DNA of 64,000 nt from Sycobia sp. Sy_11 (Eukaryota; Arthropoda; Insecta; Hymenoptera; Epichrysomallidae): contig JACCIC010000051.1 in assembly GCA_018907035.1 (NCBI GenBank), positions 3,057,001-3,121,000 on the forward strand. The letters run 5' to 3'. A program made the position numbers and the translations under genes. The notes under the pieces are model-generated. The model searched no databases. It saw only the letters and a list, made by a program, of their open reading frames with translations, and was not told the origin of the DNA. Positions 1-64,000 of this stretch are shown here, piece after piece (positions within the stretch are counted from its first letter, which is position 1; each line of letters starts with the position of its first letter).

Positions 1-60
1 AAATTAATTAACTATAATTTTTTATCAAATATTCTACCTGCTTGACTATTAAAAAAGGTA

Positions 61-1216
61 TCAGGTATGTGAATAAGTCTTTCCCGTTTTTTTTCAAATT
101 TTGAGCCTTTATTGTGAAAAAATGGTTACAAATGAATTATTGAAAGTATTGGCCATCGCTAGCTACAACTTTTTCCCATATTTCTGGCAACATACGAATC
201 CCGTTGCGAAAAAATTCGACCGGCTTGGCCTCTATCCAGTCATCCACCCATTTTTTGGCTTCCTCGTAGGAATGGAAGTGCTGGTCAGCCAGGCCATGCG
301 TCATCGATCTGAAGAGATGGTAATCAGACGGAGCAACGTCTGGACTATACGGCGGGTGGGGTAGGACTTCCCATTTGAGCGTTTCTAAGTATGATTTCAC
401 CGGCGGTGCAACATGTGGGCGAGCATTGTCATGTTGCAAAATAACTTTGTCGTGCCTGTCGGAGTATTGTGGCCGTTTTTTTCGCAGTGCGCGGCTCAAA
501 CGCATCAATTGTCGTCGATAGACCTCGCCTGTGATCCTTTCATTCGGTTTCAGAAGCTCATAGTATACCACACCTAGCTGGTCCCACCATATACAGAGCA
601 GAAAACCCTTTCTTTTATGTCGCTGAAGCAGCTGTTCGCAAGTGAAAAAACGCCGTTCGACGTCTCTCTGCTTCAGTTCGTACGGCACCCAATTTCCTTG
701 CTTTTGGATCATTCCCATGGCTTTCAAACGCTTGGAAATGGTTGTTCGGTCAACTCCCAATGCTCAGCAAGTTCTTCTTGCGTTTGACAAGAATCTTCAT
801 CAAGCAAAGTCGCCAATTCTCGATCTTCAAAGATTTGCGGCCGCCCGGAACGCTCCTTGTCTTCCACGTCGAAATCACCGCTTTTGAAGCGTCGAAACCA
901 TCCGCGAACACTTGAATCATCGACACAACCTTCTCCATAAGCCTCCTGAAGCAATCGATGCGTCTCGGCAGCAGATTTCTTCAAATTGAACCAATAAAGT
1001 GAAACTTCCCGCAAATGACGTCGACTCGGCTCAAATTTCGACATTTTCACGATATCAAAAATTTATGATGCGAAAAAATTTTAACTAATGTGTTAGTATG
1101 GAATTGTTGACATATGAATAAGCTTTGATTATGACATATGTAACCATTGAATACTCGCACAGTATTGGTGGCGTCATCTCTTACAAAAAACGGGAAAGAC
1201 TTATTCACACTCCTAA
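61..1216 (-). mobile_element. mariner (Tc1/mariner) element, internally deleted
   Basis: Imperfect terminal inverted repeats of about 32 bp lie at 61-92 and 1185-1216. Both arms share the core TGTGAATAAGTCTTTCCCG. Each end is flanked by TA (59-60 and 1217-1218), the target duplication typical of Tc1/mariner. The 1156-bp length fits a slightly shortened mariner. The transposase between the ends is on the minus strand and is broken (see the pseudogene entry), so the copy is non-autonomous. The good agreement between the two repeats suggests the ends could still be recognised by a transposase supplied in trans; that is inference. Confidence 0.93.
137..1050 (-). pseudogene. Broken mariner transposase (D,D34D type)
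   Basis: Two minus-strand reading frames together cover a mariner transposase. The first (1050 down to about 724) encodes the N-terminal helix-turn-helix region, with the motif EAYGEGCVDDSSVRGWFRRF. The second (760 down to 137) carries the second HTH end (TTISKRLKAMG), the HDNARPH motif with the second catalytic Asp, and the SPDVAPSDYHLF motif with the third. The frame changes near 730-760. The block normally holding the first catalytic Asp (TGDEKW-type motif) is missing: the sequence runs from the KRKGFL region straight to the CIWWDQ region. The enzyme cannot be active. Confidence 0.93.
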
Positions 1217-1218
1217 TA

Positions 1219-2334
1219 AATTTCTTAGTATTGTAACACTATACGGTTTGTAAATTAAAATTATTATTATATGTTATTATAACTTCTATAAGTTATTATG
1301 ATTACTTATGGAATCCTCTAAAAATCAACTTCGGGTTAATAATTAATAAAATAGTAGGAGAAATTGCAAAAGTTTTTAACATATTAAGAATTTCAAAATC
1401 TATATATCTAATCCTGTATATTATAAAAAATTTATATAAAATATTTTTCTAACATATTACGAGATATATTAACTAAAAATAGTCAATAATTTTTGTTATT
1501 TATTCTCATAACTCATCATTATGAAAAAAACAGATATGAATGGTCCATTGCTTCGAGCTATAATTGAGTTATATAATATAGTTTTTGTTAATATATTTTG
1601 AAAATTTTAGAAGAATATTTTATATAGAACTTTTTTATAATGTACATGACTATATTTACAGATTTTCAAGTTTTTAATATACTACAAACATATTAAAATA
1701 TGAAGTATATTATTTTTGTTGAAAATTTTTTTAGAGATTTTATTTCTTTTTCAAAGATTTATTATGAAATGAGAAAATCATCAATATATTTAGATATATT
1801 ATTACATTTCTCTTCATCGGAAATTGGACATCTGACTGTATCTAAATAAAAATTCATAAAAAAAGTTAAAACATTTAATATTTTTAAAAAACAGTATATA
1901 AATTTTTGTTGTAAAAATTTTCATACAGAAATCTATTATGTATGTAATGATATCAAGCGATTTGCGATTTAAATTTCATATTTTGTTTGAAAAATTTTTC
2001 AAAAATTTTTAGAAAAGTTTTACGTTTTTTAAAATTGTTTCTTTTTCAGTTTTCACCACGATAATTGACTCAAAACTCATTTTAAGTGCGATATTTTTAA
2101 TGAGTGTATGAAAATACATTGAAATTCTATTACTTTTATTTTTTTGTACAAGCGTTATCCTTTGCATAAGCTGAAATTTTTTTTTTTTAATTTGTTTTTT
2201 TATTTGGCGACTTGCTATAATTTTCACAAATTTTATTTGAGCTCCTGTACACCGGCTTTTCATACGGCTATACTTGATCTACCTTTTAGCATTTTTTAAA
2301 ATGAAAAAATGACATTGAAGATATTTTGCATAGT
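1219..2334. other. AT-rich intergenic DNA, no gene seen
   Basis: About 1.1 kb of very AT-rich sequence right of the mariner element. The only open frames are short and low in complexity. I see no splice-supported exon, RNA gene or clear repeat boundary. Confidence 0.6.
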
Positions 2335-2720
2335 TTGAGACCACTATGCGACGGCACCCGCGGTCTTTGATTTCGCGTCCTCGAATCGTGTTTTCGCGAA
2401 CTCTTTGTTGTAAGCGAGTAAAAGTTGCAATAAATTCTGCCTCTATTGTATGTCGGTTAGATTATTTTTCTTTTTGACTGCCTACACTAATTCGATTCGC
2501 AATTCCCTCTTTTTGTGATCCCGTTAACGGTTTCACCCGCGTCTATGTACACGGTGCCTCCGAACATCCGAGTCAGCCGCGGCCCTTCTTGTGTGAAAAA
2601 CCCGCCCAGTAGCTAACGTGTTGTCCGCATACCAGAACACCACCATTGGAACAATCGGGGGGCAGAGTGCTCTCCCTCGCTTCAATAGTACTTTATTCTA
2701 TTTGTTGTAACGGATCAATA
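2335..2720. other. GC-richer island, possible LTR or other element remnant
   Basis: This patch is clearly richer in GC than its surroundings and contains CpG-bearing stretches. It includes an AATAAA followed by TCTGCCTC (about 2430-2450), an arrangement seen in LTR R/U5 regions, and a run of six G near 2660. No coding frame or matching second LTR is present. It could be a solo-LTR remnant, a decayed element or an unannotated promoter or UTR. Confidence 0.3.
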
Positions 2721-4839
2721 CACAGGAGCGTTCATCGGACGAAGGACGACAAGATATTTCCATTAGAAAAATGTGGAGAACTAGATGAAATTGTCAGACG
2801 ATCCTAACAAACTTATTCCTCGATATTTTTCATATGAAAGATGTGTTGCATCGAAAATTTTTTGGTTAAATTCCGCAGCCCTGCAGCCTTCCATTAAGCC
2901 TGAATACGTGAAATTGCTATGTAATTTGGCGATACAATAAATATTAAATTCTTAAAATCCAATATCAAAGAATATGTACATTCGGCCTCAATATTTTTTT
3001 ACTCTACTTGGTACCTCTAGATGCAGTTTATATTATATTAACAATATAATAAAGTGTTATTAATACACATTTATTTTTGTACAAATAATTATAGTTTAAA
3101 GTTATATACAAGTTTTCGTATAATAATCCTATCATGTTTCCATATATCATACGGATAGACCATTTTTGAAGTTTATAACGAATTTCATTGCCTAGAAACT
3201 TGAAAAGAGTACAACAAATGATAAAAAGTTACAAGATGAGTGGGAGCAGAATGAAAGAAGATTGGGCGAACGGAGAAACTCGATGAAAAAAGAAAAAAAC
3301 GCCAATCCAATATTGTCAAGAAAAACACGCAGCTAATATAATGCTTATTTTATTTATTTATGTATTAAATAAATTATGCTGCAATAGTATCTACATGTAT
3401 ATATGTTACAAGATCTTATTTTATCACTACCTTATATTATATGTACTATATTATCTATTAATACTTATTTTAAAAAATCATTCGTGTATTATCAGAAATA
3501 TAGACTATTCTTTTCTATATTTACCTTCGACAACTTAATTTTTGTAGAAACGCGTAAGTGATAATTCTGGAGAAAAGTTAATTTATTCCGTTTAAAGGTC
3601 TTTTGAAGATCTTGTAAAAGTCTTTTGTCTCATCGATGGTGATATGACTTCATTGTTATTTCCCTCACCCGATTTTATTGAAAATTTTTACACTTATAAT
3701 TTAGAAGTGCTGAGCTGATTACGAATACCTTATTAGATTGCCGGAAATAGAAGATCGAAAAATTCTTTATAGAGAAAATGGATAGGCCAAAAAAGATATA
3801 TTTTAATAGTATCTTCAGTTTTTTATTTGCAATATTTTTTTTAAAGTTTCCTAAGTTTTCTTATTATAGTACATAACCACATATCGCCGATTTTCAATGA
3901 ACTTGAGACAGAGAATGATTAAATTGTTCTCCAGAAATACCGCTTATATCGTTAAAATGCATAGAACAAAAAATATGTTTGAAATATCTTTTTATGTTTT
4001 TTCGGATTCCGACATGACATTTCAATTTATGTCAAAAGCCACAACAATATTTATAATTAGCGCCCCAAAAAAAAGAATACAAGTTTATAGTATAATCGCG
4101 AGTGGATGCTTTGCGCAAGTCTGCTCTTATAATAAACTATATTTTATGATTATAACAATTAATAGATTTTATTAATATAAATATATTATTACTATTTTAA
4201 TGTAGAAAATAATATTATTTATTACAATTTGTTTAAAAAATTGAACCAAAATTTATGTCTTATGAATTAAATATATTTATATTTTTTCTGTATTTATTTT
4301 TTATTTACTTATTTCATATTTCAATTTATTGAGTTGAAAGTCATTTTCATTTAATTTAATTTGTATATAATGAAAATATAATGAAATATTATTTTAATAG
4401 TTCACTAGTAGAATCTTTATTATTTGAATACATAATTCGATACCATTTTATTGGGATGCTACTTTGTTATTTGTTTTTTACTCAAGGTTGCTTTCTTCAA
4501 ATTGTCTAAAATTGAATCTTCTTTAATTACTCAAATTTTCATAGACTTTTTTTAATTTTCTTCATAGTGACTGAAGTTTTCAGATTTTGTTACAGGAAGT
4601 ATATATTGATTATTAACTATAAGTTTGTATTATTTTTTTTAATAATACTGCATATGTAGTTGCTGAAAATTGTATTTATAGATGTTGAAAAGTTTTCATT
4701 ATATGAACAATTCCAACCAATAGTTTTTTAATCAAATTTTAATTAAAATTATATTCATATCAATATACTATAGAGTATATAAATATAAATATGAAAATGC
4801 CTTTAATTTTTATACTATAAAATATCGAGATTTTCCTTT
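2721..4839. other. AT-rich intergenic DNA with one dispersed repeat copy
   Basis: No gene is seen. The part from about 3770 to 4110 resembles sequences near 21.77 and 32.4 kb. All share a block of the form ATTT..GTCAAAAGCYACYACRATATTTRTAATYA followed by an A-rich stretch, so this is one copy of a dispersed AT-rich repeat. The reading frame at 3897-4175 falls inside that repeat and is not considered a gene. Confidence 0.45.
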
Positions 4840-5187
4840 TTAATAATCCCGACTTGATGATGTATCCAAGTAACTAAGAATTCTGGCAGTTTCTTCAGTT
4901 ACATCATCCACAGACCTTCTTTTTCTGCCAATAATCATTGGTGCAGGCGTTGCCGTATTACGAAAAAGCATCTGTAATTTATAAATGGAATACAATTGTG
5001 AAATTTTTGAATTTCTGTTAACAAGTCTAATTGTTGTACATTGAAATCGTTTTTCGTACAATATTATATAATGTAAAAATTAGTTACTTCCTCTATTTTG
5101 GGCATAAATTAAACTATTGAACTTTGGTATCTTTATAACTAATTTAATAAAATAATGTCGATTTTTTAAATTTAACAATTTATTGAG

Positions 5188-5238
<51 letters not shown>

Positions 5239-5873
5239 GTTTTACTTTTTGAAAAAATAAGGCATCTATTCGCTATTATATCTATAAAGAAAATGATGAA
5301 TATTGAACTTAAAAGATATGATAGTTCATAAGACATATAAAGATAAAAAAATATCTGATATTAAATACTTGCCATAATTAATCTAACTAAATAAACAGCA
5401 AACGTTAAAAATGAAATGGCTAGTAATGTTCCTTCAAGAGAGGGAAATCCAATTTCATCATGGTGCTCATTGTGACTTCTTGCACTTCTAGTCATTCGCT
5501 CTGGTGTAAGTGCTGCACTCAAACGAGATTCTGTCAAAACATTCATTCATAAATTTAAAAAAAAATTAATACAGATTAAGATAAATAATAAATAAAACTT
5601 CATTAAAGAAATCGAAGCTTCTTTAGATGCAGATACCAATATGACAAAAATAGTATAATAGATATAAAATGTTTTTAATATTTAATATTAGTACAACTAG
5701 AGTATATTGCAATACATATTAATTATCATCAGTAATTGTGAATTTAATTACATATACCAAAAAATTTAAATAACTACGTATATGTATATAAGAAGGAATA
5801 GGAGTAACAAATTCTAACACATCTGTAAAATCTTGTTTTATATAGCTATATATAATTGTACGCATGTCTGTCC

Positions 5874-5931
<58 letters not shown>

Positions 5932-6079
5932 CTTTTAAAAGTTTTAGAAAATACTAGGACTATTGGATAGCTGAAAGATTAATAACGATACAAGCAAAAA
6001 ATATATGTATTAAAAAAGATTAAATAAAATAAAATAAATTAAAGATATTTGAATATAATGGTAATAAATGATAAACATG

Positions 6080-6138
<59 letters not shown>

Positions 6139-7291
6139 ATCAAAAAATCGTAAAAACTATTATTTACTAATAAAATTTCATAAATAATTTTTTAAATACT
6201 TAATTTTTAATTATTTTCGAAACATTAGAATTTTCTTTTCATTATTGGATATTTTTCATACAGTAATTTAATTTTAATTTAAAAAATAAAATTATTTAAA
6301 GAATTCTTAATTAATTATATTACAGTGTATGTTAATAGATTTAATTTCTCCTTTTATAAACTTTTATAAAATTCAGCTCCTTGCAATCATAGTATCCAAC
6401 ATTTTGTGTATTATACTTTTCTTCCAACTGACGATACAAAATTCATATATTATGAAAGAAATATACTACATGTATATTTCTCTGTCACAAATTGATTAAA
6501 TTTTAAATTAATTTATATTCAAGCATTTTTAATAAAATCATCTAGAACCTCTAAAGATACTTCATGAAATATTTGAATTCAAAATAATTACTTATTTCGC
6601 CCAGTAGCGAGTGTTCAAGTGTTTTTAGAAAACGTATTTTTCCTTTCAAAGTTGGTGGTTGAGATTTGAGCGTATTATGCACTCGTTTAAGAAGATCAAT
6701 GGGAAAATACTTGAAAATTCCATCGTTATCGTCTATTTTACTGCCATCTGTCTGTGTCTTTGCTGTTTTTGTAGTTGTAGCTTTAGCCGATTTTACGTTC
6801 AATGGCATAGATGTTTTTAAATCATCTTCAATTGAAGTTTCACTAAACTAAAATAGATTGATTCAATTTTATTAGAAATTAGTGTTTATTGATATGGGCT
6901 TGTCCAAAAACTACATAGCCTATTTTTGTTATTTTAAACCCTTCTGTCGTCCCTTTAAAAAATATTAAAAATTAATTGTTATGCCTAAATGTATGCCTAG
7001 CTGTTGTAAAGAAGAAGTAATTACAAGTGTATTATTCTGTATTGCAATTCCTAGTATATTATAAAGACTGTGAGAAGACCTAACTAAAATAGAAAAAATA
7101 TTTTATATCTTTATTTGATAATACAATTTATAAATAATTTTGTCTTTGTTAATAATGAAATAATTTTACACGATTTTATGTGTTGTATTTTTATTATATA
7201 GATACCATAGACATTAGGACCTTTATTATCGCTCTAGAAGCTATGAAAAATCATATTTCTTTATTCATTTGATGGATGTTGCACAGATTTG

Positions 7292-7350
<59 letters not shown>

Positions 7351-9677
7351 TATATAATACATAAAGGAAAAAGGTATAGATTTATAAGTTGGACTATTAC
7401 CCACAACCCTCATCCCCGTAAACCAGCAACATAGTTTGTGGACATTCCTTATTCAAAATCTTTCTAGTGATAATTCACATTATAATGGACACTAAATTAA
7501 TGTATATTTAAAATTTGACATCATATTGAGAAATTAAATGGAAACTCCTCAATAACTATTACATACAATATCTTTTTACAAATATATACATAAATCTTTA
7601 AACAAATTTAAAAAATCTTTAAATTATTTTGGCGTTTCCATTGAAAATTTCGCTCAACTCTATATTATCTACTTTGAATTTAAAAATATTACTCATAAGA
7701 TATTTGTAAAAAACTTAAGTAATTAACAATAATTAAATATTAAACTTCTCCTTTAAACATTATTCATAACGGTTACATATTATATATATTTTTACAACAA
7801 AAAATTCTACATAAATATATATGGATTATACACGTGCACCTTCTACAATTTATTTCATTTACAGATTAACAATATAAATTTTATTAATATATTATAAAAA
7901 CGGAAATGAAAGTATGCATTTGAAAAATATCAATTAAAACATGATTTTGATATTAATTGATGAAAAAACTTTGTGATTATGAAATATTCTTTTAAATTTT
8001 TACATATACCTGCGATGTGTTCTCATCAGAAATTTCTACCTCCTCATCAGAAATTTCTACCTCATCGCTTTCACTATATTCCTCCGTTTGGACCTCAGTA
8101 TCGAATTCAGTTACGACTTCGGTTTCAGCTTCAGTTTCGATTTCCGTTTCAACTTCAGTTTCGACTTCGGCATCGATCTGCGTTTCAAAGTCCGCATCAT
8201 CGCCACTGTTACTACTTACATCGCTTTCAGTAGTAACAGTCTCAATAAGAAATTGATGATTTCCATAAAACCTGCTTGTATTTCTTAAATCTGTTTCCTG
8301 AATAACGTTAGTTTTTATTTACCATTAGAAGAAAATATTTTTTAATTATTATATTTTGCAATGAATAAAATACTTTGTTTATATAATATTATACTATATG
8401 ATTTTTAAAAAGGTAACTATTGAAATATTTGGTTGAAAAAATGAATATAGAATTATTCTATTGTCGAAAATTCTAAATTCTAAATATAATTTGTGAATAT
8501 TTAAAATTTTATTATTTTAAATGTTTTCTACCAATTAAATAATACAGTATATAAAAAAGTATTGTTTTAGATATACACCGTCGTAATTTCTGAATTAAAA
8601 AAACTCCAACATGACATATTAGTTAAATTAAAAGGCAAAAATTCAGATTTCCTTTCATAACAAAAAAGACATTTATATAATTGCTAAAACTATAATATAT
8701 TTTAAAAAATATAACATTTCTTAATATTTCATTTTATAATAATTTCCGCCATAAGAAGTTAAACCGAAACTTCTATTTATAAATATTATACAGTTTATTC
8801 ACTTTGGCCGCTAATAGTATAAAAAAAATATTTTTAGACGATTTTTTCTTAAACCCATTCAGGGTTGGTGGACAGAATGCTTTGCAACTCGATTTCTTTG
8901 TTGTTTTCGTAATTATAACTCACATTTCTGACATCATGTCGAAATGAACTAAATTGTTCAATACTTTGAATTTCTTATATAAGTATTTTATTATACAATA
9001 TTTATTCATTTTGCAATTGTAATTAAATTAAAAAAGGCGAAAACTGCTCTTTTCCAAATGAAATTGTCGTTGAAATTCGCGAGATTTAAATAAAGTTGAT
9101 AAAATATTATAATGAAAAACAAAGTAATACTAGGAAAAAATTGTAATATTACTATTGTCATTAATTTTTATACAGCATAGTAGAAAAATGTGATTTTCAA
9201 TCTATAAATTGATATATTCTCCTATTTTGCATTTAATTTAATTTCAATATTATAAAGTGGAGAATTTTGGAAATAAATAGAATTAGGTCGGCAAGGGGAG
9301 AGGGGTAACAAAAAATAAAAAGATAACGAAAAATAAAACCGTAAACTGACCTGCTCCTCATAATAACTAGCCTGCACGTTGGGCGCATACGTCGTCGTCC
9401 TCGTCGTCGTCGTCGTCCCGTAATAAATCCGCGTATCCGGGCCATCGCGACGATACGACGGCCGGGGCCAGCGCACGCGCTGATCGCGATCCTGACGGCC
9501 GAGGACGATCGGTCTGCCGTAGATCCTGGCCGCGTCCGAGAACTCCGGCATCTCGACCCACTCGGCCTCGAGGCCCTTCGGCAGCGCGAGCAGCAGCGAC
9601 GTCGTCGCCAGGACGACGACGCAGGCCAGGACGTTCGGGAGCGCGCGCGCCCCACGACCCCACGTCGCCGTCATCAT
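4840..9677 (-). CDS. Unrecognised single-pass membrane protein, 5 exons, 386 aa
   Basis: Exons in transcription order: 9351-9677, 8010-8297, 6592-6847, 5373-5530, 4840-4971. They total 1161 nt (386 codons plus TAA), and intron phases 0, 0, 1, 0 agree. Residues 12-38 form a hydrophobic signal peptide or anchor in a GC-rich first exon. Residues 143-182 are an acidic Glu/Thr repeat (VETEVETEIETEAETEV), followed by a duplicated EVEISDE motif. Residues 206-290 are Lys-rich and helical in appearance. Residues 323-343 are a strong transmembrane segment (LLAISFLTFAVYLVRLIM), leaving a 43-residue basic then acidic tail ending SSSRDY. With the signal peptide this suggests a type I membrane protein with a repetitive extracellular part. 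Intron 4 needs a GC donor (ATG followed by GCAAGT); using the nearby GT puts a stop in the next exon. I do not recognise the family. The start is the upstream one of two adjacent ATGs. Confidence 0.8.
5191..5237. repeat. (TA)n microsatellite
   Basis: A pure TA dinucleotide tract in intron 4 of the unrecognised membrane-protein gene. Confidence 0.95.
5875..5928. repeat. (TA)n microsatellite, one CA interruption
   Basis: A TA tract broken once by ACA, in intron 3 of the membrane-protein gene. Confidence 0.93.
6084..6132. repeat. (TA)n microsatellite
   Basis: A TA tract in intron 3 of the membrane-protein gene, about 160 bp from the previous one. Confidence 0.93.
7293..7347. repeat. (TA)n microsatellite
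   Basis: A TA tract of about 27 units in intron 2 of the membrane-protein gene. Confidence 0.95.
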
Positions 9678-10020
9678 TGCCGGAGCTCGCTGGCGATCGT
9701 TACATTCGTCTTCGGCATCCTTTCGGCAATACCGGGTGACATGGCGCGACGCTGCTGCCCGCGGCGACGCGCGGCCTCCGTCTCTCGGACGACCGGGGGG
9801 TGAGACTGGGCGACTGGGTGAGCAGCGCCGGCAGAGGCAGTATGCCGCGACGATAGACGCGGCGTTCTAGAGCATAATGCGCGTACGGCGAAGCCGTTTA
9901 TTTACGCCAGGCGGCATGTATTGGGCGCTCGTTAATCGCGTGGATTTGCCTTAAAAAGTCAACGAGCGTGTTACGCCGACCCTTTTTCGCGGATTATATG
10001 TGGGAGAAAGCGACGACGAT
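9678..10020. promoter_or_regulatory. CpG-rich promoter region, possibly bidirectional
   Basis: This GC- and CpG-rich block lies directly upstream of the membrane-protein start codon and continues into its first exon. It contrasts sharply with the AT-rich surroundings. It most likely holds the core promoter and 5' UTR of the minus-strand gene. The plus-strand exon starting near 10051 suggests it may also drive a divergent transcript. No TATA box was identified. Confidence 0.55.
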
Positions 10021-10050
10021 TCACGTGTAGATTTTGGCTTCTAAATTTTC

Positions 10051-10293
10051 CAGAACTACATTCATAGATGCTTTTTGGAGCCGTTACGGCCAATCATTTT
10101 TGTTACACTCGGTATAGTGGAACAACTTAATTTAGCTATTGAACTTATAGAGCAAGAAAAAATATCGGATAAGACTTGTGATGTATATGCATATACACGC
10201 AATACATTGGTTTTTCTGGAACAAAAACAGAGTTTTTCTTTAGCGAGTGCTAAAGTCTTGATTCAGCACATTGATCAAATCATTGATGAATGA
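10051..10293 (+). CDS. Orphan plus-strand terminal exon or gene fragment
   Basis: An open frame of about 80 codons runs from an acceptor-like TTTTCCAG (ending near 10053) to TGA at 10291-10293. It is rich in Leu, Ile, Gln and Glu and looks like a helical C-terminus (LGIVEQLNLAIELIEQEK, AKVLIQHIDQIIDE). It has no in-frame ATG, so it must be the last exon of a spliced plus-strand gene whose start is in the CpG-rich region, or the 3' part of a pseudogene. The codon choice is richer and less AT-biased than in the flanks, which supports a coding origin. I could not find an upstream exon with matching phase and do not recognise the protein. Confidence 0.4.
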   Translation, partial: QNYIHRCFLEPLRPIIFVTLGIVEQLNLAIELIEQEKISDKTCDVYAYTRNTLVFLEQKQSFSLASAKVLIQHIDQIIDE

Positions 10294-10299
10294 ATGAAG

Positions 10300-13200
10300 C
10301 ATTATTGTAATATCTATGTAAATTTAGTAATGAATTCCGATGAGAACAAATGTTTTTTCTAAAAAAAAAAAATTCGATTTGAAATAAATTATTTGAAGAT
10401 TTATATGATTTATAACGCTTGAGTCGTTTGAGATCTTCGAACATTACAGTTATGATCTGCAATTACCAAAACGCCCAAACAGATGAAAACTATCAAATAG
10501 CTCGAGCTGTAAGAACCCGCGGTTCGAACGACTCGTACGCTTTGAACCTTTTCGAAGCATTTAATGATAATAGTATATAAGTATAGAAATCCTGTTTTAA
10601 AGTTTGTAAAAAAGCAAAGATCCTTGTAATCTTTTTGCACCAGTCTAGCTTTACTTCAATTATCGGTTAAATTTACATTTAGTTCACGAATAAAACATAG
10701 CTCAAAATCAACTGTTAGAAATTTTTGCATTCGTAAAATATTTAGTCAGTTGAAATGTAGCCATGGATAAACCATTGTAAAAATTAAGGAAACATACATT
10801 ATTCAATTAACGAAGCTTTTATACGGGCATGTCAAACTTACAAATAAGTTAGAAAACCCATAGAGATTTTAACATTTTTAAATTTCATGTCTTTCAAAAC
10901 GTTAAGAATAATTTGCAGTTAAGTAAAAAAAGTAAATGTTATTTTATCAAGAGATTATTAACAATAAATTTGTGTCAAAATGAATAATGAAAATGTCAGA
11001 AATATCAAACTGTTTTGGGGACTTTAAACGTTTCGACTCTGATTATTGAATGATTATTTATTGAAATGCTTAAGCATTATTAAGAATATATATTTATTTA
11101 ATTGTTTTTTTTGGAGTTTGTTTTAGACCCAGCAAATTGCGATTTTTATTAATCTCTTTACGACTTGATTTCAAACACTCGCGGATTTACATATTTTCCA
11201 GCAGTATATAGACTATTCAAACTTTACCGCCTGTAACACAGGCATTTTTGAAATCTATGCCCACTAGTTTTCAATCATGCTGTTTATTCCAAATACTTTA
11301 TAAGTCAGATCGATTTTAAATGAGCTAGTACTAAAATAAATAAAGATTCAATAATTTTCTTAACAATGTTTCAATGATTAATATATTATCCTTTTCCAGT
11401 GAATAAATTTTACGGCAAAAATTAGTTATACCGCATCATAAATCATTTTACATTATACCTTTTAATTTTTTAACCATATATATTACAGTATCTTATTTCG
11501 TGAAATAATTTTAATGAAATTTAAAAGTCTAAATTAAAGCAACGTCGTGTATTAAATAATTTTTGATCACATCTTTTTGTGTCGCTTTTCATTAAAAAAA
11601 CTAGCATTCAAAGTAAAGGTTGGGATATAGTAAAAAATAAAAATATTTATGCATGTAAGGAAATATATTACATATTGAATTGTTACATATATGGATCTTC
11701 TTAATGTTTATGAAATCAAATTGTTTTAGCTCCGTTGCAGTCTAATTCTTTGATCTTCTCAGCCATTTCCTGACTGTTACATAATTATGAATTTCTTATT
11801 TTTTCAACTTTTTCTAAAGAAAATGATATAAATTTCAGAATTAAAATTATACCTGGCATAATACGTTGGCTTATATATTATACGAAATGTTATTTTAGAT
11901 ATGCAAACTCATGTCAAAGTAAATGTCATGAGATCTTTTTTCTGTCCACGGGGGCACAGCTTGTCTCATTCCAACGAGATTATCTTCGCTAGTATTTTGA
12001 GTAGAAAGTTGCGGTAACGGTTTAAACTATTCGCAATGTTTAGCTCGGTGCTCTTCTTTCGTACAGATAAATCATCCTAGTTTTTCAGCCTCGTTTTCAA
12101 CTAACTAATCATGTATATTTCATATAATATAAAGCTGATCGAAAAAGTGTAGCTAGCGTCAGTTAAGAAATTAAGAACAACAATTAAAATAAGCTCCAGC
12201 GAAATTAATAAAATCAATAATTTAATATGATAAATATTAGGTTTCATTGTTTACATATTTATAGAGATAATATTCGATTACAGTGATATTAGAAAGAATA
12301 AATATATAAACTTTCATATTTTCATTAAGTATATATTATATTTCCAAATTCATCTACCTATAATGTGAAATAGGTTCACGATTCTATTCCGCTTAAAATA
12401 TTGATGTACTTATTAATGCAGTTGAAAGTTTTTTTTATTCTTATTTTCTTTTATTCTCTTCTTATTTTTCTTTTATTCTTATATTACTAATATATAATCG
12501 ATTTTTCTACAATGTACAACTGACAAATATTTAGATTCTATTTTATTTTCTATTTAAAATTCTATTTCAAGAAATTTTTAGTTATACACAATCTGCCTAC
12601 GACCATAACATTAACTCTAATAAATTTAATTTTTACCATTTATACTTATCTAATAAAGTTATCTAAAAAAATAAGAGGAAACAAAGAAAAAAGATAGAAA
12701 GAACGAACATCAGGAAGAGGCGAAAGACACATTATCTCTCAACTTGACATCAGTTTGTTACGGTACACATATTTTATAGAATCATCGAGGCGAAGCGACC
12801 AACGCGACAAAAACACCTTTTCGCCTTACATCGCATGATATAAAAATTATTCAGTATACGTATAACTGTTGCTCGTAAATTATAATTAATTTTTTATTGA
12901 AATCTTGGTTGAAGTTTTGGTTAAGTTCAGTCCTCACATGTGAGTCTCAGTAATGTTAAATAATATGCAAAAACAAGTTAATTGTCTATAAACATGTTTA
13001 GGCAATAATGTGTTGATTTTACCCTAATCTATCCCTACGGAGGTCAAAAAGAGATAAATCCGCTTAGCAATATAACTTCAGAATTTTAATATAATTATGA
13101 CTTCAACTTATACTAGGGAAATCCCTTTTCTCAAGTGGAAAAAGTTAAAATAGAAAATAAAAGAACGTAAAAACACGTTCATCATTCGTTATATCTTAAC

Positions 13201-16200
13201 CCCTTATAGGGATATAATTAGGATTTGAGTATAAAATCCATTAAAACTATCTTTCAAATATCTTCATAGTCAGCTTTTGAGAGAAAAATAAAGTAGCTTT
13301 CAAAAATCTGAAATTCTATAAATAAAACGTAAAAAGCTGACGATAAAAGTCGATCTGGGTTCATCAAATTTTTATCCTCTTATCAGATATTATGAATTCG
13401 TATCAAATTCAGAAATTAATACTTACCTGTTCTCATAAACAATATTTCTTGTCATCATAACAAATTAAAAGTTAAGTCAGTCTTAAAAATATGCAAGTTA
13501 TTGATAATACGTAAGCTTTGGAAATAAACTTAAAAAATTTAAAAAGTTTTTAAGGCATCGATAAATATAAAAGAATACATATATTCCCTTTACAATGCCG
13601 TATAAAAGTGTGTTGGTGTAAAATCCAGAAATTGATAATTACTTATATTTTCAAACTAATAAGTATATTATAATTGAAAAAGAAACTGTAAGACTAATAA
13701 AATATGTATTAGTTTGATTTATGTCAGTTTGCGTAATTAGAAAGTGTTTATTTTACTTATATTTTTTAAGCAATATTTAAAAATGAAAACCAAATCTATA
13801 ACTTTAGATAGTCTGAAGTTATCAAAAAAATTATATTGTTATATAGAAATACATGTATTCCTTTTTATCTCTTTAGAAATGGACTGGCGTAATATCTAAA
13901 AATTTATATTTCTATATTTTTGTAAGTAATCTTTTGACACCAGAAATTGAATCCAGAACTTAAAAAAAATAAAGTTATGGATAAACATTTGAAAAAATAG
14001 TTAATCTTTTTTAACTACCCTAGTCGTGGAATTTAAAAAATCCTTTATTAATTACTTACCTAACATTTTGTAAGAAATTACTCACTAATTTTTAGATCAA
14101 TCTGTCTAGTAATTTGGATTGATTGATGTTAATATATCCATCGCGTTTTTTGTGAAAATATGTTTCTATTCATATTTACTGAACATATTCTCGATTTTAT
14201 ATAATGCATATTTTGTTAACATTTCCGATTTATTAAGTACTCTGTGTTTAATGTTAAACATATCATTAGATTCGAATATTTGAAGCTATAAAAATAAAAA
14301 TTAAAAATTAACATTAGCTATATATCAAGCAAAATTGTTAGGTTGCAATTATTAAAATAAGCTACTGTTCCCGTTATCGAGAGTGGAATTAGTGCAACGA
14401 ACTTGTATCTTATGCTTTGTGCACATCCATCGCGACCTGCCTCGAGCATTCAATAATCTAATGAACACTGAGTTGTTACATAGATATGCAATCAATTATG
14501 GATTAAAAAATAATAAAAATATTATATGAACTATAATCTCGAAAATTCTGTTAATAAAAATTTTTTATCCACATATTTATTAGGTTAATAGAGTAACTTT
14601 TATAAATAATTCCTTTAAACTGAAATTTCATTACAAAATACAAAAAATCAACACTACAAAGCAATTAATTATACAATTCTGATTCTATTTTACAATAAAA
14701 AATTTATCAATCTAAATGTTTTCTATATAAAAAAAGATTATGTTTAGATTTAAATTATTATATCGTACTTATTATCGGGCATAGATGCAATTGAAGTTTA
14801 GTATAAAATAGTAATTGCATTAAAAATATATTTGACTCAAATTTGCCTTTAGTGCTTATAAGCACGATTTTAACGATCTTGATATTATATAATTGTTCAC
14901 TTACTTATTATTATACTTTATCAATGCTCATTTTAAATGACGGAACTAATCGATTACAAATTAGTATATAAAAAAAAGAAATAAAAAAATAACGATGAAG
15001 TTTTTAAAATAATTATTACTTACAAAACGGAGTAACGTATTTAGACCTACATGTGATTGCATGTAGGAGTAGAAAAAAATTATAATTATATGATTAGTAA
15101 TTTTAAAAGAATTCATATTCGAGTAAAAAATTTTTTATTACTATTTCCTTTCCTTACAGAAAGATCAGCAAGTACATATTTTATTATAGATCTGTTATAA
15201 TTATTTGAACAACCTTAGATAATACTGTTAGATTTGTAAACGGTATGCCTAATGAGAATAAAATTTGCTTCGATGTTGAACAAACAGTGAAAAAATTCTT
15301 ATTTTCAAACATCTTTAAATCGCGCTTTCATATTCATTATATAATTATGTAAGAAATCTAAATTTTATATATTATGTATGTATGTAAAATCGATTAATCT
15401 ATCTAATTAGGCCATTTTGCATAAAGAATAAATGTTTGTCATTTTGTACCAATGTTTCATAAAACGACATTATGCAATTGTTTCATTTTTTGACACCGTA
15501 ATATGTTCCATTCTTCATTAACAAACCATTTTTTACTACTCATACAGTACTAAACGTCTATGTAAATTCTTAAACATAATTTTTATTAAAATATTCGGGT
15601 ATTACTTAATATCTAAATGTCTTGATATTTCAATAATATTTGAAATTGTATAGCAATTTTTTTTATTTCTATGTAAAAATTTATAAGTTTTGCAAGTAAA
15701 TAGTTTGCAACGATAATAGCATAACTACTTTTAAGATAAATACCATGTTTTCATTTTTTTTCTAATTTAACGCTATACTAGACTGATAATTACTATAAAA
15801 TACATAAATTCGAAAATTTTTCATTGCTGAAAAATATTAAATATAAACGCTTCATTACAAAATTCTACATAAGTATATATATATTTCGCGGACTTTAATA
15901 ACGTTTATTTAAACTTAGCTAAATTAAAATATAATAATTTATTATAAACTCACTTTTTGCAAGTTGAAAGATACACCTTAAAGTAATACAATTTCTCATT
16001 ATTTAATGTCTATAACTTTCTAAATTAATCATTGGATAATTTATTGATATATAATTACACAGTCCATAGACATTTTAAGTTTTTATAGTTACACATAAAT
16101 TAGATGTGGTAAGTCTTATGTGTTAATTTTATGACGCTGCTAAAATAAATTACTATAAAAACTTCAACCAGTTCGCAGTTATAATTTGAAGCAAACTTCA

Positions 16201-16812
16201 ATTTTTAACATTGTATTATGTACTATATTATTGTGTAAAAGAAAATTGCGATATTTTTAATGATTCAAGAGATAAATTTTTAGCGTCAAGAAATTTGTAA
16301 GATATACCCTTTGGTATTACTGCAATTAATACTTGTAGAAATAAATGTTATTAAATGTTAGTTTAACAAAAAATTTATTTAATTCGACGCTAACCTGACT
16401 TCCCATAAAGTACTAACATTACTGCACTAGGAAAAAGGTTGTGAGAAGATATTGTTCATTTGTTAAAAATAACTGTTATTCACGATAAAGTTGATAACAG
16501 TTTAACGTAAAAAGCGAGTTTAATGTTTACTGTGACGCGCATATAATATGAAACTATCTATTCCCATAAGAACTATATGTGATTGAATTAGAAAAATTTA
16601 TTATTTCTTTTTCAAGAATTATTACGTAATAAAAGTTTTTTTAATTCATTTTATAAAATTAATATCAAACCGATATTCTTTCGACTAATAATATATGGAA
16701 TAAAGTTTTGTTACAATATATTATTTTAGGACTATGTGATTACAATAAAAATTTTTTTTACTAATTTAAAAAATAAAAAAGATTCAAATAGAAAAGGATT
16801 TGTTACATATTA

Positions 16813-16871
<59 letters not shown>

Positions 16872-19045
16872 TGCATGAAAATTTAAAAAACATGCTTCTT
16901 CTTGATAACTTGATGCACAATTAATATACTAGTATAAAATTATTAAAAATAAGTGTAAACCTTAAAATATTATGTAATACATTTCACATTACGTATCCAT
17001 TATAACAATACGATAAACTTAACACCTTAATTTGATTTATACCTTGAGTAATATAAATTCAATGGATAACATAACACATTTTTTCTTAAAGAGATTCGTA
17101 TATAAATCAATATAGGTCAAAAATCGAAACTCAGATTTAATTGTTTTTATAAAAACAATAATCGTAATCAGAGACTTTGATATTATTAAATACAATTATG
17201 AAACAATATTTTAAACTAATTATATTTGGGACAAATGTATATACTTTTAAAATACAGAATAAGTATTTTTATAAGTTTTGACAGTAATATAAAGTTATTT
17301 GTATTTATATTTACTTCTTCATAATGGTGTTTTCTTTCCTTTTAAACAAAATTACATACACCCTGTCACAAGAACAAAATATACTAAAGTATTTTTAATA
17401 TTTTTTTGACAAGTAAATAACTGCCATAGCTTTACAATTTTTTTTACTTTTTTTTAATTATAAGATTGTAATATTTAAAATAAACAAATAATGCAACTAC
17501 TTTCATTCCTATAAATTTTGCTCATTTTTTTTTTAATATAAAAATCAATTGAATACTTCCACGATTCTGCGTAATGAAAGATTGAAATGTAATTAGCTGC
17601 GTTTTTATAAAAATTTCAATCATATATTTGTACCTATTAAATAAATATATAAAGTTATTTATGAAATAAATAATGAAATGCTTTTGTGGATTATCACAAC
17701 TTAATCTACTTGTATATTAACAATATATTGAAGTTTCGATCAGGTAATTAATATTTTTAAAGATATCAATAAATATGTAGGTTTTACACATAATTAGAGT
17801 AATTCCAATTTTAGTATCTATATCCAAAAAAAATTATCAGAGAAAAATTGTATAATACTTTAAAAAATATTAAAACATAAAAGGATGAAGTTACGTATTT
17901 ACAATTATTTCAAAATGTTTATTTTAATCATTAATTACTAAATATTGCTACGATATAAATAAAATATCATTAGGTTTTAAAAATAATTTTACTATTACAA
18001 AATTGATCCATTTACTGTAATGAACTCACAGCTAGCTATAATCTAAGAAAGCTTAGTATTGTCAGATTAATCTTAAAAATTGAAATGGTATATTGTATTT
18101 ATATATCATTTTAATCTAATTTTTAATTCATCTTTTGCAAATTAATAAAAAATTATATCATATGACTATCTTTTACATATTTAGAATACTGTATTAAAGT
18201 ATATATTAAACAAATAAAATAGTACGTCTTCTAAATGAAACAATAGCTATATCTTTTTACATATATTTATACAAAACCTTTTTTTCTTATATAAGAAATG
18301 GTAGACAATTTTTTAATTTTTTTTTATCTCAATATATAATATTAATTATAAACATTTATTCCTTTTAGATTAGACTATAATTACTGTAGAAAAGTTTATT
18401 ATTTTTGTATTATAAAATACATTTCATACAATCGCATTCAAATTTTTGTAAAGATGAGGTCAATGTATGTGTATGATTAATTTTTATTTTAAAACTAACT
18501 TCTATCTGTTCTAATTTTTTTGAGAAATTGGTCACAAACTGTGGCATAAACCTTAAATACTTTAATAAAAAGCTAAAAAATTATTTTGCGAATTTCATAG
18601 AGGAATGTAATTGGTAATAAAATGGTTTGGACTAATTTTTTTGAAGCTTAATTTCCGACTAATATGTTGTAATATATGTGTACAACATAATTTAAAAAGT
18701 CAAATATTTTATAAATACCGAAAATAATAAAAATTGTCATGAATTATATTGTAATATTGTTTGAAATCTTTTCGCAGTTTCACTTTGTTTTCATATGATA
18801 AAGTTATCGTATTTTTATATCATTTTTATAAAATGCAGTATAACAGTATGTATTATATATATATGTATATATATAAATATATAATAACGCTATTTTGCAA
18901 TACTTCTAAATCAAATATTTTTAAAATCTTGATTTGATAATTAGTATTTTAAGCTATTGAATGTAATTACCCTTTTAAGCTTGCAAACTTTAATATCAAA
19001 GCTGTATTGTTAAATAGATAAAAGACTAATAAAAAAATAATAATA
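10300..19045. other. AT-rich gene-poor stretch of 8.7 kb
   Basis: There is no convincing exon, RNA gene or transposase relic here. Slightly GC-richer patches occur near 11.94-12.07, 12.69-12.83, 13.03-13.24 and 14.36-14.46 kb, but none has a supported reading frame. A small perfect hairpin (CCTACATG and CATGTAGG, six-base loop) lies at about 15047-15068. Part of the right end may be 3' UTR of the protein kinase D gene. Confidence 0.55.
16816..16867. repeat. (TA)n microsatellite
   Basis: A pure TA tract of about 26 units in the gene-poor stretch. The Tyr/Ile frame running through it is an artefact. Confidence 0.95.
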
Positions 19046-19232
19046 ACAGTCCTCTGAAATGCTCTGTGCTCACTTGATATACATCTCCTTTTCGAACTTA
19101 GTCGCTTAGTCAGGCTCGAATAAATCGCCGCACGGTTTCGCGGGCGATACGCAGCCAGCCCTTGCTGCGTGCCGATAGCGCTGCCTCAAGGCCGCCGTTA
19201 TTCTCTAGCTCCATGGATGCGTCGCCGCTGTG
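19046..19232 (-). other. GC-rich 3' UTR start of PKD with in-frame open extension
   Basis: After the PKD stop (TGA followed by C, 19233-19235) the same frame stays open for 40 codons, to a second TGA at 19110-19112. The extension is basic (GWLRIARETVRRFIRA at its end). The GC-rich composition of the last exon continues to about 19090 and then falls away. The simplest reading is 3' UTR; stop-codon readthrough is the alternative. Confidence 0.5.
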
Positions 19233-22200
19233 TCATGCCGTTCCGGTGGTACTGCCGCCTTCCACGTGAACTTGCCAGCGCGCGTCGTCGCTCTCATGCG
19301 TCAGGTAACGGCAGCCAACACGGTTTTCCAGCTCGCGCAAGTCACGCCATGTTTGATAATCCTTGATTATTTTGTTTTTAAAGTAAAAGCAATATTAATT
19401 TAATTTAAATGTTGCACATCCGATTGTTGTAATTGCTATAAGTTAGAATATAATAATAATAATGTGATGGTATCAAATTGATTTCTTTTGTTTGATAATA
19501 GATTATATCTGATTATATTAAATTTGTTTAAAGAAGTATAAGAACGTGTCCGATTTGTTTAAACTTAAGTTTTATTAAACTAAAATATAATTTTAGTTAA
19601 TTCTTTTTTGTTTTATTAATAAATTTATGTGAATTTTATTGAATTTTTATTTTGTACTTACTTGTAGCCATATGTGCATTAAACTTTTGTCAACAGAAAA
19701 TCGTTTTCGCTGTTTGACTTGAAGTAAATTGTTTATTAAATCAACAGCTGTAAATAATATAAAAAAATTATATTATGCTAAATATATTATACAATTTAAA
19801 TAGCTTTTTCAACATTTAAATTCATGTTTAGTAATGAACGTATCATAATAAGGTCAATCATGTTTTTGATAATGAATTTGAATTCAAAGTTTTCATTTCA
19901 TGTTAATTCTAAACAAATAATTTGGAATTCTTAATAGACTCGTGAAAATGAAAATTAAAAAGAAAAACAATTTATCAATTACAACTTTACTAATTATAAT
20001 TTTTCTTATAGAACAGGGAAGAAAATGGATCTATATATATAATCTTAAAGTTTTACCATCTTAGTAAAACTAATTGAATAGTAAAACTAATTGAATAGTA
20101 AATCAACTTGCAAACTGTTTAGAAACACAAAGTTAAAGTGTATTAAGAATAGATTTGATAGTTTAAATTAGTTCATTAGCGTAATGTAGTTATTACAGAA
20201 ATCTACGTTAAAAAATTTATTATTTTTTACAATAAATATAAATATAGTATCTAATATTTAACTCAACGTGTGCAGGCCTTTGTTTAATTCAGCCAGGTCC
20301 TCCATACTTACTACTATCATACTTAATGGAGCCAGTGCAAGTATACATACAGTTAATAAAACATTCATAATTACTTTATACATGGTTATTAGTTAATTAA
20401 GAAGGAATCAAAAAGATTTTGATCTGCGTTCATTAAATTGAAAGAAATAAAGCATGATACATTAAAATTAACAAAATTAGTTTAAAGAATAGAGTCTGAA
20501 AAGTATTCATACTAAAATTTACTGAAAATTTATCTACTTTCTTATTTCGAGTGCTGATTATGAATATCATATGTAGCGTTTTTTTGTTATGAAAGTTGAA
20601 TATTCATGGCAATAAAAATGAGCTATTTTTGAATTTATCTTCGAAAATACAAACAATTATAAAAAATATTTCAATAAATGGTTGTAGATTCATTAAAATA
20701 CATTATTTTGTTCTATACATTTTTCTGCTTTAAGTAATATTTCTGAAAAAAATTCTGAAAAATGTCATCTCAAAACTCCTAACTCAAGCATCAACGATGT
20801 TATGTATATACTTCCACAAAATACCCACATTCAATTTTAATAAAAATTTGAATCTTTATGTTGTATGGAATATTGATTATAAATATTATAGTGTCTGTCA
20901 ATAATTTTAAGTATTTAAATAATGATTTAAGGATAAGTTGTAGATTTTATTAACACGTGTTTTATGTTCTATATATTTTTACTTTAGAATTTAATAATTT
21001 GAATTTAATAATTGAATTTAATAATTTTGTAGAAAAATGGAATTTAAGATGATATTTTGATTCTAAAATTTAATCAAAAACATTGTTATTAGGAGGCAAA
21101 CTTTGTTTCCGACCTTCACGTTTAGATAGCGATATAAGTAGTAGGAAAAGTCAAATGTATCGATCTAGTACTTATTTTTTAGTTTTGGCGTTTATTTGTG
21201 TAAACATTATAATTATTTGATCAGTGAAAAATGAATTGTGATAAATCGTTTTTTCAATATGTCCTTTTGCACTATATTGTAATTTGAAAAAAAGTGTAAC
21301 AGAAACTTATCGATTGCTTCAAGAATGTTATGGCGAACAAGCTCCATCACTTACAACATGTAAAGAGTGGTTTCAGCAGTTTAGAAATGGAGATATTGAT
21401 ATTAATGACAAAGAACATACTGGACAACCGGAAAAATTTGAAGATAGTGTATTGCAAGCATTATTGAATGAAAACTCAGCTCAAAATCAGAAAGATAGAA
21501 TAAGTTAGGAGTCAGTGACAGAGCAGTTGGTAAACGTTTACATGCAATGGGAAAGATTCATAAAGAAAGAAAATGGTTATAATAATATAATTACTCATAT
21601 GTCATACAGGATGGTATATCAAAATATCTTCAGAAAATCACTTGAACCTAAAACATTTATACAACACAAAATGTGTATTTTGATGAGATCTACAATTTTT
21701 CTTTAAAATATTTCCGGAAATTTTCCATATTCTTCAAACTAAACTTGAAAAACCATCATTAGTGTAGTTGTTACCATGTAAATTCAATTTATGTCAAACA
21801 AGTTACTACAATATTTGTAATCAATACGATAAAAAACATAATATACACATTTTCAGTAAGACAAAATATATTTATAAAGGAATTCATATTAGGATAAATT
21901 GTGATATCAACTTTACTCAGAGGATCTTCTATAAGTTGCTATTTTTCATAAATTGAAGCTCTATTTGAAATATTTTAACAATTTACTGACAATTAAAGCA
22001 AAAAAAAAGAATTCAGTTCCTCATATTTAGAAAAGAAAAATTCAGACCAATCTGAAATTTTTAGAAAATTTCTGCAAAAGAAATTAATTTTTGGTATAAA
22101 TAAAAAATTTGTAACATGTGCATATCCTTGATTGGAAAAAATAGATAATGCAAAATGGAGAGTATATAAACAAATTGATGAATTCAGTTATTATTAAAAT

Positions 22201-25200
22201 ATCATAAAGACATGGAATATTTAATTTCTAACTTCAATTTTAAACAAAAAATACCTATAATTTCATTTAATTTATTTAAACAGGCAAAGTTTTAGTTTCT
22301 ATGCATTCACTATTTTGTACTCTGCTGTGAATCTAAATGTAGAAATATCATCATTAACCACCACATTGCATTTTTTAAACAAACATGGAAAACTAAGTTT
22401 TGTGTATATTTGTATTCTGGTGTATTATTTTTCATAAAAGTTTGTAATATTATACTTTATACTTTTATATTTTCTTCGAAATAAATAAAAAAGAAATATT
22501 AATTAAAAGACAATTTACCATCTGATGAAACCTCTTTCCATGGATTTGGAGGATACATAAAGGCAGCATTTTGAATCTGTTCATTAATATCTTCATCTTC
22601 ATTAAAAGGAAATGTTCCACTTAAAGAAACATATATTATTACCCCTACACTCCACATATCTAATGAACGATTATAGCCTTTATTTCTTAAAACTTCTGGT
22701 GCTAAATAAGCTGGCGTTCCAACAACACTTCTTCGAAAACTTTTTTCTCCTATAATTCGAGCAAAACCAAAATCACATAATTTTACTTGAGTAAATTCAC
22801 TGTTACTACTTAATAAAACATTTTCTGGCTTTAAATCACAATGCACTATATTCTTGCTATGCAAATGTTTCAATGCAACAAGAATTTGAGTTATTAGAAA
22901 TTTAGTGATTCTTTCACTAAGTCGCCCTTTTTCAGAACTTAAAATCATTTCTAACATGTCACCTTTTAATTTTTCCATAACTACAAAAATTCTTTCTGGT
23001 GTTTCAAACATTTTTTCTAAATTGACAACACACATATGTGATAGATTTTGTAAAATAGCTACTTCATTTTTTAATTGAGCTTCATATTTCGTAGAAAAAC
23101 GTAATTTATCTATAACTTTTATAGCTACTGCTCTAGAAGTTTTACGATGTATACCACCATATACAATTCCAAATTGTCCAGATCCTAGGACTTCGTCTGG
23201 AAAAATTTGATAAAGCTGTGACATATCTGTGACATTTTCTTCTGATTCTGTTGAATCTGATTCTTGAGCTATAATTAATAATTAATATTAATTAGAACAA
23301 AATTATCACAATGTATACAATATAAAAAATTATACAATGTGAAAACTGTTGTACATACAAGAAGAAACAGTTGTAACAGGCATTAAAGCTTGCCTAATAC
23401 TAGTTTCCCAAGATCTAGCTAAATGAGCCCCAATTCCACTTTCGGGTGGTGGAAGCTGAGCTCTTTCATTACCATACAATAAATCTTCTCCTACATAATA
23501 TTCTATTTTGGCTGTTCTTAATTCAAAGCAATGCATAATGTCTAAAATGTTAATTATTATTTTTTAAATAAAAATAGTTCATCTATATTTGTTAAATATT
23601 ATAATAAAGTAGAATTACCTCCATGGGGCATTTTGGCCGTCTCAATTCCTAAAATTTCAGATAATGGAATTTCTTTATAATATTTGGATCCAGTGTCACT
23701 TTGAAATAATGTTATTGCTTTAGTATCAAGTCTCCAATAGTGTCTTTTTTGCTAAATTAAGAAGCAAAGAGTGTACAATAAGTTTAATATTCTTACTGAA
23801 AGTATAACATGTTTTAATCAAAAACTTACTGCAGAATCCTTATTTGTAAAATGTACCATCCAACCTTCTTTGAATACTTTGGAACCTCGCCTTTTAATAT
23901 GCTTTATACTTTGAACAATTCTCATTAACGGTATATTGTTACTAGGAGTTGGACTGTAGTATAGAATTAAATATTATTGATATAATTGAACTGTTTAAAT
24001 ATAAACTAATTTGGTTTTTATTTACCTTGTCGGCCTATGTGGTTCATCAATAGGTTCACACTGTATATGAGTATCATCCTAAAAAATTCATAAATATGTA
24101 TAAAATCATATTTACTTTTATAATATTTTAATTTCTATTTCAAAATATTTGAAATAACTTACAGTATTTTCTGAAACAAATAATGACTCTGTATCACTGT
24201 CATTGTCATTGTCACCTTCTTCGTTTCGACCATCGCATCTACCTTCTGGCTCACTTCCAACTCCACTATCTGGATATTCATTACCTAATAATTAATATTA
24301 GCTATATAAGAATTAATTTTTATTTGTATTTAGCAAGTTTAAAAAATTATTTGTAATTATTTAGATCATATTCAAATCTACAAAAAATGCAGAAATTGTA
24401 TATCATTTAATTAAAGAATTTTTCTATAAGAAAAATAAACAATATTTTGAATAGTATCATTGCATTTGTTGAAAAACAAATACTATTTATTAAAAGTCAT
24501 TTGATTTTATTTTCAGATATAAAGATATTATAAATATTTACCTGCAGTATCTGTAGCATTTTCTCCTGTACAATCTTTAGGTATTTTTTCAATACATTTT
24601 TTATGAACATTGTATTGACAATCCTTGCATTGGAAACCTTGTTTGAATAATCCACACAATAATTTTTTACAATATCCACAAATTGTTGGTCGAGTATAAG
24701 TATGAATTACAAATGTATGAGGAATTTTGACACGTGCTCCTAACTCTCGTTCAACCCAAACTGGTCGCCCACCAAGGGAAGGTGAACGAGACTGTTTTGG
24801 AGTTATAATGCTTGGTATAGCCTGCAGAAAATTATTATTAAAATTCAAAAAAAAATTTTCTTTTGATGTAAAACTTTTTTGTTATATAATTTTTAATTAA
24901 TATTTTCAAACTAATTTAATTTTATTATAATTAAATTCTTTAAATATTTTAAAAATAATTTATGTACCAGTGTACTATTATTCTGACTAGAATTTGGAGT
25001 AACAGTAGCACTGTGATTATCATCACTTGCACTGGTTAAGCTGCTGGTAGAACCTTGGCTAGGAGATCTTGGAACATTCAAAAAGGTAGAACTTCTTCGC
25101 CTTTGGCTTATATCTTGTGAACAATTATTTGGAGCTTTAACCACGCAGCGCTTGTGAAAGTTCATAGAGCATCCTGTATAAAAATAAAATTTTTTTATTA

Positions 25201-25939
25201 TTATAGTATTCTATGAAAGCATATTTTTTATATAGTATTATTGTTTTTTTCTCTTGCCGCGCTGAAAATTTTACTTTCTCTCACGAAATTCGATGACAAA
25301 AAAATATGATACGCATACGCATCCTGGGGAAATAGAAAACCGGCTGATTGATATATTTTTGTAAATTTCTTATCGGTTAGTTAAAGGATTTTTTTACGAA
25401 ATGAAATATTTACCAACGTAGGGGAAGTCTTGATCGGTAATGAGATTCATAAAAATAAACTTTTTTCGTTCTTAGAACCAAAAATATCGACGAAAGTGCG
25501 ATTTATAGGTTAGAAGAAGTAAAAGAAAGTAGTCATTATACTATACTCCAAAATGAAATTATTTACAATTAGTCTTAAGTCTTCTATAATTTATTAATTT
25601 AAAGTCAGTAATATTATAAATAAATTTTGCATACGTTTTAGTTTAAATCTTTCAGACTTATGTTGCTGATTTAAATAATTGTTTAATTAATTTGTAGTTT
25701 TAATAATTGAATAAAGTCAATGTTTATTTATTACTGAATACATGCTTTGAAGACAAAATTTATTTATACATTGTAAACATATATGCAAACTTTCACTTAA
25801 GCTAAGTTAATACTTAAAACTTTTGAAAAAAAGTACTAAAGTTTTTATATATTCATTACAATATTACATATTCATTTTGCAATTATTATATCCTTCATCT
25901 TTTCTTCTTAGTGCTTATCACTATAGAAAAAACCAAGAG

Positions 25940-25990
<51 letters not shown>

Positions 25991-27161
25991 CAAAAGTGTT
26001 ACATGGTCCTATTGCTATGATTACTATATGAATTATATTTATTAAATAAAAAGTAAGTAACAAACGTTCGATACAGGCATAAGAAATAATCATATGTATA
26101 CTATTAATTGTATTGAAACATATTTTTAAATATTATAATTTCTATCACATTGTATTATACCAAGAACATTTTTAATCATAGTAAAATTGTTACCACACTG
26201 TTAAATGTTTAATATTTTATATTTTATATCATAGAAATAATTAACCAATTATTGATTTCATTTTTATCTCTTAAAATGAAATTCAAAGGACTATATAATA
26301 CGTTAAAAATAATTTTAAGCATCAGTTTTTATCTATAGTTTATTAGTTTTTAATACTTCTAATTGAGGATTTTTTTTATTATAGTAGTTTAGAAAGAAAA
26401 ACCACTACACACATGTAAAAATTATACAGTGGTACAATTTTGAAAACAAAATTATAAATGATTTGTATATTATATATATAGAAATAAGATAATCATCTTT
26501 TGGTATTTGATAAAATTTGTTAATATAATCTTACACCTCTATCAAATCAAAAAAGATATGCATTAAAGGTTTTAATATATCTTTTTAATAATGATTTTTC
26601 AATTTCTATATTCAAATACATTTCCTAGTTAAATAATTTTAAATTAATAAGTTTACCTTCGCATTTTACACCTTGACGTACAAGACCAAAAAGCATTTCA
26701 CCACAAAAATCACAAAATGTAGGTGCTTTATAAGAGTGTACTGACAATGCATGTGGTCGGATAGGAATCTGTTCAGTTGGCACTTGTGCTAAAAAATTCA
26801 GTAATAGAATAATTATATTGAAGTGTACAATATGCATTTTATCATTTTTAAAATATATTATTTAATAATAATATACATTACATTTAAGTATCTTACCTGA
26901 TATTACAATCTCAACTAAAGTTTCATCAATAATTTCAGTCGTGTTTGTAATTAATTGTAATATGTTTGTAGAGTTATAGTTATGTTTAAAGAGTAGTAAT
27001 CTTTCAAACAACTGTGTTAAGCCATGTTCAGGACACTTAGTATTAATAAAATCACAGGCAAACTCTTTAAGAGATTTTAAAGTTAAGCATCCAAATTCTA
27101 CAGTCACAGTATCTCGTATTAAACCAAACTGGAAAAGGAATGTGACTTCCGTTCCCTCCAT
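19233..27161 (-). CDS. PKD: Protein kinase D (PKD family Ser/Thr kinase), 12 coding exons, 820 aa
   Basis: Exons in order: 26897-27161, 26657-26788, 24968-25173, 24542-24821, 24163-24284, 24026-24078, 23830-23953, 23619-23751, 23359-23541, 22519-23268, 19662-19747, 19233-19361. They total 2463 nt with all phases consistent. Residues 1-88 are the N-terminal ubiquitin-like dimerisation domain. C1a spans 101-149 and C1b 236-285, with full His/Cys zinc sets; these bind diacylglycerol at Golgi and plasma membranes. A PH domain covers roughly 371-480. The kinase domain starts near 519: glycine loop GSGQFG 528-533, Lys550, HCDLKPEN with Asp644, DFG Asp665. The activation loop [18 protein letters not shown] has Ser676 and Ser680, matching the phosphorylation sites of mammalian PKD1. 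The C-terminal tail is [12 protein letters not shown] to THESDDARW. The last exon is strikingly GC-rich. Its acceptor is AAG rather than CAG or TAG. Confidence 0.95.
20540..20930 (+). repeat. Copy of a dispersed AT-rich repeat
   Basis: This stretch in PKD intron 11 parallels 32.26-32.52 kb. Both have a TTATGAATATC block, then AAAAATATTTCAAYAAAT..TTGTAG..ATTAAAATA, then a pyrimidine-rich stretch ending TTTCTG. Boundaries are approximate. Confidence 0.45.
21230..21600 (+). pseudogene. Truncated mariner transposase remnant
   Basis: Plus-strand sequence in PKD intron 11 encodes the mariner N-terminal domain: [19 protein letters not shown], then [20 protein letters not shown]. After a frame change it continues with [20 protein letters not shown], which is the end of the second helix-turn-helix. 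The initiating part (from ATG at 21231) is in another frame. Nothing recognisable of the catalytic domain follows, so the copy was cut off about 110 codons in. A possible left terminal repeat (TTAGGAGGCAAACTTTG near 21090) has no visible partner. It is diverged and AT-shifted, hence older than the copy at 61-1216. Confidence 0.85.
21768..21960 (+). repeat. Copy of a dispersed AT-rich repeat
   Basis: The block GTTACTACAATATTTGTAATCAATACGATAAAA matches the form seen near 32.42 and 4.03 kb. It lies directly after the mariner remnant in PKD intron 11. Confidence 0.45.
25942..25986. repeat. (GA)n microsatellite
   Basis: A pure GA tract in PKD intron 2, between the two exons that encode C1a. Confidence 0.95.
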
Positions 27162-28164
27162 CTTTACTTTTATTTACTGAAAAAAATTATCTTTGTTATC
27201 ATAATACAAATATTTCTATTTATTTAATAAAAATTACTACATTTAAAAATTTTATTTTTAAATGACATTATTATTAATTTTAGACTTGAAATTAAATTTA
27301 AAATATAAAAGAATCCTGTAATTTAATTCAGCTTATATATTTATTCAACTTTTTTCTGTAATTATAGACTTTAGAGTTATATTTTAAAAATGAAATTCAG
27401 ATTTTTTATAAGGAAATAAAGGTATAAGAATTCTAAAAACTCATGTACTTCAACATCCTGATCTTAAACTATAAATATTTCTATTTAGTAGACAATATGT
27501 CATCGACAGTTCATAAAAAACAGTTATTCAATATATAGACAAATAAAATATCTTTGACTAAGATCAATTATTTAGTTTGATGTTATTGAACGATGAAATC
27601 TTCTACAAAAAACTTTACCCTATCTGTTTCACAGTAAAGAACATCTAACTGATTTGAGAATTACACAAATAGAAACACATAATATTATTCCAATCCAAGT
27701 AGTTTCACATAAAACTCTGGAACTTTAAGATTAAAAATTTTTTAAGTTAAGTATCTGTCACAAATAAATATATTTTTTTAAACATATAATCAAGTTAAAC
27801 AACTAAAACTTCCGTAATATAAATCAATGAAAGTAAATTTAAACTATCAATGCGATTTTGGATTACAAAGTGAAAAATTATCTATATATAAACAATATAA
27901 TATTACGAATATCGAGACAGCGTTCAAATAATCACGGTAAAAACTGCAACAGAATCGGAAGAGAGCGCATGAAGTCTCTCTCAAAACTATAGCCCACTAT
28001 GACACACATTCGTCGTGGATGACATTTTACAGTTTTCTCACAGGCGCATAGGCAGGCGGCAGAGCGCATCTTTGCCTCTCTCTTATAAGTATAACCCCAG
28101 CATAAGCGGAGTAAGAGCAGGTAAGCGCGTCAGGCAGTAGGCTATCTCTTACCTTCTTTCTCTT

Positions 28165-28196
<32 letters not shown>

Positions 28197-28500
28197 GTTC
28201 TCTTTCTCGATATAAGCCTTTTACGAGTAAAACGCTTCCGACGTTCCAACCCGTGTCGGCTGTGTCCGATTTGAGCCCCCCTCTCTTTCTCTTTCTCAAT
28301 CTCTTCAGCTGATGTGTAGCTGCTGACTGCTGTAGGCTGTAGGCCAGTTCTTTTCTGTATACGGCTGTTATTATTATGCGCGGCAGTAATCTCCTTTCTC
28401 TTGCTCTTTTTCCGCGTTCTTTTACATTCCTCGACTCTTACAGCAACAACTGGCGACAAAAGAGTAGCAAGTATAATAAGGATTTTCGTGGCATCGGATT
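27162..28500 (-). promoter_or_regulatory. PKD 5' UTR, 5' UTR intron and probable promoter
   Basis: The PKD start codon lies 16 nt downstream of a strong acceptor (TTTTTTTCAG, ending at 27178). About 1 kb upstream is a good donor (AAG then GTAAGAG; exon edge at 28153). A 5' UTR intron at 27178-28152 is therefore likely. The UTR exon would contain the GA-rich tract at about 28156-28205. Sequence from about 28.0 to 28.56 kb is markedly less AT-rich than its surroundings, as expected near a promoter. The transcription start cannot be fixed from sequence alone. Confidence 0.55.
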
Positions 28501-28659
28501 CCAATAATCCACCTCCCTTTTTCATTGCTTCGTCACCCTGACCGACCGGTGTCTGATGCTGTCCACGTACTGCAGAGCATTGTATTAATGTAATATGTAC
28601 AAGTTAATAACGTGAATAATAATAATTAGCCACTCCAAAATCAACACTTTTACATATCT

Positions 28660-28797
<138 letters not shown>

Positions 28798-29617
28798 TAA
28801 TTGCCCTACTTTATGAATACATATTTAGAATACCACAAATAAGTGGTCTTAACTGGTTTTGGTCCGGCAAGTATATGGTTGGCTTTAATACACATATCGG
28901 ATCTGGTTGATGGCCTGGAGTTTCGTGGCGTTTTTTTTGTTTGCTCAGAATACGTTAAGCGCATGTAGCTTTTTTCTCTCAGTACGTTATATATCTATAT
29001 ATTATATTATACGGTATAATTTCTGCAAAAAAATTATTAACATTAAAAAATTGTTTAATTTTAAAAGCCAATTATTCTCATTCAGTTTCAAAACATCGTA
29101 GCGTGAGATATGTACCTTTTTGAACCGAAAAGTAGGTTGAAAATTCTTTACGGCTTTTGATTTTGATTGTTTTCTGACACTTTTAAAATGATGTATAAAT
29201 ATGCGCAAGATATTTTTTCAAAATTAAGAAGATAAGAGATACTTTTAAGCTTATATTTTTATCAAAGTTGCTGATAAACTTACACAGGTTTGTCGAAATT
29301 GAGAAATTTTGCTAATATATTAAGGTTTAAAACGTGATCTTCAATGTTAAGGCTAAGTAATGTTGAGTTATAATTAATAAAAAATCTATATTAGAATACA
29401 ATAAAAAAATTAAAACTTCAATGTGACTTTTCAAAATAATAAAAATGATATTGTCATAATTTAACCATTTTTTAACCAATATACGGTATATACGTGAGAT
29501 TTAATATATATCATTCGGTATCGATTGGTGCTGAAATCCAATATTTTATTAATTCAATTCATGAGCAAAGATCAAATCTATACATACAAAAATATATAGA
29601 GTTAATAGAAGAATATA

Positions 29618-29621
<4 letters not shown>

Positions 29622-29680
<59 letters not shown>
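29622..29680. repeat. (TA)n microsatellite
   Basis: A pure TA tract of about 29 units in intergenic DNA. Confidence 0.95.
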
Positions 29681-29683
<3 letters not shown>

Positions 29684-30800
29684 TTCGTTTAATAGCGTAG
29701 CAATCCGGTTATTATGGTACACACCTATGTCAGTGTTATTGCTTTAATTAAAAAATAATTTTTATTAATTTACGACTATCATGCAAAGTTACAAAGATTG
29801 TATATTGCTATAAAATTATTAAAATAAGTAGAGGAAAAACTATTTAATATATATTCTTTAGATTCAATGTATAGGTATATTAAATATATAATACAAAAAT
29901 GTTTGTATAGTTTATAAGCTAGTTTAGAAGCTGAAAACTTTGATGTTAAAAATGAAAAAGCATTAAACTTGACAGTATAGCCATGCAATTTTGTTCTATC
30001 AAAATATAAATAAACAAATGATACATTTGGTACTTTATTGTTACATATATGTAGTCAAAGTTACAGTGGGAGTAATAAAATACTGACGAAGTGTCTAAAA
30101 TTTTAGCTGCTATTCGAAAGAACTATTATATTTTTGATTTTATAAAATAATATTTTTTATTAATAATTAGATTTTTGGGTTATTGATTACGAATACATCA
30201 TAGTGACAACAGGCATCTACTGTAAGAAACCTAGAAAAATCACACGGTTTATTAAACAATTTTGAATATTTAAAAAAATGTTTGAAATACAATAAGTTAT
30301 AGATATGTTTATCCAAATGCATATTTTATATTTTAAGCATTTTTACTCCATTTTTACTGCTTATATATCTTGTATATGCAAACTGAAATACAATCATTTT
30401 TATTGTTATTGTGATTTTTATTGAAAACTATAAGTTATATAGAGCAGCAATATATAGTACATAAAATATACATTTTATAAATAAAATCTCTAACTTTTAT
30501 TAAAAACATGTATAAATACTGAAAATTGTTTGATGCATCATGATTTTTATAGGTATTGTTTATCGGTTTCACCATGAAAATACATTGGACGCTGATTTTA
30601 TTACATTCGCAATTATCGTAACAAGAAAAGATAATTCTACAAAATTTCAACACAATCGAAGATAACTTTTTCAGAACAAAAAATTCAGCTTCAGGGATAT
30701 GCTTATATAATATCTATAATAAAAAATCAAGCTTATGGTCTCAATCAAATGAACACACAGTAGATGAAACTATTGTGTTATATTCACTCGATCGCCTAGG

Positions 30801-30848
<48 letters not shown>

Positions 30849-30868
30849 TTATTTATTTATTTATTTAT
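30801..30868. repeat. (TA)n followed by (TTTA)n
   Basis: About 21 TA units pass directly into six TTTA units. Confidence 0.93.
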
Positions 30869-32745
30869 CAAACCACGGCCTTTGTGCAGTCCATCCTTAT
30901 GCATGTCAAAGTTCATTTGCAGATTCAGAATATAATCATCTGGTATTTATCGATGTTCATTAATTCTTATATATAGCTAACATGTTCTAGATGAAGATGT
31001 CGAGACAACGCATATAAGCATTTGATTTTGACGCTTTTCCATTAATATCCGTAAGTAAGACAGTCCGATCAAAGGGAGGAACATAATATGCGCTGTGCTT
31101 GTAGCTGCAATGATGCGGATATACGGATTTATAGATTTATATATACATATTTACACACGCACGCACGCACGCAGGCATGCACACACACGCGCGTACACCC
31201 ACACCCACACAAAATACATTCAAGTGACATTCACACAAACTTATATATCAGAAGACAGATAGAGCCTTGGCATTAACGGGCATAGGCGCCGCATTTTTTT
31301 TTATATATAGACTTATATAATGTATATGCTCGTAAAGCAAGAGCGGTATGAAAAATAAGAGGATATACATCATTGTTCGCCTCTTTATTGTGTATTATAG
31401 GCTTTTTTTAAAGAAATATATACATCTGTATAACAATCATAATTATGAAGGGATGTTACATTAATATGTTAGTAGATATTCTTACCCTTATTTCCCATTT
31501 TTTGCATCTTTAATTTAAAGCTTTTATATAATATAGTGCACATATGGGTTGCCAGATCTAAACTTATATATATGTATATAACATCTAATTAGACTTCCGC
31601 CAATAAACAATTGATATGTATATGTAGGAAAAGAAAATATATTAAACGCATTATATACAAAATTAAACATGATTTATATAGTATGTTGACATTTGTCATA
31701 TACCGTATTAACACAATAATATCTAAAAATATTTTAATTAGAAGAATTATTAACATTTCTGTAGTTATTGATTAAATTATTTCAATCCTATAAGTATTCA
31801 TCATTGTACAGAAAGATTTATTTATTCATAGATCATAGAAAAATTCTAGACTATACTAGATCTACCACATGCCAACGAGACGAGCGGTTTATAAATTAAA
31901 ATTGTGTAAATACAACTTATTACAGGTACATATGTCTACATACATCATTATATACAATATACATATATAGTATGAACAATGGATTACGGCCTGCGGGTGG
32001 GATTGATTTGAATCGGTTTTTGTTCTTTCTCTATTTATTATCGCCCTTCCAGCGACCTAATATTTTTCTCTGACCGCACACGCACCACTGTTCATTTATC
32101 TGCCACTTTTATTATTTTTTTTCAATATTTATTTCTATACCTTTGCTCTTTTCTCTGTATTATTATTTTGTTCTTTTGTTATCGTGTCTTTTTTAAAAGG
32201 ACTTCCGAAGAACAGCCACTCCTGATTTTACTCAAAATTTGTAGTGTTATCTTTTTAAGTCGCTAATTATGAATATCGCACAAATAAAACCATAAAAATG
32301 AAAAAAAAAATTCAAAAAAATATTTCAACAAATATTGTAGTTATTATTAAAATATATTTGTATCCATGCATGTTTCCTCTAAAAAGAATTTCTGTATGTT
32401 TAATTTTCGTCAAAAGCTACTACGATATTTGTAATCAACACTCCCAAAATACGTAAAGATACAAATTTTCATCAAAATCCATTTTTTATTTTTCATAAAT
32501 ATTATATTTTCTATAATATTTTCTAAACATTATATTTAAAAAGCTACTTATAATAATACTATTACTCTCATTCATTTTCGTAAATTGATATAAAATCAAA
32601 TTTCATAAATTTAAATCATCATATTTTCATCAAATTTAAATTTCAGGTGCTTTACAAAAATATTCTTCATATAAAATGTTATTCTATTAGGTGTTTTAAT
32701 TGTGACACATGATATAAATTTTAACGTTTTTTAGAATATATGATT

Positions 32746-32882
32746 AAAATAGTACATTGTGACATAAGGGAGCAAAATAGGCGTTTTCCGACGAGGGTAT
32801 GTTTACCGCCAGAGCAAAGCGAGGGCGTCAAATTACCCGAGTCCGAAAATGCCTTTACTCGCGTGTGTCACATACTATTTTC
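32746..32882. repeat. GC-richer inverted repeat (foldback-like)
   Basis: The arm at about 32746-32796 (AAAATAGTACATTGTGACA, then GCGTTTTCCGACGAG) is imperfectly complementary to the arm at about 32838-32882 (CGAGTCCGAAAATGCC, then TGTGTCACATACTATTTTC). The roughly 40-bp spacer contains AGAGCAAAGCGAGGGCG. No transposase is present. A non-autonomous palindromic element is the best description. Confidence 0.6.
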
Positions 32883-33217
32883 CCATACGAGGGCGGTTTT
32901 TCTTTCTCAAAGAAATGCACAAAAAATTGAACGGCAAACTCACCGAATTAAAGAATGTCACCCCCCCCCCCATGTGTTAGTCATACTTAGATAGAGCGAG
33001 CGGGTATAAAATCTAAAGGTCCAAATGATACTCGCTCTGAAATAAGTTGCCCTAAAATAAAATGTAATTCGTTGGGTTTAAAAAAAATATAATATTATCG
33101 GTTTTTTTTATTAAGGTTATACGTGCAATTTACTTGAATTGAACAAAATTAAATTAAATAATTTCCTCTTATTTGGAAATTAATATAGTATGTTAAGAAG
33201 AGATGTAGGATTGGATG

Positions 33218-33250
33218 TTGGGGGTGCAGGGGGTGAAACCCCCAACCCCC
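33218..33250. repeat. G/C-run hairpin
   Basis: GTTGGGGG and CCCCCAAC can pair around a spacer that itself holds a GGGGG run; further C and G runs follow (to about 33257). In a genome this AT-rich such runs are exceptional. The sequence belongs to the compact repeat cluster 32.7-33.6 kb. Confidence 0.7.
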
Positions 33251-33397
33251 GGCGGGGGAAAAGTAAAATTCTGCTTTCTGATTGGTCGGGAAGCGGCCAT
33301 AAACACTTTTTCTGCCTAGGGAGGAAAAGTAGTATTTTGCTCCCTCTAGACAGCTGCAGAAAATGGTATTTTGCACCCCGAGTGCCGGAATAGTACA

Positions 33398-33511
33398 TTT
33401 CTTACCGAGTATGGAAAGGCTTTATTTACGAAACGAGAGGTTTGCGGCTCGAGGCGAAGCCGAGGGTTGTAACGAGGTTCGTAAGAAAGCCTTTTCGTAC
33501 TACGTAAGGAC
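33398..33511. repeat. Inverted repeat with CGAAGCCGAGG core
   Basis: Arms at about 33398-33434 (GAAAGGCTTTATTTACGAAAC) and 33475-33511 (GTTCGTAAGAAAGCCTTTTCG) are complementary with few mismatches. Between them lies a GC-rich core, GGCTCGAGGCGAAGCCGAGG, which is itself partly self-complementary. Just upstream, three degenerate units of the form AAAAGTA.TATTTTGC occur at about 33257, 33327 and 33358. It reads as a non-autonomous repeat element, not a gene. Confidence 0.6.
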
Positions 33512-33599
33512 TCTATATTTTTCCTCGTGAGAACCGGAATCAAGCGTGAAGGTGCGATTTGTAGGTTAGTATGAGGAAAAATATATTATTTAAAAAAGT

Positions 33600-34500
33600 T
33601 CCTCAAAATCTATATGTTAGTATAAAATTAATAATTATTATTTATAATATAGTAAATATTTATTTAAGCAATCTTTTGATTATTTTTTCATTCAAATAAA
33701 TGTCAATTGTATTAAAATCCTTATTATTAATATTTTACAGCTGAATGTATCAATATAATTATTAAAAAACTAAGCCAATATATGAACAATTTAAGACTTT
33801 AACAATGAATAATATTTTAAGTAAGCTTATAAAATATAAAATTATAATAAAATACATGTTTCATATATAAATTAAATTCTACCATATGCAACATATAGTA
33901 TAATTTTAAACTAATAAGTGTTGTACTTGAAAAAATTAAAAAAATATATTATTATGGATCTTAGTAAAAATATACTTATAAATCATTTATCAACGAAAAA
34001 TTTAATAAAAGCTGAAAATTGTAATTTATATAACATGTTACTATTTTATTATTTTATTATTATTTTAATATTATTTTTTCTGAGTTAATTTCTTTTTTAT
34101 TTAAAACAATTTTTTCTTTGTTTTTTAACTCCATAGGTAATTTGTAAATACCATTTTTCTTTATTTCGCGCATTCGTTTAATATTATTATCAATACTTAG
34201 AAACTAGGTGATTTAATCATGATCTGTGCATATATAATTCATGTAAGAGCACACAATTTGGTATAATGGTGCATAAAACCATGACAAATCAATATTTTGA
34301 TATAGATAAAAGACTTACCCTTAATAGAAAAATGTAAAATGATATCAGGTAAAAGATACACAATAGGTGTAATAATGCGAAACGTATACAATAATTATTT
34401 GTTCCGTAACTTCAATTTTTTGTACATATATTTTTATTTATTCATGAAATATAAGAATCAAAAATCTTCATAAATATAAAAATTTATAATTACACAGATC
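33600..34500. other. AT-rich intergenic DNA and Pcd 3' flank
   Basis: No exon or repeat boundary is seen between the repeat cluster and the stop codon of the carbinolamine dehydratase gene. The right end is presumably its 3' UTR. Confidence 0.5.
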
Positions 34501-34506
34501 TTTTTA

Positions 34507-35385
34507 TTATTGATCATTCACAGATTTCGAAGCCTTATCAATAAAATTTGCAAGTTTAATATCCCGTTGAGATAAACCATTTACATCGTGGGATGACAAC
34601 GTTATATTCACTTTATTATAAACATTAAACCATTCGGGATGATGGTCCATTTTTTCAGCTTGCATTGCAATTCTTGTCATAAATCCAAATGCCTAGAAAA
34701 GTATTAAATTTATTTTATAAAACATTATTTTGCTTTGACATAATTCAAAATAAATTTATATGAGAAATAACCTGATTAAAATTTGTAAAAACAAATTCTT
34801 TATACAGAGCATCTCTGTTTGATTGGATAGTCCACCCGTTTGACAATAGTGGATTTACATTATTTTCTCTTTCTTCTGTAGTCAACTTCGGCTGCAATGT
34901 TTGAGAAAAATTTTTTAATTTATATAAAATAATATTTGTTTTTTTAAAAGCGATAGCAAAGAAGATATTATTTTTTAATTATCTTCGAAACGCCAATACA
35001 TTAAGAAAAATAAAGTTCGTACGTTTCATAAATTTTGAATTAATGATCACCAAAATAAAACATTTAGCCATTTTAATTATTTAAAAATTGTAAATAATTA
35101 TTTCCAATTGGGAGTTTAAATTATGCTAAACATTAAAAAAAAAAAAAAAAATGCATATATGAATAATCCTTCAAAAAACATTTAACTTGTTGGTAGAAAA
35201 ACTTTTTTACAACCCCTATTCTCGATTAAACTTTTTTCTTAATGATAGTAGCTTTAACTAATAAATAAATAATATGATATCTTATTTTTTAAAAAACTTC
35301 TGTTTTATAATTAGCAATTTAGGAAATTAGCAATAAAATTAAAGAAAAATTATTCAAAAAATAATGTAATTTTAATTTTTTAAGG

Positions 35386-35445
<60 letters not shown>

Positions 35446-36238
35446 GTTATTAATCGCAATCAGAATTATATTTTTTTAAAACAAGATACTCTTTTGTATG
35501 CAATAAGAAAAATTTTCTCTCTTCATTTTACTTTACATTTGATATATCTTGCTACTATGTTCTAATAATTTTGAATGCACTTTGGTGATGTTTTTTAATA
35601 TGATAATGAACATTTCACCGGTATTTGCAGATACTTTTTTATTACATTTTAAAAGTGCCAAGAAAAAACTTGGTTTTTGAATACGAGAGGCTCGTAAACT
35701 ACTCGAATTTGAAACTTAAACTATGTTTTGTGACGCGTATATAAAAACTCAACGACTTTCCTTTTGACATTATGAAAACTAACATTCAAAATGCTATATT
35801 TTTTAAAATAAAAAACTTATTTAAGATATTTAAAACACTATATTTATTTGTGTTATTTTTTGAGAAAATTCAGTTTTTTGTAGTTTTTTAGTAATTACTC
35901 AATCAATTAATTTAGTAATTACTCAATTAATCAAAAATTGATCATACAAAATTAATAAAGATTTTGTATATAAAAAAATTATATATGAAGGATATATTTA
36001 ATTTCATTATTAAAATTTTAGTTAAGTTCCTGATGAGAAGCCAAAATGTCTTGAAACGTTGATACGTCGGTTCGGTAAATTTGGTGGTAAATGTTAAATT
36101 ATCTTTAGCTAACAATCGTATATTTATTATTTTTATTATTTTTTAGCAGTAGTATTTATAGTTTGATAAAAATATTTGTTAGTTTAATTCACAACAGACG
36201 ATATAAACATAATTTTAATTTTTACAAATTGTGTTTGG

Positions 36239-36293
<55 letters not shown>

Positions 36294-38389
36294 TCATTCT
36301 TAGCATCTGTTGATAGAATCCGTTTTATTCTATAGTTTGCACCGGATTTTACACGTTCTCTAATTTGTTGATATAACTTGCATCGCGGACGAATCCAGTG
36401 AGAAAATAAATTGATTATGAGTCTATAATATATAATTCTACAAAAAAGCACATTCTTCCTAAATTATGAATCCAATCTTTAAGGGGGTAGCAAAGAGCTT
36501 ACGATGGTTTGTAATAAAATTATGTCATCGCATCGCATGTGATTTATAATTTTCGGATCGAATTGTCGCTTGGCACAAATTAAAGTGATATCAACTCTTT
36601 TGTTTTGATGACAGGATGGCAGCAGATGACAGCTACCTTGCTTAATAGCACATTTTATTTACCACCTCGCGTTGTATTTTGTAAATTTTATCATGAGGTA
36701 TCGTTTTCTATAAATTATAATGGTATCAGCTTTGTTTTCTCTAGTAACAGCTAAATAACTTAAATTTTTCCATCTATAATGTTTCAAAATTGATTATGAA
36801 AATCTTCGTATTATAATTGTAAATTTTGATTACGACATTATATTAATGCTGCAACAAAACAACTATAATGTGGACATACAGAAAGATTCGAATTAACTGT
36901 ATTATATCAAAAAATCAATTAATGCCATGAACTTGAAAAAGAAAAGCGTGGGTCCCTAGAAAAGTTCCTGGTTTGAAAGTGATATTTAATTCATCCATGC
37001 TTTTCTAGTTAGTCAAAAATTTGATGAATATTTGGGATACTTTTAAATTTAAGTTCAGTTTATTAGAATTTTAGTTTATACTTTTTAATTCAATTTTTTA
37101 TGTTTAGCTCAATTTGAATTATTTATTTTATATTTTTTAATTCATTTTTCTCAATATTTATATGTATAGACTGACTAAAATCACCCAATCTACATCACGC
37201 ATTCGATACCCTGCATATTCTGATCTAGATATTACAATCAAATTTGTCATCTGGGATGAAAGTTTGTACAATTTTCCCATTCTATAGAACGTGTGAAAGT
37301 GTGTAAAATTTATTTTTCAAGATCTGAAAAAAATCCGTACAAAAATATCCCTGCATACACCACAATGAGTTTAAAAAAGCATATATAAATAAAAAATATA
37401 GTAGTTTTTAAAAGGACAACGTTATTGGATTTATTCATATATATGGCAAAAAGTCCAGTTGCAAATTTTTACGTAAATTTCGTAATTCACGTTTCTATGT
37501 AAAATGACCTACTTTTTCCGATTTTGGGAACTCTTACAAAAAATAAAAAGTATATATATATAAAATTAAAAGTTAAAAAAGACTCAAATCTTTTCATGAT
37601 TTTGAAATCCATTAAATATTTTTGTCTAAAATTTGTAAAAAAAATTTTTTTTTTTCGGGGATGTTTTCATCTTTAATAAGTTTTATGAGTAATTTTTAAC
37701 ACTGATTGCTACAATAACTGTTGGCTTTACTAATAGCCAATATTCACAATTTCCGAATTACAAGGTTTACTTGTATAATAAAATAAATATTTTAAAAAAT
37801 GAAACATGGAAAAATAAAAAAAATTTAAAGAGGTTCATCATGGATTTTTTAAATATTTGCTTTTTAGGAATTAGGAATATAACTTTATAGCATATTGAAT
37901 ATATAATATTAGCAGTTTTAGAGCGAAGATATTCACCACGATTTTTTTTTAATTTATCGAGATTTACCTATATATAGCATTTGCTATCTGCTAAATGAAA
38001 ACTAAATTATATTTTTTAAACTTGATCTTATAATCAGAAGCGCATTTGATGATTTTTCTCATTTTCAAAGGTATATCAATTCGTAATTACGAAAATTTTT
38101 CAAGTTTAAAATAACTCAATACAATATGGCTCTTTTGATGCTTATGATCATTATTTTGAGACTTGCTAAACTGGTTTTTATTTCAACCCCCAAGGTCACC
38201 GTTCAATATATGTAAAAATGGACAGGTTTTTCTGTTAATCTTTAAATATTTATAATTCCTTAAAAATAATAGTAATTTATATCACTACAAAACAGATGAG
38301 TCGTTTAAAACATAATCATAACGTTTGCAGTTTCCAAAAAACAATACAATGCTAGAATAAATATGTAATTTTTGAAAAAATATGCAAGA

Positions 38390-38448
<59 letters not shown>

Positions 38449-38602
38449 CGTATCTGAATATATAAGATAAAAGTTTTTAATTAATAATATTATATTTTTT
38501 CGAACTATTACTTTTTATTCAAAGAATATATTAGAGAATATATTAAATTTGGAGTTTTTTCGTACAATTATAAAAATGATTTTAACTAATATACATTTCA
38601 AT

Positions 38603-38665
<63 letters not shown>

Positions 38666-38975
38666 CTGATTAATTGTACTAAATATTACTAATTATTTTG
38701 ATAATTTCTGAATATTATTTTGAATTTGATGAAGACAATTGTATTGAAAAATAATATTTAAAATGATTTGACGACTATACAATATAATAAAGACGGAGAA
38801 ATAATTAAATCGTAAATTATAATGCTGCAACTAAAATATACATCTTATCTTTTAAATGATTTTATTGATTGAGAACTTTAGAAAAATATTGCACTAAATT
38901 AATTAACAAATTATATATAATGTGAAAAATTAAACACTTTATTGAAAGTTGGTATAGTATATATTTATTATTATA

Positions 38976-39029
<54 letters not shown>

Positions 39030-39611
39030 CTTTACTTAGTATATAAAGTAATATTTATAGTATTTAAAAGATTAAACTTAGTAATAACTTACTATAATTT
39101 CATTATAAATTTTTCAAAGGGTCATTATTGATAACTTTAGTAAAAATAATGTTAAAATAGTATATATTTCTATATTTCGCGCTGGAAATGAAAAATTAAT
39201 ATTTTATTATTTTGAATTGTTTTATAAATAAAACAGAAAATTAAATAGCAAAACATTTAGAAAAGAAATATAAGTCGCTATATATTCTATATAATGCAAG
39301 GCATGCCTTTCACTTTTGAACTTGGTTCTTATACTATAAAATATTGATTGTACATTAAATGGAACCACTTGTTGAAGAAAATTATTTTTTCATTACTTTA
39401 TATACAAAGGAACTCTTTTAATTAACGTAGTGAATAAGGCATTTTTTATAACTATCTTAGTTTAAACATATTTATAATAATAAAGGATACTGACCATTTT
39501 TTGTCTTCTTGTAGCGAGAGTTACTTGGTGTCGATCGGCCGTCTGCAACACTTCTAATAAATGAAATCGACCGAATCTCTCCCTCCCTAGTCGATAAAAT
39601 ATGGTCGCCAT
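34507..39611 (-). CDS. Pcd: Pterin-4a-carbinolamine dehydratase (PCD/DCoH), 3 exons, 140 aa
   Basis: Exons: 39495-39611, 34772-34891, 34507-34692 (423 nt, both introns phase 0). The enzyme dehydrates 4a-hydroxy-tetrahydrobiopterin formed by aromatic amino acid hydroxylases, so that BH4 can be recycled. Family members can also act as the HNF1 dimerisation cofactor in vertebrates. The core starts at residue 40 with [20 protein letters not shown]. The family signature [20 protein letters not shown] follows. His96, His97 and His114 correspond to the three active-site histidines. The C-terminus ([20 protein letters not shown]) is complete. Residues 1-39 are an Arg-rich N-terminal extension that could be a mitochondrial presequence. 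The last codon of exon 1 is ATG, directly before the family core, so it is an alternative start. Intron 1 is 4.6 kb and holds five (TA)n tracts. Confidence 0.94.
35390..35442. repeat. (TA)n microsatellite
   Basis: A TA tract in Pcd intron 1. Confidence 0.95.
36020..36090 (+). other. Possible tail of a Penelope-like element
   Basis: The phrase CTGATGAGAAGCCAAAATG, then TCTTGAAACGTTGATACGTC, resembles the short conserved stretch often found after the GIY-YIG frame of Penelope-like elements. No coding sequence adjoins it. It is a weak, short signal within Pcd intron 1. Confidence 0.3.
36240..36290. repeat. (TA)n microsatellite
   Basis: A TA tract in Pcd intron 1. Confidence 0.95.
38391..38444. 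repeat. (TA)n microsatellite
   Basis: A TA tract in Pcd intron 1. Confidence 0.95.
38608..38664. repeat. (TA)n microsatellite
   Basis: A TA tract in Pcd intron 1, about 165 bp from the previous one. Confidence 0.95.
38979..39028. repeat. (TA)n microsatellite
   Basis: A TA tract in Pcd intron 1, the fifth in that intron. Confidence 0.95.
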
Positions 39612-39952
39612 GATTCTAACCTATTCTATTTATCGTATTAACTCAAACCCAATATTATTAATTTCTTGACAAAATTGAATTATTGACTTAAGAATTATTT
39701 TTTATCTCTTAAGGAAATATTTCAAATTTTATATATACTTAATGTCTTATCTATAAAATTTCAGAAAATGTTCTTTATTTGATAGTTTGTAAGAGCTTCA
39801 AAAAAACAAGCTTTCATCGTCTGATGGTATCTCATAACTGGAATATGCAAACTATAAAAAATACTAAACAAAAATTTCTACAAAATATGTAAATTTATTT
39901 AACATAAATAGATATTTACATTTTTTATAAAATTATTCACATTTTTAATTAA

Positions 39953-41407
39953 TTATTTAGTAGTTTTTTTCTTTTTTATAAAAGCTTTTGTTACTGGTGC
40001 AGGTAAAGGTAATTTTAGAATAACTGATTTTTTATCATCTTTCATTGGCACTGCAGAAATCCATCTTGCAAGTTCTAATAATTTTTTAATCCCTAATCTT
40101 ATCGTAAGCATACTAGAAAATAATTCCAAATCCAATTTATAATTCCATATTGTTAAAGCAATAATTATACAATGGATTATTCCTTTATCTCTCATACTAT
40201 TTGGTCTTTGTCTACTGATATTAAAAATATAAAATTTATTACATATTGTATTTGTATTTAATTATATTAAATTTATGTTTTTATACATACTTTCCATGGA
40301 TACTATTTACACTATAAGTTTCAATTACATGGGTATTGACTTCAGTTGAATGAATGCAAACATTTAAATCTTGCTTCTTAGCAAACTTGATTGGCTGATT
40401 TAACCAGGTAAGAACTGCTTCAACATATAATAGCATTGCTATTTTAACAGCAGATTTAGGATCATTTTTTGCATATTCCACAGTTTTCAAAAAGAAGGCT
40501 GGTTTGCTATTAATAACAATTCAAAAAATAACTTTTTTTGTAAATGTTAAAAATGTTGAAAATATGTGATACATACTCTTGTGTTTCACCTTCAGCTATT
40601 TCAACGGCTTGACTATATAAGGTTTTTAATATGCTTTTTGGAACGATATCATCAATGTTATAAATTTCTGATTCATGTGTTGCATCTCTATTACAAGGTG
40701 GTAAATGCAATCCTTCTATAAAATCATCTTTTGAAACTGGTTCAAGATCAGATCTTTCTAACTCAATATCTAGAATATACAAATAATTGGTTAGATTTAC
40801 AGCTAATAATGAATGTAAATAAAATTTGGTATATTTTTTTATATTATTTATATATTTTAACTTACTTGAGACTGTTTGTTCTAATTCTTCTTTTACATTA
40901 TCGACATTAATTTTCATTTTTTCAAATTGTTCTGTTCTTCGTTTTACTTTTTTAGAGCCAAATTGCTTATTTAATGTAACAATCCTATCAATTTCTTCAT
41001 CATTATTATTTTCAATTTCCTCATCAAGCATGGGAGCAACATTCCACCGTTCAGTCTGTATTAATCTTATTTTACCAGTTTTTTTGTTATGTATAGCTAT
41101 CATAGTATAAGTTAATTCTTTGGTAAGATCTGGTCTGTAACCTTTATACACAACTTGACCATTAGATATTGCTAAAACTGTTTTACTTTTCTTTACATCA
41201 GTATATAAACCACATTTCATTTTTTTGGTTTCATTATCTTTGAGTTGACCGTTCTGAAAATTAACTGAGAAAAAATTTTTAATTAAATAAATTTTTTTTC
41301 TTTCTTCATAACAATTATATATAAAGTATACAAATACCTATAATCGGTTGAATTTTGTCTCTTTGAATGACTACATCTTCTATCATAGCTTCAATTGTTT
41401 TGTTCAT
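39953..41407 (-). CDS. POLR1E: RNA polymerase I subunit RPA49 (POLR1E/PAF53), 5 exons, 379 aa
   Basis: Exons: 41338-41407, 40866-41264, 40577-40769, 40291-40506, 39953-40214 (1140 nt, phases 1, 1, 2, 2 consistent). The protein forms the A49 part of the A49-A34.5 heterodimer of RNA polymerase I in the nucleolus and aids initiation and elongation of rRNA synthesis. The N-terminal dimerisation module (residues 20-110) shows the family pattern IIVNFQNG, CGLYTDVKKSKTVLAISNG, then TYTMIAIHNKKTGKIRLIQT. A charged linker follows (residues 110-160). The C-terminal part (residues 180-379) corresponds to the tandem winged-helix region, with PPCNRDAT, DIVPKSILKTLYSQAVEIAE and SMRDKGIIHCIIIALTIWNY. The tail is Lys-rich (TKAFIKKKKTTK). 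Exon 5 has tandem acceptors three bases apart (CAGTAG). It lies 341 bp upstream of Pcd in the same direction, so its 3' UTR abuts the Pcd promoter. Confidence 0.93.
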
Positions 41408-43600
41408 TTTATCGATTTCTATATATAACTACAAGCATTAATTTTTATGCACTTGCATATAAAATTAAATAATATAAAATGTTCTTTACAGAATTATTCT
41501 ATTTATATATATATATGTATTTAGATTACGTTGTTATCTTATACTTGTAGTACGCGGCAAATGACATGTGGTCATGCCATGTCGCATGCGGACACAAAAT
41601 TCTAGGAATTTATACAGCCTGATACAGCCAACAGCTAAGAAAATCAAAATAACGAAATTCGGAACAAGTATATCACTGGCTATAGCTGGCTGTAGTCTAC
41701 TATACTCTGCAAAGGGCTATAGTATAGCAATTATGTAGCAATTCGTCAAAAATCCGTCTCCCTGTCTCTTTATTTGCTGTGAGCAGCTGTGAGCATGCGC
41801 CGTCGCTACCAGTGTGCTCTTCTAGTCCGGGCGCCCAAAGAATTCTTCTAGTCTTTTGAATTATCGAATTTTGACATATCCACAAAAGTTTTCTAAACTT
41901 ATTTTGAATGAGAATAGCTATGTCGAAAAAATGATAGATACATTGTTATTAATAATTTAATTGCTTAAAATAAGACTATGCTATATAAGGAAATTTTAAA
42001 TTCTTATATTTATTATATTTTTCTCTAGATATCAGCTGAATTTTGTAAAATACAAAAATATTTATTAAGTAAGGGATATTGCAAATTTAGCCAATATAGA
42101 CGGCAAAATTACGTTCCGCAATCATTTTTTTCCTATAAGTCTTGTTCAGTTTAGATTTTTTAGCTGAGAAGATTTCAATTGTATCTTTTTCAATTCTCTA
42201 AAAATAGTAAAAACCTACTTTTTATTTGTTTATAAGATAATTTAACCGATTTATTTTTTTTTAATTCTAAAAAATTCCACAGCATTGTTGTTTGATTTAT
42301 TACGAACAAATTTTAAAATTAATGAAAGTAAATTATCATTGGTTTGAGAAGAATGTCGAAATATAAACCAAATAACACGCCTAACCTCTAACGTCTTTAT
42401 AGACGAGACACGGTTCTTTCGAAAAAATGTTATTAATTATGAACATTTCATTATACCTTTTTTTTCTATAAATTATTAATTTTGAAAGTAAAATTCTGAA
42501 AGTTTTAAAAAAACATTATTCATAATTTTCGCATTATGCGAAATTAATTTTCTTTCGAAAAAATAATGATGGTTTACTTGTAACCGGCCATTTTTTTGCC
42601 ATTCTCATTTTGAATATAAGCAATCATACATTTTGGTACTTCATATTTTTATGACTTGTACAAAAATTATATATAATATATATTATAATATGTAACCAAA
42701 AAATCGTACTTTTTGTCTGTCTTTTTTGATTGTACTTTTTTTTAGTTTAAAAGTATTTCATTTGTTTATATCATTAATACTTCTATAAATCTCTCTTATA
42801 CTACCAATTTTAAATAATCTATATTAAATACCCTCTATAATTCATTACTGAATTCTGATCTTTAATTTTTTAGTGTTAATAATTAGCGTTACAAGTTTTT
42901 GTTCAATTATAATCATTATTGGTATCGTTGGTGATAAGCAATTCAATAAGAAACTAGAGTTAATTATAACTTAATAGAAAAAATATAAATATATGAAAAT
43001 TTTTTAATGTTAGCAATAAATATGCATGAACGGCTATTATTAGTAGATTGTGGAAATCTAAAAGACGACGTTAAATTTTGATTATAATTTTTATTTGATC
43101 ATTCAGCTTCAATTAACGTATTTAATGTAGTTTCTATTGTAATTTTTACTTTAATTGATAATTTGACATTTCTAATACGATTTGAGAAGAAAGCATGAAT
43201 ATTTTATAACAAATATATATGATAATAATATAGATTAGTAAACACTCTTCTTTGTCTTCGGACTTGATTTTTTTATTAGATTACTCAAAAGGCGATAGTT
43301 GATGACGTATTATCTAATTTAGAAGTTTATCAAATTTCATTATTGTTTCATTACCTTTTTCTTAAACCATCGCATGCTTAAAAAATAAAGAATTACAGCA
43401 AGCATTATCTTGGCAAATGATTATAAACTATATATAGCTCAAGACTCTGTAGGTTTTGTGCACCTCGCTGCACCGCTGCCTACGCGTCGGTGTGATAATG
43501 CGGGAGGTAATGTTAAAATAACCATACGAATCGTTAACAATATAACAGATTTATTAATAAGGATACAGTATTAGTAATGGAGCATGGAGCTATGGAGCTG
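41408..43600. other. POLR1E upstream region, then AT-rich intergenic DNA
   Basis: The first 470 bp (to about 41880) are less AT-rich and probably include the POLR1E promoter. Beyond that I see only AT-rich DNA without a supported exon. A short GC-richer block with several CpGs lies at about 43440-43510. Confidence 0.45.
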
Positions 43601-43610
43601 TAGATGCGTG

Positions 43611-44296
43611 CAGAGATGCCAGGCCGGACAGCCAAGTCGAGTATACGCGTTAGAGTCTTTACCCCTCCACGCGCTGATTTGCTGAAACTCGCGCGATATT
43701 TTAAAGTTATATGATCTGTATGATCGTATAAAACAACAAGCAAGCTGCAAGACTATTTAAAAAATTATTGATACTATAATATATAACTGTGGCCACATGC
43801 ATATAAATATTTTAAACATGTCCACTACTAAAAACTCATTAATTAATATTATTCATTATTAAAATTATTATTAATTATGAATATTATGATTAATATTATT
43901 ATAAACTATTATAATAATTATTAAATATTATAGTTATTAATATAAATTTATTATAATTATATAATGTAATATATATTTAATGTATATTAAATTATATAAT
44001 TAATAATAATATTAATAATTAATAATAATATTGATAATTAATAATAATTTTAACAATGAATAATATTAATTAATGAGTTTTTAGTAGTGGACATGTTTAA
44101 AATATTTATATGCATGTGGCCACAGTTATATATTATAGTATCAATAATTTTTTAATAGTCTTGCAGCTTGCTTGTTTTATACGATCATACAGATCATAGA
44201 ACTTTAAAATATCGCACGAGTTTCAGCCAATCAGCGCGTGGAGGGGTAAAGACTCTAACGCGCATACTCGAGTTGGCTGCCCGGCCGTCACCTCTG
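43611..44296. mobile_element. hAT-like foldback element with about 285-bp inverted arms
   Basis: The two halves (about 43611-43900 and 44010-44296) are near-perfect reverse complements. Shared landmarks include GTGGCCACATGCATATAAAT, CTTGCAGCTTGCTTG-type sequence and GTAAAGACTCTAACGCG. The ends read CAGAGATGCC on the left and, reverse-complemented, CAGAGGTGAC on the right. The flanking 8-bp sequences GATGCGTG (43603-43610) and GGTGCGTG (44297-44304) differ by one base. CAG-starting ends and 8-bp duplications are hAT hallmarks. There is no transposase. The centre is a very AT-rich TAATTA-type loop. The similar reading frames in the two arms merely reflect the inverted repeat. Confidence 0.8.
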
Positions 44297-44356
44297 GGTG
44301 CGTGCAGACTCTGCTTAGTCTGTACAAGCAACGCTGGTGTGCGGCACTGCGGCCCC

Positions 44357-45066
44357 TGTGACGTAATACGACTACATTCGACGTGTCACGAAACCGTATT
44401 TTGTCATGTCCTTTTACACTCCTTTTATAACCGCGAAATATAATTATGTAATAAAAAAATAGCTTAAACGATCAAAAATAAGTATTTTATACCTATAGCA
44501 AATATGTATTTTATAATAGTTTATGAATACAAATAATATTGAATCACTTGATAGCGCAAAGGACACGGACATTAAAAATATACATTATTCATATAGAATC
44601 GATATGTATGGGCATTCCGTTCAAATAAATATTATATTTGAACTACATTTTATAATTGAGTTCGATGGCCAACAAATACACGCGCATAGCTGAAGCGAGA
44701 CAATGCACATTTATGACCGCCGAGGAATTCCCGCAATTAAGCGACGCTGCATGGGAGCAGCTGCAGCGTGCACAACCAGCAAGGGAGAAGGACCGTCGAT
44801 GCGCGGATTGGCGCTCGCTATACTTGGGGTGGGGAGTTGCGATGTGTGCGGGGGTGTGCATGGAGATGTTTTTGCGGATATAAACACTTCGCTTTCGGCA
44901 GCCGCGCAGTATTATACATATCTAATAAAGCTAACATTAAAATTAATATCGTTTCTTATTTCATTTCTATAATATAATAATTTTAATTAATATTCTAAAA
45001 TATTAAATTTCAAACGGCACATTTTTCGCGCGCTATAGCTTATTTTTACAGGATAGAGACATCACA
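44357..45066 (+). repeat. 5' LTR
   Basis: Starts TGTGACG and ends CATCACA. A TATA-like GATATAAAC lies at about 44876 and an AATAAAG polyadenylation signal at about 44922, the spacing expected of U3-R. The short frames on both strands recur exactly in the 3' LTR and are not genes. Confidence 0.96.
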
Positions 45067-45232
45067 GTGGTGGCAGCGGAAAACAAAATTTTTTTTAATA
45101 TAAAAAAAAAAAAAAAAACAACAAAACAAGCCTCCAGTTAGTCAAGAGTCTACAAACTCCAGTTTCAAGTAGACGACGTCTAGCCGGGCGAGAAGTGCTA
45201 CAGTGGTGCTACAGTGCTACAGTGCTACAGTG

Positions 45233-45304
<72 letters not shown>

Positions 45305-46657
45305 ATATTTGAATTAGTGAATTACTAGTGAAGTGTGTTTTTTTTAAAAAAAAAAAAAAAGAAAAAAAAATAAAAAAAAGAAAAATCGATGTTGTGTTTA
45401 TTGTGTATGTGTTTATAGAGCTTTTGTGTATATTAATATTGTGTTTATTTTGTATGTGTATGTAGAGCTCTTGTGTAGTGTTAGTTTATTGTGTATAAAT
45501 ATGTGTGTGTAATTTAAGCGTTTATTGTGAATGCTATTGCCAACCCCCTTACTTGGGTTTTTGGCACGTTTTCCCCAAGTACAAGGGTGAATACCAGGAG
45601 GAAGTGATTACTATTACGTGCCAAGTATAGTAGAATAATCACAGGCAACAGCAAGAAAAAAAGTAAGTCCGTAAACCTTAATTTTGTAAATCAAGTGATT
45701 CTGTGCAAAAATTAAAGTCAAGTGTTAAAACAAAAGAAACTTAAAGAAAAATTTTATTATACGTATGTTGTGTGCGTGAGCATATGTATTTCTGTAAGCC
45801 TACCTGTGTATATACAGATTTATATTAATATTACAGCGTACATATAGGGTTGTACAATTATAATAAATGTAAGTGGTGTATGTTATAAATGTATGGGTAG
45901 AATTATTAATATATTTAATAAATAAATAAGATATATATATGGAAATCCATTTGTTTATACCTTTATAATTATAATCAACCATTTTTATAAATATATTACA
46001 CTTTTAATTATATCTTCTTCTATTATATTTTATTGTATATTCGCACGTAATTGATTCATTCGTATATCTTTCTATTGCTGCTTTTATTGCGTGTATGAAT
46101 TGTGATTGCTGAGTTCCTTTGCCTCTATGGGATGTTTCTTCTGTACGTTTACTTATAAAAACCGTCAAAAATTTTTATACATAATTCTACCTAAATAAGA
46201 AAATATAAATAAATAATTAAATAAAGTAGCCACTAAAACAAATATATATATATATATAATAAAACATAAATTAATATAGACAGACAAATTTTAAGCAGGT
46301 AATAAATAAATAATAAATAGATATAAAGTATAAATAAATACCATTATTACTATTACCTGCCATTACGTATTATATATAAATTAGTATTATTAAGGAATTA
46401 AAACTTAAAATTAAATAACCAAACAAGTAAAAATAATTAAAAATTGAACTAAATAATTAAATAATAAATACATAGAAATTATATATAACTTTATTCCACT
46501 TATAACCTTATTTCACTTATAACCTTATTTCATGTATAACTTTATTTCCTTATTAAACTAAATCATATAAATTATACGTACATTTTAAAATAAAACAAAA
46601 ATTATAGAAACACAATAACACAAATTTTATTTATTAAATAAATTAACACATAACAAA
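45067..46657 (+). other. Retrotransposon leader with primer-binding site
   Basis: Two bases after the LTR the sequence reads TGGTGGCAGCGG, which starts with the TGG expected of a tRNA-primed binding site; I cannot assign the tRNA. The leader then has an A-rich run, a tandem array of the unit GTGCTACA (45194-45235), a TA/TG microsatellite (about 45234-45305) and long AT-rich sequence up to gag. Confidence 0.7.
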
Positions 46658-47824
46658 ATGCCTCCAACGCGTAGAAATAAAATAATTAAAAATGCTACTA
46701 ATACCGTACGAAAAACAAAAAAAAATAATCCTACTAACAATTTAAATATGCCACATAACGATGGCATTAACGAAAACATTATCGCAAATCAAATACATGA
46801 AATTACAGAAATACCATCGAAACAAAATGAGGTTACTAATGTAAAACAGATAGAAAATGATAACTTTGTTGACTTACGTACGGCAAATTTAATTATCCCG
46901 GAATTCAAAGGTACAAACGATTGTATAGAAACCTTTGTGCGTGCTTGTGAAAGAGCAAACAGTGCGGTTGCTCCAAATTCGAGATTTTTTCTTCTAAATT
47001 TAATTCGAGCCAAGTGTAAAGGGGAGGTAAACACTTACCTTTTAAGTAAAAGCGACCATACAAATTTATCAGATTTTTTAGAAGATTTAAGGAAATCATT
47101 CGGGCCGCGAGAAAACTACAACCAACTAAATGCGGAACTAGCTTGTATTACACAGAAAGAAAAAGAATCGGTACGCGACTACGGTACCAGGGTCAGCATG
47201 CTTGTCATTAGACTTATCGCGTCTATAAAAAAAACGTACGCGGAAGACAAATCGCTCGGTGTTACAGCAGGTGCATACGATAATGCAATCAATTGTTTTA
47301 TTACGGGACTGTTAGACTATCGAATAGCAGACCGCGTAGAAAAGGAGAAGCCGACCTCGTTAGAAAACGCGATACATTTAGCCCTAGAGGCTGAGAAATT
47401 TATCAACTATAGAACCGGGATTCACAATAAAAATTGCGAGATCAAACCCTTAGAAAACACAGAAATCCGTGTCGCACATGTACGAGATATAGAACGTGAA
47501 CAAAAAAACAATAATCGAATAAATAAATTTAAAAAATTCAATGAACAAAATATACAAAAATCTGAAAACAGGACATGCTTTCATTGTGGTAAACGGGGAC
47601 ACATAAAATTAAATTGCAGATACCTAAATAAGACACAAAGTAATAGAGGACATCCTTACAAATTTGAAAATAGAAATAACCGTGTTACTAAACAAAGTAA
47701 TATTAAGTCACAAGGACAGCCAAATTTAAACGAGAACGAAGCTCGTCTAACCGGGGCGAAGTCGAGCTTCCAAAAACAAAAGCGTCCTGCAGCGTACGTA
47801 TTTACTACGGAACAAAAGGATTAA
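46658..47824 (+). CDS. gag: Retrotransposon Gag polyprotein, 388 aa
   Basis: An intact frame from ATG to TAA. The N-terminus is basic and Asn/Lys-rich. Residues 70-250 show the Ty3/gypsy capsid pattern (IPEFKGTNDCIETFVRAC, ESVRDYGTRVSMLV). A zinc knuckle of the form CX2CX4HX4C occupies Cys307, Cys310, His315 and Cys320. The C-terminal tail is basic. Capsid self-assembly and RNA packaging are the roles known for the family. The pol frame is in the -1 frame relative to gag and is open across the gag stop, so -1 frameshifting is plausible, but I saw no textbook slippery heptamer. Confidence 0.95.
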   Translation: MPPTRRNKIIKNATNTVRKTKKNNPTNNLNMPHNDGINENIIANQIHEITEIPSKQNEVTNVKQIENDNFVDLRTANLIIPEFKGTNDCIETFVRACERANSAVAPNSRFFLLNLIRAKCKGEVNTYLLSKSDHTNLSDFLEDLRKSFGPRENYNQLNAELACITQKEKESVRDYGTRVSMLVIRLIASIKKTYAEDKSLGVTAGAYDNAINCFITGLLDYRIADRVEKEKPTSLENAIHLALEAEKFINYRTGIHNKNCEIKPLENTEIRVAHVRDIEREQKNNNRINKFKKFNEQNIQKSENRTCFHCGKRGHIKLNCRYLNKTQSNRGHPYKFENRNNRVTKQSNIKSQGQPNLNENEARLTGAKSSFQKQKRPAAYVFTTEQKD

Positions 47825-47880
47825 ACAACGTAAATACACCCACCGTAAAATTAGAAGCTAGATTTAGAAATAATCTAGAA

Positions 47881-50800
47881 ATGTTCTTTTTGATAGACAC
47901 CGGTTGTAATCTAAACTTAATAAAAAACAAGTACGTTAGTGAATCTAAACACATTAACAGAAAAATAATTTATAATTTATTAGGAATAGGTAAGGGTACG
48001 GTTGGAACACTTGGGGAGATAACTTTGGAGCTTACTGAATATAATATAACATTTCAAATAGTACCGGACGACTTTCCATTAGAAGTCGATGGCATTTTGG
48101 GAATTGAATTTCTCAAGAACGAGCAGGTAGAAATAACCTTTAAAAAATACGGTATTGGGAAATTAAAAACTCAAACAGGTTTTCTAAAATTCGAAAAAAG
48201 TATAACCATTGATCTCCTTGGTAGAACTCGGAAATTAATCGAACTACCAGTTTTAAATGCTAGTGTTATAGAAGGTATTCTACCCCGCATAAATATAGGT
48301 TCTGACGTTTATTTAGGAGAAGCATTGGTAACACCAAAAAATGGTATTGTTCAGGTCTTCGCTGTAAACTCATCAACAGAAGACATTAGAGCCACATTCC
48401 CCATACCAAAATTGGAACCAATTCCAAATATATCAAATTTTAATAGTAACGATATATGTGAAACACAAACCGATAAAAAATTATTATCTAAACGTATAGC
48501 CACGCTTTTAAAGATCATTAAAGTAGACCATTTAAACGTAGAAGAAAAAGATAAGATTATCCAATTAATTTCTAAATACCCTTTTCAATTTTATATACCG
48601 GGAGACAAATTACAGGCAACAAATATAGCTTCTCATAGAATTGAATTAACTGATTATACACCAAATAACAAAAGACAGTTTAGGCATCCGCAAATTCATA
48701 AAACCGAACTAGAAAAACAAACAAAAAAAATGTTAGAAGAAAACATAATACAACCATCGATCTCACCTTGGAATCCACGCTGTTTTCTAGTGCCAAAAAA
48801 AGCAGATGATTCTGGAAAGAGTAGTTGGCGTTTAGTTATTGATTATCGAGCACTTAACGAAAAAATTGTAAATGTTTCCTATCCTCTTCCTAATATAACG
48901 GAAATTCTGGATCAGTTAGGTGGTGCCAAATACTTTTCTACTTTAGATTTAGCCTCAGGTTTTCATCAGATTCCTTTAGAGTCTGCGTCAAAACAATTGA
49001 CAGCATTTTCGACACCTTTTGGCCACTGGGAGTTCAATCGTACTCCAATGGGTCTTCGCACTAGCCCTGCAATTTTTCAAAGAATGATAAATAAAATTTG
49101 TTCTGGATTATTAAATACAGAAATGTTAATATTCATGGATGATGCAATTATTTTTTCTGATAGCTTAAAGAAACATATCCAAAATCTTGAAAAATTTTTG
49201 AAAATATTAAAAAATGCAAATCTAACCTTAAAACCAGAGAAGTAGTTCATTTTTATGTAAAGACATAGTTTATTTAGGGCACAGGGTATCAGCTAATGGA
49301 GTGGAACCAGATCCAAAAAAGGTCGATGCTGTCAAGTGTTTTCCCATTCCTAAAAACAAGAAAAATGTTAAACAGTTTCTAGGCCTCGTAGGTTATTATA
49401 GGAAGTTTATAAAAAATCTTGCTAAAATAGGTAGACCCTTATATTTATTATTAAGAGAAAACACATGCTTCAAATGGGATGAAAGCACACAGGATGCATT
49501 CGAAAGATTAAAAAATATTTTAATTAATCCACCTTTATTACAATATCCGGATTTTAGTAAAGAATTTGTAGTTACAACCGATGCATCTGACTATGCATTA
49601 GGGGCAGTACTGAGTCAGGGCGAAATAGGAGACGATCTTCCCATAGCATACGCGTCAAGATTACTTGGACAGGCAGAAAAAAACTACTCTACAACGGAAA
49701 AGGAGCTGTTAGCCATGATTTTTGGGGTCGAACAATTTAGGCCATATATTTATGGCAGAATGTTCACTCTGGTCACAGATCATCGACCATTAATCTGGCT
49801 TAAGAACCTTAAAAATCCTTCTTCAAAACTAGCCCGTTGGCAATTACGCCTCAGAGAGTATACATTCAAGGTAGTTTATAAGGCTGGTCGAGTTAACTCT
49901 AATGCTGACGCTTTATCTCGAAACCCAGTTGAATATGAATCAAATGTATGTATTGCCCTGACGGATCTGCAAAAGATGGAAGTCTGCGCTGACTTCTCAT
50001 CGGTTTCTGGTTCAGCAGGAGATACAGAATGGATTCTGAATGAAAATATTGCAAAAATATTTTTATCGTATAACAACGAGCAAATAATAACTGAGAACAC
50101 TACGACTAACGACGAAGACAGAAACGATACGCAAGTGTTGAATAACACAGCGGATTCGTGCAGACAAGAGAAAACTGTAGAAATCGGTACAAAAAAAGGC
50201 ATATCAGAGAATATACAACGTGTAGTTGTACAGCCAGATGATGACAGTTCAAAGCATAATAGAACCCGAACGGTATGCAATGCTCGAGAGTCTGTGCTGG
50301 AAGTGGAACAAACAGATGTTGACAGCGCTGAACAGTTTTCTTTGAGAAACATATGTGAAGCCCGAGAGTCTGTTTGTGAAAAGGATAAAATGCCAGGAAC
50401 TACAGGTTATGACGATAACCATGTAAATAGTAGTATGGAAAAAAGAAACCGAACAGTTCTCTATGTGACAGAAACTGCAATAACACATACAAATGACTTT
50501 CTGCTTATGAAAAGCGACCATACTGTTCATTTCATTTCAGCGGATTGTAATTTGTATACAGCAACCAGCAAAGAGTTCCTTGATAATGGTCTTTTAAACT
50601 CAGAAAATTTACTCATTCTAAACCCCTCTGTTGGACAGGTGATCACATTCCAGACAGATAATTCGTATATATTCAACCTTGTTGTTAAACCAAAAATACG
50701 ATCAAGCTGCAGAAATAGAAAACCTCAGAATTTGTTTCCAAGGCCTCAAAACTTCCATTGTTGAAACTAATATAAGAACAGTTAGAATTTCAAAAGTAGA

Positions 50801-51959
50801 TAATGGCATAGATAATATACCGTGGGAAATAGTAGAAAATACATTATTAGAGATCTTTCAAGATACAAAAATTACATTTGTAATTTGTGCAGGCGATGTT
50901 TGCTTTCCAGATGAACTGGAAAGGGAGAATATAATTAAAGAATATCATGATTCTGCTGTTGGTGGCCATTATGGCATAACAAAAACATATAAATCTATCC
51001 GAAACCATTTTTACTGGCACAACATGAAAAATGATATACGCCATTATATTCTCCCTTGCAAGAGCTGTCAGGAGGGTAAATTAACTAGAATAAAAACCAA
51101 ATTACCTATGCAAATCACTGATACACCAAAAGCAGCACTCGATAAGGTTCAGATGGACATTGTAGGACCTCTTCCTATCACTTCTTCTGGCAATAAATAT
51201 CTGCTTACCTTACAGTGTTGTCTAACAAAATATGCAGATGCCATTCCTCTCAAAAATATCGACTCTATATCAGTAGCTTCTGCTTTAGCTGAAGAATTCA
51301 TTTCTCGTCATGGTTGTCCCAAAGTAATTCAAACGGACCAGGGTAGTAACTTCTGCAGCAAAATTATGAACACCATCTGTAACATATTTAAAATCAAACG
51401 TATAAAATTATCGGCATTTCATCCTCAATCATTAGGTGCACTTGAGAGATCACATCATACATTCATAGAATATCTTCGACACTATTGTACAAATAATAAC
51501 TGGGATCAATGGATTAGATTCGGTATGTTCTCCTTTAATAATCACGTTCATGAAGCCCATGGTTATACTCCTCATGAGGCCTTTTTTGGTAGAAAAGCTC
51601 GAATGCCATCCGAATTTGCAGACCAAAACGTGCCATTGACTTTTATTGAAATCGTAAATAATCTTTTTAATAAGCTAAGTTATACACAGGCAAAGGTAGC
51701 TGAAAATGTAAATAAAGCTAAACATCTATACAAAAAATATTATGACAAGGCACTAAATATAAGAGAATTTCAAGTAGGTGATTATGTGTATTTGATAAAA
51801 GAACCACGTACCTCTAAGTTTGACAAACATTATACAGGTTCTTATGAAATTATTGAAATCATCGGTGATACGAATGTTAAAATAAAAGTTAAAAATAGTT
51901 TTAAAGTGGTACATAAAAATAAATTAAAACGTATGAACTTTCGATTAGATCACGAATAA
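47881..51959 (+). pseudogene. pol: Retrotransposon pol (PR-RT-RH-macro-like-IN), broken by two frame changes
   Basis: Three successive frames hold the domains. Frame one (to a TAG at about 49243) contains the aspartic protease (FLIDTGC) and reverse transcriptase with LDLASGFHQIPL and the FMDD active site. A one-base frame change near 49240 moves the reading to frame two (49301-50764): the RT thumb, then RNase H (TTDASDYALGAVLSQGE, EKELLAMIFG, DHRPLIWL, ADALSRNP), then a linker. A second one-base change near 50690 moves it to frame three (to 51959): integrase with an HHCC zinc finger (HDSAVGGHYG.., ..LPCKSCQ) and DDE residues in QMDIVGPLP, QTDQGSNF and GALERSHHTF. The open frame extends a little upstream of the listed ATG. 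Both breaks could be assembly errors, given the otherwise intact element. Confidence 0.94.
50494..50897 (+). other. Macrodomain-like segment in pol, OARD1/TARG1 type
   Basis: Between RNase H and integrase lies about 130 residues unlike ordinary Ty3/gypsy linkers. In order it shows a HTVHFISADCNL motif (compare the AHCISEDC region of human OARD1), a VGQV strand, YIFNLVVKP, a helix with IENLRICFQGL, then VRISKVDNGIDNIPWE and a final hydrophobic strand. Aligned by eye, the Lys in VVKP matches OARD1 Lys84 and the Asp in NGIDN matches Asp125, the catalytic pair. The GAGIA substrate loop is not conserved (YTATS). The second pol frame break falls inside the segment, at about 50690. OARD1 removes ADP-ribose from glutamate in modified proteins; whether this copy acts so is unknown. 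Confidence 0.72.
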
Positions 51960-52172
51960 AAAGAACAATATATATAATAAAATCATTTATATAAAGTAAC
52001 CTTGTTATAATTTCACTTGCACGTGATTAATAGCACGATACATAGAATTACTGGAAACTTCGAATATATATATATATGTAATGATAAAATACGGGAGTCT
52101 TGCGAACTGTACCCATAGATTTTGTAAAGCACAAGAAAAGACGTTCCCCTGTCGGGAAACATCTTTTTGTAT

Positions 52173-52183
52173 AGGGGGGAAGG
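52173..52183 (+). other. Polypurine tract
   Basis: AGGGGGGAAGG directly precedes the 3' LTR, the normal place for the plus-strand primer. Confidence 0.92.
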
Positions 52184-52893
52184 TGTGACGTAATACGACT
52201 ACATTCGACGTGTCACGAAACCGTATTTTGTCATGTCCTTTTACACTCCTTTTATAACCGCGAAATATAATTATGTAATAAAAAAATAGCTTAAACGATC
52301 AAAAATAAGTATTTTATACCTATAGCAAATATGTATTTTATAATAGTTTATGAATACAAATAATATTGAATCACTTGATAGCGCAAAGGACACGGACATT
52401 AAAAATATACATTATTCATATAGAATCGATATGTATGGGCATTCCGTTCAAATAAATATTATATTTGAACTACATTTTATAATTGAGTTCGATGGCCAAC
52501 AAATACACGCGCATAGCTGAAGCGAGACAATGCACATTTATGACCGCCGAGGAATTCCCGCAATTAAGCGACGCTGCATGGGAGCAGCTGCAGCGTGCAC
52601 AACCAGCAAGGGAGAAGGACCGTCGATGCGCGGATTGGCGCTCGCTATACTTGGGGTGGGGAGTTGCGATGTGTGCGGGGGTGTGCATGGAGATGTTTTT
52701 GCGGATATAAACACTTCGCTTTCGGCAGCCGCGCAGTATTATACATATCTAATAAAGCTAACATTAAAATTAATATCGTTTCTTATTTCATTTCTATAAT
52801 ATAATAATTTTAATTAATATTCTAAAATATTAAATTTCAAACGGCACATTTTTCGCGCGCTATAGCTTATTTTTACAGGATAGAGACATCACA
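52184..52893 (+). repeat. 3' LTR
   Basis: A 710-bp copy of the 5' LTR, with the same ends and the same internal frames at a constant offset of 7827 bp. I saw no difference between them. Confidence 0.96.
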
Positions 52894-52898
52894 GCCCC

Positions 52899-53449
52899 CT
52901 CCACGGAGTCGGGGCGCCGCCTCTGTATATGCTTGAATTGTATGCGCCGTGGTGTATACGACGCATGCGCGTCGCTATGAGGGACTTGTGCCAGCTTGTG
53001 CTCGTGCATGGTCCCTACACTCCCTTAAAAAAATTTGAAATTCTTTGAATTCATTATGTGCATGCTCAGTGGACTGGTCATGCTAGGCTTCGTATGATAA
53101 CGATTTTTTTATGAAAAATAATGAAAATCCTTAACTTTTTATAAATATACAGGAGAAAAGTAAAACAAATTTTGAGGAATTTTTCTTGATCTTTAATTTT
53201 AATGATTCATGTAATTAGATGTCGTATGACATTGAATATAAATTTTTAAATGTTCATGATTTGTTTGATATAACTAAATAGGAGAAAATTAAATTTTAAG
53301 TATTTGAGATGCGGAAATTCATATATGCTGATAAGTGCTTTTGCTGTTTTTTGAGTAATTTTGCAGGTCGGGGAAAGAATGGTTGTTGTCGATGGCTGAG
53401 GCAAACCTTAGCTCCAAATTTAATATCCGAATTTAATATCCACATTCAA
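52899..53449. other. Right flank of the retrotransposon, no gene seen
   Basis: The first 130 bp are GC-rich and contain a partly self-complementary stretch around GACGCATGCGCGTCG. The pre-insertion site thus lay in GC-rich DNA next to the hAT-like element. The rest is AT-rich without recognisable features. Confidence 0.45.
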
Positions 53450-53890
53450 AATATCACATGATTGTCTGAAAGAATTAAAAGAAATTTTCGGAAATATAAC
53501 ATTAAAATTTTCTTGAAAAATAGCAATAATTTGAATAAATTGTTTAATAATTGCAAAGATAATGATGATTTATACTTAAATTCAGGAATTGTTTACAAGA
53601 TTAATTGCATAGATTGTGATAAATACTATATTGGACAAACAGGTAGATATTTAAAAAAGAAAATTTATGAACATAAATATAGTTTACGTAGCTCACATAT
53701 TACTTCCGGTTTAAAAGAGCATTGTTTAAAGTTTTTACATTCTTTTGATTTTGTGAATGTGGATATTTTGGAACATGGTATTAATAATAAGTATAAAAGG
53801 GAGAGTCTTGAAAGTATTCACATTTCCAGGAATCGAAATAATGTGAATTTAATATTAATATTATTTTATTTTAATATTATTTTATTTTAA
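53450..53890 (+). pseudogene. Penelope-like element fragment, GIY-YIG endonuclease domain
   Basis: The frame encodes the stretch after the reverse transcriptase of Penelope-like elements: SERIKRNFRKYNIKIFLKN, then GIVYKINCIDCDKYYIGQTG with the GIY and YIG halves of the nuclease motif, then KKKIYEHKYSLRS, and later RESLESIHISRNRNNVN. A CX2C pair (CIDC) between GIY and YIG is typical of these elements. The reverse transcriptase is missing and stops lie just upstream, so it is a truncated relic. The 3' end degenerates into an AT-rich TTTTATTTTAATA-type repeat at about 53860-53930. Confidence 0.88.
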
Positions 53891-53930
53891 TTTTTAATAT
53901 TATTTTATTTTTATTTTATTTTTATTATAT

Positions 53931-54720
53931 TAAAATTTTGGATTTTAATAATTTCCTTTTCAGATTATACGGAAGTCATTATAAACAAGGATATTCTCAT
54001 TTACATTAGTAGACCATGGTATAAAGATCGTAAGACTGTAAATATAAAAATATTTATGAATTTAATTTAGAACAGTACAAATAAGTACAATTTTGAATTA
54101 TAATAAATATAGTTAATTTAATAGCAAATTAGTTTTACTTTCTATGAAAACGAAATCAATACCAAAAATAATGAAAAGTATTTTGTTTCTGCATTTACAT
54201 ATTTACAGGTTTCATTCTTTCTTTTAAATTGAAAAAGAATAGTTTTCTAGTCATTTATATCTATTGCAATCCGACTTCATTTGAAAGTTTGTGCATTTGT
54301 TTTACTATATAAAATATTTTTAATAATAATTTACTTCTTTACATCAAAGAAATCAATGAAATTTTCACTTATTTTTACAAAATAAGAAATGATTTAGTAG
54401 TTTAACATGAAATATATTAATTAATACGATTTTATTAAGAAATACTTCTTTTTTAATATTCTATATCATAGGTTGTTCATGGTAAAAAGCGATAAATTTT
54501 GAGTCCTACTGGAACGTAACAAGAAATCTTTTTCTATTATATATATATTTTATATAATTATTTATATTTCTAAATCAAGAAAACCATTTGGTTTACAACA
54601 CTACCCTCAAAAAAGAGAGTGCATCATAAAGTAATTTCCAATCATCCAACCAACTAGCACTAAAGCCGCAAGTTCTAATCTACTTAAAAGTGTTCTTATT
54701 TTCCAAAATACCTGCTTAGA
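53931..54720. other. AT-rich DNA, no feature seen
   Basis: No frame, repeat boundary or RNA gene could be supported in this stretch. Confidence 0.5.
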
Positions 54721-54809
54721 ATGAGATTTCGGTGTGCTGTCCTATATACTTCGTATATACGTGATAGACCAATACCTGGTTTATGAGACATCTGACAATT
54801 GTAGGAGGA

Positions 54810-56030
54810 AGAATGTTAATGCTGGGTGACTCAGTTATCTGCGATCAGAGCTGACATGTGGAATACTTCATATAGCGGAATATTTTGAGTGCAGATGCCT
54901 GAATACAGCTATCTAATTGAATTTGTAGATGATTTAGCAGCTGTTTTATCGCTAGAGATTATAATGATGTACAGATGCAAGTCAATCAAGTAATGCGTCT
55001 CGTGACAAAGTGGAAGGAGGACAATGGGTTAGAAATGGCGAGGGCGAAGATAGAGACCGTGCTTCTGACTAAGAAGCACATTTCAATGGTCCGCGCTAAG
55101 CAATTTCGTGACATGATGGTTAATACTCAAACGGTCATTAAGCACTTAAGAGTGAAAATTGATTCCAAGTTAACTTTTTAGGAGTAAGGAAAAAATGGAC
55201 TAATATGACTGATCGAGTGATAGCGTAACTTAATAGAGTCGTGACCAACATTGGTGACCCCTCATTCTGCAAGCGGCGTTTGCTCATTAGAGTAGCTATA
55301 TCTACCATGACATATGGGGCAGAAGTATGGGCCAATGTACTGAAAACCCAGAAGTATAGAGGAATGTCGCATCGCGAGATCCTATCGTAAGGTCTCGGAA
55401 TCGGAGGTACTGGTTATTGCATGCATTATTCCGAATAATCTTCAAGCAAAAGAAAAACAGATTATCCCCCAGGAAAAGATCATTCTCTACAGATTAGAAG
55501 AAACTATAAGATCATAACGGCCACGATGACTGAATGATGGAAGTGGTGGGAAAGGGACCACTTTAGTCGGTGGAAGGCTCGCCTCAATAAAAAAAGGTAA
55601 AATCATGGTTCCAAAAATCGTATAGAAAGATTAACTGGCTCACTCAGTTCTCATCTGGGCATGCTCGGTTTGGATCCTTTCTCGACAAAATCGGGAATGT
55701 ACTCGATCCGACCTCCACCTTCTATGGCGCTTCCAGAGATGACGTATTTCACACCGTTTTGTAGTATGAAGCGTTTCGCCTTTAAAGGAAACACCTTATG
55801 GTTGACATAGGCCCATTTCAGATTAATAGTATAATTCAACTTATGCTGGATAGCCTGCGTAAGTAGTCTAAAGTCTCTGTCTACTGCAAGATTATTCTGG
55901 ACTACACAAGAAGGCTTAGAAAATGCAAACCTCTTTGGGTTAAGCAGATCGCGGAGCTCAGACGTAATGTCCTTATGGGCGGCCCCTGCATCTCTGCCAT
56001 TGAATTAGCAGTGATTTAGTAAGCTCGTAT
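54810..56030 (+). pseudogene. Decayed R1-like LINE, end of reverse transcriptase and tail domain
   Basis: Pieces in several plus-strand frames follow the order of an R1-clade ORF2. A degenerate RT active site (LIEFVDDLAAV, about 54915-54945) comes first. Next is VMRLVTKWKEDNGLEMARAK with IETVLLTKKHIS (54990-55085), then VIKHLRVKIDSKLTF. In another frame GDPSFCKRRLLIRVAIST and YGAEVWANVL follow (about 55250-55345). Later pieces near 55390-55480 recall the SEPAVLVIAGVIPI-type region. Many stops and frame changes show it is long dead. Confidence 0.85.
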
Positions 56031-56129
56031 TGTATTCTCTATAGCTGAAGATCCAGTGGTTAGTGTAATTGACAAGAGCTTTAGATCATCAACCCATTGA
56101 GTGGTCAGATTAACTTTCCACCCCAAATA

Positions 56130-56149
56130 AATTATTATTGTTATTATTA

Positions 56150-56182
<33 letters not shown>
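56130..56182. repeat. (ATT)n microsatellite
   Basis: An ATT/TTA trinucleotide run next to the LINE remnant; it could be the LINE tail or an independent microsatellite. Confidence 0.9.
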
Positions 56183-56183
<1 letters not shown>

Positions 56184-56213
56184 ATATGTTTGCTACACTG
56201 ATTATAAATATAT

Positions 56214-59200
56214 TTAAATATTATTCTTAATGACCTTTTTAATCCATTCATGATAACTAGCAACCTTTGTATATACCACAGGAAAACCTTCTTCACCGCA
56301 GCTTCCAAGCATATAAGAAATTATTCCAATAACTACAAAATGATCTGATCCATCGCTTTGAATTAATGGACCGCCAGAATCACCCTATATAAACAGTATA
56401 AAATACATTAAAAATGTCAGCGGTATAGAATTTAAAAATGTAGAATATTTTTTATATGAAATTTACACTACACGGTGATTTTTCACCAGTTATTGGACCC
56501 GTACAGAGATGTTTTTCATTGATATGACCATCCGAATAATCTTGTTTTTTAGCATGTAATGCATGTTTGGTATAGTCTCTGCAAGTTGACCGACTAATAA
56601 TTTGCAGCTCTACAGTATGCAGAATACGAGAATATTTCATTTCCTTTTGATCATTGCTGCTTAGAGCACCCCAACCAGCTATCTCAGCTAAACCTGAGGG
56701 ATCCTCAGTATTTGTCATAAGTGGGTATATAGTGACATATTTATTCAATCTAAATCCATTATCAGCAACCTTAACCAAACCTATATCATCTGCATGCATG
56801 GTTCTAAGAAAAAAAGTAGATTATTTGACATATACATAGTAAATATTTGATATTTACCTTTAATATAAAAAATATATAATATACTACAGTTCACACTCAA
56901 AGCTAAACCATTTTTTTACTGCAAAACCCATGTAACAATTTTTATAGATATCGCTAGAAAAATTTCAAAGAATTCGACGACTTTTGATGAAATAATACTA
57001 GTAAACTATATAAGGCATCTAATTTACTTTGAAACCTATTACATCCCAACTTTAACTTACAATTTTTAATAGAATTATCAGTAAATTAGTAATTTTTCTT
57101 ATAAAAAAAATTTTTTTTTTTAAATGGAACAAACTTAATTAGAGGTTAGGCGTTTAACGTTATAGGTAGTGAGTCATTTCACTTTACACTTACAAGGGGA
57201 GTCACCGGAAAACCCATTTTTAACATCTTAATAAAATTGATTAAGTGTAATAAAAAACGAATACATTACCTTTTTTCAACCAAGGGACCTTTTTGCATTT
57301 ACTTTCATCTGTAAATTGTATAGATTAAATTCTCTTTTTTATTTACAATTTTTACTATTCTTCTTAATTTTTTCAATTATTTCACAATGTTGAAAACATA
57401 TTTTTCTTACATCAACATATCTTTTAATGAATCTGACCTCTTTCAATTACACTATAAGTACTAATTTGCAATAATCAAATTTAATTATCATTCTTAATTG
57501 AAAAATTACATTGATTATTCACCTAAAAATGAAAGTTATTATTCATATTTACGTCAATACATACAGTACTCTACTACATAAGTTCAACTTTGTTACCTCT
57601 GAAGCAACCAAATGAAATTTTTAATAATGCTTCTCTAAATACATGTCAAAAAGTTCATGGTTACTACATTGGATACACGTCCTAGCTATTACTAGGTATG
57701 TAATATTACTATTACTAGAAATATATAAAGATAAGGTATTCATTTTTTTCTTATATTTAACAAATTTTATAAAGCTAGAAGCAATCGGTTGTCTTGTCAC
57801 TTTAAACTCCCCTTGTTATTAATATTTAGCTATAATATTCTGAGATTAATTGACATAGAACAGCAATAATTTTGGCTTAGAATAGAAATTTTTGATTGTA
57901 AATGAAAAATTTGAAAAAAGAGAGTTTCAAATTCACTTACTCGTTGCCAACAAGGCCGTCATGCCACACATAAAAAGTAATTTTTAAACACTGCACAATG
58001 GGATGAAATTCAATTGCATTTAAGCTTCCTGCTTTTACTACAATGCTTTCGATTGAAAAATGAACAGACATTGATTGAAGACAATGACCGGCTGTCAGGA
58101 CCCAAAATTGATCTATAATAGTACCACCACAGACGGTCTTAATCATTTCTTCTTTAACTGTTTGTAAAGCTACAATACTTGGAAATTGACCTACATTAGC
58201 TGGATAACCACCTAGAATTCCCATTGTTGATGCTAAATAAAGAAATAAATCATTGTTATCAACGGAATTTTGTGAGTGTAGAATTTGGGACAGAAAGAGA
58301 GATCGCGCTCGTTATCAGTTAGACCGTTATCTTATACGCATCTCGGTGCAATTGCGGTTGTCAACACAGTAAGAGATAAAGAGGTGGGGGCTTGGCGAGA
58401 GCACAAGGATCAAGGAAAGTACAGAGCAGTTCTCTTTTTTTACCGTGGATTAGAATTGCTTCTCAAGCAGTGTGCGCGTAATACAAAAATGCAAGACAAT
58501 ACTTTACGATCTCACGACGTAATCTATTTACGAATAAAAATTGTGGTCGTACTAAACAATATAAGACCAAACTAGGAGTTCGTTCTTCACACCACTTTGA
58601 AGAGGGCTTTCGCCCACAGGGGCTGATAAAACGAGGTGTATAGCAGCAATTAACATTGGTGTTTTTATCCAATCCAAATTGTCTTACGAGTTTCGCTCGC
58701 GCTGGTTACGCTCCATGTTCATCGCGATTCATATAGTCTCCGCGCGGATTCGATTTCCAAGTTTTTTATGAAGAGTGAGACCGCAATTATTTAAGTATTC
58801 ATCGAGTGTCTTTCTTTTGTTTTGTTCAAATAAATCGGTTCTTTTGTCTTATTAGACTTTTTTCCCGAAACAAAAACCGATTGTGTAAGATCTACAAATA
58901 CACAAAGTACAATTTTTACTTTTTTAAATTAGTTAAATTTGCTCAAATATTCCACTAGTTCGCTCAGGAAATCTTAAGAAATTTCAACGCTTTCGAATTG
59001 TCTAAATTTAAACATTTCGAAATTGATAATCTTACAAATTCATTTCAAAAGGCAAGACTTATACTTCAATCATTATAGCAATAATCTTATATAATTTCAA
59101 AATGATCTCAGAATAATATGTTGGATAAAATGCAAAAAAGATAATTATTCATAGAGTTTGTTTCAGGATATATCTCATAGTTTAAGAAAGGGATAGTAGA

Positions 59201-62200
59201 TATAAATATCGCGTCCAATATAAAAATCGCTGATTTTGTTATTTGAGGCTATTTCTTAGTTAAACAAGGATATGGATAGCACAATATAGATGAAATAACT
59301 GTTTAAAAAATGTTTTTATGAATAATAAATATGTTTTTCAGTATTTTTTCCTATATATATTAAATTTAATATTTTTGATAATTTTAGGTATGATTGTTGC
59401 AAGTGTCAATCTAATGAAATAAAAAACTGAAAAAATATAAGTGAAAAAACATTAATTGAAGATACAAATAATATTTTTTATTGAAAAAGAGTTAATTTTG
59501 TGCATATTGCATAAACTTACATACTTCGCGTATTTTTTAATAAAATAAAGTACTATTACTAATTTATTCAAATGTAAACGTAGAAGGCAACAACAGTCTA
59601 TTTATCATCCGAAGCCAAAAGCCATACTAAAACTAAATTAGCAACACTTCCCAAATTCTCCAGAACTAATTTTTTTGTATAAAAGCCAATTAGCATAGTC
59701 TTTTCTTTGTTCAGAAAGAAACTATTGGATGATTGTTTTGCCAGATTTAGCTAATCAGTCTTATCTCCTCTTGCTGTCAAATCTACTGGATTAACCGCGC
59801 GCTCTTAATTACACTAGATATATAGTACGGCGAGACCGCATTTCCATACTTATAGTGAATAAATCATTGTTCTAATTTACCTTTAGTCCATATGGTGAAT
59901 AATCTCACATGAATCTTAAATATTCAGAGCGATATATATTGATAAGAAATTTATTTATCACTGCACACATTCTAGAAGAGCTTAGATCCATAACTACTAT
60001 ACTTATTTGTTAAAAGTCTAAAAAATAGTTAAACTTTACGTTTTCCTGTATCAGATTAATACAACTACAATTTTGAAAATATGGACCTTCCTCAAATTTT
60101 TTAGATTTTTTCCCGTTTAATTAACAACATAACAAATATTTAAATGAGAAATTATTATACGTTGAGAAAGGGAAAACGATAAAAATGTTATAGGGCTCAT
60201 TTCGGAAGTAATTGCAGTTGTCTTTTTGAGTAAGGACAAAACTCATCATCTAAATATCATGGCATTTCCTTTTTAGAGACAATTTTATTAGTAAAGTAGG
60301 TTTTATTAGTTTTCATGAAGTAATATTTTTAAATATTTAGTATCTCGGTAATATATGTTATAAATGGAATATCTAAAACTATTATTTAAATCTTTATGTA
60401 AAAAAAGAAAAAATATTTTAAAGATTATGAATGTTTAGAAGACATCGAATATAAGAATGGTATAATTTATATGAATTATATAATATATTGGTATCGCCAA
60501 TTTTTGTATTTTAATATTGAAATTCTAATATTAATTTTACTATTAAAAATATAAAAATAGTAATAATATTAACAATTGGGTAGCAAAGAGTACGTAGTAC
60601 TCTATGAGTATAATGTTTTTCGGTTGATTTAAATTACTAATATTTGCCTTTCATTCTGATGACCTTCTAATCAGTGCCAAAAGACATGATCTATGGTTTT
60701 TAAATCTTTCACAAATTCACATAGATCAGAGTCAGCTGTATTAAATTTAAAAAGAGAGCAGGTCAATGACCTGTAACTAATCCTTAGTATATCAATTATA
60801 TAGTAATGCATTTATAAACATACCATTTATATACCAATTATAGAACCAATATTTTGTATGACTATTATAAAAGTTTTTGAACTATAAAAAACAAGTACAT
60901 ATACTATTTTCTAAGATATATTTTAAATTATTTTTATTACATCTTCGTTTATTAAATAATTAAAGATCAAAAGAATATGATATTTTTCCAAATATTTTGC
61001 AGAGCCACTTAATTATAGTAATATCACTTTGTTCATTATGAAAAATTCGTTCCACAGTCCGGGCACACAAGTGAAATCCACTCATTAATATTCAATCCCC
61101 TCGGTAACCTGATGTTATTTTATGTTTTTCGTATGCTGAATCGATTTTTCCAGGTTGCCTAACCCAAAATTTTGTCCTGTCAGTTTATGGATCACTATAG
61201 TCTTTTTAACGTCAAAAAAATTGTTCTATAATACAATTATAACGATAATTAATTAAATTTTAAAGATTGATAAATAAAATATTAAATGCATCTTTTAAGA
61301 AGAAATCCCAGTAGGGCCTTATACGACATGCATCTCACGCAATGGCATATTTTAAAACTTATTTCTGATGTACTGCTGACAAAAAAACTAAAATAGAGAA
61401 CATTGTTCGCTGAGAAACAAGCAATAATAATGTATACTTCTTCCTCTTTTTGTTTTTAAATATGGTAAAATTTCATTGCAAATAAAAAAATTCTTGTATT
61501 TTTTGCTAATTTTGTAAATTTATAGAGTGAAAACTTACTCTTGATAACATTTATACTAATATTATGGCACGCACTTAATGTATTATTACTGGCTGCAGCT
61601 CTAAAACGAATCATTATAGGCTTATAAATTTGTAGTAGAGTGGATGTTGCAAAGTAAATAATGGTACAGCGAAACTTAATTTTTGTGTGCACGAGTCATA
61701 TGTAGTCTAAGAAAAAGGTCCTACAGAACGTATAGTTCACACGCAATCTTTAGATGTACAAAACGCATCATCACAGTTTTACTATAAATTTCTAGGATTA
61801 TAATATTTCATTCTAAAGATGAAATAACAATTTATCGATTTTTAAGAATATACGTTTTTACTCTTAAAAACTCTTAAAATTTCTTTTTTGTTTACAACAA
61901 ACATTTAACCCTGCTAATTAAAAAAAAAACTAAAAAAATAACAAATAATAATACCTTGTTTTGTAGTGAACAATTTTATATATTAAAAAGTATTATAATT
62001 CTCGTTGGTACTTCAGAAATAGTTTTGAAGTATGCAGTCGCGCGAGGTACGGGTCACATATGCTCCACTAGAATTTTTTCAAATATACAATTTACACAAA
62101 TTGTACGAGAGACAAAAAATTTTCAACTGTAATTATTTATCGAAATAATTGGGCTGTATAATAAAATTTATTTCTTTGATTAATACTTTAACTCGGAAAT

Positions 62201-62548
62201 GATCATTTTTTGGACTTAGTAATCTGCAAAAATCATAAGGTAATGCTACAAAAAATATAAGGTAATACAAAGCTACTGAGGCAATCTTAAAGGGTAAGTA
62301 AGTAAGTTCTTCTGTGCATCCAGATTATTAGAATTGTGCTCAATGAAAAGCCTTGGGAAAGTAGTCTGGCTTATGGGCTTGACTTTGAATGTTTTGTGTA
62401 TAATAACTTTGATATTATTTAACTAAAAATTAATCGTTATTATTTTTTACGTAATTAAATTTAAGAGAAATTAATTTTCTTTTTTACCATACATACCGAT
62501 TTGCGAAACTACCATATAGCAGATAAATATTACAAACATTGTACTCAT
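56214..62548 (-). CDS. Secreted S1 serine protease, chymotrypsin-like, 4 exons, 283 aa
   Basis: Exons: 62497-62548, 57941-58232, 56467-56803, 56214-56384 (852 nt; phases 1, 2, 0 consistent). The tiny first exon encodes a signal peptide (MSTMFVIFICYMVVSQI), and its phase matches the next exon exactly. The mature-type N-terminus GILGGYPANVGQFPSIVAL is at residues 22-40. The catalytic triad is His67 (VLTAGHC), Asp121 (DDIGLVK) and Ser230 (SGDSGGPL). The residue six before the catalytic Ser is Ser, as in chymotrypsin, rather than the Asp of trypsin, so large hydrophobic P1 residues are the likely preference (inference). There is no Arg or Lys just before ILGG, so the usual trypsin-type zymogen activation site is missing. 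There is no clip domain. Length is normal for a simple secreted insect S1 protease. Intron 1 is 4.3 kb. Confidence 0.93.
57193..57815. mobile_element. Candidate MITE with 10-bp terminal repeats and TTA duplication
   Basis: CAAGGGGAGT at 57193-57202 is matched by its exact reverse complement at 57806-57815. Both ends are flanked by TTA (57190-57192 and 57816-57818). A 3-bp TTA duplication is the mark of PIF/Harbinger-type elements. The 623-bp interior is AT-rich with no frame. It lies wholly within protease intron 2. Confidence 0.6.
58260..58880. other. GC-richer block in protease intron 1, possible element remnant
   Basis: This block is less AT-rich than its surroundings. It contains a 96-codon plus-strand frame without recognisable motifs, a GAAGAGGGCTTTCGCCC stretch and an AATAAATCGG near 58830. 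It could be a solo LTR or other decayed element. I found no terminal repeats. Confidence 0.3.
58881..60600. other. AT-rich intronic DNA, no feature seen
   Basis: Part of protease intron 1. No exon or repeat could be supported. A slightly GC-richer patch at about 59580-59860 has no coding frame. Confidence 0.5.
60610..60790 (-). pseudogene. LINE C-terminal fragment
   Basis: The minus strand reads RISYRSLTCSLFKFNTADSD, then LCEFVKDLKTIDHVFWH. This is the pattern of the Cys/His-rich C-terminus of LINE reverse transcriptases, where CxC and DHVFxxC motifs follow a short helix. One of the cysteines is already lost and a stop follows. It lies in protease intron 1. Confidence 0.6.
60791..62496. other. 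AT-rich intronic DNA, no feature seen
   Basis: The remainder of protease intron 1 up to the signal-peptide exon. A minus-strand frame at 61456-61692 has no recognisable motif or splice support. Confidence 0.45.
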
Positions 62549-63019
62549 TTTTTTACAGTAACCAGGCCTATGTCGAAATCAATTATAATAGATACTAACT
62601 AGTGTATTAATATCGAAATATGTCTTATATTTACAAAGTTAAATTTATCAGATGTTTAATGATGAAGATGAATTATATTATAATATATTTGAATAAGATA
62701 AAATAACAAAGATTCTTTATGAGTGGATCTTTTTGAAATATATATCAAGTTGAATTTCTTATGTTATTATAACTCTTAATGAAAATAGTTAATAATCTGA
62801 ATTCTAAATAATACAATAAAGCATTTAAATCATTTGAACTGAATATAAAAAATAAATGCTAATTATGAAATGCAAACTTTTCTTGTAAATATAACTTTTT
62901 TATCTATATTATTAAATATCTATTCGTTTCCTGCACCACAAATTAAATATAAATTTGTATATTATAGAGTTCAGAATATATTATTCTGTTATCTTAGAAA
63001 AATTAATTTTAAATGTTAT

Positions 63020-63208
63020 AAATTAATAAATATTTCTATTGTTCTTACAGTCCAATTAAATAAATTAAAAATTAATACATAATAATATCAATATATATTT
63101 ATATAAATACATATCAATAATCTTGATATAAATATATATTGATATTATTATGTATTAATTTTAATTTATTTAATTGGACTGTAAGACCATAGAAATATTT
63201 ATTAATTT
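63020..63208. repeat. Near-perfect 84-bp-arm hairpin
   Basis: The arm at 63020-63104 and the arm at 63126-63208 are reverse complements with very few mismatches, around a loop of about 21 bp. The shared sequence includes CTTACAGTCCAATTAAATAA and ATTAATACATAATAATATCA. No target duplication is obvious and the sequence is non-coding. Confidence 0.88.
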
Positions 63209-63820
63209 ATCTAAAAACAGTCGACATAAGCACATTTAAAGTATTTTAAATGTTATAAGTTTCTTCATATTTTAAAACCTACATATATTACTCAATATTG
63301 GTAAATAATTATTTCATAGTAAAAGATAATAGCATCATAGTTATTTACATTTAAGATTTTATTTAAAAAATTAGTGAAATGCACTCAATTGTCTCTACGA
63401 TACGATAAATACGATAAAAAAGATATATAATAATATATCCATGTGGAAAAGTCTAAAATTTTTATACAATAACAATATAAGTTTTTTTCATTTTTTCTTC
63501 ATCATGAAATGTGTATTTTTTGCTGGTTTATACTTATTATTAATTTGTAAATTTTCAGAACCACATTCTTCATTATAGAACTTGATACTGTATGGTCAGT
63601 TTTCTATAAAAATATTTTTGCGCTATTAAAAGAACCTCCAAAGTTGCGGAGTGATTCCCAAATTCTTACGAGATCTATATCAATAAATCGTAAATAAAAT
63701 ATCGTTTTAAAAATAGTGGAATAGCTCTGAAGTCAAAAATAAAGTTAAAAATGTTAAAAATTGAAGATAAACATAGTTATCAAACACAGATTTACTGATT
63801 TTTTAGTATTGAAATGTATA

Positions 63821-63945
63821 GTCGTGAGCACCTTGGCTTAACGGCAGTCATTGTGTGCATTCCACATCAGAGATCCAAAGTCGAGATTATTATCTAATCT
63901 AATCTAATCTAATCAGATCCGTAGTTTCTTAAGCTGATAAATAAA
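63821..63945 (+). mobile_element. Candidate tRNA-derived SINE
   Basis: The segment starting GTCGTGAGCACC contains TTGGCTTAACGG, a good match to a tRNA A box. About 40 bp on comes GATCCAAAGTC, a degenerate B box. It ends in a TCTAA pentamer run (about 63893-63914). The flanks cannot pair into an acceptor stem, so it is not a tRNA gene; a SINE head is the best reading. Confidence 0.5.
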
Positions 63946-64000
63946 TGGCGATTGTTTTCTTTGTATAACAGTCGCATGTTGTTCTAATAGAATCGTAAAA

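What the first reader, a model, noticed from the sequence alone, without database searches (positions are those of the whole stretch)
50494..50897. Macrodomain (ADP-ribose hydrolase fold) encoded inside a Ty3/gypsy pol
Seen: between RNase H (ADALSRNP) and the integrase zinc finger there is about 130 residues with HFISADC, VGQV, YIFNLVVKP, IENLRICF and ISKVDNGIDNIPWE in that order. Known: this order and spacing match the OARD1/TARG1 macrodomain, and its catalytic Lys84 and Asp125 align with Lys and Asp here. Inference: the element captured, or inherited, a cellular de-ADP-ribosylating domain that could counter host PARP signalling or act in integration. The glycine-rich substrate loop is changed, so binding may differ or be lost. 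I cannot say whether this has been described before.
Basis: partly seen in the sequence, partly recalled or inferred. Interest (0 to 1): 0.86.

Follow-up and report, generated by a model that had tools for sequence, protein, structure and literature searches.

The report
TARG1-like macrodomain fused to retrotransposon integrase
Some insect jumping genes carry, just before the enzyme that inserts their DNA, a relative of the cellular protein TARG1 that removes ADP-ribose tags; it looks intact in aphid elements and is eroded in the kind seen here.

Summary

Aphid and other elements have a canonical form with both catalytic residues (8 of 9 rows). The window's clade has an altered loop 1, mostly keeps the lysine (22/27) and often not the aspartate (14/26). 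The domain ends 12 or 14 residues before the integrase zinc finger, so it is probably integrase's N-terminal domain. It is under purifying selection (dN/dS 0.29-0.48).

Best reading: a TARG1-type eraser joined to integrase, probably acting on ADP-ribosylated DNA ends or the integration complex, later turned into a binding or structural module in the window's clade. Identity is near certain; function is inference. Ten literature searches found no description in an LTR-retrotransposon pol.

The parts
44352..44356 (.). target-site duplication GCCCC, left copy
   Evidence: read directly at the LTR edges
44357..45066 (+). 5' LTR, 710 bp, TGTGA...TCACA
   Evidence: exact match to 52184-52893; the matching run of 711 takes in one further base by chance
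46619..47824 (+). gag ORF with CCHC zinc knuckle
   Evidence: Pfam Retrotrans_gag 4.9e-5, 23.9 bits, just under its cut-off of 24.1; zf-CCHC 0.011, below cut-off
47707..49245 (+). protease and reverse transcriptase part of pol
   Evidence: Pfam RVT_1 4.1e-34; RVP 0.014, below cut-off
49550..49861 (+). RNase H
   Evidence: Pfam RT_RNaseH 4.4e-37, residues 107-210 of ORF 49232-50764
49928..50491 (+). linker between RNase H and macrodomain, 188 codons
   Evidence: from the end of ADALSRNP to the start of the domain profile
50492..50704 (+). macrodomain, N-terminal half (frame of ORF 49232-50764)
   Evidence: profile of diverged relatives 1.8e-20, positions 2-72; OARD1 top PDB hit, E=0.2
50676..50900 (+). 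macrodomain, C-terminal half (frame of ORF 50643-51959)
   Evidence: profile of diverged relatives 5.2e-16, positions 63-137; canonical-only profile 1.9e-9; OARD1 E=0.0036
50687..50689 (+). Lys codon equivalent to TARG1 Lys84
   Evidence: alignments; codon checked
50811..50813 (+). Asp codon equivalent to TARG1 Asp125
   Evidence: alignments; codon checked
50913..51080 (+). integrase zinc-binding domain (H2C2)
   Evidence: Pfam Integrase_H2C2 8.2e-20
51135..51398 (+). integrase catalytic core
   Evidence: Pfam rve 1.7e-10
52184..52893 (+). 3' LTR
52894..52898 (.). target-site duplication GCCCC, right copy

Best explanation
The segment is a TARG1 (OARD1, ALC1-like class) macrodomain built into pol as the N-terminal domain of the integrase, in a set of Ty3/gypsy elements whose named hosts are insects. 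Shown by computation: homology, fold, place, near-fixed spacing to the zinc finger, purifying selection. Inferred: in the canonical form it is an ADP-ribose eraser that rides with integrase on the element's cDNA and removes ADP-ribose from DNA ends, the integrase or nearby chromatin proteins, as TARG1 does in vitro on terminal phosphates of DNA and on acidic residues. In the window's clade loop 1 is changed and the aspartate is often replaced, so hydrolysis is probably weak or absent; the domain is kept as a binding or structural module of integrase. In the window copy itself the domain is frame-broken and not made whole.
Against: No activity or binding was measured. Loop 1 is changed in the window's clade, Asp is replaced in 12 of 26 of its rows, and only 11 of 27 show both Lys and Asp, so enzymatic function there is doubtful. 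The linker before the domain is at least as constrained among the window's copies (dN/dS 0.11-0.13), so constraint is not special to the domain. That protease leaves the domain on the integrase is inferred from spacing. dN/dS rests on one divergent copy.
Confidence: 0.6

Rival explanations
1. The domain has no ADP-ribose function in any of these elements now: it is a scaffold or nucleic-acid-binding extension in front of integrase, analogous in position to the N-terminal extension domains of some retroviral integrases (recalled).
For: Catalytic residues vary in the window's clade. The subclade that includes ant and bumblebee elements keeps the fold without the GxG of loop 2, and has its own invariant loop 1, G-x-P-x-D-x-G in eight of eight. 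Near-fixed spacing to the zinc finger.
Against: The canonical clade keeps Lys and Asp in 8 of 9 rows and GxG in 6 of 9, which a mere scaffold would not need. Even the eroded subclade shows Lys in 6 and Asp in 6 of its eight rows.
Confidence: 0.25
2. The domain is a counter-defence factor against host ADP-ribosylation in general, as in alphaviruses and coronaviruses, or against silencing by it, and its attachment to integrase is incidental.
For: Viral macrodomains counter host ADP-ribosylation (starts of abstracts of PMC10221186 and PMC7729036), and loss of activity recurs there too (passages of PMC10221186), including in insect-specific alphaviruses. In mammals SIRT6 helps silence L1 by mono-ADP-ribosylating KAP1 (passages of PMC4695847).
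Confidence: 0.15
3. Canonical and diverged domains are two separate captures of TARG1 into the same pol site.
For: In the domain tree the canonical rows sit with human OARD1 rather than with the diverged rows, at weak support (84/70), and only one cellular sequence could be used. In the integrase tree no supported branch joins the two clades.
Against: Same site and nearly the same spacing; presence against absence needs one change on the best integrase tree (seven unclear rows not counted).
Confidence: 0.25
4. The resemblance is chance or another fold.
For: Single sequences are weak: N half E=0.2; Pfam Macro in none of nine diverged domains.
Against: Profiles, profile-profile comparison and structure agree; the best of 2000 shuffles scored 11.2 bits against 28.5 to 56.5 for the nine real domains.
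Confidence: 0.01

Closest known systems
TARG1/OARD1/C6orf130, ALC1-like macrodomain hydrolase of animals
   Same: Best match of the three profiles searched against PDB and first by Z for both models; 35-43% identity to seven canonical element domains, 20-30% to nine diverged ones; Lys and Asp dyad in the canonical form
   Different: Sits inside pol before integrase; in the window's clade loop 1 is changed and the Asp often replaced
DarG macrodomain (bacterial antitoxin)
   Different: 15-17% identity to the P0021 model in the structural comparisons; antitoxin of a bacterial operon, not in a retroelement
Extra macro-domain ORFs of some fish endogenous retroviruses (Basta et al. 2009, known here only from a passage of PMC4977317)
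   Same: A macrodomain carried by an LTR retroelement
   Different: Epsilon-like sequences of ray-finned fish, described as additional ORFs rather than a domain of pol before integrase; not compared by sequence here
Cytosine methyltransferases taken up by retrotransposons of dinoflagellates and charophytes (PMC5890265, start of abstract in a search listing)
   Same: A host modification enzyme taken up by retrotransposons
   Different: A writer of DNA methylation, not an ADP-ribose eraser; other hosts
Chromodomain-bearing LTR elements (named in a passage of PMC6338049)
   Same: Accessory domain in the polyprotein of an LTR element
   Different: Chromodomain at the C-terminal end of integrase that binds histone marks (recalled)

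Membership tests
TARG1/ALC1-like macrodomain | sequence relationship closer to TARG1 than to other macrodomains | tested here: met
   Diverged profile: OARD1 2.4e-20, next a DarG at 0.0045; canonical 4e-38 against a DarG at 8.7e-6
TARG1/ALC1-like macrodomain | macrodomain fold | tested here: met
TARG1/ALC1-like macrodomain | catalytic Lys84 and Asp125 | tested here: met
   Both present in the window and in the 13 family copies with the domain in one frame. In the 27 database rows of the diverged clade Lys 22 of 27, Asp 14 of 26, both 11; canonical 8 of 9
TARG1/ALC1-like macrodomain | glycine of substrate loop 1 (GIA) | tested here: not met
   Absent at that column in the nine diverged rows aligned (three have a Gly two columns on) and, by eye, in the window; present in 6 of 7 aligned canonical rows as GIA, GIS or GLA. 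So filed as a homologue of TARG1, not as a shown TARG1-type hydrolase
TARG1/ALC1-like macrodomain | ADP-ribose binding and hydrolysis | not testable with these tools
   needs protein
Ty3/gypsy LTR retrotransposon | LTRs, target-site duplication, gag, PR-RT-RNaseH-IN order | tested here: met
   protease and gag matches lie below Pfam's cut-offs
Errantivirus-like element with env | env ORF after pol | tested here: not met
   no + strand ORF of 60 aa or more between 51959 and the 3' LTR
Alphavirus-type viral macrodomain | closest to those viral macrodomains | tested here: not met
   P0021 model: about 12.5 against TARG1 20.3; eroded model: 15.1 against 17.2

The most novel reading that the evidence does not exclude
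Elements of this kind carry an ADP-ribose eraser fused to a DNA integrase, the first that I know of: in the canonical (aphid-type) form it strips ADP-ribose from the ends of the element's own cDNA or from the integration complex, so that host ADP-ribosyltransferases cannot block integration. In the window's clade, domains that keep Lys but have lost Asp may have turned into covalent or tight ADP-ribose readers that steer integration to PARylated DNA breaks.
Probability: 0.25. Interest if true: 0.87.

Novelty: new variant of a known kind. Interest (0 to 1): 0.73.

Why it matters
Whether mobile elements take part in the ADP-ribosylation arms race is, as far as I know, largely open outside RNA viruses and phages. 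A TARG1-type eraser next to integrase, kept in widely diverged elements and seen at several stages of erosion, gives a direct handle: the domain can be made alone and tested on ADP-ribosylated DNA ends. It would also tell annotators that an unnamed stretch of pol in many insect elements, which Pfam misses in the diverged form, is a known fold.

Tried and rejected
A protein search scored on the C half alone found nothing (70 candidates, none at E<=0.01); the longer integrase query did.

The host's own TARG1 gene was neither found nor excluded: the search of the genome with the human OARD1 segment did not complete each time, so the donor of the domain is unknown. Chance resemblance and alphavirus-type origin were considered and rejected. 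VIA-align lists only Foldseek's best 1000 chains, so absent families are not excluded.

Papers that came up in the searches and proved unrelated when their passages were read: PMC7217437, PMC5434184. The listings show 30 of 166 and 20 of 44 papers.

Dropped rows: P0085 was left out of the integrase tree as too short; seven unclear rows (P0038, P0061, P0069, P0044, P0074, P0072, P0040) were not counted in the presence/absence change; the tree used 54 of the 112 database proteins plus the window. The Lys and Asp counts given for the window's clade use the 27 database rows that the tree places there; over all non-canonical pol rows matched, fragments and unclear rows included, they are 22 of 27 and 15 of 29 (P0112 left out). 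The spacing of P0085 (5) is a motif-matching artefact by my reading; P0040 gave 17; four of 41 rows gave none. A comparison of L021 with L022 in integrase was spoilt by an indel and not used. In the pooled counts pairs differing at over 30% of sites were skipped, and pooled pairs share ancestry.

Full report
WHAT IS THERE. The window holds a Ty3/gypsy element between LTRs 44357-45066 and 52184-52893, identical over all 710 bases and flanked by the 5-bp duplication GCCCC. Gag (46619-47824) overlaps pol, which opens at 47707 in the -1 frame; Pfam finds protease (weakly), reverse transcriptase, RNase H, integrase zinc finger and core in the usual order. No + strand ORF of 60 aa follows pol before the LTR. 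Pol is broken twice in this copy, near 49.24 kb and inside the segment in question.

THE DOMAIN. Between the end of RNase H and the integrase zinc finger lie a linker of 188 codons and then about 136 residues. Profile boundaries are 50492-50704 in one frame and 50676-50900 in the next. Searched apart against PDB sequences, the N half has OARD1 as best hit at E=0.2, insufficient alone, and the C half at 0.0036, in colinear parts of OARD1. Pfam gives Macro 0.016 for the C half, below its cut-off, and nothing for the N half. A profile made only from canonical relatives, run on 1004 open segments of the window, hits these two and nothing else below 0.1.

RELATIVES. The integrase ORF found 108 proteins, and a canonical relative found four more. 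Of these 112, 41 match the domain profile below E=1e-3: 40 integrase-bearing proteins and P0112; 16 of the 40 were used to build it and match by construction. Twelve proteins classed as lacking the domain were checked: 15-22 residues lie between RNase H and zinc finger in 11, and 68 in one. So the domain is an addition.

ACTIVE SITE. In TARG1, Lys84 and residue 125 form the dyad (passages of PMC7050489, which prints Glu125; the OARD1 sequence has Asp there by my count). Canonical rows: Lys and Asp together in 8 of 9. The 27 database rows of the diverged clade: Lys 22 of 27; Asp 14 of 26, the rest Asn 6, Glu 3, and one each His, Gly and Ser; both in 11. Lys is kept more than Asp (p=0.025 on the wider counts 22/27 and 15/29, not corrected for relatedness; the Asp column is gap-prone in some rows). 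The loop-1 glycine is missing at its column in the nine diverged rows, though three have a Gly two columns on; in the subclade of eight with ant and bumblebee members, loop 1 has become an invariant G-x-P-x-D-x-G, which looks like a new function rather than decay, and Lys and Asp are each present in six of these eight. Among the window family's 13 one-frame copies Lys and Asp are present in all; one has lost the glycine of loop 2, and one the nearby Trp.

PLACE AND SELECTION. The distance from the domain to the first zinc-finger His is 14 residues in 28 and 12 in 7 of 37 rows measured out of 41, while the RNase H side is 32-36 in four canonical rows and 108, 111 and 224 in three diverged ones; 188 codons in the window. 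I infer that the domain travels with integrase. In the window's genome, 42 places match the C half (156 candidates, 150 scored). Of 18 fetched copies of the window's family, 13 have the domain in one frame; L005, L006 (the window), L015, L019 and L020 do not. L005 has the same break and is 99.94% identical over 3271 columns. The divergent copy L021 against L007, L008 and L022 gives dN/dS 0.29, 0.29 and 0.48 for the macrodomain, 0.48 and 0.30 for integrase (two usable pairs), and 0.13, 0.13 and 0.11 for the linker; for L021-L008 the excess of synonymous change in the macrodomain has p=0.002. That the linker is more constrained than the domain weakens any claim special to the domain. A second family in the same genome (ten copies fetched, 28-30% identity in the C half) has pooled pN/pS 0.17 over five copies in which the whole domain was matched.

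HISTORY. On the integrase tree (55 rows) canonical rows form one clade (99/96) and diverged rows another (95/97); presence against absence takes one change, seven unclear rows not counted. No supported branch joins the two, and in the domain tree OARD1 falls on the canonical side at weak support (84/70), so two captures are not excluded.

FUNCTION. TARG1 removes ADP-ribose from acidic residues and from 5' or 3' terminal phosphates of dsDNA (passages of PMC8053099), and from thymidine (passages of PMC8501950). Placed on integrase, the natural substrates would be cDNA ends, integrase or target chromatin; in mammals mono-ADP-ribosylation of KAP1 by SIRT6 silences L1 (passages of PMC4695847), so lifting of silencing is another possibility. 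This is inference. For the window's clade I expect weak or no hydrolysis and a binding or structural role; recurrent loss of macrodomain activity has precedent in alphaviruses and PARP14 (passages of PMC10221186).

NOVELTY. Ten full-text searches found no account of a macrodomain in an LTR-retrotransposon pol; most hits I judged by title and start of abstract, and two listings were cut. The library lacks most subscription papers. Term searches inside a survey of viral NAD/ADP-ribose systems (PMC9503650) and a review of viral macrodomains (PMC7729036) found no mention of transposons or integrase. Fish endogenous retroviruses with macro-domain ORFs are known (passage of PMC4977317). Precomputed Pfam annotation already marks Macro in two of the 112 proteins, P0085 and P0110, so the pieces are visible in databases.

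Noticed in passing
P0112, residues 397-523: A 649-residue protein from an ENA assembly carries a TARG1-like macrodomain (OARD1 4e-16) without integrase or another Pfam domain above cut-off; upstream an H-x-T stretch looks to me like a 2H phosphoesterase (recalled motif).
   Followed up: partly
P0085, P0094 (Uroleucon formosanum): Predicted aphid proteins join macrodomain, integrase zinc finger and a baculovirus F-type envelope domain (precomputed PF12259), suggesting that some canonical elements have env, or that gene models were fused.
   Followed up: no
window against L005: Two 99.94% identical copies on different contigs share the break in the macrodomain, which also puts integrase out of frame; such copies may have been mobilised in trans, or duplicated.
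   Followed up: partly
window 53462-53890 (+): ORF of 142 aa with YYIGQTGR, looks like a GIY-YIG endonuclease of a Penelope-like element (by eye).
   Followed up: no
window 43622-44286: Long inverted repeats (138 nt arms at 98%, 115 nt at 95%) just before the 5' LTR.
   Followed up: no
L023-L032: A second macrodomain-bearing family in the same genome, at 28-30% identity in the C half; none of the ten matches fetched has a stop inside.
   Followed up: partly
L001-L004: Four IMG/VR viral contigs encode domains 26-39% identical to the canonical retroelement macrodomain.
   Followed up: no
BFVD hits: Arthropod-associated viruses (thrips virga-like and negev-like viruses, Kadipiro virus) hold domains of very similar predicted fold (TM up to 0.89): possible exchange partners.
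   Followed up: no
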